A stretch of DNA of 46,037 nt from Phycisphaerales bacterium (lineage in GTDB: Bacteria; Planctomycetota; Phycisphaerae; Tepidisphaerales; Tepidisphaeraceae), in contig JADYZN010000018.1 of NCBI GenBank assembly GCA_020853095.1, forward strand, positions 1-46,037, written 5' to 3'. Shown here one piece after another: positions 1 to 46,037 of this stretch. The position numbers and the translations under genes were made by a program. Each line of letters starts with the position of its first letter. The stretch's first letter is position 1. The notes under the pieces were generated by a model that was not told where the DNA came from, made no database searches, and saw only the letters and a list, made by a program, of their open reading frames with translations.

Positions 1-51
1 GTCCGATAATCCATGTTATGTTAAGCTCAGGCAGGAGGGAGCAATTTCCTG

Positions 52-1206
52 TCATTTCGACAATGACACAAGAGACGCGGCGGCGCATGAGCCGCCAAAG
101 CCGGTGGCCAGTGCGATGCTGCGGCGAACGGCTTGCCGTTGCACTTGATTGCTTAGGCAGACCCCTTTTGTCGCCATTGGCCGGGTGGTATTGGGATTGG
201 GCGGGATGATCGAGTGTTGATGGCATAGCCAGTTGATGAGGATGGAGATCAGGCCGGAAGCTCCAAGGCTGTGTCCAAAGGCTGCTTTGTGGGAATACAG
301 AACCGGATGGAGACTGGGCTGTTCCAGATTGGCGATGGCCGCTTCAATGGCCTGCAATTCGATGGAGTCATTGAGCACCGTACCCGTCCCATGGGCGTGA
401 ATCAGGTCCACCGGCCGGCCATCCAGGACCATTTGGAGCAGCCGTCGTGGCACGATGGCCTCCGGATCGGAGCCGGTCAGATGTGAGGCATCGCCGCCGA
501 GGGCGAATTTGTCGACGATAACCGGGGTTCCATGCGCAATTGAAGCTTCTGGCGGGGGGGATAAAGGATCAGAAATCGCTTGCAAGCAGAGGGCGGCGGC
601 GGCTTCGCTCATTAAAAAGCCGTCGCGATCATGGTCAAATGGACGACATCCCCCCCCCGCCGACGATAAAACCCGAAGCCTTGCGAAACTGCCCAGGAAC
701 AATGGATGAACGGATGATTCAACGCCAACCACCAGTGCCCGGCGTGCCTGTCGAGATTGGATCAACATCGCGGCGTGGATCAATGCGTGCAGGCCGCTGG
801 CGCACGCCGCCGAGTAGGTGAACAGCGGGCCTGTCATGCCCATTTCCGACGAAAGGTTCGACGCAAGATCGGCCAAACCGCAAAAAGTTGAAAATTGCGG
901 CGGGGGGGTGATCCATTGTTCGATTGGACCTTTGCTGGTGCCGACGACCAGGGCGGTTTGATCATCGGCCAGGATGTGACGATCCCAACCGGCCTGTTCG
1001 ACGGCTTGATGAACGGCCATTGAGGCCCAATGCCGTGCCCGGCCATTTGGGATCGGATCATTCGATGGGATCTGGCTGTGGGTGGAGATCGTCCGGCCGG
1101 CGCACAGGGCCTGCCAGTTGGAATCCAAGGTATCGGCCAGCGGGGTGATCAGCCCCCCGCCGCACAACATGGCGGCCGGCGACGAACTCGAATCACGCCG
1201 GTTCAT
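52..1206 (-). CDS. Beta-ketoacyl-ACP synthase (FabF/KAS II type)
   Basis: This 384-residue protein is a thiolase-fold condensing enzyme that would join an acyl chain to malonyl-ACP. The KAS I/II triad is complete: Cys135 in SAACASG, His272 in AHGTGT and His312 in GHSLGASG, with Lys307 just before the last. The length is slightly short for FabF (about 410). The ATG overlaps the bioB stop by four bases (ATGA), so the two are probably translated together. That context suggests, but does not prove, a role in supplying the pimeloyl chain for biotin; general fatty acid or polyketide-type synthesis is the alternative. A run of nine G on the coding strand lies near residues 183-186. Family call is firm; the substrate is unknown. 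Confidence 0.9.
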   Translation of the reverse strand: MNRRDSSSSPAAMLCGGGLITPLADTLDSNWQALCAGRTISTHSQIPSNDPIPNGRARHWASMAVHQAVEQAGWDRHILADDQTALVVGTSKGPIEQWITPPPQFSTFCGLADLASNLSSEMGMTGPLFTYSAACASGLHALIHAAMLIQSRQARRALVVGVESSVHPLFLGSFARLRVLSSAGGGCRPFDHDRDGFLMSEAAAALCLQAISDPLSPPPEASIAHGTPVIVDKFALGGDASHLTGSDPEAIVPRRLLQMVLDGRPVDLIHAHGTGTVLNDSIELQAIEAAIANLEQPSLHPVLYSHKAAFGHSLGASGLISILINWLCHQHSIIPPNPNTTRPMATKGVCLSNQVQRQAVRRSIALATGFGGSCAAASLVSLSK

Positions 1207-2306
1207 CGGGATGGGGCCTCGGCGGCCACTTCGCGTTCATACAGGATCGGGATGCGATGCCGTCCGGTATGACTGACCCGGCTGATGGTCGGCGATTCGC
1301 TGGAAGGTTCAACCCCCCCGCCGTCGTATGCCCGCCATTTCAATCCCAGGTCCATGACCATCTGATGATCCAGCTCGGGGCTGCGACCATAAGTGGTCAG
1401 ATAGTTGCCGATCATGGTGCTGTCGGCGCCGGCGAAGAAAATCCAGCTTTGCAGATCGCGCAGGCAGACTTGCCGCCCCCCCGCCACTTTCAATTCCTTG
1501 TCGGGAAGGATGAATCGGGCGATGGAGATGATTTTCAGACACTCCATCGGATGCAGTTTGGGCATCTCCTCCATGGGCGTGCCATGGATGGCATTGAGAA
1601 AATTGATCGGCATCACGTCCACATCCAGCTCGCGCAGCGTGAAGATCATGTCCAGGCGGTCATCCCATTGTTCGCCCATGCCGAAGATGCCGCCGCTGCA
1701 GATGGAAAGCCCGGCTTGCTTGGCATTTTTCAATGTCTGCACGCGCTCGCTGAAAGGATGCGTGGTGACGACGTTGGAATAGTGCCGCTCGGACGTTTCG
1801 AGGTTGTGATTGATTCGGCGGATGCCGCAGTCGTAGAGGAATTTGGCGGTTTCCGGGGTCAATGCGCCCAGCGTGGCGCACGCCCGGGTTTTGCCATCGC
1901 GGGCGATTTTCATCATCAGGGGCTTGAGCCAGTCTTCCAGCTCGCCGCGGGTCGGTCCGCGGCCGCTGTTGACGATGCCGAAGCTGTCGGCGCCCACTTC
2001 GCCGGCGTGCAGGGCGCTGTCGAGGATCTGTTCATCGGTCAGTTTGGACTGTTCCTTGGCCGGCCCATCGTGGTGGGAGGACTGGGCGCAGAATTTGCAA
2101 TCTTCACTGCACCCCCCCACCTTGGCGGCGACGATGGCGCAGAATTTGACGTCCCGGCCAACGAAACGAATCCGTATCTTGTTGGCCCAGTAAAACAGAT
2201 CGTACAGATCATCCCCGCCGATGGCCGCCAATTCGAAAGCGGCGTCGCGGGACAACGATTCACCATCAAGCACGCGCTGTGCGATGCGTGCGATTCGAGA
2301 ATGCAC
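1203..2306 (-). CDS. bioB: Biotin synthase
   Basis: BioB is the radical-SAM enzyme that inserts sulfur into dethiobiotin, the last step of biotin synthesis. The radical-SAM cysteines are Cys66, Cys70 and Cys73 in CSEDCKFC. The family motifs NSGRGPTRGE, CATLGALTPE, ICSGGIFGMGE and AGGRQVCL follow in the expected order. The 367 residues exceed the usual 320-350 because of a C-terminal tail that runs into the next gene. The start is GTG, supported by a perfect AGGAGG about six bases upstream. It lies 26 bases after a small exported-protein gene and overlaps the downstream ketoacyl synthase by four bases. No other bio gene is in the window. Confidence 0.97.
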   Translation of the reverse strand: MHSRIARIAQRVLDGESLSRDAAFELAAIGGDDLYDLFYWANKIRIRFVGRDVKFCAIVAAKVGGCSEDCKFCAQSSHHDGPAKEQSKLTDEQILDSALHAGEVGADSFGIVNSGRGPTRGELEDWLKPLMMKIARDGKTRACATLGALTPETAKFLYDCGIRRINHNLETSERHYSNVVTTHPFSERVQTLKNAKQAGLSICSGGIFGMGEQWDDRLDMIFTLRELDVDVMPINFLNAIHGTPMEEMPKLHPMECLKIISIARFILPDKELKVAGGRQVCLRDLQSWIFFAGADSTMIGNYLTTYGRSPELDHQMVMDLGLKWRAYDGGGVEPSSESPTISRVSHTGRHRIPILYEREVAAEAPSR

Positions 2307-2332
2307 GAAAACCTCCTGGAGACAAAAAATTC

Positions 2333-2608
2333 TCAGCGTGTCCGAAACGCGTTCATGATCGGCTGGGCGGCTCGCCCGGTCAGCCGTCGGGAGGCGGGAT
2401 CATAGGTGAACACGCCAAGCATTCCGGTGCGATTGTCGAGAATGTACACGCCATCCCCGCCGGCCTGGACGCGGGCGGTGACGACCTGGTAATCGCGATC
2501 CTTGACCGACACGGCCGCGATGGCCGGCGTCGTGGCAAACCAGTTGGCCGCCAACAGCGCCAAAGCGGTGAGGGCGAAGAACGCGATGAGCAAATTTTGT
2601 TTTTTCAT
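2333..2608 (-). CDS. Small exported/membrane-anchored protein, paralogue of its upstream neighbour
   Basis: A 91-residue protein beginning MKKQNLLIAFFALTALALL, a basic N-terminus followed by a hydrophobic helix that reads as a signal peptide or membrane anchor. The mature part contains VYILDNRTGMLGVFTYDP, which resembles VYIVDMTNGVLGGLTWDD in the next gene upstream, so the two are tandem paralogues. The pattern (hydrophobic anchor, Val-Tyr-Ile strand, turn, Thr-Trp/Tyr-Asp) suggests a short beta-sheet module outside the membrane. I know no function for it. An in-frame start further upstream exists, but the ATG here places the signal peptide at the N-terminus. It sits in the leftward run ending in bioB. 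Confidence 0.75.
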   Translation of the reverse strand: MKKQNLLIAFFALTALALLAANWFATTPAIAAVSVKDRDYQVVTARVQAGGDGVYILDNRTGMLGVFTYDPASRRLTGRAAQPIMNAFRTR

Positions 2609-2648
2609 GATTAATTTTCCGTAAGGGGCATCCGGTTCAAGACGCGAT

Positions 2649-2945
2649 TCAGCGGCGGCCGCCGCGGTTGGGAGATTCAAGAAACCGCGACAGGTCCAGC
2701 GGGGGCATGGCGCTGAGTTCGCGCCGGCTGTCATCCCAGGTCAAGCCGCCCAGGACGCCGTTGGTCATGTCCACGATGTAGACCACCTCTCCGGATCCGC
2801 CGGTGATTTCGCCGGGGATCATGAGATAATCCGACGGCCTGGCCGTCTGGGCCATCGCGGTGTTTGGCGTGGTGGACCGTGCGACAAGGACGACCAGCAA
2901 AAAGACATTCAAGGCGACCAGCGCCCAGAGAAGACGGGATTTCAT
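2649..2945 (-). CDS. Small exported/membrane-anchored protein, paralogue of its downstream neighbour
   Basis: A 98-residue protein with an N-terminal hydrophobic segment (ALVALNVFLLVVLVARS) and a short extracytoplasmic part. It shares the VVYIVDMTNGVLGGLTWDD-type segment with the gene 40 bases downstream. AGGAGA lies about seven bases before the ATG, which supports the start. The C-terminus is Arg/Gly-rich. Function unknown. Its operon neighbours are another small anchored protein upstream and its paralogue and bioB downstream. Confidence 0.78.
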   Translation of the reverse strand: MKSRLLWALVALNVFLLVVLVARSTTPNTAMAQTARPSDYLMIPGEITGGSGEVVYIVDMTNGVLGGLTWDDSRRELSAMPPLDLSRFLESPNRGGRR

Positions 2946-2972
2946 ACAATTCTCCTGGTTAAAAACCGATTG

Positions 2973-3233
2973 TTAATCCAGATGGGTGCGTTTGGCGTCC
3001 TTAAACAACACCGCCAGCCCCACCACGCCCAGAAAGACCAGTAAAAACCAGGTGGTGCTGGTGCCGCCTTCGATGTAGACGGTTTGGGGATACCCTTCCA
3101 GGCGGGCGTCGGTGTATTCCAGTTCTTCCTCGGTTTGCTGGCGGCTGTTGGCTTGTGCCGCAGGCTGGATGGCAGGCAGGATCGCCCCCAGCATCAGCAA
3201 TATAAGAGTCCATCGCAACAAGGGTTGTCTCAT
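2973..3233 (-). CDS. Small protein with signal peptide and C-terminal membrane helix
   Basis: An 86-residue hypothetical protein. It begins with a basic stretch and a long hydrophobic helix ending near Ala-Gln-Ala-Asn, a plausible signal-peptide cleavage site. A short acidic loop rich in Glu, Gln and Thr follows, then a second hydrophobic helix (TWFLLVFLGVVGLAVLF) and a basic tail. The predicted topology is an exported loop anchored by a C-terminal helix. The start was chosen so that the signal peptide begins at residue 1; an upstream in-frame start would add 12 polar residues. It lies between the HYExAFE gene (7-base gap) and the two paralogous small exported proteins. Confidence 0.7.
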   Translation of the reverse strand: MRQPLLRWTLILLMLGAILPAIQPAAQANSRQQTEEELEYTDARLEGYPQTVYIEGGTSTTWFLLVFLGVVGLAVLFKDAKRTHLD

Positions 3234-3240
3234 GTCGGCA

Positions 3241-3744
3241 TCATAACCAGTTTTCGAGCGGGCGGGCAAGTAATCTGAAGTCGGCCGCCGGAATGCTGAC
3301 GGTCTCCCATTTGACCGAACGGCGGCGCATGTGACCGCGATATTCGGCCAGATCGATCCCCATCATCCAGTACCAGCGGTCCTGGTGCAGAAACATCCCC
3401 GGTTGCTCGTGCAATGGCGGGTCGATCCAGTAGACAAAACCCAGGACGGCCTTGAAGCCATTGCCGAAGACCTGCTCCCATTGCATCAGGTCGGTGACAT
3501 CCTGTTCGGTGGCCCAGGTTTGGAAACCACCCGAAGATGCTCCCGGGCGGCCGCACATCTGGCGGCCTTTGACGTCAACCAGCAGGTTCGGACCGTTGGG
3601 GCTGTAGACGACAAAGTCGAAACTTTTGAGCTTGGCATTGGAAAACAATGCTTTTTTGGCCTCATCCACCGCGACGTATGGGATTCCGCGCTGGCGGAGA
3701 AACGCCTCGAAAGCGGCCTCGTAATGGACTTTACGGTCGGCCAT
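3241..3744 (-). CDS. HYExAFE family protein (planctomycete family, nuclease-like fold)
   Basis: A 167-residue protein with the signature HYEAAFEAFLRQRGIPYV at residues 7-24, which names this planctomycete family. It continues with FDFVVYSP and LLVDVKGR, the spacing expected of a PD-(D/E)XK nuclease core (Asp, then Asp-x-Lys). A nucleic-acid-cleaving or nucleic-acid-binding role is therefore possible, but no activity is established that I know of. It is cytoplasmic, with no signal peptide. It is the second gene of a leftward run that starts with a YkgJ-like protein. It is useful mainly as a taxonomic marker. Confidence 0.88.
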   Translation of the reverse strand: MADRKVHYEAAFEAFLRQRGIPYVAVDEAKKALFSNAKLKSFDFVVYSPNGPNLLVDVKGRQMCGRPGASSGGFQTWATEQDVTDLMQWEQVFGNGFKAVLGFVYWIDPPLHEQPGMFLHQDRWYWMMGIDLAEYRGHMRRRSVKWETVSIPAADFRLLARPLENWL

Positions 3745-3796
3745 GGATGGGTTTCTTATACCGTTCCGCCATCCCGGAGCAAAGCCACAAATGCCA

Positions 3797-4309
3797 TTAT
3801 CGGGTCAATTGCGGCAGGGAGATGCGATGACCGTTTCCGTTCCCATTGCCGTTTCCATTCCCATTCCCATTGGATGGGGGTACGGACAGCGTGAGGGTTG
3901 GTTTGAGGGCGATCAGGCGGCGTGGCGGGCGGCGGGCCGATTTTTTACGGCGGCTTTTCCGCTGGAGGGCCAGTTGTTCATCGGCATAAAGCTGCAACTG
4001 CTCGGCACTGGTGAAAAGCTGCTCGAAATTGTATTCGCCGCCGTGAAAATCGCAGTTGTCGGTTGAATATTCCCGGCAGATTTTAGGGCGGGTTTCATAG
4101 ATGCCGCAACGATTGTCAGACTGGAGATGCTTGCAGCGGCTCATGAAACCGATGTACCACTGCTTTTCTTCTATGAAAACGACGACGTTTTCGTGGCACA
4201 GGTACCAGCGGATGTCATCGTACTGTCGGCGCGATTCGGGATTGTCGATCGGCAATGCGAAGTAACGGCAGCACAGAGCGGAACATTGGTCACAAAGACA
4301 GTCGGCCAT
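3797..4309 (-). CDS. YkgJ-family zinc/iron-chelating cysteine-cluster protein with Asn-Gly repeat tail
   Basis: A 170-residue protein with the cysteine clusters of the YkgJ family: CLCDQCSALCC at the N-terminus, then RCKHL, RCGIYETRPKICREY and DNC, eight or more cysteines that probably bind a metal. The exact role of the family is unknown. After about residue 115 the protein becomes basic (KSRRKKSARRPPRR) and then carries seven consecutive Asn-Gly pairs encoded by a 6-base tandem repeat. That tail is outside the family domain. The gene is divergent from rsmD across a 96-base gap and is probably the first gene of the leftward run that ends with bioB and the ketoacyl synthase. Confidence 0.87.
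   Translation of the reverse strand: MADCLCDQCSALCCRYFALPIDNPESRRQYDDIRWYLCHENVVVFIEEKQWYIGFMSRCKHLQSDNRCGIYETRPKICREYSTDNCDFHGGEYNFEQLFTSAEQLQLYADEQLALQRKSRRKKSARRPPRRLIALKPTLTLSVPPSNGNGNGNGNGNGNGHRISLPQLTR
3831..3872. repeat. Hexanucleotide tandem repeat coding for (Asn-Gly)7
   Basis: Seven imperfect copies of a 6-base unit (CCNTTN on the plus strand) encode alternating Asn-Gly at the C-terminus of the YkgJ-like protein. The period equals two codons, so gain or loss of a unit keeps the frame and changes only tail length. Variation is mostly at third codon positions. Confidence 0.9.
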
Positions 4310-4405
4310 GGGCCGCAGAACTTACCCGAACACCCCCCTTGGTGGCAAAGAGAAGCTGCGATACGCGCATATTGCGTTCGTCGGGCCGGGGAGGAAAATG
4401 GTACG

Positions 4406-5005
4406 ATGCGCATTATCGGCGGTGAATTCGGAGGTCGGTTGCTGTTGCCGCCGCAGGGGGAGACGACCCGGCCCATCACCGATCGCGTCAAACAATCCCT
4501 GTTTGACATCATCTCGCCCCGGATCGAAAACGCGGTGATCTACGACCTGTTTGCCGGCACGGGACGCATGGGGCTGGAATCGCTGAGCCGGGGTGCGAAA
4601 CAGGCGATTTTCTTTGAAGCCGACCGGTCGGCCCTGGCCCGTCTCAATCAGAACATCATGGCGCTGAGGGTGGCGGACCGATCGAGGATCATTCCGGGCG
4701 ATCTGTTCAGGTGGTTTCACCGGGCGACCCAAAAGCCGGCCGAGGCGAGCGTCGATCAGACCGTGCAAAGCCGGGGGGCCGGGCCGGCGGACGTGGTATT
4801 CCTGGATCCCCCCTACCGCTTTTTGACCGACCGGCCGGATGAACTGCTGCAGTTGGCGCTGCATCTGGCCCACGCCCACCTGCATGCCGACTCATGGGTG
4901 GTGTTTCGGCATGATGTGAAGGATCAACTGGAAATGCCGAATCTGCAATGTTTTGACGTGCGGGATTACGGGGGAATGCGGCTGGAATTTCTGCGCCGAT
5001 CGTGA
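4406..5005 (+). CDS. rsmD: 16S rRNA (guanine(966)-N(2))-methyltransferase
   Basis: RsmD methylates G966 of 16S rRNA in the small-subunit head using SAM. The 199 residues match the family length. Visible features are the N-terminal MRIIGGEFGGR, the TRPITDRVKQSLFDII segment, the SAM-binding DLFAGTGRMGLESLSRG, and the catalytic motif DPPYRF at about residues 136-141. I chose the ATG at 4406 because the family signature begins there and GAGGAAAA lies just upstream; a longer in-frame ORF exists 5' of it but reads through the divergent YkgJ-like gene. The stop overlaps or nearly meets the start of cca, so the pair is probably co-transcribed. Confidence 0.95.
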   Translation: MRIIGGEFGGRLLLPPQGETTRPITDRVKQSLFDIISPRIENAVIYDLFAGTGRMGLESLSRGAKQAIFFEADRSALARLNQNIMALRVADRSRIIPGDLFRWFHRATQKPAEASVDQTVQSRGAGPADVVFLDPPYRFLTDRPDELLQLALHLAHAHLHADSWVVFRHDVKDQLEMPNLQCFDVRDYGGMRLEFLRRS

Positions 5006-5037
5006 ATTGCTCGGCCGGGCCGATTATCCTGTGTCAC

Positions 5038-6351
5038 ATGGACAACTCCGCATCCACTCCCAGGCCCCGTACCTTGCGATCCGATGCGCTGGCGGTGCTG
5101 ACGAAACTGCGACAAGCGGGTTTCGTGGCGTATTTCGCCGGTGGATGCGTGCGCGACCAGCTTTTTGGGTTGGAACCCAAGGATTATGACATTGCCACCG
5201 ATGCCACGCCCCGGCATATCCAGGAGCAATTTCGAAAAACCCAGGCGGTCGGGGCGGCTTTTGGTGTGATTCTCGTCCATCAGGGGCAAAGCGCCATCGA
5301 GGTGGCCACGTTTCGCGCCGATTCGAGTTATCTGGATGGCCGGCATCCGTCGGCCGTGCGGTATGCCACGCCACAGGAAGATGCCTTTCGGCGTGATTTC
5401 ACGGTCAACGGGCTTTTTTTTGATCCGCTGGAAGAGCGCGTGATTGATTTTGTGGGTGGACAGGCCGATTTGTCCGCCCGCCGATTGCGAGCCATTGGAC
5501 GGGCTGATGAACGGTTTGCCGAAGACCATTTAAGGCTGTTGCGGGCGGTTCGGTTCGCATCGAGATTTAATCTGGACATCGAGCCGGAGACGGCCCAGGC
5601 GATTGGCCGGCACGCCGGGTCGCTGGTGCGGATCAGTCCGGAACGCATCGCCGAGGAATTGCGGCTGATCCTCACCCCCCCCACCCGCGTTGCCGCCTGG
5701 CCGATGCTGTGGGAGTTTGGGTTGCTGGAGCCGATCTTTCGTTTCGCCCCCCCGCCGCCGGAACAAAAACGGGCATTCGATCCGGCCCGATCGGTTTTCC
5801 TGTCGGTTTCATCCGGAGAAACCATCGGGTTCGCCCTGGCGTTGGCGGCGGCGAGTCTTTGTTATCAGGCTCATCATCTTCCTCTGGATGCCGATCTTCG
5901 TTCATTATTGAGCGATCCATTCATTCGCAAGCAGGTGCGTGCCGTACGGCAGGCGCTCAAAACCAGCAACGAAACCACGGATCAGATGCAGGCGATTTTG
6001 CGCGGTGTTGGGGTTTTGCTTCAGGAGGCCAAACCAAGCGTGGCGCAACTGAAACGTTTTTATTCCCAACCGACCGCGGCGGATGCGATTTTGATTTTGT
6101 CGGCCTTGAAACAGATTGGCGTACAGGCCGACCGGGTGGACTGGCTGCGGGAGCGTTTTGGCGAATTGCAACAGATGGATTGTGCCCCGGTTCCGCTGGT
6201 CAATGGTGAGGATCTGCTGGCCGCTGGTTTGTCGCCCGGCCCGCGGTTCAAACACATCCTGCATGATGTGTACGATGCCCAACTGGAAAATCGCGTGATC
6301 GAGAAATCGCAGGCGATGGAATTGGCGTTGAAACTGGCCGGCGGAGGCTGA
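5038..6351 (+). CDS. cca: CCA tRNA nucleotidyltransferase / poly(A) polymerase family
   Basis: A class II nucleotidyltransferase that adds or repairs the 3' CCA of tRNA, or adds poly(A) tails; the two cannot be separated by eye. The head domain has FAGGCVRDQLFG followed by KDYDIATDATP, with the metal-binding Asp-x-Asp. RRDFTVNGLFFDP and EDHLRLLRAVRFASRF are the neck and body motifs that follow. The protein is 437 residues from the ATG at 5038. An alternative GTG at 5002 overlaps the rsmD stop (GTGA) and would add 12 residues; neither has a clear ribosome binding site. It is convergent with the fliN-like gene. Confidence 0.94.
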   Translation: MDNSASTPRPRTLRSDALAVLTKLRQAGFVAYFAGGCVRDQLFGLEPKDYDIATDATPRHIQEQFRKTQAVGAAFGVILVHQGQSAIEVATFRADSSYLDGRHPSAVRYATPQEDAFRRDFTVNGLFFDPLEERVIDFVGGQADLSARRLRAIGRADERFAEDHLRLLRAVRFASRFNLDIEPETAQAIGRHAGSLVRISPERIAEELRLILTPPTRVAAWPMLWEFGLLEPIFRFAPPPPEQKRAFDPARSVFLSVSSGETIGFALALAAASLCYQAHHLPLDADLRSLLSDPFIRKQVRAVRQALKTSNETTDQMQAILRGVGVLLQEAKPSVAQLKRFYSQPTAADAILILSALKQIGVQADRVDWLRERFGELQQMDCAPVPLVNGEDLLAAGLSPGPRFKHILHDVYDAQLENRVIEKSQAMELALKLAGGG

Positions 6352-6366
6352 TGGTGGGCGTGTCGA

Positions 6367-6738
6367 TTATTTGCCCAGCGTCCGGATGATCGCTTTCACG
6401 TCGCCGATCTGCGTGATTTTCAGGCCGAAGTTCTCCCCCACCTTGACCGCTTCGCCACATCCGATGGGCTTGTTGTTGATCAGCAGTTCCAGCGGTTCTT
6501 CGTTGCTTTTGAAAAATTCGATGATGGCGCCGGTTCCCAGCCGCATCACCTCCGACATCGCCAGCCGGCGCTCGGCGAGCTTGACGATGACCGGCACTTC
6601 CAACCGCAATATGCGCTGCAATTCCGGTGTGCCGGGGGTGTCGGTACGCCTGGACTGTGAATGCACGACCGCCAATGGAATACCCGCTCCAATCGGCGGT
6701 TGAATGGCGCGAAAGGACATTCCTTGCGCGCCATTCAA
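6367..6738 (-). CDS. FliN/FliM-type SpoA-domain protein (flagellar motor switch family)
   Basis: About 84 C-terminal residues form a SpoA (surface presentation of antigens) domain like that of FliN, the C-ring motor switch subunit: LRLEVPVIVKLAERRLAMSE, then LGTGAIIEF, ELLINNKPIGCGEAV and FGLKITQI. Flagellar motor switch or a type III secretion C-ring is the family role. No other flagellar or secretion gene is in the window. The start is uncertain: TTG at 6738 (123 residues) or ATG at 6720 (117), and both fall inside a 43-bp palindrome. It lies downstream of the LysM lipoprotein gene on the same strand and is convergent with cca. Confidence 0.85.
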   Translation of the reverse strand: MNGAQGMSFRAIQPPIGAGIPLAVVHSQSRRTDTPGTPELQRILRLEVPVIVKLAERRLAMSEVMRLGTGAIIEFFKSNEEPLELLINNKPIGCGEAVKVGENFGLKITQIGDVKAIIRTLGK

Positions 6739-6740
6739 CC
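6698..6740. repeat. 43-bp near-perfect palindrome over the fliN-like start
   Basis: The arms GGTTGAATGGCGCG (6698-6711) and CGCGCCATTCAACC (6727-6740) are perfectly complementary over 14 bp. The centre AAAGGACATTCCTTG continues the symmetry with AGGA/TCCT, so almost the whole 43 bp can fold back on itself with one internal mismatch. Both candidate starts of the fliN-like gene lie inside it. Confidence 0.93.
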
Positions 6741-6746
6741 AACCTT

Positions 6747-6790
6747 GGCGCCTCCGGCGCCCGCATTACGGCATCGCGATCAATCGATGC
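6747..6790. terminator. Two short hairpins between the LysM gene and the fliN-like gene
   Basis: GGCGCC-TCC-GGCGCC (6747-6761) and GCATCG-N8-CGATGC (6771-6790) are adjacent short inverted repeats downstream of the LysM lipoprotein stop on the minus strand. Neither has a U-tract, so a terminator role is only possible. Confidence 0.35.
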
Positions 6791-6798
6791 GCCTGGAT

Positions 6799-7167
6799 TC
6801 AGGGAATGACCAGCGTCTGGCCAACCTTCAAATTGGAAGCGGTGACGCCGGGGTTGGCGGCGGCAATCTTCTTCCACTGCTTGCCGTCACCATATTTCTG
6901 CCGGGCGATGCCGTACAGGGTGTCGCCTTTCTTGACGGTGTAGGTTCCGCCGGTGTTGGCCACGGGGGCGGGGGCGATTGGATCGGGGGTGACGGTCTGG
7001 ACCGGAGCGGGGGCGACCGGCGGCGGCGTATAAGCGACCGGCGGGGCCGACACATCGGTCACGGCGCTGTTCTGCGGCAGGTCGTTGCCGGCCTCCGGCT
7101 TGTTTTTGTTGGCGCATCCCGCGCCCACAAGCAACATCAACGCCACACTGGGTATGACAATTTTCAA
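6799..7167 (-). CDS. LysM-domain lipoprotein
   Basis: A 122-residue predicted lipoprotein. The N-terminus MKIVIPSVALMLLVGAGC is a signal peptide ending in a lipobox with Cys18. A Pro/Ala/Val-rich linker spans about residues 40-72. A single LysM domain follows (YTVKKGDTLYGIARQKYGD ... NLKVGQTLVIP), which binds peptidoglycan or other N-acetylglucosamine polymers. It would be anchored in a membrane facing the cell wall. The start is TTG, supported by AGGGAG about seven bases upstream and by the signal peptide beginning there. A promoter-like pair lies at 7218-7245. Confidence 0.9.
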   Translation of the reverse strand: MKIVIPSVALMLLVGAGCANKNKPEAGNDLPQNSAVTDVSAPPVAYTPPPVAPAPVQTVTPDPIAPAPVANTGGTYTVKKGDTLYGIARQKYGDGKQWKKIAAANPGVTASNLKVGQTLVIP

Positions 7168-7217
7168 GACGACTCCCTTCGTAAAATTCAGCCCGCGCGT
7201 TCCACCGCGGACAGGTG

Positions 7218-7245
7218 GTTATATTCGTTATCGGACGACCCGCAA
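7218..7245 (-). promoter_or_regulatory. Candidate promoter of the LysM lipoprotein gene
   Basis: On the minus strand TTGCGG (7245-7240) and TATAAC (7223-7218) are separated by 16 bp, about 50 bp before the TTG start. This is a reasonable sigma-70-type match found by eye. Confidence 0.4.
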
Positions 7246-7265
7246 AACGATCTACAGAAAAAACT

Positions 7266-8063
7266 TTACTTTTTTTTGACCCCTTCGGCATTCAAAAGAA
7301 AAGCCACGACTTGATCCTGATAATCCGTCACGGTTTCGTCCGCGTGAGTTGCCCCATCTGCCTCGATGTAAGTGCAGTCATATCCAAGAGATATGAGTTT
7401 TTTGGATAATTCCCTGCTGTGGCTGACGGGTACGATCACATCCGCCGACCCGTGAAGAAGCAGCACTGGAATGTTCCGCAGACGATTCGCGTGTTGGACG
7501 GAGTTGTTCACATCGTAGGCCTGGGGGTTTTCCTGTGGCGTGCCGCCGTAGGATTCGGCGATCGGCTTGCCGTAATTGGGGGACTGCTCGATCCATGTGA
7601 CAAAATCGGTCATCGGCATGAAGGCACAGACCGACCGAACGTTGTCGGGGTGGTTTATGGCATAGGCCAGCGACGATCCACCTCCCATGCTGGTTCCCAT
7701 GAGGTGAACGTGTTTCGGATCGATCTGATGGTCTTCCGACACCTGTTTGATCACCCTGGAGAGCGATCGTTTCGCCAGATCGTTCATAAAATGGGTCGGG
7801 CCAAGGTCCGGCACGACGGTATAGGCGCCATGCCCGGCCAATGCCTGACGAATTTTGGCATACGGCGGCCGGGAGAGGTTGTATTCACCATCCTTGATCG
7901 ACCCGCCCGCACCATAGAGATAGACAAGCATCCAGCGATTTTTGGCCGGCACGGGTGGGTTCGGTTCGATTACCAGGCATGCTATCGATTTTCCCGGTTC
8001 AACTTCGATTTCGTGGACCACAAAAAAGCCTTTTGATGAAAAAGTGGATGGCGTGATGCCCAA
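7266..8063 (-). CDS. Alpha/beta hydrolase (dienelactone hydrolase/prolyl oligopeptidase type)
   Basis: A 265-residue alpha/beta hydrolase without a clear signal peptide. The oxyanion region is YLYGAGG, the nucleophile elbow is GTSMGGG (Ser at about 142), the acid is in LLHGSADVIVPV, and the catalytic His is in GATHADE near the C-terminus, so the triad is complete. The substrate is unknown; an ester or peptide is likely. The start is TTG at 8063; a minus-strand TATAAT (8086-8081) lies 17 bases before it. It is divergent from another alpha/beta hydrolase with only 29 bases between the starts. Confidence 0.85.
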   Translation of the reverse strand: MGITPSTFSSKGFFVVHEIEVEPGKSIACLVIEPNPPVPAKNRWMLVYLYGAGGSIKDGEYNLSRPPYAKIRQALAGHGAYTVVPDLGPTHFMNDLAKRSLSRVIKQVSEDHQIDPKHVHLMGTSMGGGSSLAYAINHPDNVRSVCAFMPMTDFVTWIEQSPNYGKPIAESYGGTPQENPQAYDVNNSVQHANRLRNIPVLLLHGSADVIVPVSHSRELSKKLISLGYDCTYIEADGATHADETVTDYQDQVVAFLLNAEGVKKK

Positions 8064-8078
8064 GGACCTGACGTTATC

Positions 8079-8090
8079 ATATTATACGAA
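8079..8090. promoter_or_regulatory. Divergent -10 region between two alpha/beta hydrolase genes
   Basis: The short gap between the divergent starts at 8063 and 8093 holds a perfect TATAAT on the minus strand (8086-8081) and an overlapping AT-rich TATTAT/TTATAC on the plus strand. Both genes would have very short leaders. Confidence 0.4.
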
Positions 8091-8092
8091 AA

Positions 8093-9016
8093 GTGTTGCC
8101 ACTAGGGATTGTATTTCTCTCAACCGGATTGTTGTTGGTGATGGTGCTGTGGCTTTGGATGGCCTGGGCGTTGGTGCATCCACCGCGAATGACCGACGGC
8201 AAGGCGATCTATATCCTGAAGCGGCTGTCGCCACAGGATTTGGGGTTGGAATTTGAGAATCTTCGATTCAAAGTCGTCGATCATCACACCCATCGGCCGT
8301 TGAATCTCGCGGCGTGGTGGATACCGGCGCCTGATCATGCGGTTCAAGGCCGATGCGTGATCCTGGTCCATGGATACGCCGATGCGAAGGTCGGCGCGAT
8401 CGCGTGGGCGCCAATATTTCACGAGCTGGGTTTTCACGTTCTTGCGATCGACCTGCGCGGGCACGGTGAGAGCGGCGGGAAGGCCACCACCGCGGGGTAT
8501 TTTGAACGGCATGACCTGAACCAGGTGATCGACCAGCTTCGACAGCAATATCCGAAGCAGACCGGGAGTCTGGTGCTTTTTGGCATCAGCATGGGGGCGG
8601 CCGTCGTCGCGGCGACCGCTGCGATGCGGGAGGATTTGTCGGCGGTGATACTGGAATGCCCCTATGCCGATTTTCAGCGGGCGGCCGCGGCACATGGGCA
8701 TTTGATGGGGTTGCCGTTATCCGGGTTGCAGAAATACAGCATTCGGATGGCGCAGACGTTGATTGGAGCCGATTTTGATGAGGTTCGGCCGGTGGATTCG
8801 ATCCGTCGGATTGGTTGCCCGCTGATGGTGATCCAATCCGGGGATGATCCGCTGGTTGGGTCGGTGGAGATGGAGGCCATCAAGTCCGCCTTGGAATCCC
8901 GACCTGCGAATCTGACGGAATATTGGCGAATCGATGATGCGGGCCATGTACTGGGGATGGCGGCCGACCCGCGTGAATACGGTCGGCGACTGCAACGTTT
9001 CCTTGATACGGTGTGA
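8093..9016 (+). CDS. Membrane-anchored alpha/beta hydrolase
   Basis: A 307-residue alpha/beta hydrolase with an N-terminal hydrophobic helix (about residues 3-28, LLLVMVLWLWMAWAL) that probably anchors it with the catalytic domain outside the cytoplasm. The core shows ILVHGYAD (oxyanion), DLRGHGES, the nucleophile elbow FGISMGAA, VIQSGDDPLV (acid) and DAGHVLG (His). It resembles the serine hydrolases with a TM helix seen near YqkD or FrsA-like proteins. The start is GTG at 8093; an internal ATG at 8141 would cut the helix short. It is not homologous in detail to its divergent hydrolase neighbour. Substrate unknown. Confidence 0.85.
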   Translation: MLPLGIVFLSTGLLLVMVLWLWMAWALVHPPRMTDGKAIYILKRLSPQDLGLEFENLRFKVVDHHTHRPLNLAAWWIPAPDHAVQGRCVILVHGYADAKVGAIAWAPIFHELGFHVLAIDLRGHGESGGKATTAGYFERHDLNQVIDQLRQQYPKQTGSLVLFGISMGAAVVAATAAMREDLSAVILECPYADFQRAAAAHGHLMGLPLSGLQKYSIRMAQTLIGADFDEVRPVDSIRRIGCPLMVIQSGDDPLVGSVEMEAIKSALESRPANLTEYWRIDDAGHVLGMAADPREYGRRLQRFLDTV

Positions 9017-9028
9017 ATTTTTAAGGCA

Positions 9029-9057
9029 TTGAATAAAAGACATGAACATCCTATTAT
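9029..9057 (+). promoter_or_regulatory. Promoter of nifJ
   Basis: TTGAAT (9029-9034) and TATTAT (9052-9057) are separated by exactly 17 bp in an AT-rich gap just upstream of nifJ, giving a leader of about 35 bases. It is one of the best sigma-70-type matches in the window. Confidence 0.55.
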
Positions 9058-9100
9058 AAGATAAGTGGCTGACTGACAATTTCGCACCGTGGAGATGGCC

Positions 9101-12100
9101 ATGAAGAACCACGAAGGCGGCATGGGACAAGGGTTGGAAGCGGCGGCTGCCCGGCGAACGATGGTGACGCTGGACGGCAACGAAGCGGCGGTTTCGGTTG
9201 CTTATCGATTGAGTGAAGTGGCGGCGATTTATCCGATCACGCCGTCCAGCACGATGGGGGAACTGGCCGATGAGTGGTCCGCAAAGGGGCGTGCGAATAT
9301 CTGGGGGACGATACCACGAATTTCACAGATGCAATCCGAGGGCGGGGCCGCCGGGGCGGTTCATGGTGCGTTGCAGGCCGGCGCGTTGACGACGACGTTC
9401 ACCGCGTCACAGGGCCTGCTGCTGATGATTCCCAGCATGTACAAGATCGCCGGGGAATTGCTGCCGTTTGTGATGCACGTTTCGGCACGGACGCTGGCGA
9501 CGCACGCCTTGTCCATTTTCGGTGACCACCAGGATGTGATGAGCTGCAGGCAGACGGGTTTTGCGATGTTGTGCGCCAATTCGGTGCAGGAGTCGCATGA
9601 CATGGCATTGATCGCGCACGCCGCCACGTTGCGCAGCCGGGTTCCGTTTCTGCATTTTTTCGACGGATTCCGCACCAGCCACGAGGTCAACAAAATCCGG
9701 GAATTGAGCGACGACGATCTTCGGGCATTGATGGATGATGAGGCGGTGGCGGCGTTCCGCAGGCGGGCGATGACGCCGGATCGGCCGGTGCTGCGGGGAG
9801 CGGCGCAGAACCCGGATACTTTTTTCCAGGCCCGCGAGGCGTGCAATCCGTATTACGAGGATTGTCCGCGGCAGGTGAAGGAGGTCATGGGGCAGTTCGC
9901 GGCACGGACCGGCCGGCGGTACGGGTTGTTTGATTACGTGGGCGATGCGCAGGCCGAACGGGTGATCGTGATGATGGGGTCGGGCGCGCAGACCGCCGAA
10001 CAGACCGCGCGATGGATGTGCGATCACGGCCAGGGCGTTGGCGTGTTGAAGGTCCGGCTGTACCGTCCATGGTCCAACGAGGATTTTGTCCGGGCGCTGC
10101 CGCCGGGTGTTCGACGAATCGCGGTTCTGGACCGAACCAAGGAGCCGGGGTCGCTGGGAGAACCGTTGTATCAGGACGTGGTTTGCGCCCTGTGTGAGGC
10201 GAGGGAAACCGGCCTGATCGAACAAGAGCCCTCGGTCATCGGCGGGCGTTATGGATTGTCCAGCAAGGAATTCACGCCGGCGATGGTCAAGGCGGTTTTT
10301 GACGAGATGGATCTTCCACGCCCCCGCCGTCGATTCACCGTGGGGATCATGGACGATGTGACCCATCTGTCACTGGACGTTGAGGAGGGTTTTGAAATTT
10401 TGGGCGATGAGGTGGTCCAGTGCATTTTCTACGGGCTGGGCGCGGATGGAACGGTGGGCGCCAACAAGAATTCCATCAAGATCATCGGAGAGGAGACCGA
10501 CAACTGGGCGCAGGGGTATTTTGTTTACGATTCAAAGAAATCGGGCGCGATCACGATCTCGCATCTGCGGTTTGGGCCTGAACCGATCGAGGCCCCCTAC
10601 CTGATCGGCAAGGCGCGGTTTGTCGCCTGTCATCAATTTCATTTTCTGGAACGTTACGACGTGCTGGAACATGCCGCGGAGGGCGCGGTTTTTCTGTTGA
10701 ACAGCTCGATGCCGGCCGATCGGGTCTGGGATCATCTGCCGGCGGGCGTGCAGAAGGTGATCATCGGTAAAAACCTGCAATTTCACGTGATCGACGCCTA
10801 CCAGGTGGCTCGCGAATCGGGCATGGGCGGGCGGATCAACACGATCATGCAGACCTGCTTTTTTGGAATATCCGGCGTGCTGCCGCGGGAGCAGGCCATT
10901 GAACAGATCAAGAAAACCATTCAGAAAACCTATGGTAAAAAAGGCAAGGAGGTGGTCGATCGCAATTTCGCGGCCGTGGACAACGCGCTGGCCCATCTGA
11001 AACGGGTGGATTGCCCCAAACAGGCCACCGCCGCCGAGGCCCCCGCTCTGATTTCACCGCGGGCGCCGGATTTCGTGCAGCGGATCACGGCGGTCATGTT
11101 GTCCAACCATGGAGACCTGCTTCCGGTCAGCGCCTTCGCGGTGGATGGGACGTGGCCTCTGTCGACGGCCCGCTGGGAAAAACGCAATCTCGCGACGGAA
11201 ATTCCCGTTTGGGATGCCGAGTTGTGCATCCAGTGCAACAAGTGCGCCATCGTCTGCCCGCACGCCGCGATCCGCGCCAAGGTCTACGATCCCTCGGCGC
11301 TGGCCGGCGCGCCCGAAACGTTCAAGTCAATCGATTACAAGGCTCCAGACCTGAAAGGGGACAAATACACCATCCAGGTCGCACCGGAGGATTGCACGGG
11401 TTGCCGGTTGTGCGTGATGGTTTGTCCGGCCCGTGACAAGTCCAATCCACGCCACAAGGCGATCGACATGGAGCCGCAGGCGCCGTTGCGCGGCCAGGAA
11501 CGCGACAACTTCGACTTTTTCCTGACGTTGCCCGATCCCGACCGATCGCGGCTGCGGCTGGACGTCAAGGGCACGCAGATGCTGACGCCATTGTTTGAAT
11601 TTTCCGGCGCCTGTTCGGGATGCGGCGAGACGCCGTACATCAAACTGCTGACGCAGTTGTATGGCGATCGGATTCTCATCGCCAACGCCACCGGCTGTTC
11701 CTCGATTTACGGGGGCAACCTGCCGACGACCCCTTATTGCGCCAATTCTGATGGGCGCGGGCCGTCATGGGCCAACTCGCTGTTTGAAGACAACGCGGAA
11801 TTCGGACTTGGAATGCGGCTGGCTTTGGACAAGCACCAGGAGCAGGCCCGCGAGTTACTGCTTCGGATGGCCGGGGCGATTGACCGGCCGCAACTGGTGA
11901 CGGAGTTGCTCAACGAGCCTCAGTCAACCGATGCGCAGATTGCCGCCCAGCGCGGCCGGGTGGAGGCGCTGGCGGAGCGGTTGACACAGATTCATACGCC
12001 GGAATCCCTCCGATTGGCGTTGCTGGCCGATTATCTGGTGCACAAAAGCGTCTGGGTTGTCGGCGGGGATGGGTGGGCGTACGACATCGGGTTCGGCGGA

Positions 12101-12715
12101 TTGGATCACGTCCTGGCAAGCGGCCGCAAGGTGAACGTTCTGGTCCTGGACACCGAGGTGTATTCCAACACCGGCGGCCAGCAGAGCAAATCGACGCCCA
12201 TCGGCGCGGCCGCCAAGTTCGCCTCCGCCGGCAAATCACAACCCAAGAAGGACCTGGGATTGATCGCGATGAGTTACGGGTCCATTTACGTCGCGCAGGT
12301 GGCGCTGGGCGCCAAGGACGTGCAAACGGTCAAGGCGTTTCAGGAGGCCGAATCGTATCCCGGCGCCTCGCTGATCATCGCCTACAGCCACTGCATCGCC
12401 CATGGTTATGACATGGCGTTTGGAGCGGACCAGCAGAAACTGGCGGTGGAGAGCGGGTATTGGCCGCTGTATCGATACGATCCGCGGCGGGCGGATGCCG
12501 GCGAGCCGGCGTTGCAGTTGGATTCGCCCGCCCCGAAGACGCCGCTGGACAACTACATGCGTAACGAGACGCGATTTCGCATGGTTGAGCAGCAGGATCC
12601 GGATCGATTCAGGGAGTTGTCGGCGGCCGCACAGCGGCAGGTGCAGAGGCGATATCGCCTGTACGAACATTTGTCCCGCATGGGACAGGTTGAAAAGCCC
12701 GCCTCCGGCGGATGA
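9101..12715 (+). CDS. nifJ: Pyruvate:ferredoxin (flavodoxin) oxidoreductase
   Basis: A single-chain PFOR of 1204 residues, the usual length. It converts pyruvate and CoA to acetyl-CoA, CO2 and reduced ferredoxin or flavodoxin using thiamine diphosphate and three [4Fe-4S] clusters. The N-terminal domain has AAIYPITPSSTMGE. The ferredoxin domain has CIQCNKCAIVCP (about residue 709) and CTGCRLCVMVCP (about 766). CSGCGETPY and a distal Cys bind the third cluster, and GDGWAYDIGFGG (about 988) with NTGGQQSKSTP is the TPP site. The ATG at 9101 has GGAG six bases upstream; two earlier in-frame starts at 9089 and 9095 are less well placed. It is followed by, and probably co-transcribed with, a dihydroorotate-dehydrogenase-like gene. 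Confidence 0.98.
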   Translation: MKNHEGGMGQGLEAAAARRTMVTLDGNEAAVSVAYRLSEVAAIYPITPSSTMGELADEWSAKGRANIWGTIPRISQMQSEGGAAGAVHGALQAGALTTTFTASQGLLLMIPSMYKIAGELLPFVMHVSARTLATHALSIFGDHQDVMSCRQTGFAMLCANSVQESHDMALIAHAATLRSRVPFLHFFDGFRTSHEVNKIRELSDDDLRALMDDEAVAAFRRRAMTPDRPVLRGAAQNPDTFFQAREACNPYYEDCPRQVKEVMGQFAARTGRRYGLFDYVGDAQAERVIVMMGSGAQTAEQTARWMCDHGQGVGVLKVRLYRPWSNEDFVRALPPGVRRIAVLDRTKEPGSLGEPLYQDVVCALCEARETGLIEQEPSVIGGRYGLSSKEFTPAMVKAVFDEMDLPRPRRRFTVGIMDDVTHLSLDVEEGFEILGDEVVQCIFYGLGADGTVGANKNSIKIIGEETDNWAQGYFVYDSKKSGAITISHLRFGPEPIEAPYLIGKARFVACHQFHFLERYDVLEHAAEGAVFLLNSSMPADRVWDHLPAGVQKVIIGKNLQFHVIDAYQVARESGMGGRINTIMQTCFFGISGVLPREQAIEQIKKTIQKTYGKKGKEVVDRNFAAVDNALAHLKRVDCPKQATAAEAPALISPRAPDFVQRITAVMLSNHGDLLPVSAFAVDGTWPLSTARWEKRNLATEIPVWDAELCIQCNKCAIVCPHAAIRAKVYDPSALAGAPETFKSIDYKAPDLKGDKYTIQVAPEDCTGCRLCVMVCPARDKSNPRHKAIDMEPQAPLRGQERDNFDFFLTLPDPDRSRLRLDVKGTQMLTPLFEFSGACSGCGETPYIKLLTQLYGDRILIANATGCSSIYGGNLPTTPYCANSDGRGPSWANSLFEDNAEFGLGMRLALDKHQEQARELLLRMAGAIDRPQLVTELLNEPQSTDAQIAAQRGRVEALAERLTQIHTPESLRLALLADYLVHKSVWVVGGDGWAYDIGFGGLDHVLASGRKVNVLVLDTEVYSNTGGQQSKSTPIGAAAKFASAGKSQPKKDLGLIAMSYGSIYVAQVALGAKDVQTVKAFQEAESYPGASLIIAYSHCIAHGYDMAFGADQQKLAVESGYWPLYRYDPRRADAGEPALQLDSPAPKTPLDNYMRNETRFRMVEQQDPDRFRELSAAAQRQVQRRYRLYEHLSRMGQVEKPASGG

Positions 12716-12750
12716 CGATTACGCCGCAAAACGCGGCAGAGGAGACGACC

Positions 12751-13749
12751 ATGGATCTCTCCACGCATTACCTCGGGCTGAGGCTGCCCCATCCGCTGGT
12801 GGTCGGCGCTTCGCCGATGGTGGACAATCTCGACACCGTGCGGCGGCTGGAAGACGCCGGGGCGGCCGCGATCGTGATGCATTCGCTGTTCGAGGAGCAG
12901 CTTTCCATTGAACACCGCGCCACGGTGTATCACATGGAAATTTACGCGGACGCCTATGCCGAAGCGCGGTCGTATTTTCCCGAAGCATCGGATTTCGCCC
13001 TGTGTCCGTGCGATTATCTGAACCAGATCCGGCGCATCAAGCAGGCGGTCGCGATCCCGCTGATCGCCTCGCTCAACGGCGTCAGTTGCGGCGGCTGGAT
13101 CGATTATGCCCGCCAGATCGAGCAGGCGGGCGCCGATGCGCTGGAACTGAACGTTTACTACGTCGCCACCGATCCGACCGAAAACTCGGCCGAGGTGGAG
13201 GACCGCGTGGTTGACACCGCCCGCCAGGTCCGGCAGTCGGTCAACGTTCCGGTGGCCGTCAAACTTTCACAGTTTTATTCGTCGATCCCCAACCTGTGCA
13301 GCAGGCTGGAAGAAGTGGGCGTCGATGGATTGGTGGTGTTCAACCGGTTTTACCAGCCGGACATCGACATCGACGCACTGCAGGTGGTTCCGAAGATTCA
13401 ACTCAGCGACGCCTCGGAGCTGCCGTTGCGGCTGCGCTGGCTGGCGATTCTTTCCAGTTGCCTGCGCGTGTCGCTGGCGGTCAGCGGCGGAGTGCATGGC
13501 GCGGTGGATGCCGTGAAATCCATCATGTGCGGCGCGGATGCGGTACAGATGGTATCAGCGCTTTTGCGACACGGTCCACAACACCTGGCGACGGTGCTGG
13601 CCCAGTTGCGTCAATGGATGACCGAACATGAATACGACTCGATTCGACAGATGAAAGGGAGCATGAACCTGCTGCACTGCCCGGACCGCGGCGCCATCGA
13701 ACGCGCCAACTACATGCACCTGCTGCAAACCTGGCGCGAGCCGGTGTGA
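12751..13749 (+). CDS. Dihydroorotate dehydrogenase-like FMN protein
   Basis: A 332-residue TIM-barrel flavoprotein of the dihydroorotate dehydrogenase superfamily. Visible are LPHPLVVGASPM near the N-terminus, PLIASLNGVSCGGW, ADALELNVYY, PVAVKLSQFYSS, GLVVFNRF and the FMN-phosphate segment SGGVHGAVDAVKSIMCGADAVQ. The segment where PyrD has Asn-x-Ser-Cys-Pro-Asn reads LNVYYVATDP, so the usual catalytic Ser/Cys and its surroundings are absent and it is probably not the pyrimidine enzyme. This variety is commonly seen beside nifJ (recalled knowledge). The start at 12751 has GAGGAGA five bases upstream. A small GCCGC/GCGGC hairpin lies before that site. Confidence 0.88.
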   Translation: MDLSTHYLGLRLPHPLVVGASPMVDNLDTVRRLEDAGAAAIVMHSLFEEQLSIEHRATVYHMEIYADAYAEARSYFPEASDFALCPCDYLNQIRRIKQAVAIPLIASLNGVSCGGWIDYARQIEQAGADALELNVYYVATDPTENSAEVEDRVVDTARQVRQSVNVPVAVKLSQFYSSIPNLCSRLEEVGVDGLVVFNRFYQPDIDIDALQVVPKIQLSDASELPLRLRWLAILSSCLRVSLAVSGGVHGAVDAVKSIMCGADAVQMVSALLRHGPQHLATVLAQLRQWMTEHEYDSIRQMKGSMNLLHCPDRGAIERANYMHLLQTWREPV

Positions 13750-13767
13750 TGAACCGGCCGGAGAGGT

Positions 13768-14376
13768 TCAGTCTTTGAGGGAGCCTTTGGTGCTGGGGAC
13801 GCCGGGGTTGCGCGGGTCGATGGAGACGGCCTGGCGCAGGGCTTTGGCGGCGGCCTTGAAGATCGCCTCGGCGATGTGGTGGTTGTTGGAGCCGTAGGGG
13901 ACGGTAACGTGCAGGTTCAACTTGGCGCTGGTGGCCAGCGCCTTGAAAAACTCCTCCACCAGTTCGACGGCGAACTTTCCGATGCGTTCCCCCTTGAAGG
14001 GAACGTTGAAGATGAACGCCGGCCGGCCGGACAGGTCGATCGCCACCTGCGCCAGGCTTTCATCCATGGGGACGATCGCCCACCCGTAACGGTGGATCGA
14101 GCGTTTGTCGGCCAGGGCGCGTTCCAGGCATTGACCGAGAACGATCCCGACATCCTCCACCGTGTGATGGTCGTCCACCTGCAGGTCCCCTTCGGCGTGG
14201 ATGCGCAGGTCGATCAGGCTGTGGCGGGCCAGCAGGTCCAGCATGTGGTCGAAAAACCCGACGCCGGTTTCGCAGTCGGCATCGCCGGCGCCATCCAGGT
14301 TGATGGCGGCGCGAATCTTGGTCTCGCGGGTCTGGCGGGAGAGTTCGGCGGTGCGATTGGTGGGTGATTTTGCCAT
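13768..14376 (-). CDS. hisB: Imidazoleglycerol-phosphate dehydratase
   Basis: HisB removes water from imidazole glycerol phosphate, the sixth step of histidine synthesis. At 202 residues this is the monofunctional form, without the phosphatase domain found in enterics. The manganese-binding motifs are VDDHHTVEDVGI and SNNHHIAEAIFKA, with GFFDHMLDLLARH upstream. The ATG at 14376 has GGAA six bases before it; an ATG at 14388 would add four residues. It is the last gene of the long leftward run and follows hisC after about 90 bases. It is convergent with the dihydroorotate-dehydrogenase-like gene across 18 bases. Confidence 0.97.
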   Translation of the reverse strand: MAKSPTNRTAELSRQTRETKIRAAINLDGAGDADCETGVGFFDHMLDLLARHSLIDLRIHAEGDLQVDDHHTVEDVGIVLGQCLERALADKRSIHRYGWAIVPMDESLAQVAIDLSGRPAFIFNVPFKGERIGKFAVELVEEFFKALATSAKLNLHVTVPYGSNNHHIAEAIFKAAAKALRQAVSIDPRNPGVPSTKGSLKD

Positions 14377-14467
14377 GTTGGGTTCCATGATGGATTGATC
14401 ATATCTGATGATTGATTGAACCGCGGAAGACGTTCGCGGCGCGGGTCAATCCGGAATCAAAAACAAC

Positions 14468-15538
14468 TCAGGCCGCTTTTTCAGTCGCCGTCAGCGCCTT
14501 GATGCCACCCAGCAGGGCGTTGTTTTCCTGGCTGGTGCCGATGGTGATGCGGATTTTGTCCGAAAGGCCGGGCTTGTCAAAATGTCGGACCAGGATGCCC
14601 TGGCGTTTGAGACCCAGGTACGCCTCGTGGCCCCGTCCATCGGGAGCGGCGGCGAAGATGAAATTGGCGGAGCTGGGCAGCACCGTCCATCCCATCTGCG
14701 TCAATTCGGAGGAGAGCCGCTGCCGTTCGCCGCGAACGTGTTCCCACGTCCGCCGGGCGTATTCCTGGTCTTCGATGGCGGCGGCCGCGGCGATGATGGC
14801 GATGGCGTCGCAGTTGTAGCTGTCCTTGACCTTCATCATCTGCTCAATGACGGCCGGCTGGGCGACGGCGAATCCGAATCGCAGACCGGCCAGCGAATAG
14901 GCCTTGCTGAAGGTGCGCGAGATGACGATGTTGGGGTGTTGCCGGACCAGCGACAGGCAGTTGTCATCCGCGAAATCGACGTATGCCTCATCGACCAGCA
15001 CCAGCCCGTCAAATTCGCGGGCCAGCTCGGCCACACGGGTCGGCGGGATGAACGTGCCGCTGGGGGCGTTGGGGTTGGCGAGGTATATCGCGTTGGCCTT
15101 GGATTCCAGCAGCCCCCCCGCCGGCAGCGACCAGTCCTTTTCCCATTTGACGCTGACGACGTCGGCATCCTGAAGGCGGGCCAGCACGGGATACAGCGAA
15201 TAGGTCGGGTCGGGATAGGCCAGTTTGCCGCCGGCAGGAACGAACGTGCGCGTGGCGATGGTGAGAATGTCATCGCTGCCGTTGCCGGCCAGGATCATGT
15301 CGGCCGACACGCCCAGCACCTTGGCGGCGGCGGCGCAGAACGTGTCGGCGACGGGGTTGGGATATCGCCGAAGCAGTTCCGGTTCCATCTCCCGGATCGC
15401 CTGCATGACCCTGGGGCTGGGTGGAAAGGGATTTTCGTTGGTGTTCAGCTTGATGATGCGCTCGCCGGGAGCGGGTTGCTCGCCGGGCACGTAGCCATCC
15501 ATGTCGCGCACGGTCGATCGTACAAAGTTGGGAGCCAT
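14468..15538 (-). CDS. hisC: Histidinol-phosphate aminotransferase
   Basis: HisC is a PLP aminotransferase that converts imidazole acetol phosphate to histidinol phosphate. The 356 residues fit the family. Visible are IKLNTNENPFPPSP, GNGSDDIL, YPDPTYSLYP, NPNAPSGTFIP, VDEAYVDFA, the PLP lysine in SRTFSKAYSLAGLRFG, and the C-terminal RITIGTSQEN. The ATG at 15538 was preferred to a TTG 11 codons upstream. A minus-strand TATACT ends seven bases before the ATG, so an internal promoter giving a nearly leaderless message is possible. It is followed by hisB. Confidence 0.97.
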   Translation of the reverse strand: MAPNFVRSTVRDMDGYVPGEQPAPGERIIKLNTNENPFPPSPRVMQAIREMEPELLRRYPNPVADTFCAAAAKVLGVSADMILAGNGSDDILTIATRTFVPAGGKLAYPDPTYSLYPVLARLQDADVVSVKWEKDWSLPAGGLLESKANAIYLANPNAPSGTFIPPTRVAELAREFDGLVLVDEAYVDFADDNCLSLVRQHPNIVISRTFSKAYSLAGLRFGFAVAQPAVIEQMMKVKDSYNCDAIAIIAAAAAIEDQEYARRTWEHVRGERQRLSSELTQMGWTVLPSSANFIFAAAPDGRGHEAYLGLKRQGILVRHFDKPGLSDKIRITIGTSQENNALLGGIKALTATEKAA

Positions 15539-15581
15539 GGCCGGTAGTATACTCGAAGAACGAAAGGTCAAGCCAGTGGAT

Positions 15582-16025
15582 TCAGCGCACCACGCCGATG
15601 GTCAGCAGCAGATTCGCGTAGATGCGCTGTTCGCCGGTGGCGATGATGAGGATGACGTCGGGCGTGCCGGCGGCATCGTAAAAGGCGAAGCGTTCGATTT
15701 TCACCAGCTCGCCCCGGCAATCCGTCGGCCGCAACAGGCGGCGAAATTCCGTCCAGATCTCCGGATCGGCCTGAAGGGCATACGGGCCGGTGCGGGCGTA
15801 GTCCATCACCTCGGCCCGCTCGATCGGGATGGCGGTGGTCAGGACTTCCAGCACGTCCGTCACGGAAGGCAATCCCGCGCGCAGGTTCAGGTAGACGACT
15901 TCGGCGTTCGGGCCGCGTTTGGTTCCGTGGGGATAATTGCCATCGGAGATCAGCACCTTGCTGGCATGCCCGCCGCGGGCGAGGGCGGCGGAGATTTGAG
16001 GATGAAGCAGCGTATGTTTCAACAT
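15582..16025 (-). CDS. RbsD/FucU family sugar mutarotase
   Basis: A 147-residue protein of the RbsD/FucU family, which interconverts pyranose/furanose forms or anomers of ribose or fucose. Visible are MLKHTLLHPQISAALARGGH with the conserved His, VLISDGNYPHG with the conserved Asp, and the C-terminal GEQRIYANLLLTIGV. The extended loop and length are closer to FucU than to the shorter RbsD. No sugar transporter or kinase is nearby; it sits between serS (4-base gap) and hisC in the leftward run, so its substrate cannot be inferred from context. Confidence 0.9.
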   Translation of the reverse strand: MLKHTLLHPQISAALARGGHASKVLISDGNYPHGTKRGPNAEVVYLNLRAGLPSVTDVLEVLTTAIPIERAEVMDYARTGPYALQADPEIWTEFRRLLRPTDCRGELVKIERFAFYDAAGTPDVILIIATGEQRIYANLLLTIGVVR

Positions 16026-16029
16026 GGAT

Positions 16030-17328
16030 TCATCCGATCTTTTCCCGGCCGTTCAAATAGGGACGCAGGACGTCGGGAACCGTCACCGTGCCGTCGGCGT
16101 TCTGATAATTTTCAAGAATCGGGATCAAAATCCGGGGGCTGGCGACCACGGTGTTGTTCAGCGTGTGGCAGAATTTCAGTTTGCCCTCGGCGTCCTTGTA
16201 TCGCAGATTGAGCCGGCGCGACTGGAATTCGTACAGACGGGATGCCGAGTGCGTTTCACCGTATCCGCTGTCGGGGTCTTTTTCGTTGACCCGGCTGGGC
16301 ATCCACGATTCGATGTCGATCTGGCTGGCGTTTTTGATGCCGATGTCCCCCGTGCAGCATTGCACCACGCGATAGGGCAGATTCAGCCGTTTGAGCATCT
16401 CCTCGGCGTACGAAAGCATTTCGCGGTGCCAGGCTTTGCTCTCCTCGATGTCGTTCCGGCAGATCACCACCTGTTCGCACTTGTCGAACTGATGGACGCG
16501 GTACAGACCGGCCGTGTCCTTGCCGTACGTTCCGGCCTCGCGTCGAAAACAGGTGCTGACGGCGACGTATTTGCGCGGCAGCGTGTTTTCCTCCAGCACC
16601 TCGTCCATGTGATAGGCCGTCAACCCCACCTCGGCCGTGCCGGTCAGGAATCGTTCATCCGGGCCGGGGTCCACCTCGTACGCCTGATCCCGCCCGCCGG
16701 GGAAAAACCCCGTCCCGCGCATCGCATCCTCGCGAACCAGCACCGGAACGGTCATTCCGGTGAACCCTTTTTCGCGGGTCATCAGATCGAAGGCCATCCG
16801 CAGGACCGCCTGGTGCAGCTCGGCGCCCAGCGAGCGCAGATAAAACGAACGGCTGCCGGCGATCTTCACGCCCCGCTCAAAATCGATCAACCCCAGTGCC
16901 TGGCCCAGCTCGACGTGGCTTTTGGGCGAAAAATTAAATTTTCGAGGTTCGCCCCAGCGATACAGCACCACGTTTTGTGAGGCATCTTTTCCTTCCGGCA
17001 CATCCGCATCCGGCGGCTGGGGAATTTGCAGCAGCAGCGGCTCGACCATCGCCTCGGCCGTTTTCATGCGTTCCTCGGCCTCTTTGACCTGCTGTTTCAG
17101 TTCGCCCACCCGCGCGATGGCCGCTTTTTTTTCCGCGGGATCCTTCAGGCGTCCGATTTCGGTCGAGGCTTTGTTCTGTTCAGAACGCAGCCGTTCAAAT
17201 TCCTGCTGCGCGGCCAGCCGCTGCTCGTCGGCTTTCAACACCGCCGCGATGTCCACCGTGACGCGCTTGAGAGTCGCCCCGCGCTGATATTTTTCCGGAT
17301 TGTCCCGCAGGTCTTTAAGGTCGATCAT
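16030..17328 (-). CDS. serS: Serine--tRNA ligase
   Basis: A class II aminoacyl-tRNA synthetase, 432 residues. The N-terminal long coiled-coil arm (about residues 30-100, rich in Lys, Glu, Gln and Ala) contacts the tRNA-Ser variable loop. The catalytic core shows TGTAEVGLTAYHMDE, motif 2 in STCFRREAGTYGKDT with GLYRVHQFDKCEQ, and motif 3 in NNTVVASPRILIPILENYQ. The C-terminus reads VPDVLRPYLNGREKIG. It is housekeeping and complete. It is in the leftward run between hisN (23-base gap) and the rbsD/fucU-like gene. Confidence 0.98.
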   Translation of the reverse strand: MIDLKDLRDNPEKYQRGATLKRVTVDIAAVLKADEQRLAAQQEFERLRSEQNKASTEIGRLKDPAEKKAAIARVGELKQQVKEAEERMKTAEAMVEPLLLQIPQPPDADVPEGKDASQNVVLYRWGEPRKFNFSPKSHVELGQALGLIDFERGVKIAGSRSFYLRSLGAELHQAVLRMAFDLMTREKGFTGMTVPVLVREDAMRGTGFFPGGRDQAYEVDPGPDERFLTGTAEVGLTAYHMDEVLEENTLPRKYVAVSTCFRREAGTYGKDTAGLYRVHQFDKCEQVVICRNDIEESKAWHREMLSYAEEMLKRLNLPYRVVQCCTGDIGIKNASQIDIESWMPSRVNEKDPDSGYGETHSASRLYEFQSRRLNLRYKDAEGKLKFCHTLNNTVVASPRILIPILENYQNADGTVTVPDVLRPYLNGREKIG

Positions 17329-17351
17329 AAATCATCAATTCCAGGGATTGA

Positions 17352-18134
17352 TCAGTGCCGGCGTCGTTCCGCTTTCAAAATCCCTTTAACCGAGTCCAAC
17401 AGCAGGCCGTTCACGGCCGCGCCATCCCCGGCATGGATGGACGCATCACCCGACCAGGTTGTGAACCCGCCACCCGCCTCGCGCAAAATCGGCGGCATCG
17501 GCGCCACATCCCACGGGTTTAATTGGGGGTCGATCATAATCTCCGCCCGGCCGGTTGCCACCAGCAGGTAGCCGTAACAATCCCCCCACGTTCGCGTCAA
17601 TTTGACCTTGCCGGCCAGTTGGTCGAACGCATCCGAACGGGCCTGACAGGTCGTCACGCTCGAACTCAGCAGCGTCGCCTCCTCCAGCTTGGAAACCTCC
17701 GACACCCGCGCCCGCCGGCCGTTCCACCAGCATCCCAGCCCATCGGCCGCCCAGAGCATCTCATCCAGCGCGGGCATGTAAATCACCCCCACCGACGGCG
17801 CGCCCCGCACCTCCACGCCGATCAGGACGCCATACAGCGGGACACCGTGAATAAAGGATTTGGTCCCGTCGATCGGGTCGATGATCCAGCGGTGGTCACC
17901 CCTCCCGCCGCTGCTTCCCTGCTCCTCCCCCAGGATCGCATGATCGGGGTACGTCCGGGCGATGCGCTGGCGGATGACTTCCTCGGCCTCGCGGTCGGCG
18001 CGCGTCACCGGCGTCTGGTCCGACTTGGTCTCCACCGCCACTCCTGTATTGAAATAAGCCAGCGTTCGCCGGCCCGCCAGATAGGCCGCCTCGACCGCCA
18101 CCGCCGCCAGATCCGCCAGTGCGATTTTCGACAT
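17352..18134 (-). CDS. hisN: Histidinol-phosphatase of the inositol-monophosphatase family
   Basis: A 260-residue Mg-dependent phosphatase of the IMPase superfamily. The metal-binding motifs are GEEQG (Glu), DPIDGTKSF (two Asp) and NPWDVAPMPPILREAGG (Asp). HisN-type enzymes dephosphorylate histidinol phosphate. The motif set fits HisN, and hisC and hisB lie a few genes downstream in the same run, which favours this assignment over inositol monophosphatase or CysQ. It starts three bases after the RNase H gene. Confidence 0.88.
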   Translation of the reverse strand: MSKIALADLAAVAVEAAYLAGRRTLAYFNTGVAVETKSDQTPVTRADREAEEVIRQRIARTYPDHAILGEEQGSSGGRGDHRWIIDPIDGTKSFIHGVPLYGVLIGVEVRGAPSVGVIYMPALDEMLWAADGLGCWWNGRRARVSEVSKLEEATLLSSSVTTCQARSDAFDQLAGKVKLTRTWGDCYGYLLVATGRAEIMIDPQLNPWDVAPMPPILREAGGGFTTWSGDASIHAGDGAAVNGLLLDSVKGILKAERRRH

Positions 18135-18137
18135 AAT

Positions 18138-18734
18138 CTATCGCTCCGCTTCCATTTTCATGCCGCACTGACAGACGAACGGCTTTAATTGATGCGGCCG
18201 AATCGACGATGGGCGCTGAACCATCACCACGCAACCGCAGCGATGGCAGGTCCATTTGTCTCCGGCCGTCGCCGCTCTGGGAGAAGGCGATTCCAGATCG
18301 GTCTGCTCTCCATCGGCCTCTGTAACATCCCCTTTTTTGTCCATCGCCAGGTTGGCCAGTTTGTCCGCCAGGGCGTTGTGGTCGCGCAGGTTGTGTTCAA
18401 ACCGCACCTGCTCAAATTCGTCGACCAATTGACTGGCCTCTTCAAACAACGGCCGTAAATCCTCGCTTTTGACGCGATATTCCCCCTTCATCTGCCGGAT
18501 GATCAATTCGCTGTCACCTTTTACGTGGATGCGCTTCGCCCCCAGTTTTTTGGCTTCGCGCAGGACGGTGATCAGCGCTTTGTATTCGGCGACGTTGTTC
18601 GTCGCCCTTCCCACGTACCGGCCCAACGTCACCAGCGGCGTGCGATCGGCCGCCCGCACCACCACTCCGATTCCCGCCGGCCCCGGATTCCCGCGCGACC
18701 CGCCGTCAAATTCAAGGTTCAGAACCTCATCCAT
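18138..18734 (-). CDS. Ribonuclease HI family protein with C-terminal zinc-ribbon-like tail
   Basis: A 198-residue RNase H-fold protein. The N-terminal 130 residues carry the catalytic acidic residues: FDGGSRGNPG (Asp), NNVAEYKALI (Glu), VKGDSELIIRQMKGEY (Asp) and RDHNALADKLANLA (His/Asp). It would cut the RNA of RNA-DNA hybrids or act on related nucleic acids. The C-terminal part has four or more cysteines (WTCHRCGC ... FVCQCG), a likely zinc ribbon outside the standard domain. The ATG at 18734 overlaps the end of the upstream coiled-coil zinc-ribbon gene by eight bases, suggesting coupled translation. Confidence 0.92.
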   Translation of the reverse strand: MDEVLNLEFDGGSRGNPGPAGIGVVVRAADRTPLVTLGRYVGRATNNVAEYKALITVLREAKKLGAKRIHVKGDSELIIRQMKGEYRVKSEDLRPLFEEASQLVDEFEQVRFEHNLRDHNALADKLANLAMDKKGDVTEADGEQTDLESPSPRAATAGDKWTCHRCGCVVMVQRPSSIRPHQLKPFVCQCGMKMEAER

Positions 18735-19620
18735 GCCCTTGCTCGCTCTTTTCGCCGTCCTCAGGCTCATCGGGCGTCATCGACTTGAGCACGTCCGCCG
18801 CCGATTCCTGCCGACGGGTTGTCGCCGCCGGTACGTCGCCCGCGGGCTTTTCCCGTGGCGGTTTTTTCTTGTTGACGGCCGCCTCCGGCGGCAACTCATC
18901 GGGGATGTACAAAATCCGATGGCAGCTTGGACAGAAAATCAGCTCATCCCTCGCATGGAGCTTGTTGTACACGTCCGTCACCAGGTCCATCATGCAGGCC
19001 GTGCAGACGTATTCCTCCCGCCGTCGATCCGGCTTGGACAAGGCGCTCATCGCCTCCCCTTCAAATCGATCCGCCAGCCGTTCAAACGCCATCAGGGCCT
19101 TGGGCGAAACCGCCGCCGCGGCCGCATCACGCGCCGGGCGAAGGCCGTCGATTTCGGCCTGCAACGCCGCGACCGTATCTCCCATCTGATCTTTCATCGT
19201 TTGCGATTTGACTTTTTCCCCTTCCATGTGGGTGGCCAGTTCCTTGACCTCCACCAGCCCCCGCTCGACTTGTTCCATGATCTTCAGCGCCTGTTCCTCG
19301 GCCTTGGAGCGGTCCACCTTTTCGGTGTTGATCTCGATGAGAAACGCCTGATATTCCTTGTTGTTCTTCGCCGCCTGCTGCTGGCCGCGGAGCCGTTCAA
19401 TCCGCGCATCGCGGGTTTTGATGTCCAGTTCGAGCTGGGCGGCCTGGGTCTGTTGTTCCTTGAGCGCCTGCAATTGGCCGCTGTGTTTCTGTTCCAGGTC
19501 GCGGACCCTCCGCTCCTGGATGCGGACGTTTTTCGTCGCGGCCTCCAGCCTGCCTTGCGCCGCGCGAAGTGCCATGTCGGCCTGATACAACTGGACCAAA
19601 GCGATGTTGGTCGGACCCAT
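18727..19620 (-). CDS. Coiled-coil protein with C4 zinc ribbon
   Basis: A 297-residue cytoplasmic protein. Residues about 10-190 are a long charged coiled coil rich in Gln, Glu, Ala and Lys. A C4 zinc ribbon follows: CTACMMDLV, then FCPSCHRILYIP. The C-terminus is a disordered Pro/Lys/Glu-rich tail. This layout is common in Planctomycetota and Chlamydiota and in the family often described as a zinc-ribbon/nucleic-acid-binding protein next to RNase H or Nif3-like genes. The ATG at 19620 has GAGGAA about six bases upstream; an earlier in-frame start is not supported by a ribosome binding site. It overlaps the RNase H gene. Confidence 0.88.
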   Translation of the reverse strand: MGPTNIALVQLYQADMALRAAQGRLEAATKNVRIQERRVRDLEQKHSGQLQALKEQQTQAAQLELDIKTRDARIERLRGQQQAAKNNKEYQAFLIEINTEKVDRSKAEEQALKIMEQVERGLVEVKELATHMEGEKVKSQTMKDQMGDTVAALQAEIDGLRPARDAAAAAVSPKALMAFERLADRFEGEAMSALSKPDRRREEYVCTACMMDLVTDVYNKLHARDELIFCPSCHRILYIPDELPPEAAVNKKKPPREKPAGDVPAATTRRQESAADVLKSMTPDEPEDGEKSEQGHG

Positions 19621-19747
19621 TGCGAATTCCTCGGTTATCAAAAGAGCATTTTGTTCCGCCGGAAAAATCCACCCGCGGGCGTTTCCGGCCATTGGACGAA
19701 ATTATGCGATTTTCTCCCCTCTTGCAATCACCATCCACGACCGTCGA

Positions 19748-20413
19748 TCAGGATTTGGCGCGTAATTCGGCCAGAAGCCCGCGAAAGGCCTGGTCGATGC
19801 GCGCGGTGATTTGTGCCGGTTTCAGGTGATTTAATTCCATCGGCGCGCCATACAGGACGCGAATGGGGGCCGGATGGAAAAATTTTCGCCCGCGCGGCCA
19901 GGCGGCAAACGACCCGCTGACCACCACCGGAACCACCGGCACGCCCGCCCGCCGGACCATCAGGGCGACGCCCGGTTCGATTGGTCCCAGCTCACCGGTC
20001 TGGGTCCGCGAGCCTTCGGGATAGATGTTCAGGATGTGCCCTTCCTTCAATAAGCGGATCGTCTCCCTGACCGCTCCGATGTCCCCCTCGCCCTGTCGCA
20101 CCGGAAAGGCGCGCAGAGAGCGGATCAACCAACCGAAAACGGGGTTTTCAAACAAACCGGACTTGGCTAAAAAGCTGACCGGCCGCCTCATCCGCACCGC
20201 GACAACCACCGGATCAAGATAGCTCTCATGGTTGGCCACCAGCAGGACGCCCCCGCGGGGTGGGATGTGATGCAGGCCGTACACCTTCAAGTCGAACAAA
20301 AGTGTGGTAAAGATGCGGGCGATCCCCTGGCATCCGCTCCAGAGGATGGGTCGTCGGAGGGTGCGGTCCTCCGGGGGATGGGTGTCGGTGGGTTGGTCGG
20401 TTGCGGCTTCCAT
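19748..20413 (-). CDS. plsC: 1-acyl-sn-glycerol-3-phosphate acyltransferase
   Basis: PlsC adds the second acyl chain to lysophosphatidic acid, giving phosphatidic acid for membrane phospholipids. The 221 residues include the catalytic NHESYLD (H-x4-D), the substrate-binding YPEGSRT and VPVVPVVVSGS. A hydrophobic segment near the N-terminus fits peripheral membrane attachment. It begins 16 bases after cmk, a pairing also seen in many other bacteria. Confidence 0.93.
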   Translation of the reverse strand: MEAATDQPTDTHPPEDRTLRRPILWSGCQGIARIFTTLLFDLKVYGLHHIPPRGGVLLVANHESYLDPVVVAVRMRRPVSFLAKSGLFENPVFGWLIRSLRAFPVRQGEGDIGAVRETIRLLKEGHILNIYPEGSRTQTGELGPIEPGVALMVRRAGVPVVPVVVSGSFAAWPRGRKFFHPAPIRVLYGAPMELNHLKPAQITARIDQAFRGLLAELRAKS

Positions 20414-20429
20414 TAGGATTGTGGGTTGA

Positions 20430-21101
20430 TCACGATTGTTCCATGCGTTGGCGGGCCAGTTTGACGATGGCCTCGATCACCTGCTGTTGAGTCAAATGGG
20501 TGGTGTCAATGATGCTCGCATCCGTCGCGGCGGCCAGCGGGCCGGTGGCCCGTCCCGAGTCGCGCTGGTCGCGCTCGACGATCTGTCGAAGAATCTCGGC
20601 CGGATCGACGATCTCACCCCGGGCGCGAAGCTGGGCGACCCGCCGCCTCCCCCGCTCGGCCGGGTCGGCATCAAGATAGATTTTTAATGTTGCATCTGGG
20701 AAGACAACGCTCCCCTGATCGCGCCCTTCGGTAACCAAACTTCCTCGCTGCTGGCCCAGTTGGCGTTGTTGTTCCACCAGTTGCTGGCGGATGGCCGGGA
20801 CCACCGCAATCCGACTGGCGGCTGCGGTCACCTCGGCGCCGCGCAACAGATGTCCGACCGGTTCATCGTTCAGTTGGATGGCCGGCGGATGGGCCGACCA
20901 GTCAAACTCGATTCGGGCGTGGCGGGCGATGAATTCCAGTTCGCGCGGATCATTCAAATCGGCCTGTCGCCTCACCGCCGCCAGCGCGACTGCCCTGTAC
21001 ATCGCCCCGGTGTCGAGAAAATCAAAGCCCAGCAGGTCGGCCACCTTCTGGGCGACGCTGGATTTTCCCGTGCCGGCCGGCCCGTCGATGGTGATCACCA
21101 T
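20430..21101 (-). CDS. cmk: Cytidylate kinase
   Basis: Cmk phosphorylates CMP and dCMP. The 223 residues match the family. Visible are the P-loop IDGPAGTGKSSVA at the N-terminus, FLDTGAMYRAVAL, EGRDQGSVVFPDA (the family has GRDIGTVVFP) and the lid region with AERGRRRVAQLRARG. The ATG at 21101 starts the conserved core; longer in-frame starts would overlap thuA. It is 17 bases from thuA upstream and 16 from plsC downstream. Confidence 0.96.
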   Translation of the reverse strand: MVITIDGPAGTGKSSVAQKVADLLGFDFLDTGAMYRAVALAAVRRQADLNDPRELEFIARHARIEFDWSAHPPAIQLNDEPVGHLLRGAEVTAAASRIAVVPAIRQQLVEQQRQLGQQRGSLVTEGRDQGSVVFPDATLKIYLDADPAERGRRRVAQLRARGEIVDPAEILRQIVERDQRDSGRATGPLAAATDASIIDTTHLTQQQVIEAIVKLARQRMEQS

Positions 21102-21118
21102 GGGAGATTCAACGCGAT

Positions 21119-21778
21119 TCAAGCTTTTGCCGCCCATTGAAAGCCCCGGCGCATCAAAGTCAGACAAGGCTCGCTTTGAACGACATTCTCCTGGTGGCCC
21201 AGGGAATTGTAAAACACCCGCCCCTTGCCCCAAAACTTGGTCCAAACCACCGGCATCCGCACCGGCCCGTTGGGAACGTGCGGCCCATCGACCACGGGCA
21301 TGGGCGTCACCGCCAGCACTTTCACGGCCGGGTCCACGTGCATGTAATACTGTTCGCTGGAAACCTCAAAATCGTCGATGCCGCGGGTGATCGGATGGGA
21401 ATGATCGGTGATCCTGACCTGATATCGCACGCCATCGTTGCCCGGGTGGGCCACCCATTGTCCGCCGGTCATGAATTGCCACTCGGGGCTTTCACGAAAC
21501 GCATCGCACATCCCGCCATGGCAACCCGCCAGCCCGACGCCGCTTTGGACGGCCTTGTTGACCGGTTGGAACTGTTCCTCGGTGATCTTTCCCATCGTCC
21601 AGATGGGAACGATCAGGTTGAGCGAATTCAGCTTTTCGGCGTCAAGAAAGGCGTCCAACGTGTCGGAAACCTCAACGGCAAAGCCCTCTTCAACCAGTGT
21701 CCGTTGAAAGATGTCCGCGACCTGCCGGGGTTGATGGCCATCCCAGCCACCCCATACGATCAATGCGCTTTTGCCCAC
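21119..21778 (-). CDS. ThuA domain-containing protein
   Basis: A 219-residue protein of the ThuA family (class I glutamine-amidotransferase-like fold, named after a trehalose-utilisation gene). Visible are VWGGWDGHQPRQVA, LIVPIWTMGKIT, GVGLAGCHGGMCDAF and YNSLGHQENV. The family is abundant in Planctomycetota; its activity is poorly known. The start is GTG at 21778 with AGGAG seven bases upstream. A -10 TATAAT and a 17-bp palindrome lie just before it. It is the first gene of the long leftward run ending at hisB. Confidence 0.9.
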   Translation of the reverse strand: MGKSALIVWGGWDGHQPRQVADIFQRTLVEEGFAVEVSDTLDAFLDAEKLNSLNLIVPIWTMGKITEEQFQPVNKAVQSGVGLAGCHGGMCDAFRESPEWQFMTGGQWVAHPGNDGVRYQVRITDHSHPITRGIDDFEVSSEQYYMHVDPAVKVLAVTPMPVVDGPHVPNGPVRMPVVWTKFWGKGRVFYNSLGHQENVVQSEPCLTLMRRGFQWAAKA

Positions 21779-21796
21779 GAAGATCTCCTGAATTCG

Positions 21797-21813
21797 GCCG
21801 CATTATATGCGGC
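21797..21813. promoter_or_regulatory. 17-bp palindrome overlapping the thuA -10 box (candidate operator)
   Basis: GCCGCATTATATGCGGC is a perfect inverted repeat with seven-base arms and a three-base centre. It contains the minus-strand TATAAT (21807-21802) that would drive thuA, about 23 bases before the GTG. Overlap of the dyad with a -10 box is the geometry of a repressor site. Confidence 0.5.
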
Positions 21814-21886
21814 GAACAGGGGAAATAAAGCGGGCCGCGATGTCGCGAATTTTGCCTCCGCGACAACAATCATCGGGCCGCTCGGC

Positions 21887-21892
21887 TATAAT
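21887..21892 (+). promoter_or_regulatory. -10 box of the zinc-ribbon membrane-protein gene
   Basis: A perfect TATAAT ends 11 bases before the ATG at 21904. No good -35 is visible at 16-18 bp. Transcription would start about four bases before the ATG. Confidence 0.5.
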
Positions 21893-21903
21893 ACCGATGG
21901 TAT

Positions 21904-23175
21904 ATGATTCGATTTCCCTGCCATTGCGGACATGAGTTTGAACTGCCGGAAGAGATGGCCGGCGGTTTGATGCAATGTCCGCATTGCGGCCGTCTGAACG
22001 ATGTGCCGACCTTGAGCGATCTGGCCAATCTGGGCGTCGATGGAACCTATAACATGGAATCGACGACCTCAACCGCCGAGGCCGATCGCATGTCACAGCT
22101 CCGGAGGGCCTTTACCCGTCAAAAAAACGATCCGGCGGGAAGTCCCATCGACCTGCTTCCCACGCTGGATGATGTGGATCGGGTCGGCTCCGATGATGGT
22201 CCACTCTCATTGAGTGACCAGGTTCGCCCCGGCGCGCCCAAATACGATCCTGAAACCGGCGAGCTGGTTCGCCCATTGAACGTCCGGCCCATGGATCTGC
22301 CGGATGAATCCTCCATTCCCATCGCCGGACGATCCATCGGATATACCAGCGAAGACCTGGCAAGCCGATACACTCCCGGACGGATTCTGCTGGAATTGCT
22401 GTTTCCGGTGAATCTGGTGGTGATGTTGTTTGTCCTGCTGGCGCATGTGGTGGCTCAACTGACGTTGTACATCATTTTCGGATGGGTTGTGACGCTGGCC
22501 ATCGCGGGGTTGATTATGGCCCACTATGCCACCGTGGTGGAGGAAATCGGCCCGGAAGACCGTGATGAACTCCCCCGGCCGCTGCGCAATGCCAGCATCG
22601 GCGATGATCTCTGGCGGCCGTTTTGCCATTTCTTCCTCTCCCTGGCCCTGTGCTATGGACCAATGGTGGCGGCGTGGTATGCGGGGGTCGTCCTTCACGA
22701 TGCCCTGCTGGTTTCGCTGGTGCCGATACTCTTTGGTTTGGGCGGGTTTGTTTTCCCGGCCGTTCTAATGACGGCCATCACCAGCGGCGCACCGCTGGCC
22801 AATCTTCGTCCCGACCGGCTCCTGAGCGTTATTCGCCAGTGTGGCGGCGGATATCTGGTTTCGGTCATTGCCTGTCTGCTGGCCAGCGGCTTGTATCTGT
22901 GGTTGATCGTCGGCCTGGAGATGATCCCCCGCCAATGGTTGTCCGCCAATCCCTGGTTGTCGAACCTGAATCATTTCGTCGTTGTTTATCTCCTGATCTG
23001 GATCGCGATCTACGGGGTTCATTTTTTTGCGTGGCATCTGGGTTTGCTCTACCGCCGTCACCACGAGCGGTTCAACTGGACCTTGCAACGACACATTCCG
23101 GCCAACCGCATGGCGAACCTGCCACAGGAAGTCGCCCGGCGACATGCGGAAGCACAAAAGAGAGCCGCCCCTTAA
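21904..23175 (+). CDS. Multi-pass membrane protein with N-terminal zinc ribbon
   Basis: A 423-residue hypothetical protein. Residues 1-30 form a small zinc ribbon (CHCGHEF ... CPHCGR) typical of planctomycete proteins. A polar, probably disordered segment spans about 35-155. About six transmembrane helices then follow, including ELLFPVNLVVMLFVLLAHVV, VVTLAIAGLIM, FFLSLALCYGPMVAAWYAG, LVSLVPILFGLGGFVFPAVLM, VSVIACLLASGLYLWLIVGL and FVVVYLLIWIAIYGVHFF. The C-terminal basic tail is cytoplasmic. I recognise no function. nadE follows after about 30 bases on the same strand. Confidence 0.82.
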   Translation: MIRFPCHCGHEFELPEEMAGGLMQCPHCGRLNDVPTLSDLANLGVDGTYNMESTTSTAEADRMSQLRRAFTRQKNDPAGSPIDLLPTLDDVDRVGSDDGPLSLSDQVRPGAPKYDPETGELVRPLNVRPMDLPDESSIPIAGRSIGYTSEDLASRYTPGRILLELLFPVNLVVMLFVLLAHVVAQLTLYIIFGWVVTLAIAGLIMAHYATVVEEIGPEDRDELPRPLRNASIGDDLWRPFCHFFLSLALCYGPMVAAWYAGVVLHDALLVSLVPILFGLGGFVFPAVLMTAITSGAPLANLRPDRLLSVIRQCGGGYLVSVIACLLASGLYLWLIVGLEMIPRQWLSANPWLSNLNHFVVVYLLIWIAIYGVHFFAWHLGLLYRRHHERFNWTLQRHIPANRMANLPQEVARRHAEAQKRAAP

Positions 23176-23206
23176 AGGTTTGGCCGCGCGGCCCTACAAT
23201 CATTCC

Positions 23207-24907
23207 ATGCGGATCGCATTGGCGCAAATCAATTGCACGGTCGGGGACATCGCGGGCAACTGCCGCAAGATTCTGGCGTTTACCCAGCGGGCCAGGGATC
23301 AAGGGGCGCAACTGGTGGTGTTTCCCGAACTATCGGTGGTGGGATACCCGCCGAGGGATTTGCTCTTAAAACCGCAGTTTGTCGCGGATAATCTGCGCGG
23401 GCTGGATTTGATCGCGTCGCGGGTCAGCGGGATCGACGTCATTGTCGGTTATGCCCAGCGCAACGACCAGCCGGTCGGCCGGCCGCTGTTTAACGCGGCG
23501 GCGCTGCTGCGGGATGGCAAAATCGTCAGCCGACATTTCAAAACCCTTTTACCCACGTATGACGTTTTTGATGAAAGCCGGTATTTCGAGCCGGGGCCGG
23601 CTTGCGATCGCTGCAACCTGGTCAAGATCGCCGACGTCACGGCCGGCCTGTCGATCTGTGAAGACCTGTGGAACGATGAAAAAATGGTCTCCCGGCGGCT
23701 TTATCACCAGAATCCCATCGCAGACCTGCACGCGGCCGGCGCACAGATGCTGATCAACATCAGCGCCTCGCCCTTTGTCTCTGGAAAACACGAATTTCGC
23801 CTGGATCTGTTCTCCTCGCAGGTCAAACAGTTCGGCCGGCCGTTGATCTACGTCAATCAGGTCGGCGGAAACGATGAGCTGGTTTTCGACGGCAACAGCG
23901 TCGTATTTGATGCCGCCGGCAACGTCATCGCGCAGGCCAGGGATTTTGAGGAAGACCTGTTGTTGGTGGATCTGCCGGGCGACCCCGCGCGCGGTTCGGC
24001 CGGTACGCATACCCACGCCCGCGGCACGGCCGCCATTTACAAGGCGCTGGTGCTGGGATTGCGCGACTACGTGCATAAATGCGGGTTCAAAAGCGTGGTG
24101 CTGGGCCTTTCCGGCGGAATTGATTCAGCCCTGACCGCGGCCCTGGCGGTGGCGGCGCTGGGAAAGGACAAGGTCGTCGGGGTCGCGATGCCCAGCCGGT
24201 TCAGCTCAGACCATTCGATTGCCGATGCCGAGGCCTTGGCGCACAATCTCGGCATCGCTTTTCACATCGTGCCGATTCGATCCATTCACGAGCAATATGA
24301 AAACACGCTTGCCCCGTTTTTCGCCCAGGCCGCCCGCGATGTCACCGAGGAAAACCTCCAGGCCCGCGTGCGCGGCGCGCTGCTCATGGCTTTTTCAAAC
24401 AAATTCAATCATCTCCTGCTGACCACCGGCAACAAAAGCGAGCTTGCGGCGGGTTATTGCACGCTCTATGGCGACATGTGCGGCGGACTGGCGATCCTCA
24501 GCGACGTTCCCAAGACGATTGTTTATGAGCTGTCCGAGCTGGTCAACCAGCAGGCCGCCTGCGAATTGATCCCTCGCAACAGCATCACCAAAGCCCCCTC
24601 GGCCGAGCTTCGACCCAATCAGACCGACCAGGATTCGCTTCCGCCGTACGATATTCTCGATGCGATCTTGTACCGATACGTCGAGGAAGAAAAAAGCGTC
24701 GGCCAGATCATCGCCGAAGGATTTGACGCCCCCACCGTCCTGCGAATCGCCAAGCTGGTGGATCGAAGTGAATACAAACGAAGACAGGCCGCGCCCGGCA
24801 TCAAAGTCACCAGCCGTGCATTTGGATACGGCCGTCGGATGCCCATCGCCCAACGCTACGAGCAGGTCATCCCCAAACATGGCGAGCCTTCGCCGATGCG
24901 GGAATGA
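23207..24907 (+). CDS. nadE: Glutamine-dependent NAD+ synthetase
   Basis: NadE makes NAD+ from deamido-NAD+, ATP and glutamine. The 566 residues contain an N-terminal nitrilase-type glutaminase (Glu in VFPELSVVGYPPRD, Lys in HFKTLLPTYDVFDE, Cys in LSICEDLWND) and a C-terminal synthetase with the ATP P-loop LSGGIDSAL at about residue 300 and LTTGNKSELAAGYCTLYGD. All glutaminase residues are present, so it can use glutamine. The ATG at 23207 begins the conserved MRIALAQINC; a longer in-frame extension reads through the upstream membrane-protein gene. Confidence 0.97.
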   Translation: MRIALAQINCTVGDIAGNCRKILAFTQRARDQGAQLVVFPELSVVGYPPRDLLLKPQFVADNLRGLDLIASRVSGIDVIVGYAQRNDQPVGRPLFNAAALLRDGKIVSRHFKTLLPTYDVFDESRYFEPGPACDRCNLVKIADVTAGLSICEDLWNDEKMVSRRLYHQNPIADLHAAGAQMLINISASPFVSGKHEFRLDLFSSQVKQFGRPLIYVNQVGGNDELVFDGNSVVFDAAGNVIAQARDFEEDLLLVDLPGDPARGSAGTHTHARGTAAIYKALVLGLRDYVHKCGFKSVVLGLSGGIDSALTAALAVAALGKDKVVGVAMPSRFSSDHSIADAEALAHNLGIAFHIVPIRSIHEQYENTLAPFFAQAARDVTEENLQARVRGALLMAFSNKFNHLLLTTGNKSELAAGYCTLYGDMCGGLAILSDVPKTIVYELSELVNQQAACELIPRNSITKAPSAELRPNQTDQDSLPPYDILDAILYRYVEEEKSVGQIIAEGFDAPTVLRIAKLVDRSEYKRRQAAPGIKVTSRAFGYGRRMPIAQRYEQVIPKHGEPSPMRE

Positions 24908-24918
24908 TCGCCACTTTG

Positions 24919-24975
24919 ATCAACGCCCGCCGCGTTGATGACTCATCCCCTCCTCCGATGAATCCGGAGGAGGGG
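24919..24975. terminator. Two tandem hairpins between nadE and the convergent TlpA-like gene
   Basis: ATCAACGC-N5-GCGTTGAT (24919-24939) and CCCCTCCTCCG-N7-CGGAGGAGGGG (24947-24975) are strong perfect stems in the convergent gap. The second has an 11-bp GC-rich stem. Neither is followed by a clear T-tract, so they are bidirectional terminator candidates. Confidence 0.6.
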
Positions 24976-24999
24976 AATACGGTGCGTTCAGAGGGATGA

Positions 25000-26277
25000 C
25001 TATTTCGCCATCTCCGCTTCAACGGCGGCTTTCAATTTTTCGGGCGTGTCCGGGCCGGCCCCGACAAAAACATTCGCCACGTTTCCATCCTTGCCGATGA
25101 CCACCGTTTCTGGGATGGCGTTGGCCATGTATTGCTGTCCCACGGCGCCATTCTGGTCCAGCAGCACCGGCAGTTTCAGGTTGTGTTCCTTGAGGAACTG
25201 GCCGACCTTTTCCTTGTCTTCCTGCAGGTTCACAGCGAACACTTCCAGGCCGGCCGGTGATTTTTCCTGATACAACGCATCAATGTGCGGCAGCGACTGT
25301 ACGCACGGCCCGCACCACGTCGCCCAGAAATCCAGCACCACCACTTTCCCTTTCAAACCTGACAAGGCGACTTCCTTGCCATCCAATGCGGGGAGTTTGA
25401 AATCGGGGGCCGGCTTGCCAACCAGCTCCTGGGCCGGATTTTGTGCTTCCTGCTGGGCCTGCGCGGTGGCGGCGTCCTTGGCATCCTGCGGCGGCGTCCA
25501 GGCAAATTGTTCCGCTTTCACCGGCGCGTTCGGATCAACCTTGGTGTATTCAAAGGTCAGCATCGCGTTGTTGACCTGACCCTGGCCGCGCTGCTGCAAA
25601 CCTTTTTTCATGTCCACAACCACCCGGCGCACAAGGTTGGTCTGTGGATCAACCACCACGGTGGTGTCTCCGTTTTCCTCAATGATGTGCAGCGCGGGAA
25701 ATTTCGCCCCTTCGATCTCCACATCATTGGCCAGCGTCACCTCGCTGGTGTGTTCCGTCAGTTCCTTGCCGGCATCCTGTGACAAAGCCAGCAGCAACGC
25801 GGGGTTCTGCTGTTGCAGGATCGACGGAACCACCATCGGCAGGTCCACCAGTTTTGTCGCGCCCTGGGGCAGATCCCAGGTCCGGTACATCTTGGCTTTT
25901 TCAGAATAGATGTAGATCAATTTCCCATCCGACCCCAGCAGCACGTCATCCTGCAACAGATGACGGAAATGAAGCGGAGATTGGTAAATGGCTTCAAACT
26001 TGCCGGTCTGGTTCATCTTCTGGCCGCTGACGTCAAAATCCGCCTGGATGGTGCCGGCCATCTCCAGGTTTTTGGCGTTGGCGTACGCCGCCGTCAGCTT
26101 GTCCAGCAATGGCTTGGCCTCGGCCGATACTTTTGGCCCGGACTGTGCCGATTCGGTGGGCGAGGGCGTGGTCACTTCCGCCGGCGCGGTGGTCGGTCCA
26201 TCGGCCAGCACGGCCATGGCCGGTCCAATCGTCAATGCAACGGCGGCCGCTAATCGCAGAGAAAACAATTTGTTCAT
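25000..26277 (-). CDS. Exported protein with LolA/DUF2092-like and TlpA-type thioredoxin domains
   Basis: A 425-residue exported protein. Residues 1-25 (MNKLFSLRLAAAVALTIGPA) are a signal peptide. Residues about 55-270 look like an outer-membrane lipoprotein-sorting/DUF2092-type beta domain (ADFDVSGQKMNQTGKFEAIY, VVVDPQTNLVRRVVVDM). Residues about 290-425 are a TlpA/ResA thioredoxin-fold domain (GKPAPDFKLPALDGK, VVLDFWATWCGPC, Cys-Gly-Pro-Cys, AIPETVVIGKDG). It would act as a periplasmic thiol oxidoreductase, perhaps in cytochrome c maturation or cell-envelope redox. The ATG has GGAGC four to five bases upstream. It lies 125 bases downstream of lptB. Confidence 0.9.
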   Translation of the reverse strand: MNKLFSLRLAAAVALTIGPAMAVLADGPTTAPAEVTTPSPTESAQSGPKVSAEAKPLLDKLTAAYANAKNLEMAGTIQADFDVSGQKMNQTGKFEAIYQSPLHFRHLLQDDVLLGSDGKLIYIYSEKAKMYRTWDLPQGATKLVDLPMVVPSILQQQNPALLLALSQDAGKELTEHTSEVTLANDVEIEGAKFPALHIIEENGDTTVVVDPQTNLVRRVVVDMKKGLQQRGQGQVNNAMLTFEYTKVDPNAPVKAEQFAWTPPQDAKDAATAQAQQEAQNPAQELVGKPAPDFKLPALDGKEVALSGLKGKVVVLDFWATWCGPCVQSLPHIDALYQEKSPAGLEVFAVNLQEDKEKVGQFLKEHNLKLPVLLDQNGAVGQQYMANAIPETVVIGKDGNVANVFVGAGPDTPEKLKAAVEAEMAK

Positions 26278-26402
26278 GGATGCTCCGAAAAATTTTGTCT
26301 GTTGAACGTTCGTAACAAAAAAGACACCGGCATACGACCGGCGTTTGCCTTCTATCGTAGGCACAAACCGGCCAAATTCCCACCACCGTTGCAAAATTTT
26401 GC

Positions 26403-27140
26403 TCAACCGAACTCATCGCCACGGAATGTGTTCCCCAGGTAGGCCGATTTCACCTGTGGGTCGTTGATGATCGCACGGGGTGTTCCTTCCTTGATGACAT
26501 GCCCATTGTCGATGATCAATGCTCGGTCGCACACGCGCAGGGTTTGTGCCACATTGTGGTCGGTGATCAGCACGCTTTTTCCAAATTCATGCTTCAACCG
26601 GACCACTTCCTTCTGTAAATCCTCCACCGCGATGGGATCCACGCCGCTGAATGGTTCATCCAGCAAGATCAGCTTGGGCTGGGTGACCAGCGCCCGGGCG
26701 ATTTCAAGTTTTCGTCTTTCGCCGCCGCTGAGGGTCTCGGCCCGCTGGTTGCGCTGACGGATCAGGCCGTATTGACTGAGCAATTGCTCGGCCCGGCGTT
26801 TGCGTTCGGATCGGCTGATGTTCAACGTTTCCAGAATCGCCTGCAAATTCTGCCAAACCGTCAGGCGGCGAAAGTCACTGCGTTCCTGGGCCAGATAACC
26901 AATCCCGCGTCGGGCTCGCTTGTACATCGGCAGGTGGGTGATGTCGGCCGCGTCAAACGCCACCGCGCCGCTGTCGGGCGTCACCATCCCCAGAATCATG
27001 CGAAAGGTCGTGGTTTTTCCCGCTCCATTGCGGCCCAGCAGGCCGACGATTTCCTCCTGGCGCAGCACAAAGCTGACCTCGTCCACGACCGTTCGGCCAT
27101 CGTAACTCTTTACCAGTTTGGTCGTTTCGAGCAGGTTCAT
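26403..27140 (-). CDS. lptB: LPS export ABC transporter ATP-binding protein
   Basis: LptB powers the LptB2FGC transporter that moves lipopolysaccharide from the inner membrane to the outer membrane. The 245 residues contain Walker A GRNGAGKTTTF, the Q-loop YLAQERSDFRRLTVWQN, the ABC signature LSGGERRKLEIARAL, Walker B LILLDEPFSGVDP and the H-loop TDHN. The FSGVDP and ERSDFRRLTV region fits LptB rather than a branched-chain amino-acid transporter. LptF, LptG and LptA are not nearby. The start at 27140 begins the conserved domain; an ATG five codons upstream is possible. Confidence 0.93.
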   Translation of the reverse strand: MNLLETTKLVKSYDGRTVVDEVSFVLRQEEIVGLLGRNGAGKTTTFRMILGMVTPDSGAVAFDAADITHLPMYKRARRGIGYLAQERSDFRRLTVWQNLQAILETLNISRSERKRRAEQLLSQYGLIRQRNQRAETLSGGERRKLEIARALVTQPKLILLDEPFSGVDPIAVEDLQKEVVRLKHEFGKSVLITDHNVAQTLRVCDRALIIDNGHVIKEGTPRAIINDPQVKSAYLGNTFRGDEFG

Positions 27141-27207
27141 GCAACTTTGCGTCATCCGGGAGCGGGTAGTCTGGCGACCCACACGAGAAAATCAAGAGGC
27201 ACGAAAT

Positions 27208-27216
27208 TGTGGATAA
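27208..27216 (-). other. DnaA box 1 (perfect TTATCCACA)
   Basis: TGTGGATAA on the plus strand is an exact match to the DnaA consensus TTATCCACA. It is the first of three related sites in the AT-rich gap between lptB and cspA, and shares TTGTGGATAACT with box 2. Confidence 0.75.
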
Positions 27217-27476
27217 CTAGTGGAAAACGCCCTAACCCCTTCCTGGGGCTTGACTAGGAATTGATTCACGAAAATCACGTTGAAAGTTGGATATTTCAGG
27301 ATTGGGCGATTTTATGTGTGTTTGATCGAGTGGTTGTATCTATTTGATAGTAAAAGTTTTACGAACGCGGTATTAAAATTCTCCAAGAAAATAACCACTC
27401 TTCTGAGATTTTTTGCAATTTTCAGCCAAAACTGAATTATTAACTCCATTTCACCTGCCCATCCGCGAAAACGCAT

Positions 27477-27485
27477 TGTGGATAA
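27477..27485 (-). other. DnaA box 2 (perfect TTATCCACA)
   Basis: A second exact TGTGGATAA, in the same orientation as box 1. It lies 269 bases to the right of box 1. Confidence 0.75.
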
Positions 27486-27495
27486 CTCGTAAATT

Positions 27496-27504
27496 GGTGG
27501 ATAA
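27496..27504 (-). other. DnaA box 3 (one mismatch)
   Basis: GGTGGATAA differs from the consensus at one end position and starts 19 bases after box 2. Weaker variants (AGTGGAAAA at 27219-27227) are also present. Confidence 0.55.
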
Positions 27505-27530
27505 CGGAACGTGGGAAAAATTACTTTTTT

Positions 27531-27558
27531 TTGTGGCTGGAAGCGTCCGTGGTATTCT
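27531..27558 (+). promoter_or_regulatory. Candidate cspA promoter
   Basis: TTGTGG (27531-27536) and TATTCT (27553-27558) are 16 bp apart. Transcription from here would give a leader of about 135 bases before the cspA ATG, as is usual for cold-shock genes. Confidence 0.4.
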
Positions 27559-27700
27559 TTATCGCTCAAATTTCGAGTTGCTCCCGTCGCACGCGGGGGC
27601 TTATCCGTTCGGGAAGGGCTCGATACGGAATAGTGGGTGCAAGTAAATGGCCGGCAAACCAAGGCGGTTGGCCGGTTCATCGCCGGAAAGGAGTGGCTGT

Positions 27701-27919
27701 ATGGCCACGGGTAAAGTCAAGTGGTTCAACGAACAGAAGGGATTCGGGTTTATTTCATCTGAACAAAATGGCAAGGATGTGTTTGTTCACCACACGGTCA
27801 TCGAAGGCCAGGGTTTTCGCACCCTTGCCGATGGCGAGACGGTGGAATACGAGGCCGATGAAGGCCCCAAGGGGTGGAAAGCCACCCGCGTTCGGCGCGC
27901 CGTCGCGGCCGAAGCCTGA
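27701..27919 (+). CDS. Cold-shock-domain protein (CspA family)
   Basis: A 72-residue single cold-shock domain, an OB-fold RNA/ssDNA chaperone. RNP1 is GFGFISSE and RNP2 is VFVHHTVI; the N-terminus ATGKVKWFNEQ and the hydrophobic core match the family. The ATG at 27701 has AAAGGAG seven bases upstream; the longer in-frame start upstream adds a tail unlike any Csp. The C-terminus has a few extra Ala/Glu residues. A terminator follows. Confidence 0.96.
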   Translation: MATGKVKWFNEQKGFGFISSEQNGKDVFVHHTVIEGQGFRTLADGETVEYEADEGPKGWKATRVRRAVAAEA

Positions 27920-27945
27920 TCCATCCATCCGATCCAATTCATCAC

Positions 27946-27978
27946 ACCGATGGTCTGCCGGCCATCGGTTTTTATTTT
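27946..27978 (+). terminator. Rho-independent terminator of cspA
   Basis: ACCGATGG (27946-27953) pairs with CCATCGGT (27962-27969), an eight-base stem, followed at once by a T-rich run TTTTTATTTT. This is the clearest intrinsic terminator in the window. The run overlaps the end of rsmA on the other strand. Confidence 0.8.
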
Positions 27979-28823
27979 GTCTGATGGCCCATCGCTTGAT
28001 ACATCAGCCAGAATGTTTCCGGGGACAGGTTTTCAGGTCGGACATTCCCATCCAGCTTCAGTTCCACCAAGATTGCATCGGCGTTAGCCACCAGCGTGGA
28101 GAGGGTTTTGCGCACCATTTTCCGCCGGGCGGAAAACAGGTGATGAACGAATTGTCCAAAGGATTCTGAATGTTCACCAAGTCGATCCTCCGCCACCATT
28201 CGCACCAATGCGGATTCAATCTTTGGCGCCGGCCAGAAGACCTGCGGCGGGATCGTCCGTAAAATTTCCACGCGCGACAGCATGTTCGCCATGACCGACA
28301 GCGGACCATACGCATCGTCGCCGGCGCTGGCTTGCAGTCGCTGGGCGACCTCTTTTTGCACCGTGAAAACCAGTTCTTCGACCCCCGCGCGAAGCAGTTC
28401 GATCACCAGCGGCGAGGCGATGTTATAGGGCAGGTTCGCCACCAGCTTGACCGGTTGGCCGCCATCGCGGGCGACGCGAATCGCCTCCAGCAACAGGGGA
28501 TGAAGTGAGTGTTTGTTTGCCAGTGCATCTCCCACGATCAATTGGAATCCAGGGGTTTTCGCAAACCGCTCCTGCAACAACCCCGCCAGGTCCCTGTCGA
28601 TCTCCACCGCCAGCACCCGGCCGGCGGAGGCCAGTAATTCCTCGGTCAGCGTGCCCGTGCCGGGGCCGATCTCGATGACCAGTTCATCGGCCGATAATCG
28701 TGCCGTCTGGGCGATCAGTCGCACGAAATTGGCGTCGATCATGAAATTCTGGCCAAATCGGTGTCGTGGCTGGGTGTTGGCGGTGGTGAGGATCTGCTGG
28801 ATGTCGTGCTTGGTCTGTGCCAT
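27972..28823 (-). CDS. rsmA: 16S rRNA (adenine(1518)-N(6)/adenine(1519)-N(6))-dimethyltransferase
   Basis: RsmA (KsgA) dimethylates two adjacent adenines near the 3' end of 16S rRNA, a late step of small-subunit assembly. Visible are RHRFGQNFMIDANFV, the SAM-binding IEIGPGTGTLTEELL, VEIDRDLAGLL, and the catalytic NLPYNIASPLVIELL. The 283 residues fit the family. The start has TAACAT nine bases upstream and lies across a short divergent gap from the isocitrate dehydrogenase gene. Confidence 0.96.
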   Translation of the reverse strand: MAQTKHDIQQILTTANTQPRHRFGQNFMIDANFVRLIAQTARLSADELVIEIGPGTGTLTEELLASAGRVLAVEIDRDLAGLLQERFAKTPGFQLIVGDALANKHSLHPLLLEAIRVARDGGQPVKLVANLPYNIASPLVIELLRAGVEELVFTVQKEVAQRLQASAGDDAYGPLSVMANMLSRVEILRTIPPQVFWPAPKIESALVRMVAEDRLGEHSESFGQFVHHLFSARRKMVRKTLSTLVANADAILVELKLDGNVRPENLSPETFWLMYQAMGHQTK

Positions 28824-28912
28824 TGTCGCGGTAATGTTAATCGATTGTCGTTTGGCCGATAGTGTTCATAGTCAAAGGCGCGTATCATGGCGCACAAGAG
28901 GTAACGGACATT

Positions 28913-29923
28913 ATGGCCAAACACACGATCGTGGTAATTCCAGGGGATGGCATCGGACCGGAGGTCGTCGGCGCCGCCCGGCGGGTGATGGAGGCGGCCG
29001 GGTTGAGCGTGGACTGGGTGGAATTGCCCGCCGGCGCCACCGCCGTCGAGCAAGGATTTGAAAACGTGCTGCCGGCCCGCACGCTGGCGGCCATCCAGGC
29101 GCACAAGGTCGCCCTCAAAGGGCCGGTCACCACGCCGGTGGGCAAGGGATTCACCTCCGTCAACGTGCAGTTACGGAAGAAGTTGAATTTGTACGCCGCC
29201 GTCCGCCCGGTGCGAAGTCTGCCGGGGGTCAAGACGTTGTACGACAACGTCAACATGATCATCATCCGCGAGAACACCGAGGGTTTGTACAGCGGGATCG
29301 AAAACGAGGTGATTCCCGGCGTTGTCACCAGTTTGAAGGTGGCCACCGAGTTGGCCTGCACGCGGATCGCCCGATTCGCGTTTCGTTACGCCACCAAGCA
29401 GCACCGCAAAAAAATCACGGTTTTCCACAAGGCCAACATCATGAAGATGACCGACGGCCTTTTTCTGAATTGCTCCCGTCGAATTTATGAAGAGGAATAT
29501 CCGAACATCGAATACGAGGAAGTCATCATCGACGCCGGTTGCATGAAGATCGTTCAGGATCCGACCCGCATCGACGTGCTGTTGATGGAGAATCTGTATG
29601 GCGACGTGGTGTCGGATCTGTGCGCCGGCCTGGTGGGCGGGCTGGGCGTTGTGCCGGGGTCCAACATCGGCGACGAGGCGGCGGTCTTCGAGGCCGTGCA
29701 TGGTTCGGCTCCGGACATCGCCGGCAAGGGCGTGGCCAATCCGCTGGCGTGCATCATGAGTGGCGTCATGATGCTGCGGCACGTTCACGAAGATGCCATC
29801 GCGCTGCGCATCGAGAAGGCGTACGATGAGGTTCTGGCCGAGGGTAAAAACCTCACCCGCGATCTCGGTGGAAGCGCCGGGACCAACCAGTTCACCGATG
29901 CCGTGATCGGAAAGTTGAAATAA
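28913..29923 (+). CDS. Isocitrate dehydrogenase, NAD-dependent (IDH3/homo-isocitrate family)
   Basis: A 336-residue member of the isocitrate/isopropylmalate dehydrogenase family. Substrate and metal motifs are VALKGPVTTPVGKG, SVNVQLRKKLNLYAAVRP (SxNxxxR), RENTEGLYSGIE, the catalytic Lys region TVFHKANIMKMTDG, MENLYGDVVSDL and EAVHGSAPDIAGKG. The SVNVQLRK and LYAAVRP segments and the short length fit NAD-dependent isocitrate dehydrogenase of the TCA cycle. 3-isopropylmalate or homoisocitrate dehydrogenase are less likely. The ATG at 28913 has a purine-rich AGAGG upstream. Its stop abuts the end of the convergent MBL gene with no gap. Confidence 0.9.
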   Translation: MAKHTIVVIPGDGIGPEVVGAARRVMEAAGLSVDWVELPAGATAVEQGFENVLPARTLAAIQAHKVALKGPVTTPVGKGFTSVNVQLRKKLNLYAAVRPVRSLPGVKTLYDNVNMIIIRENTEGLYSGIENEVIPGVVTSLKVATELACTRIARFAFRYATKQHRKKITVFHKANIMKMTDGLFLNCSRRIYEEEYPNIEYEEVIIDAGCMKIVQDPTRIDVLLMENLYGDVVSDLCAGLVGGLGVVPGSNIGDEAAVFEAVHGSAPDIAGKGVANPLACIMSGVMMLRHVHEDAIALRIEKAYDEVLAEGKNLTRDLGGSAGTNQFTDAVIGKLK

Positions 29924-30847
29924 TCAGTTGTCAAGCCGCCATTGGTCGCCGACGTGCTGGATGATGATGCGATCCGCATCGTGGCCGGCCACCGTCAGCA
30001 GCCGCTCCATCGGTTCGTTGATCGGTTCGTGGCTGAGCCGGAAGGTGCTGTGATGCATGGGCAGGACGTGCGCTGCGCGGGCGTGATTGATCATTTCCCA
30101 GGCCTGTTCGGGCGTGGCGTGGGCGGCGATATACGGGTCATACGCCCCGATTCCGACGATTCCGAGGTCCACTTCGCCCAGGTCGCGGTAGCGGTCGTGG
30201 TAGGCGCTGTCGCCTCCGTATAGAACGCGGCGGTGATCGGTTTCGATCAGGTAGGCGTTGTAGCCGCGGTGACGGTCAAAAAACGTTCGCGCACCCCAGT
30301 GAATGACCTGGCGGGCGGTGATTCGCAACGGCCCAAGTTGACGGCTTTGGCCCCATTGCAATTCGATGATTCGCCGAAATCCCAAATCACGGATCAGGTC
30401 CATCGTGCCAGGAGCGGTGATGACGGCCGCGTTTTTGGGCAATCGTGCCAGCGTGGGCCGATCGAGGTGATCGAAGTGGGCGTGTGAGATCAAAATCAGG
30501 TCCAAAGGCGGCAATTCACGCACATCCAGGGCCGGTGCGACAAGTCGGCGCGGGCCGCCGGTCACCAGCCCCAACCCCACCCCCACCCGGTTGGCCATGA
30601 CCGGATCGGTCAGGATCGTCATTTGCCCGATGCGCAGCAATACCGTGGCATGGCCGATCCACACCGCCGCCAGGTCGTGATGGTTCCAGCGCGACAAATC
30701 CGGCCGGCGCGGCGCGGGGGCGGGCGCATTGAGCCGATCCAGAATGCGCAACCTTCCCCGGCCCCGTCCCAGCCAATCCGCCGCCCGCAGGGTCAGCGGG
30801 CGTTTCTTGGCCCAATCGGTGCATTGTCGCCAGTTCACTGTTTTCAT
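29924..30847 (-). CDS. MBL-fold metallo-hydrolase (NAPE-PLD/UlaG-like)
   Basis: A 307-residue metallo-beta-lactamase-fold hydrolase. Two-zinc ligands are visible: SHAHFDHLD (HxHxDH), WGARTF, YGGDSAYH (Asp) and MHHSTFRLSHE (His). The layout with WIGHATVLLRIGQMTILTDPV at the N-terminus resembles NAPE-hydrolysing phospholipase D and UlaG-like proteins. Likely substrates are phosphodiesters or lactones. Its ATG overlaps the EEP-family stop by four bases, so the two are a translationally coupled pair. It ends where the convergent isocitrate dehydrogenase ends. Confidence 0.88.
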   Translation of the reverse strand: MKTVNWRQCTDWAKKRPLTLRAADWLGRGRGRLRILDRLNAPAPAPRRPDLSRWNHHDLAAVWIGHATVLLRIGQMTILTDPVMANRVGVGLGLVTGGPRRLVAPALDVRELPPLDLILISHAHFDHLDRPTLARLPKNAAVITAPGTMDLIRDLGFRRIIELQWGQSRQLGPLRITARQVIHWGARTFFDRHRGYNAYLIETDHRRVLYGGDSAYHDRYRDLGEVDLGIVGIGAYDPYIAAHATPEQAWEMINHARAAHVLPMHHSTFRLSHEPINEPMERLLTVAGHDADRIIIQHVGDQWRLDN

Positions 30848-31605
30848 GTGATTCCGGAGATTTCCACGCCGATCGGGAAATGGTCGCTGGCATATTTGGC
30901 CAGTCGATCCTGTTCGATCCAGGCGGATCGGATTGTATGTCTCTCGATGCCGCGCAGGAAAATATAATCGACCCGCTGGCCGGGAAATTGGGTTGAAAAC
31001 GTGCCGGCGGAACGGGCGGATTGCGGGTCGAACACTTCAAGTGAATCCATAAATCCGCGATTGAGGATGGATTGGATGACTTTTCGCGGAAGTTGGCTTC
31101 CATTGGCCTCCCACGCCTTGCGGGTGCTGGGTTTGCACCGCTGCGGATCAATGAGTTGGATGGGAGAATTGCTGTTGAAATCTCCCATGAAAACCTGCAC
31201 GGCCGGTTTGTCGTCCAGATGGGGAAAAATCAATTCCAGTTCATCAAGCCTCCGGTCTTCATCCGCCTCGGTCGCGTATGGATGCAGATGCGTCAATGAA
31301 AGCTCAATTTGTGATTGACCCGCCTGGATCCATGCCTGCAACAACCCGCGCGACAACCCCGGTTGGATGGGCGCGTGATTGATGGTTTGCACAATCGGGT
31401 AACGGCTTAGAATGGCCATCGCGTGTCCGTTGCCGGCCGCCCGGACCCAATCCATTCCCAATCGGCGGGCGATCCGACGAACGACCGCCTCATCGTCCGC
31501 CTCCACCAACCCCACCACGTCCGGTTGTTGTGCCTCGATGACTTGGGCCAGTGGGTCGGCCCGGCCAAGGCCACCATCCAGAATGTTATAACTCACGATC
31601 CGCAT
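30844..31605 (-). CDS. Endonuclease/exonuclease/phosphatase family protein
   Basis: A 253-residue EEP-fold enzyme. Visible are MRIVSYNILDGG (Asn), VVGLVEADDE (Glu), LTHLHPY, VFMGDFNSNSP (Asp/Asn) and YASDHFPIGVEI (Asp/His). All metal and catalytic positions of the DNase I/AP endonuclease/sphingomyelinase superfamily are present. The substrate could be DNA or a phospholipid-type diester; co-translation with an MBL hydrolase of the NAPE-PLD type slightly favours a phosphodiester. No signal peptide is visible. Confidence 0.88.
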   Translation of the reverse strand: MRIVSYNILDGGLGRADPLAQVIEAQQPDVVGLVEADDEAVVRRIARRLGMDWVRAAGNGHAMAILSRYPIVQTINHAPIQPGLSRGLLQAWIQAGQSQIELSLTHLHPYATEADEDRRLDELELIFPHLDDKPAVQVFMGDFNSNSPIQLIDPQRCKPSTRKAWEANGSQLPRKVIQSILNRGFMDSLEVFDPQSARSAGTFSTQFPGQRVDYIFLRGIERHTIRSAWIEQDRLAKYASDHFPIGVEISGIT

Positions 31606-31702
31606 TGGTCTTACGTTAATCAGTCGGTTCTTTTATCGGACACTACAAAATTTGCAGCGGCGATTTGCCGCAGCGAGGCAATGAATCGTACCTTTGGATG
31701 TC

Positions 31703-31717
31703 GGCGATGTCATCGCC
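31703..31717. promoter_or_regulatory. 15-bp palindrome upstream of the MshEN gene
   Basis: GGCGATG-T-CATCGCC is a perfect inverted repeat 32 bases before the ATG at 31749. It could be an operator or a small stem in the leader. No promoter pair is obvious nearby. Confidence 0.4.
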
Positions 31718-31748
31718 TGCCAAGGAGCAACCAGGGAAGGAGAGAAAC

Positions 31749-32189
31749 ATGCGGATCGGACAAATATTGTCGCAAATGGCGAACTGGACCCATCACGAGG
31801 TGGAGGAAATTTTATACGAACAGACCGGCACGCGCCAGCGATTTGGCGACATCGCGGTGGCGCTGGGGTATTGCGATGCGGATCAGGTTCGGCAGGCATC
31901 GGTCGTTCAACTGGCCGACCGGAAACAAAAGGTGGACCTGCAACGGATCGGCATTGATGCCCAGGCGTTGTCCTTTTTGCCTTATTCTTTGGCGAGGCGG
32001 TTTCATGCCATCCCGATCCGCATATCCGAGGATCAATTGATCGTCGCCACCGACATGCCGGCCGATCATCCCGGGCGTGAAATTCTTCAGAATCGAATCG
32101 CCCAACCCGTGCGGTTTGTTCATGCCGATGCCCAACAGGTCCGCGAGGCGATCGATCGGTATTACGCGCCGTTGTGCGCGGGAGGGTAA
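31749..32189 (+). CDS. Stand-alone MshEN / GspE N-terminal domain protein
   Basis: A 146-residue protein made of one MshEN-type domain, the N-terminal module of type II secretion and type IV pilus ATPases: MRIGQILSQMANWTHHEVEE, then RFGDIAVALGYCDADQVRQA, LPYSLARRFHAIPIRI and LIVATDMP. In related proteins the domain binds cyclic di-GMP or a partner. There is no ATPase domain here. AAGGAGA lies six bases before the ATG, so the start is firm. Convergent with a PD-(D/E)XK-like gene across five bases. Role unknown; a regulatory partner of a secretion ATPase is inference. Confidence 0.8.
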   Translation: MRIGQILSQMANWTHHEVEEILYEQTGTRQRFGDIAVALGYCDADQVRQASVVQLADRKQKVDLQRIGIDAQALSFLPYSLARRFHAIPIRISEDQLIVATDMPADHPGREILQNRIAQPVRFVHADAQQVREAIDRYYAPLCAGG

Positions 32190-32194
32190 TGCGG

Positions 32195-32869
32195 TCAGGG
32201 GCTGCCGACGGACGCCAGCACCACCCGCGGACGAAGGGTGCGGATTCGCCCCGCCAGGGCCTGTTGTTGGGCGAATATTTCACGGTTGACCGATCCGATG
32301 GCCCGGTCGTCGGCACGGTAAATGTCCCCGGTCAGGGTCCGGGCGATGGCCGATTCAACGTATTGAATGCGGGAATTTTCCTGCCATTGGGCGCGCACCA
32401 CCACCGCCACGCCCCCTTCGCTGAAGGACAAAAGCCCCCATCGCGGCGGCAGGTCTTTTTTTTGAACGATGCCGGCCGGCGCAAGGATGTAATGCAGGTT
32501 GGCCATCGGCTGCAATAAACAGGCATCAAATTTTCCCAGCCCGATCGATTGGCGCAGCTTGCGGCGGGGACGTTTGCGCCGGCGGTTGCCCGATCGTTCC
32601 ATCAGGCACAATGACATCTGGCCATCCTTGCTCTGATCGCGAAGGAAATCGCTCCGGGAGGCCTTGCACTCGATGAAGCAGACCTGCGGTAGATCGCGGC
32701 CGGAAAACAGATAGTTGTGATAGGGCCTGAAAACCCCCGTCCCCACCGCGTCGATGATCCCCAGCGGCGACAGGCGGACCTCCGCGGCGATGCACCGATA
32801 CCCCATGCGGTACAACCATCGACACGCCTCTTTTTTCAACGTCTTGTGCAGGTCGGTCTCGCCCGGCAT
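32195..32869 (-). CDS. Hypothetical protein with PD-(D/E)XK-like core
   Basis: A 224-residue protein. An N-terminal ALKK-type segment (DLHKTLKKEACRWLYRMGY) and the core IDAVGTGV ... VCFIECKASRSDFLRD place an Asp and Glu-Cys-Lys at spacing typical of PD-(D/E)XK nucleases such as the MmcB group. A basic stretch (RSGNRRRKRPRRKLR) follows. It may bind or cut DNA, or be an inactive relative. The start has AAAGGAG near the ATG. It is 37 bases downstream of the DUF1854 gene and may be the end of that leftward cluster. Function is inference. Confidence 0.7.
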   Translation of the reverse strand: MPGETDLHKTLKKEACRWLYRMGYRCIAAEVRLSPLGIIDAVGTGVFRPYHNYLFSGRDLPQVCFIECKASRSDFLRDQSKDGQMSLCLMERSGNRRRKRPRRKLRQSIGLGKFDACLLQPMANLHYILAPAGIVQKKDLPPRWGLLSFSEGGVAVVVRAQWQENSRIQYVESAIARTLTGDIYRADDRAIGSVNREIFAQQQALAGRIRTLRPRVVLASVGSP

Positions 32870-32906
32870 GGCACTCCTTTGCCGTCGCATCCATTTGATT
32901 GCGCCG

Positions 32907-33374
32907 CTACACCAGCGCCTCCACGGCCCTGCGGCTGTGCGCATCCATCTGGTTCAACGGGGGCAACTCGTAAATGTTCCCATCGGCATCCCGCAGAGTA
33001 AAGCGTCCATCGGACAAAAAACGGATGTCCTCCCGTTCCTGCACGCGGAACCGGGCCGAACCCCGGTCGGTTTGAACATCCCATTGCTGATAACCGAATC
33101 GCAGGTTGACCGAGTGGATGCGGTTGATTTTCGGGACGAAGCTGTTTTGTCGCAGGTATCGTTCCACGAGCTGTTGGGACTCTTGCGGCAATTGGGACAA
33201 ATCCTCGATCAGGATCAATTCCTTTCCCTCGGCGTTGCGAACGCTGATGAATCGATCCGGCATCGACCAGGGAAACGCCCGCCGCAGACGCACATCCGAA
33301 ACATCCTCGCAGCCCGGTCGATGCAGCAGCAGTTGGCCGGTTGAATTGATCGACAAATGAAACGATTCGCTCAT
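32907..33374 (-). CDS. DUF1854 domain-containing protein
   Basis: A 155-residue protein with the DUF1854 pattern: VRLRRAFPWSMPDRFISV, ELILIEDLSQLP, LVERYLRQNSFVPKINRIHSV, WDVQTDRGSARFRVQEREDI, LRDADGNIYELPPLNQMD and SRRAVEALV. The family is sometimes annotated as cyanophycin-metabolism-associated, but no cyanophycin gene is visible here. Its ATG overlaps the TAA of the MoaD-like gene by one base (TAATG), so translation is probably coupled. Confidence 0.85.
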   Translation of the reverse strand: MSESFHLSINSTGQLLLHRPGCEDVSDVRLRRAFPWSMPDRFISVRNAEGKELILIEDLSQLPQESQQLVERYLRQNSFVPKINRIHSVNLRFGYQQWDVQTDRGSARFRVQEREDIRFLSDGRFTLRDADGNIYELPPLNQMDAHSRRAVEALV

Positions 33375-33625
33375 TATGACATTCCCCCGCTGACCGGCGG
33401 AATGATCGCCACTTCATCCTGATCCTTGAGGCGGGTGCTTCGCGGGACGTAGTCGTGGTTGACCGCGTAGGCGGCGCGCTGCAGAAACCGGTCGATGGCG
33501 GGATATTGCCTGGCCGTCTCGGCCGCCACATCGTCCACAGTCGCCCCGTCCGGCAGGTCGAGTTTCAGCTCGGATGTACCGGCCCGATCGCGCACGATGG
33601 CAAATAATTTGACGGTGATCTTCAT
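33374..33625 (-). CDS. moaD: MoaD/ThiS-family sulfur-carrier protein with extended C-terminus
   Basis: An 83-residue ubiquitin-like protein of the MoaD/ThiS family: MKITVKLFAIVRDRAG at the N-terminus and VAIIPPVSGG near the end. MoaD carries a C-terminal Gly-Gly thiocarboxylate for molybdopterin synthesis. Here the diglycine is followed by Met-Ser, so it is not terminal as encoded. Either two residues are removed before use, or this protein does another job. No moaE, moeB or other molybdenum-cofactor gene is in the window. It overlaps the O-methyltransferase stop by four bases and the DUF1854 start by one. Confidence 0.85.
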   Translation of the reverse strand: MKITVKLFAIVRDRAGTSELKLDLPDGATVDDVAAETARQYPAIDRFLQRAAYAVNHDYVPRSTRLKDQDEVAIIPPVSGGMS

Positions 33626-34197
33626 GCCAGCCTGACCGTCCATTCCAACCCGTTGCCCACCGCGACTTCGGCGCTGCCGGCTTCTTTCAACGTCCGGACG
33701 AACTGGACGTATTGGGACAATTCCGAGCGATGGGTGGTCGCGTTGTCCACCAGGATTGAGCCGCCCACCCGCAGTTTTGGCCAGATCAGGTCAAAGTAAT
33801 CCCGCGTTCCTTTTTTGTCGGCGTCGATGAAGGCAATGTCGATGCCGGTGGGCAGGGTTGTCAGGACCTGTCGAGCGTCGCCCAGGTGGTTGGTGATGAC
33901 CTGACTCAGGCCCGCCTCGGCGAAGGTTTGTTTTGAAGACTGATATTTCTTTTCCTCGCGGTCGATGGTGTGCAGTTGGCCGCCGGTCCTCAGCATCGCC
34001 GCGCCCCAGAACAGGCCGCTGAATCCGTAGCTGGTGCCGATCTCAACGATCCGTTTCGCGCCGCTGGACAATGCGATCTGATGCAACAACTCCCCTTCGA
34101 CCCGCGGCACCTGCCAGGCGTCATCCCGCCGGCCGGCAAGCGTTTCCAGTTCGTCGATCATTTTGAGTATGGCCGATGGAATCATCATGTCACGCAT
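33622..34197 (-). CDS. Class I SAM-dependent O-methyltransferase
   Basis: A 191-residue methyltransferase of the caffeoyl-CoA/catechol O-methyltransferase-like group. The SAM site is IVEIGTSYGFSGLFWG; later motifs are LHTIDREEKKY, IDIAFIDADKKGTRDYFD (metal-binding acidic cluster) and GSILVDNATTH. The substrate is unknown. Its stop overlaps the MoaD-like ATG by four bases, so the two are coupled. The DUF2905 gene lies nine bases upstream. Confidence 0.88.
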   Translation of the reverse strand: MRDMMIPSAILKMIDELETLAGRRDDAWQVPRVEGELLHQIALSSGAKRIVEIGTSYGFSGLFWGAAMLRTGGQLHTIDREEKKYQSSKQTFAEAGLSQVITNHLGDARQVLTTLPTGIDIAFIDADKKGTRDYFDLIWPKLRVGGSILVDNATTHRSELSQYVQFVRTLKEAGSAEVAVGNGLEWTVRLA

Positions 34198-34206
34198 TTA
34201 ACCACA

Positions 34207-34428
34207 CTATCGCCCGTTGAACCACCGCCAAATCCACAAAACGCCGGTCAGGATCGCCGACAGGATGATGCAGGTCACGATCGGGAAATAAAATCGACCC
34301 TGTTCCCCCTCGATGCGGATGTCGCCGGGAAGCCCCTGAAAACCGCTTCGTCCCAACCCCCAGACCACCGCCCCCACCGCCGCCAGCGCCAACCCCGTCA
34401 ACACCAGCCATTTACCCATTTCCGCCAT
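34207..34428 (-). CDS. DUF2905 family small membrane protein
   Basis: A 73-residue protein with two hydrophobic helices (WLVLTGLALAAVGAVVWGLG and PIVTCIILSAILTGVLWIW) around a short loop (GLPGDIRIEGEQGRFYFP), the DUF2905 layout. It is an inner-membrane protein of unknown role. A start three codons later (ATG at 34419) is also possible. It lies between the LldE-like gene and the O-methyltransferase on the same strand. Confidence 0.85.
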   Translation of the reverse strand: MAEMGKWLVLTGLALAAVGAVVWGLGRSGFQGLPGDIRIEGEQGRFYFPIVTCIILSAILTGVLWIWRWFNGR

Positions 34429-34443
34429 GGCCGCTCGCAGCCT

Positions 34444-35313
34444 TTACCACTGGTCAATGCGAATCCCCATTGCCTCGGCCAGAATTTCCGCCATGTGCGT
34501 CACCTGCGTATCCACATCGTGCCGGTGGCACATGCCGGAGATGTTCATCGTGCAACCGGCGTCATTGCAAATGGTGGTTTTGGCGCCGGTGTCCGAAATG
34601 CACTGGATTTTGTCCTCGACGATGGCCCCGCTGATGGCCGGGTATTTGACGGCGAACGTGCCGCCGAACCCGCAGCACTGATCGGTCTTTTCCATCGGTT
34701 TGAAATCGACGTTCCCCACCTGCCGCAGCATTTTGACGGCCTGATCGCGTATCCCCAGCGCCCTCAGATGGCAGGTGTAATGGTAGGTGATGGTGCGCGG
34801 CGCGGGCAGGGAATACTTCGACAAATCGACGTGGAGCACCTTGTCCAGGAATTCGATGAACTCGTACGTCCGCAGCATCAGCCGGCGCAAGCCAGGTTCC
34901 CATGCCGGGTCGTCGGCCAGCAGGTGCGGATACTGGTCGCGAACCATGGCGCAGCAGCTTCCGCTGGGGCTGACGACGTAATCGTAGGGTTCAAAGATTT
35001 CGACCATCCGCTTTGCCAGCTCACGGGCCTGATCGGGATAGCCGTTGTTCATGAAAGGCTGCCCGCAGCAGGTTTGCGCCCGCGGGAAGTGCACCTTGCA
35101 ACCCAGCCGTTCCAGGATTTTCGTCACCGCCACGCCGACGCGCGGATAAAATTGATCCGTCAGGCAGGTGATGAACAGCGCCACGTTCAGAGGTTTGTCT
35201 TTGCCGGTTTGATCCACCACGTTCGTACAGTATGCTGCGCCGTCCGTGAATACAAGGATCGGCCACGATGACACTTGGGGCCGTTTTCGATCGCAATCGT
35301 TCCCAGGGATCAT
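34444..35313 (-). CDS. Cysteine-rich (Fe-S) oxidoreductase subunit, LldE/LutA type
   Basis: A 289-residue protein with two CCG domains (cysteine-rich domain of heterodisulfide reductase and LutA/LldE): TCCGQPFMNNGY with SGSCCAM, and QCCGFGGTFAVKYP with NDAGCTMNISGMC. LutA/LldE is a subunit of the iron-sulfur L-lactate dehydrogenase LutABC, but LutB and LutC are not adjacent. Conserved sequence begins at LNVALFITCLTD near residue 43; the first 40 residues are poorly conserved, so a later start (for example a GTG) is possible. The upstream gap is 44 bases to a divergent Gfo/Idh/MocA gene. Confidence 0.85.
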   Translation of the reverse strand: MIPGNDCDRKRPQVSSWPILVFTDGAAYCTNVVDQTGKDKPLNVALFITCLTDQFYPRVGVAVTKILERLGCKVHFPRAQTCCGQPFMNNGYPDQARELAKRMVEIFEPYDYVVSPSGSCCAMVRDQYPHLLADDPAWEPGLRRLMLRTYEFIEFLDKVLHVDLSKYSLPAPRTITYHYTCHLRALGIRDQAVKMLRQVGNVDFKPMEKTDQCCGFGGTFAVKYPAISGAIVEDKIQCISDTGAKTTICNDAGCTMNISGMCHRHDVDTQVTHMAEILAEAMGIRIDQW

Positions 35314-35357
35314 TTCGCTGATTGACGGCGGAGATTCAATAATTCAATAATGAAACG

Positions 35358-36386
35358 ATGGCCATGAAATCATCATCCACGACACACTCCATTGGATTGA
35401 TCGGGTTTGGAAATTGGGCTCGGCGGGCGTATCTGCCCATCCTGCGGGAAATGCGGCACGTCAAGGTGGCCGCCGTCGCGGCGCGCAGCGAATCGACGCG
35501 GCAACTGGCTGGCAAGGAGCTGGGCGATGAGGTGCGTTTGTACGGGGATTATCGCGAGTTGCTGGCGGATCGGTCGGTGGAATCGGTTCTGATTTCATTG
35601 CCCAATGAATTGCACGCCGAGTCGATCGAGGCGGCCGTCAAATCAGGGAAAAACGTCTTTTTTGAACCGCCGGTGGGATTGAACCAAACGGAAATTCATC
35701 GCGTTCTGGATCTTCTGGACCAAGCCGGCCAGCGGGTGCAGGTGGACCTGGAGTTGCGTTATCTGCCGGTCATGAGGCGGGTGCGTGACTTGATCGACGG
35801 CGGACGATTGGGCGAACCGCTGATGGCGAACGTCCGGCTGTGGTGTGACTGGGGATGCGACGGCGGGCGATGGAAAGAGGTTGAGAACCAGGGGTTCTTT
35901 TTATGGCTGGGGTGCTGGTATCTGGACGTGCTGGATGATGTTTTCGGACAACAGCCCCTGGATGCGCAAGTGGCCGGCGGTTATGCGATCAATGGCAATC
36001 TGATGGACCATGGGGTGGCGACGTTGACGTATCCGAAGGGGCGGGTGGGGATATTCGAATTCAATCTTCTCGCCGGCGATCCGGAGGAGATGACGTTGCA
36101 AGTCGCCGGAACCAGGGGGGAAGTTCGCGTGGATTTGCAGGAAGGAACCTGTCGCTGGCGCACGCAGGGGTCAGGGTGGGAGGAGGAGGTGGCCGTCTGT
36201 TCCCTGCCGGCGCATGGATTTGTGGGGATGCGTGAATCCATCGCCGATTTTGTGGAGGCGGTGACGAAAAACAAGCCGGTGGCAGCGGGGAAGGATGTCT
36301 GCCGGAGGGTCAATCTGGCGGCCTTGGCGTGCGCGATGGCGGAAAAAGAGCGACGGCAGGCCTATCATTTGACGAGTCGAGCTTGA
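35358..36386 (+). CDS. Gfo/Idh/MocA family oxidoreductase with altered EKP motif
   Basis: A 342-residue NAD(P)-dependent sugar oxidoreductase family protein. The Rossmann motif is IGLIGFGNWARRAY near the N-terminus, with SVESVLISLPNELHAES after it. The conserved Glu-Lys-Pro that carries the catalytic lysine reads Glu-Pro-Pro (FFEPPVGLN, about residues 101-109), so the lysine is missing. The C-terminal domain has QVDLELRYLPVMRRVRDL and LWLGCWYLDVLDDV. It may have lost the usual reaction or use another residue. The pirin gene is the next rightward gene. Confidence 0.85.
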   Translation: MAMKSSSTTHSIGLIGFGNWARRAYLPILREMRHVKVAAVAARSESTRQLAGKELGDEVRLYGDYRELLADRSVESVLISLPNELHAESIEAAVKSGKNVFFEPPVGLNQTEIHRVLDLLDQAGQRVQVDLELRYLPVMRRVRDLIDGGRLGEPLMANVRLWCDWGCDGGRWKEVENQGFFLWLGCWYLDVLDDVFGQQPLDAQVAGGYAINGNLMDHGVATLTYPKGRVGIFEFNLLAGDPEEMTLQVAGTRGEVRVDLQEGTCRWRTQGSGWEEEVAVCSLPAHGFVGMRESIADFVEAVTKNKPVAAGKDVCRRVNLAALACAMAEKERRQAYHLTSRA

Positions 36387-36471
36387 TGGGTCGTGCGTTG
36401 CGATTCCAGACAAGCTCGCGTTGCATGGGATGACCCACCGAACAAATCTTAAATGATTGCAAGGAACCGCC

Positions 36472-37347
36472 ATGGCCCAACCCAAACAAATCAGTGAGGT
36501 GATTCAAAACGACCAGCCCCATTGGGTGGGAGATGGCTTTCGGGTCTATTCGCTTTTCTCGATGCAGGAACATGGCGAAAAGCTCAGCCCGTTTTTGCTG
36601 TTTGATTATGCCGCCCCGACACAATTCCCCCCCACCGACAAACCGCGCGGCGTTGATTCTCATCCGCACAAGGGTTTTGAGACCGTAACCATCGTCTACC
36701 AGGGGGCTTTGGAGCATCGGGATTCAACCGGCAGCCACGGAACCATCGGGCCGGGGGATGTGCAATGGATGACGGCGGCGGCGGGGATTGTGCATGAGGA
36801 GAAGCACGAGCGACAATGGTCCCGACAAGGCGGGGTGATGCAGATGGCCCAGTTGTGGGTCAATCTGCCGGCGCAATTCAAGTCGGCCACGCCGGGATAT
36901 CAGACGATTCTCAAGGATCAGATCCCCACGGTGGCCTTGCCGGAAGGTGGCGGCACGGTTCGCATCATCGCCGGCCAATACCAGGACACCAAAGGCCCCG
37001 CGAAGACGTTCACGCCGGTCAACGTCTTTGACCTGCGGTTAAAGGCCGGCCATTCGACCACGCTGCATCTGCCCGATGGATTCAACACCGCCATCACGGC
37101 CATGGACGGCGCGGTGACGTATAACGACCAAACCTCCGTTCAATCGGTCTCCGTCGCGATTTTTGATCCGGCCGGCGAAACGATCCGGATCGAAGCGGGC
37201 GACCGGGATGCGATGCTGCTGGTGCTCAACGGCCGGCCGATCAACGAACCCATCGCGGCGTATGGGCCGTTCGTGATGAACCATCCGGATGAAATCAAGG
37301 AGGCGATTGCGGATTTTCGTGCCGGGAAAATGGGCCGGCTCGACTGA
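36472..37347 (+). CDS. Pirin family protein
   Basis: A 291-residue double-cupin protein of the pirin family. Metal-binding residues are in VDSHPHKGFETVTIV, LEHRDSTGSHG and GDVQWMTAAAGIVHEEKHE. Bacterial pirins are quercetinase-like oxygenases or regulators; the exact reaction is not predictable here. The ATG at 36472 has AAGGA six bases upstream. It ends about 50 bases before the TPP riboswitch of thiC. Confidence 0.93.
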   Translation: MAQPKQISEVIQNDQPHWVGDGFRVYSLFSMQEHGEKLSPFLLFDYAAPTQFPPTDKPRGVDSHPHKGFETVTIVYQGALEHRDSTGSHGTIGPGDVQWMTAAAGIVHEEKHERQWSRQGGVMQMAQLWVNLPAQFKSATPGYQTILKDQIPTVALPEGGGTVRIIAGQYQDTKGPAKTFTPVNVFDLRLKAGHSTTLHLPDGFNTAITAMDGAVTYNDQTSVQSVSVAIFDPAGETIRIEAGDRDAMLLVLNGRPINEPIAAYGPFVMNHPDEIKEAIADFRAGKMGRLD

Positions 37348-37358
37348 TCGAATCGAAT

Positions 37359-37387
37359 TTGCACCATGACGCCCAAGGGCGTACAGT
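37359..37387 (+). promoter_or_regulatory. thiC promoter
   Basis: TTGCAC (37359-37364) and TACAGT (37382-37387) have a 17-bp spacer. Transcription would start about eight bases later, just at the beginning of the TPP riboswitch, which supports both calls. Confidence 0.6.
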
Positions 37388-37395
37388 AGTCGGTG

Positions 37396-37485
37396 TTCGC
37401 TAGGGGTGATCGAGCGCCCGGTGGCGTCGGTCTGAGACCACACCCTTAGAACCTGATCCGGGTCGTGCCGGCGTAGGGAAGCGAA
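37396..37485 (+). promoter_or_regulatory. TPP (thiamine pyrophosphate) riboswitch
   Basis: The THI-box landmarks occur in order: TAGGGGTG, CTGAGA with CACCC, GAACCTGATC, and CCGGCGTAGGGAAGC. The closing helix P1 pairs TTCGCT (37396-37401) with AGCGAA (37480-37485). In place of the usual TAATACC the segment before CCGG is GTCGTG. The element lies about 70 bases before the thiC ATG and would lower thiC expression when TPP is plentiful. I see no terminator, so control of translation start is likely. Confidence 0.95.
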
Positions 37486-37557
37486 TGAAGTCAACCCGCC
37501 AGCTCCTCGCGGAACTTTTTCGCCTTTCTGCGCCCACCCCCAGCCAAGGAGAAAATA

Positions 37558-39285
37558 ATGTCAACACAACAGGCTCAACCGTTTGATTTGCCCCCTCTGG
37601 GTGACAATCCTTCCACGGATCGACAGGGAACCTCTCCCGGATCGTTCGCGCTGCCGGGGCGGGTGGGGACGCCCTGGACGTACAGTTCGCCGGATACGCC
37701 GGGAATGCCCCAGCCTTCGGATCGAACCGCGATGGATTTTGCCGGCCCGAGGGATGCCGATGGGAAGACGCAGTTGGAAATGGCCCGCCGCGGCATCATC
37801 ACCCCGCAGATGAAGCAGGTGGCCTTGCGTGAGCCTCATCTGAACCCCGAACAGATTCGCGTTGAAGTCGCGGCCGGCCGGATGATCATTCCCGCGAACA
37901 TCGTACATCTGCGCTACAACCTCGAACCGATGTGCATCGGGCGGGCCGGGTTGACCAAGATCAACGCCAACATGGGCGCATCGCCGGTCTCCAGCGGAAC
38001 CGATCTGGAAGTGGATAAACTGCGCTGGGCCGAACGCTGGGGGGCGGACACGGTCATGGACCTGAGCACCGGCGGCGATCTGGACGCCTGCCGGCAGGCG
38101 ATCATCCGCAATTCGACCGTTCCCATCGGCACGGTTCCGATTTATTCGATGATCATCGGCCGGTCGATCGAAGACCTGACCTACGACACCATCCTCAAGG
38201 AACTGGAAAAACAGGCGCAACAAGGCGTGGATTATTTCACGATCCATGCGGGCGTGTTGCGCGAGCATCTGCCTTTTGTCCGCAATCGCCTGATCGGCAT
38301 CGTCAGCCGGGGGGGCAGCCTCCTGGCCAAGTGGATGATTCACCACAACAAGCAGAATCCGATGTACGAAATTTTCGATGACATCTGCGACATCATGCGG
38401 CAGTACGATGTCAGTTTTTCGCTGGGCGATGGATTGCGGCCCGGCGGGCTGGCGGATGCCAGCGATGAAGCGCAATTGCGGGAATTGGCGACGCTGGGCG
38501 AACTGACCGAACGCGCCTGGGCCAGGGGCTGCCAGGTGATGGTCGAAGGCCCCGGCCACGTGCCGTTTGACCAGATCGAATACAACATGAAGCTGCAGCG
38601 CAAGTTGTGTCACGGCGCGCCGTTTTACGTTCTGGGGCCGCTGGTGACGGACATTTTCCCCGGATACGACCACATGACCAGTTGCATCGGCGCCACGGCC
38701 GCCGCCTATCACGGCGCGGCCATGCTCTGCTACGTCACGCCCAAGGAACATCTGGGATTGCCCAAAAAGGACGACGTGAAGCAGGGATGCGTCGCCTACA
38801 AGATCGCCGCCCACGCCGCGGACGTGGCGCTGGGCATTCCCGGCACGCGGGACCGCGACGATGAATTGACCAAGGCCCGTGCCGCGTTGAACTGGCAGCG
38901 GCATTTCGATTTGTCTTTTGACCCGGAACTGGCACGGGCGTATCACGATGAAGACCTGGAGGTGGACACCGATTTTTGCGCCATGTGCGGCCACGACTGG
39001 TGCTCGGTGCGGATCAGCAAGGAGATCACCGATTTTTATTCCGGCAAGGATGCCCAGAGCCAGCCGAAGAAAAAGGCGATGCAAAGTCCCGGCGTCAGCG
39101 AGGAAGGGGCCGGCATTCTCGCCCAGCGCGGCAATCTCACGGTGGAGGAGATTCATCATCTTGCCCACAAGGGGAAAAAGGCGGCCTGTCATTCGGACAA
39201 TGTCGTTGACCCCGAAGAGGCCAAAATGGTTCAGTTGAACACGCTCAAAGCGCACGGCGTGGCGCTCAATGAAAGCGGCCTGTAA
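37558..39285 (+). CDS. thiC: Phosphomethylpyrimidine synthase
   Basis: ThiC is a radical-SAM-like enzyme that turns aminoimidazole ribotide into the HMP-phosphate part of thiamine. The 575 residues include [98 protein letters not shown] and the C-terminal cluster motif CAMCGHDWC (Cys474, 477, 482). It is controlled by the TPP riboswitch upstream. The other thiamine genes are not in the window. Confidence 0.98.
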
Positions 39286-39306
39286 TCTCAATAGGAATCC
39301 GTTGCC

Positions 39307-40512
39307 ATGAATTTGGAACAAATCTCCCATTACCTGTCGATCTATCGCGATGGCTTGTTGAAGGATGTGATTCCGTTCTGGCAACGTCATGCGCCCGACC
39401 GCCAGTGTGGCGGTTTTTTGACGTTTCTGGACGCCGATGGGTCGGTTGTCGGCACGGATAAACCCATCTGGGTGGCCGGACGGGTGACGTGGCTTTTTTC
39501 GACGCTGTACAACAACGTTGAAAAACGACCCGAATGGCTGGAATTGGCGGGTCACGGGCTGGAATTTCTTCGCCGGCATGCGTTCGACCAGGATGGTCGG
39601 ATGTATTACAGCGTCACCCGCGACGGCCGGCCGCTGCGCAAACGCCGGTATCTTTTTTCCGAATCCTTCGGCGTGATCGCCTATGCCGAATATGCCAAAG
39701 CCGCCAACGACCCAGCCGCCGGTCAAAAAGCCAGGGACATCTACCAGTTGATGCTCCGTTACCACAACACGCCCGGACTGCTGGAACCCAAGATCATTCC
39801 CACGACCCGCCAGCTCAAGGGTCACGCCATGCCGATGATTTTCATCGCCATCACGCAGGTGCTTCGGCAGATCGATCCGGACAATCCGCTGTATCGCCAG
39901 ACCATCGACCAGGCGCTTCACGAAATCCGCGATCATTTCCTCAAGCCGCAATTCAAAATGCTGCTGGAGAACGTCGGCCCCAACGGGGAATTTCTGGATG
40001 AGCCGATGGGCCGGATCGTCAATCCCGGCCATTCCATCGAATCGGCATGGTTCATCATGGAGGAAGCCCGGTATCGCCGTGATCGGGAGCTGCTGAAGCT
40101 GGCCCTGACCATCCTCGACTGGCATCTGGAATGCGGCTGGGACAACCAGTACGGCGGCCTTCTATATTTCATTGATTGCAAGGGAAAACCGTGCGAACCT
40201 TACGAACATGACATGAAACTCTGGTGGCCGCACAACGAGGCGATTTATGCCACGCTTCTGGCCCATCACCTGACGGGCGATGACAAATATCTGCACTGGC
40301 ACAAGAAGCTTCACGACTGGGCTTATGCTCATTTCCCCGACCACAAGAATGGTGAATGGTTTGGCTACCTGCACCGCGATGGGAGCCTCTCATCGCCGCT
40401 GAAGGGGAACATGTGGAAAGGGCCGTTCCATCTGCCGCGCATGCTGCTCTATTGCTGGAAGTTGCTGGAACAGATGAAACCAGGCCACGTCGAAGCGGCA
40501 AATTGGCCGTAA
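39307..40512 (+). CDS. AGE family epimerase/isomerase (N-acylglucosamine 2-epimerase type)
   Basis: A 401-residue (alpha/alpha)6-barrel protein of the N-acylglucosamine 2-epimerase family, which also holds cellobiose and mannose 2-epimerases. Visible are DRQCGGFLTFLDADG, WVAGRVTWLFSTLYN, FSESFGVIAYAEYA, IVNPGHSIESAWFIME, WDNQYGGLLYFIDC, KLWWPHNEAIYATLLAH and KGPFHLPRMLLYCW. Catalytic His and Arg positions are present. The substrate is uncertain. thiC lies about 20 bases upstream on the same strand. Confidence 0.92.
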   Translation: MNLEQISHYLSIYRDGLLKDVIPFWQRHAPDRQCGGFLTFLDADGSVVGTDKPIWVAGRVTWLFSTLYNNVEKRPEWLELAGHGLEFLRRHAFDQDGRMYYSVTRDGRPLRKRRYLFSESFGVIAYAEYAKAANDPAAGQKARDIYQLMLRYHNTPGLLEPKIIPTTRQLKGHAMPMIFIAITQVLRQIDPDNPLYRQTIDQALHEIRDHFLKPQFKMLLENVGPNGEFLDEPMGRIVNPGHSIESAWFIMEEARYRRDRELLKLALTILDWHLECGWDNQYGGLLYFIDCKGKPCEPYEHDMKLWWPHNEAIYATLLAHHLTGDDKYLHWHKKLHDWAYAHFPDHKNGEWFGYLHRDGSLSSPLKGNMWKGPFHLPRMLLYCWKLLEQMKPGHVEAANWP

Positions 40513-40529
40513 GATCAGCCGGCACGGGC

Positions 40530-40554
40530 CGGTGGCATCCGGCGCCGGCCACCG
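40530..40554 (+). terminator. Hairpin downstream of the AGE epimerase gene
   Basis: CGGTGGC (40530-40536) pairs with GCCACCG (40548-40554) in a GC-rich 7-bp stem, followed by TGTAATGAAATTG, not a clear T-run. A possible terminator. Confidence 0.4.
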
Positions 40555-40611
40555 TGTAATGAAATTGTTGTTGGCAACTCAAAGTCGCTGTCGGCAACGT
40601 TCGATCAGCGC

Positions 40612-40617
40612 TATAAT
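40612..40617 (+). promoter_or_regulatory. -10 box of recQ, close to the start codon
   Basis: A perfect TATAAT ends six bases before the recQ ATG at 40624. Transcription about seven bases downstream would start at the ATG, giving a leaderless message. No good -35 is seen at 16-18 bp. Confidence 0.45.
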
Positions 40618-40623
40618 GCGGCC

Positions 40624-42585
40624 ATGGACGCCTTGCAGGGATCGCTGAGGAGTCTCTTTGGGCTGGATGAATTTCGTCCTTCCCAGCGGGAGGTGGTTGA
40701 AGATGTCCTGGCGGGCAGGGATGTCCTGTGCGTGATGCCGACCGGGGCGGGGAAAAGTTTGTGCTATCAGCTTCCGGCGGCGATGCGGAAGGGGTTGACG
40801 ATCGTGGTTTCGCCGCTGATCGCGCTGATGGAGGATCAGGTTCAGCAGTTGCGGGATGAGGGGCTGGCGGCCGAGATGTTGAACAGCTCGCTGCCGATGG
40901 CCGAACAACGGCGCATCGCGGGGGAACTTCAGCGGGGGTATGAGGGGTTGTTGTACGTTGCCCCCGAACGGTTTTACGCATCCGGATTTCAGCCGATCCT
41001 CAAGACGTTGCGGCCGACGTTTCTGGCCATCGACGAAGCCCACTGCATCAGCCAGTGGGGACATGATTTCCGGCCGGAATATGCGCGACTGGGCGAGGCG
41101 AGGCGATTGCTTGGCGACCCCCCCGCCATCGCCCTGACGGCCACCGCCACCGACGATGTTCGACAGGACATCATCCGCGTGCTGGGATTGCGCGGTCCGA
41201 GCATCTTCGTTACCGGATTCGACCGGCCCAACCTGTTGTACGAATCCCGCCAGGTTCCCAACGGCCGGGAAAAAGAATCGCAACTGCTGGCATTGCTCCG
41301 GCAGGAGCCGGGCAGCGGCATTGTATATTGCGCCACCCGAAAAACGGTGGATGCCGTGGCCGGAACACTCGCGGCGGCGTTGCCGGGCCGTCCGATCATC
41401 CCCTATCACGCCGGCCTGGACGCCGCCGAACGCACCGCCAACCAGGAACGATTCATGGATGCGCCCGATGCGGTTGCCGTGGCCACCAACGCCTTTGGGA
41501 TGGGCATCAACAAACCCGACCTTCGACTGGTGGTCCATTACAACATCCCCGGCACGCTGGAGGCGTATTATCAGGAAGCCGGCCGGGCCGGCCGCGATGG
41601 GTTGCCGGCTCGCTGCACGCTTCTATTCAGCTATCAGGACCGCTACACGCACGAATTCTTCATTACAAAAATGGCCGAGGGCAACCCTGATGCCGACCCG
41701 GCGGACATGGAGGCCCGCCAGCAACATGCGATGCGGAATCTGGACCTGGTGATTCAATATGCCCGCACCCATCGCTGTCGCCGGCAGATGATCCTGGAAT
41801 ATTTCGGCGAGGCTCGCGAGGTCACCGAGTGTCAGTGCGATTTCTGTCGGCGTGGTCAGGACATATCGCCTAAGGCGCTGGCCCATGCCATACCGCTGCC
41901 AGTGGAGGTGGTGACGCTGGTTCGTCAAATCCTTTCGGCCATTGCCCGCCTGCATGGAAAGTTTGGCATCGGCGTGGTGGCCGAGGTTTTGGCCGGGTCG
42001 CAGTCGGAGCGGACGATGCGATGGGGTTTTGACCGGCTGACGGTCTTTGGCCTGCTGCGTGCCTATTCATCCAAACGGATCGTCTCCATGCTGCATCGAA
42101 TGATGGAGGCGGGATTGGCCCGCCAGCGCGACCTGGTTGGCGTTAAATTTCGCCCGGTGATGGAATTGACGGCCATAGGGATCGCCGTCATGAAAGCCGA
42201 ACAACCCGTGCCGGCCACGCTGATCGACCTGCTGCCTCGTCGATCCGACCGAACAAACGATGGTGATAACCGCCCAGCCAAAGGCAATGGCGCTTCCGGA
42301 GCGACGATCGTTCGACAGGCCGACAAGGAAGAGCCATTGTCCCCCGAACAATCCCGGCGATTTGAACGCCTTCGCACGGCCCGAATGCAACTGGCAACTG
42401 ATCGCCAGATTCCACCCTATTGCATCTGTCACGACAGCACCCTGCGCTCCATCGCCCGTCTGGCCCCGGCCCAACTGCAAGACCTGCAATTCGTTAAAGG
42501 CATGGGGCCACGGAAGATAGGACAATATGGCCAGACGCTGCTGGATGCGATGCGCGAAGACGAACCCGCGGAACAGACGCCGTGA
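40624..42585 (+). CDS. recQ: ATP-dependent DNA helicase RecQ
   Basis: A superfamily 2 3'-5' helicase for recombination and stalled forks. The 653 residues show helicase motif I MPTGAGKSLCYQLP (about 38-51), motif II AIDEAHCISQWGHDFRPEY, ALTATATDDVRQDI, ATNAFGMGINKPD, YYQEAGRAGRDG and the zinc-binding region with CRRQMILEYFGE and CQCDFC. A winged-helix region and a C-terminal HRDC-type domain (SRRFERLRTARMQLATDR ... LQFVKGMGPRKIGQYGQ) follow. The gene is complete and about the usual length. Confidence 0.97.
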   Translation: MDALQGSLRSLFGLDEFRPSQREVVEDVLAGRDVLCVMPTGAGKSLCYQLPAAMRKGLTIVVSPLIALMEDQVQQLRDEGLAAEMLNSSLPMAEQRRIAGELQRGYEGLLYVAPERFYASGFQPILKTLRPTFLAIDEAHCISQWGHDFRPEYARLGEARRLLGDPPAIALTATATDDVRQDIIRVLGLRGPSIFVTGFDRPNLLYESRQVPNGREKESQLLALLRQEPGSGIVYCATRKTVDAVAGTLAAALPGRPIIPYHAGLDAAERTANQERFMDAPDAVAVATNAFGMGINKPDLRLVVHYNIPGTLEAYYQEAGRAGRDGLPARCTLLFSYQDRYTHEFFITKMAEGNPDADPADMEARQQHAMRNLDLVIQYARTHRCRRQMILEYFGEAREVTECQCDFCRRGQDISPKALAHAIPLPVEVVTLVRQILSAIARLHGKFGIGVVAEVLAGSQSERTMRWGFDRLTVFGLLRAYSSKRIVSMLHRMMEAGLARQRDLVGVKFRPVMELTAIGIAVMKAEQPVPATLIDLLPRRSDRTNDGDNRPAKGNGASGATIVRQADKEEPLSPEQSRRFERLRTARMQLATDRQIPPYCICHDSTLRSIARLAPAQLQDLQFVKGMGPRKIGQYGQTLLDAMREDEPAEQTP

Positions 42586-42741
42586 CCCGCGGATTTTCAA
42601 AAGATGGTGAATCGATCCAACGCGACTTTTCGCCCCGCTCCGCCCCGCTTGTGGTCATCGGCTCGATCAACCGCCGCGAACAAACGCCTGAATCCCCCCG
42701 CTGACAGTTGTCCACCGGTATTTTTCATTGATTGTGTTTGC

Positions 42742-42769
42742 TTGACCCATCGGCCATTTGGTTTAGAAT
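42742..42769 (+). promoter_or_regulatory. Promoter of tRNA-Met
   Basis: TTGACC (42742-42747) and TAGAAT (42764-42769) are 16 bp apart, about 75 bases before the tRNA. Confidence 0.5.
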
Positions 42770-42842
42770 TTCCCCGTTCCTCCCATCCGCCAAACCAGCG
42801 GCCGGGATGATTCGTAATATCCGCCAGCTCACCCTGGTGTAC

Positions 42843-42915
42843 GGCAGCGTAGCTCAGTTGGCAGAGCAGGGGATTCATAAGCCCCGGGTCACAGGTTCGA
42901 GTCCTGTCGCTGCTA
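42843..42915 (+). tRNA. tRNA-Met (anticodon CAU)
   Basis: Cloverleaf drawn by eye: acceptor GGCAGCG/CGCTGCT (G1-U72 wobble, then six pairs), D arm GCTC/GAGC with loop AGTTGGCA, anticodon stem GGGGA/GCCCC around TTCATAA (CAU at 34-36; A31-G39 is a mismatch), variable loop GGGTC, T arm ACAGG/CCTGT with TTCGAGT, discriminator A73. CCA is not encoded. Elongator Met is favoured since the C1-A72 mismatch of the initiator is absent; tRNA-Ile2 with lysidine-modified CAU cannot be excluded from sequence alone. There is no other tRNA in the window. Confidence 0.93.
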
Positions 42916-43175
42916 TTTCTGGTTTTGTCGAGTTGGCATATCTTTCACAATCACTCGATAAATACGGGCGATTTTGAATTTCGGGACATTCCGGTTCTTC
43001 CGGGAGATCGATCACCCGCTCAAGGTGGGCTTCTGTCACTTGAAGACAATGGCACCGCGCCACCCATACGGTATTGTCGATCCATGCCGACCGGATGTTC
43101 ATGGCTGCGGGCCGTGAAAGGATTGTGGCCAGCCGGAGAGGTGATTTTGTCCTCGTCGCGGGAAGCTCTAAAACC
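42916..43175. other. Intergenic stretch without a recognised feature
   Basis: About 260 bases after the tRNA and before the stop of the leftward glycoside-hydrolase-like gene. An open frame of 87 codons on the plus strand lacks a ribosome binding site and has no family features. I see nothing convincing here. Confidence 0.5.
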
Positions 43176-44744
43176 TCAGCCTGACTGATTCAGGGCCGAC
43201 GGACGTACGTTGACCAGCAATTCATAGATATTGATGTAGGGGTCGTGTTCTTCTGGGAATCGCGGGATGAGAAATCCCAAAGTATTCTCACCGACACGCA
43301 TTGCCGATGCGGGTGGCGTGAGGATGATCGTTTCATGAACGCCCAGTGTGAAACCGGAGACGATTCTGCCCGCAGGTTGTGGCATACGCTGAATCCATGC
43401 CTCGGGTACCGGCTGGCCGTTGAGCCAATAGGTGACCCAGCCGGGCGGAAGCGTTTCGGGTGGTTTGCCCGTCGGAGGCGCATCGACATGCGGATTAGGC
43501 TCGATCGCCTGGTGAAAGGACATCTGCACCTGCGTGTCCGGCTTGAGAAGATCGGAATCGAACAGGCAAAAACGAAGTGTTTGATGGTGTTCGGCCGGGC
43601 GATGTGATTCGAGTTGAATCGGCAGATCTCTCCAGAAGGTGTATTGTTTTGCATGGCCGCTCAGCGACGACGCATCGGCCGATTGCCGGAGCACTTGCGT
43701 GAGGCGGGCTTTTTCGTCGGCCGATCGCAACGTCTCGAACAGGTGACAGGGGAAGTTGTACGTGTAGATGCCCGCGGCACCTTGCCCCAGAAAGTTCTGT
43801 GCGGCGGCCCGGTGGCGCAGGATGATGTCATTGACGCTCTGGCGAGTCACATGGTTGTGTGCCGCGTTGTGCGCCGGCACGGCTTCAACCGAGGGAAAGA
43901 AACCGACGCCATGCTGTCGACAGCGGGTCAGCCATGGTTCGACGGACTGGTTGTAGTCGTTGAACAGGCAACTCATTGCAAGCAAGTCAATCATTCCATC
44001 GTTCAGCCACGTTTCCACGTCAATTCCCGCATCCATGCGGAGACGTTCATCAAATGGCACGCGCACCAGCAGTTCCAACCTTTTCCCTCGCTGCTCGCCA
44101 ACGGCACGAAGCGCAGCACGGATCCGTCGGAGCAATTCGGTGAGCAATCCGCGCCGTTCCCACGCATGCGTCTTGGGAAACAGGTAGGGGTTGCGACAGA
44201 AGTCGAGTTCGATGCCGTCGATGTCGTAACGCTCGATCATCTCGCGGATTGCCTCGAATCGACGCTGCCGCACTTCAACATGGGTGTAATCCAGAGACGC
44301 ATTGTAATAAGTCCGGGCGGCGGTGACATCCCACAGGCGCAAGTGCTGATGCTCCTGCCAGAATCGGCTGGAGAGGATTCCCCGAGGCTCGGAGCGGTGA
44401 TGACAATCGTTCATCCGAAAACTGCCGAAGAACCTGATACCGAGTCGCCGGGTGCGCTGAATCAGTGTCGGAAGATAATCAATGCCCTTGCGGTGCAGAC
44501 TCAGCATCACATTGCGCGGGTCGGGGGCATCGCCAATCCGGTCGTAGTAATTCTCGATCACCTTCGATGGCCAGGAATAGGCGATGTCCCCGCCGTCCAG
44601 CCCCCAGCAGAATATTTTCACCGGCGTGTCCGCCAGATGCCGGATGGGAACATCGATTTGTTCCTCACCATGCGGCGGATCAATTCTGCGGAGGGAGTCG
44701 GAATCGTCGTTGTAAATAATCATGGTGTTGCAACTCCTCATCAT
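43176..44744 (-). CDS. Glycoside-hydrolase-like (TIM-barrel) protein
   Basis: About 522 residues. An internal TIM-barrel-like region shows VKIFCWGLDGGDIAYSWP, the beta-alpha units GIRFFGSFRMNDCHHRSEP and YDIDGIELDFCRNPYLFP, and LLVRVPFDERLRMDAG, resembling the putative glycoside hydrolases of the GHL/family-10-type group; Asp and Glu in IELDF may be catalytic. A C-terminal beta-sandwich follows. No signal peptide is evident, so it may act in the cytoplasm. The start is ATG at 44744 (ATGA overlap with the upstream stop) or 44723, which has AGGAG about ten bases away. Carbohydrate cleavage is inference. Confidence 0.7.
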   Translation of the reverse strand: MMRSCNTMIIYNDDSDSLRRIDPPHGEEQIDVPIRHLADTPVKIFCWGLDGGDIAYSWPSKVIENYYDRIGDAPDPRNVMLSLHRKGIDYLPTLIQRTRRLGIRFFGSFRMNDCHHRSEPRGILSSRFWQEHQHLRLWDVTAARTYYNASLDYTHVEVRQRRFEAIREMIERYDIDGIELDFCRNPYLFPKTHAWERRGLLTELLRRIRAALRAVGEQRGKRLELLVRVPFDERLRMDAGIDVETWLNDGMIDLLAMSCLFNDYNQSVEPWLTRCRQHGVGFFPSVEAVPAHNAAHNHVTRQSVNDIILRHRAAAQNFLGQGAAGIYTYNFPCHLFETLRSADEKARLTQVLRQSADASSLSGHAKQYTFWRDLPIQLESHRPAEHHQTLRFCLFDSDLLKPDTQVQMSFHQAIEPNPHVDAPPTGKPPETLPPGWVTYWLNGQPVPEAWIQRMPQPAGRIVSGFTLGVHETIILTPPASAMRVGENTLGFLIPRFPEEHDPYINIYELLVNVRPSALNQSG

Positions 44745-45904
44745 TTCCCATCGTGCATTGATCGAGCGGCTTGTGGCGGGTCCGTGGAGATGGTGGCACC
44801 GGTCAATGCCTTGCCGTTGCATCCCATGATGCGCACGACCGCCCCGCCCGGCCCGCCGCGGTTGGTGACCTTCAACAGCACCAGATTCTCTCCGGCTTTC
44901 GCATCCAGATCGTAAACATGGTTGTCCACGATCAGCCCGGGCGTACCGAAACCGATGCGCTGTCCATTGACAAACAGCACATGCTGGTCATCCGAGCCGA
45001 TACCGATGCGGATCGGCTGTGCCGAGGGTACGCGAAGGTGGAACGCGAGATAGAACGTCATGGCTCCGCGCAAGTTCAGGTCCGGCAATGTCACCATGGG
45101 GCCGGGAACGCTGACGGTTCGCCACGTTGAAAAATCAGGATTCTCTTCCGAACCGATTCCGGCGCGATGGAGGTAGTCCTCCTCGACCGGCTCCGACCAG
45201 CCGTACTCCTTGAGATTGTCGAACGGCCCGGACACCAGGAAGCTTGTCACATAACCACGATCGTTCAGTGGAACCGGAACGGTGGAGATCTGCGTTGATG
45301 GATGAGCGGCGGGCATCAATGAAGCGGCCATGGCCTGATCGTCCGCTGTTGCCCGCATCGCTTCGCCAAGCCGCCGAAGCGCCTCATCCGCCGGACCGAG
45401 GTGATAGAAATGCGTTTGACCGCGTTCGGCGGCGAGTTGGAACTCGCGGATGCCTCGACCAATCAATTGGCCGCTGTACAGGTCGATCACGTCCGTTTCG
45501 CGCGGCAGAACGATCTTCCGCGAGCCGCCTTGCGAGGCGTGGATCATCAACAGTGGTCCGCCGTCGCCGGCGATGACATCGTCTGTATCGACATACAGAT
45601 GAACACCCGCCGTGCGAACCAGATCCCGCCAGATGGCGGGCGACATGGTGGTGGTCGGGCAAAGGATCGACGTCCATTGATCGTAACGCCGCGCGACCAT
45701 CGCCGGTTCCGTGCCATCGAAGCGCCCGATCACCGTTGCGTCCGCATCGTCGGCGACGATTGGCGAAGTGAAGTAGTGGCGCTCCGCGGGATGGAGCGTT
45801 TCCGATGGCGCGGATCGACCGGTCCATTGCTGATACGCGGCGGCGTCGAGCCGCACCGCCGCACGCATCGGAACATCCTGAAAGCGCACGGAGATGCCCG
45901 TCAA
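44741..45904 (-). CDS. C-terminal part of a large glycoside-hydrolase-type protein, possibly frameshifted
   Basis: A frame of 387 residues from a TTG at 45904. It resembles the C-terminal region of large planctomycete glycosidase-type proteins (YFTSPIVADDADATVIGRF, VHLYVDTDDVIAGDGGPLL) with a carbohydrate-binding-like domain at the end (MTFYLAFHLRVPSAQPIRIG ... LVLLKVTNRGGPGGAVVRI). The same frame continues upstream as coding-like GRIVVRGADAVREL until a TAA at 45965-45967, so TTG may not be the true start. The upstream coding frame is another one. It overlaps the glycoside-hydrolase-like gene by four bases (ATGA). Confidence 0.6.
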   Translation of the reverse strand: MTGISVRFQDVPMRAAVRLDAAAYQQWTGRSAPSETLHPAERHYFTSPIVADDADATVIGRFDGTEPAMVARRYDQWTSILCPTTTMSPAIWRDLVRTAGVHLYVDTDDVIAGDGGPLLMIHASQGGSRKIVLPRETDVIDLYSGQLIGRGIREFQLAAERGQTHFYHLGPADEALRRLGEAMRATADDQAMAASLMPAAHPSTQISTVPVPLNDRGYVTSFLVSGPFDNLKEYGWSEPVEEDYLHRAGIGSEENPDFSTWRTVSVPGPMVTLPDLNLRGAMTFYLAFHLRVPSAQPIRIGIGSDDQHVLFVNGQRIGFGTPGLIVDNHVYDLDAKAGENLVLLKVTNRGGPGGAVVRIMGCNGKALTGATISTDPPQAARSMHDGK

Positions 45905-46037
45905 CTCGCGAACCGCATCCGCGCCGCGAACAACGATCCGGCCCGTATGCCGTGTTCCAGTGTGTTAAATCCTTGTGGCGCATCGGCCTCCGGCAGGCCA
46001 TATCCCCCGCCGCGCAACGTCATCCCGGGCGCTTCAA
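45901..46037 (-). CDS. Partial reading frame running in from the right edge
   Basis: An open frame with no start in the window covers 44 codons (including LRGGGYGLPEADAPQGF) and ends in TGA at 45901-45903. The stop overlaps the TTG of the next frame (TTGA). Codon third positions are GC-rich, as in the flanking genes. It is either the end of an upstream gene or the 5' part of the glycosidase-type protein shifted by one base. Partial by nature. Confidence 0.4.
   Translation of the reverse strand, partial: EAPGMTLRGGGYGLPEADAPQGFNTLEHGIRAGSLFAARMRFAS

Follow-up and report, generated by a model that had tools for sequence, protein, structure and literature searches.

Several Bacillus subtilis promoters that carry DnaA boxes have DnaA as a transcription factor (PMC4447404), and cells of this species that lack six DnaA-box clusters initiate replication early (PMC5295017). 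The datA locus of Escherichia coli keeps a constant relative distance to oriC and is always close to it (PMC4585315). The DnaA-trio, an unwinding motif, has a consensus of 3'-GAT-5' repeats that adjoin a DnaA box (PMC6669920). Little is known about replication control in planctomycetes, and a search of the open-access literature found no study devoted to planctomycete origins or to DnaA sites beside lptB. The analysis described here gives two testable loci for one planctomycete family, the Tepidisphaeraceae: dnaN, where a probable replication origin with a box-plus-trio motif lies away from dnaA, and lptB, beside which a second DnaA site is conserved.

The second site lies in the window, the whole analysed stretch of 46,037 nucleotides, in a gap between two divergent genes. 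On the minus strand is lptB (26403..27182), the gene for the LPS export ABC transporter ATPase, whose product matches the NCBIfam equivalog model TIGR04406 with 312.9 bits against a cut-off of 240. The start of this ORF, GTG 27182, probably lies 14 codons ahead of the true one; the conserved part starts at the ATG of position 27140. On the plus strand is a cspA-like gene (27701..27919) with a cold-shock domain (PF00313). Both genes were therefore correctly named in the preliminary description of this DNA. lptB is the constant neighbour of the boxes described below; the cold-shock gene accompanies them in the family and is not their neighbour in other lineages. The leader of the cold-shock gene (27530-27700 of the window) is 89% conserved in the sister species, and it has a weak match to the Rfam cspA thermoregulator RF01766 (E 0.001; 23.4 bits, the gathering score being 78).

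Four DnaA boxes, all on the minus strand, are clustered within 300 bp of the gap, as is expected of an oriC. The proximal box, an exact TTATCCACA at 27208..27216, lies 68 bp before the probable start codon of lptB. Beside it, at a distance of 11 bp, is a degenerate tandem box, TTTTCCACT (27219..27227). The distal box (27477..27485) is again an exact TTATCCACA in the same orientation, 269 bp from the proximal box, and it is followed at 19 bp by an extra box, TTATCCACC (27496..27504). Three of these sites are where the preliminary description had placed them; the degenerate box is a fourth, absent from its list. The whole 3.61 Mb genome has 17 exact TTATCCACA sites, from which only ~0.0012 same-strand pairs at such a spacing are expected per genome. 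The gap is also rich in A+T, 61% versus 41% for the window and 67% at 27300-27420, which puts it among the top 0.2% of 330-bp windows; this high A+T is kept in few relatives only. A strict scan of the gap for sigma-70 promoters and terminators gave none, and no plasmid records resembling the gap were found.

The boxes are conserved far beyond their surroundings. In the sister species 35 of their 36 bases are identical, versus 141 of 249 (57%) between the clusters (Fisher p = 2e-7). The proximal, distal and TTATCCACC boxes each match at 9/9 positions and the degenerate tandem at 8/9, where the sister species has TTTTCCACA for TTTTCCACT. Judged by this comparison, the DnaA boxes of the lptB gap are under selection. 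The claim that their grouping exceeds chance is borne out by both the expected number of pairs and the selective retention of the box bases, and the check on relatives that had been called for shows the boxes retained in the sister species and the proximal and distal ones, by position, across the family.

The distribution of the pair was determined with the pattern TTATCCACA-N(239-269)-TTATCCACA, the reversed pattern serving as control. The exact pattern occurs once each in 13 of 26 Tepidisphaeraceae genomes and the reversed control in none. All 13 pairs are upstream of lptB, 12 of them with the cold-shock gene alongside. Among nine further family genomes with an lptB match, six (G004, G005, G011, G016, G018, G021) have the pair with one mismatched box; a same-orientation pair about 270 bp apart is thus found upstream of lptB in 19 of the 22 Tepidisphaeraceae with an lptB match. 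The extra box like TTATCCACC at 27496 is not family-wide. In Phycisphaerae outside the family the pattern is present in 10 of 371 genomes. Six of these ten loci (L190-L195, families f6 and f10) are directly upstream of lptB; no cold-shock gene was found there, and from its translations the ORF on the other side reads like signal peptidase I. At another of the class loci, L199, the pair is immediately upstream of dnaN and so marks a probable origin. Beyond the class the pattern turns up in four genomes; in three of these (L287, L288, L289), from other planctomycete classes, it again precedes an lptB, one of 53-54% identity. In most of the remaining Phycisphaerae families lptB is present and the pair is missing, so the distribution is patchy.

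The geometry of the pair is nearly fixed. Across 25 elements the two boxes are 269.6 +/- 8.8 bp apart (CV 0.033), and the proximal box is 25 to 263 bp from lptB codon 15 (CV 0.55). With a tight internal spacing and a loose distance to the gene, the pair behaves as a unit. The tandem position (-11) beside the proximal box has 6.56 of 9 box matches across 25 elements, versus a background of 2.19.

The preliminary description had proposed this gap as a replication origin, and had named, as one finding that would refute it, a skew minimum and DnaA-box cluster elsewhere. The proposal runs into this test: a box cluster together with a DnaA-trio sits at dnaN in the same genome, and in a relative the skew minima lie away from the lptB site. 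The dnaN gene is at C39:127273-127629 (-), on a contig other than that of the window. Upstream of it is TTATCCACA, followed 75 bp on by TTATTCACA-ATACGACAGG-CACTACCACTATGACTATT. The 3'-GAT-5' trio reads as CTA on the strand that carries TTATCCACA, and the box-plus-trio pattern TTATNCACA-N(8-16)-CTACNACTA has a single match in the genome, at C39:127737-127766. The layout, two boxes 75 bp apart, CTA-like repeats and then dnaN, recurs across the family, and a GTCCGATAAT motif between the two dnaN boxes is conserved family-wide. In the relative G018, two boxes, then CTACTACTACTACTA, then dnaN are found at 186.5-186.8 kb. The trio score of the dnaN boxes is 3.2; that of the lptB boxes, 0.7-0.8, equals the background (0.59), and no DnaA-trio was found at them. 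The region C39:127737-127841 (L010, L262) upstream of dnaN is probably the true oriC, with dnaA not adjacent.

Two other kinds of candidate origin, at the dnaA genes and at an inverted box pair, were rejected. Neither dnaA gene of the genome has exact boxes or a cluster within ~1.5 kb, and in the family member G013 both dnaA genes give a negative skew fit. On contig C38 of the genome itself, the inverted pair of exact boxes (C38:39969/40188) has no box-plus-trio match and few genes in common with the origin region of G018. One family genome, G009, has two strong dnaN matches on separate contigs; the copy at C11:114382 has a box pair and trio-like repeats, and the copy at C31:22518 shows no pair.

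GC skew was examined in relatives, the genome itself being in 77 unordered contigs. G018 has a strong skew and carries the dnaN and lptB loci on one 501-kb contig. Its cumulative skew has minima near 190 and 280 kb, one of which coincides with dnaN, and then rises through the lptB site at 414.9 kb. The site is therefore on the rising arm, ~130-230 kb from the minima, with no change of skew sign there. A single change point is placed at 285 kb (95% interval 255-305 kb); the change-point SSE is 0.315 at best, 0.328 at the dnaN site (186.7 kb) and 0.677, a far worse fit, at the lptB site. G013, the sole single-contig genome of the family, has a weak skew (overall p = 0.05) that cannot separate 3.15 Mb, the position of lptB, from 3.67 Mb, that of dnaN. 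That the lptB gap is the chromosomal origin, or a second one, is thus highly improbable, even though it has the box cluster and a local A+T peak, the window shows a shallow local GC-skew turn near 27 kb, and the weak G013 fit permits an origin at the element (element-specific p = 0.038). Against these stand the sole box-plus-trio match at dnaN with its family-wide layout, the background trio score of the lptB boxes, the G018 skew, and an A+T richness that most relatives do not share. As far as sequence evidence goes, the proposed origin is refuted.

What reads the lptB boxes can be judged from the dnaN locus. The same 9-mer stands next to DnaA-trios at the dnaN origin, which makes it almost certain that one of the cells' DnaA proteins recognises it. 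The genome encodes two full DnaA proteins, C61:161305 and C74:9515 (L018, L019), both with the ATPase and DNA-binding domains. The first has the usual DnaA signature GGRDHTTV; the second has MGKRNHSTV, a changed DNA-reading signature (KRNHST in place of GRDHTT), and a recognisable N-terminal domain. Two strong DnaA matches were also found in each of the four single- or two-contig genomes of the class that were searched. G040:C1 has ten near-identical weak Bac_DnaA matches in frames of about 262-275 aa; these may be IstB-like helper ATPases encoded by an insertion sequence present in many copies. Another DNA-binding protein that regulates lptB could in principle read the sites, their likeness to TTATCCACA being coincidental, and the tie of the site to lptB and not to replication genes would suit this. 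It is an improbable explanation, since the 9-mer beside the trios forms the dnaN origin in these very genomes and the 11-bp tandem suits a DnaA oligomer. The lptB-gap boxes are very probably DnaA sites.

With several DnaA boxes under selection and lying apart from the unwinding site, the gap is probably an extra-origin DnaA-box cluster in the broad sense. A DnaA-titration or regulatory site had been named as the alternative to an origin, and the evidence favours a site of that kind; its mechanism we infer. Since the two-site unit has a near-fixed size and remains beside lptB even where its other neighbour is a different gene, the best reading is that DnaA forms a complex there which acts on lptB. 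With confidence just short of even, we favour a control site in which the tandem box and the box ~270 bp away form one complex that regulates lptB. The tandem box near the lptB start and the same-orientation box upstream would work together as a single unit. Bound to both, DnaA would probably bridge the boxes into a loop, and the loop would probably set lptB transcription by the amount or ATP state of DnaA. The site may also draw free DnaA off the origin, as Bacillus DnaA-box clusters do, and may additionally hold or convert DnaA in the manner of datA. The retention of the box bases in the sister species, the recurrence of the pair beside lptB within and beyond the family, its tight spacing, the 11-bp tandem, the use of the same 9-mer at the dnaN origin and the DnaA-regulated promoters of B. 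subtilis (PMC4447404) speak for the control site. The box-to-lptB distance, which is loose for a promoter site, the presence of lptB without the pair in most Phycisphaerae families, the lack of a sigma-70 promoter in the strict scan, and an origin-proximal position that suits a DnaA reservoir equally well all speak against it.

This last point concerns the distance to dnaN, which is readable in three genomes, too few for a rule. The lptB site is 7 kb from dnaN in G206, a bin with 6% contamination; 525 kb of 7.19 Mb (7.3%) in G013; and 228 kb of about 3.0 Mb (about 7.6%) in G018. Alternatively, the site might store DnaA or convert it between its ATP and ADP forms, in the manner of datA, DARS or DBC, and in this way time initiation from the dnaN origin; lptB would then be only its neighbour. 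The proximity to dnaN wherever it could be mapped is consistent with this, as are the near-fixed geometry that the pair has of its own, the kept distance between datA and oriC in E. coli (PMC4585315), and the early initiation that follows deletion of the six B. subtilis clusters (PMC5295017). A reservoir that did not act on lptB would not be expected to stay linked to this gene across classes in which its other neighbour has been replaced; most genomes have only two strong sites, and the distances come from those three genomes, one of them the contaminated bin. None of 30 element sequences has an IHF consensus, as sought by the example of datA, which is weak evidence because only 0.52 matches are expected in shuffles. 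A reservoir or conversion site is on these grounds somewhat unlikely. It stands close behind the control of lptB, and both can be true.

A wider form of the control-site reading is that a two-site DnaA switch with a near-fixed 270-bp spacing, which several planctomycete classes have kept upstream of lptB, makes the export of LPS to the outer membrane depend on the state of the replication initiator; this is possible, short of probable. If the second site does control lptB, envelope building would be linked to the replication initiator.

The lptB site resembles oriC in its 9-mer and, in its own species, in its A+T-rich DNA. Unlike an oriC it has neither a trio nor a skew minimum, the box-plus-trio being at dnaN. 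Like datA of E. coli (PMC4585315) it is a non-coding DnaA-box locus apart from the probable oriC and, in the three genomes mapped, near it, but datA carries five boxes and depends on an IHF site that lies between boxes 2 and 3. DARS1 and DARS2 of E. coli are non-coding too, and the DnaA boxes in them and the distances between these boxes are conserved. They differ in having a compact three-box core and, in DARS2, IHF and Fis sites as well; the lptB elements show no such core, having two sites ~270 bp apart of which only the proximal one is tandem. The B. subtilis clusters and promoters (sda, ywlC, vpr) are similar in that several boxes lie in or near a promoter-bearing intergenic region away from the unwinding site, where bound DnaA can control transcription or the level of free DnaA can be reduced (PMC4447404; PMC5295017). 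Unlike these, the lptB site, known from sequence, consists of two sites, one of them tandem, whose 270-bp spacing is nearly fixed and which stay beside one gene across several classes.
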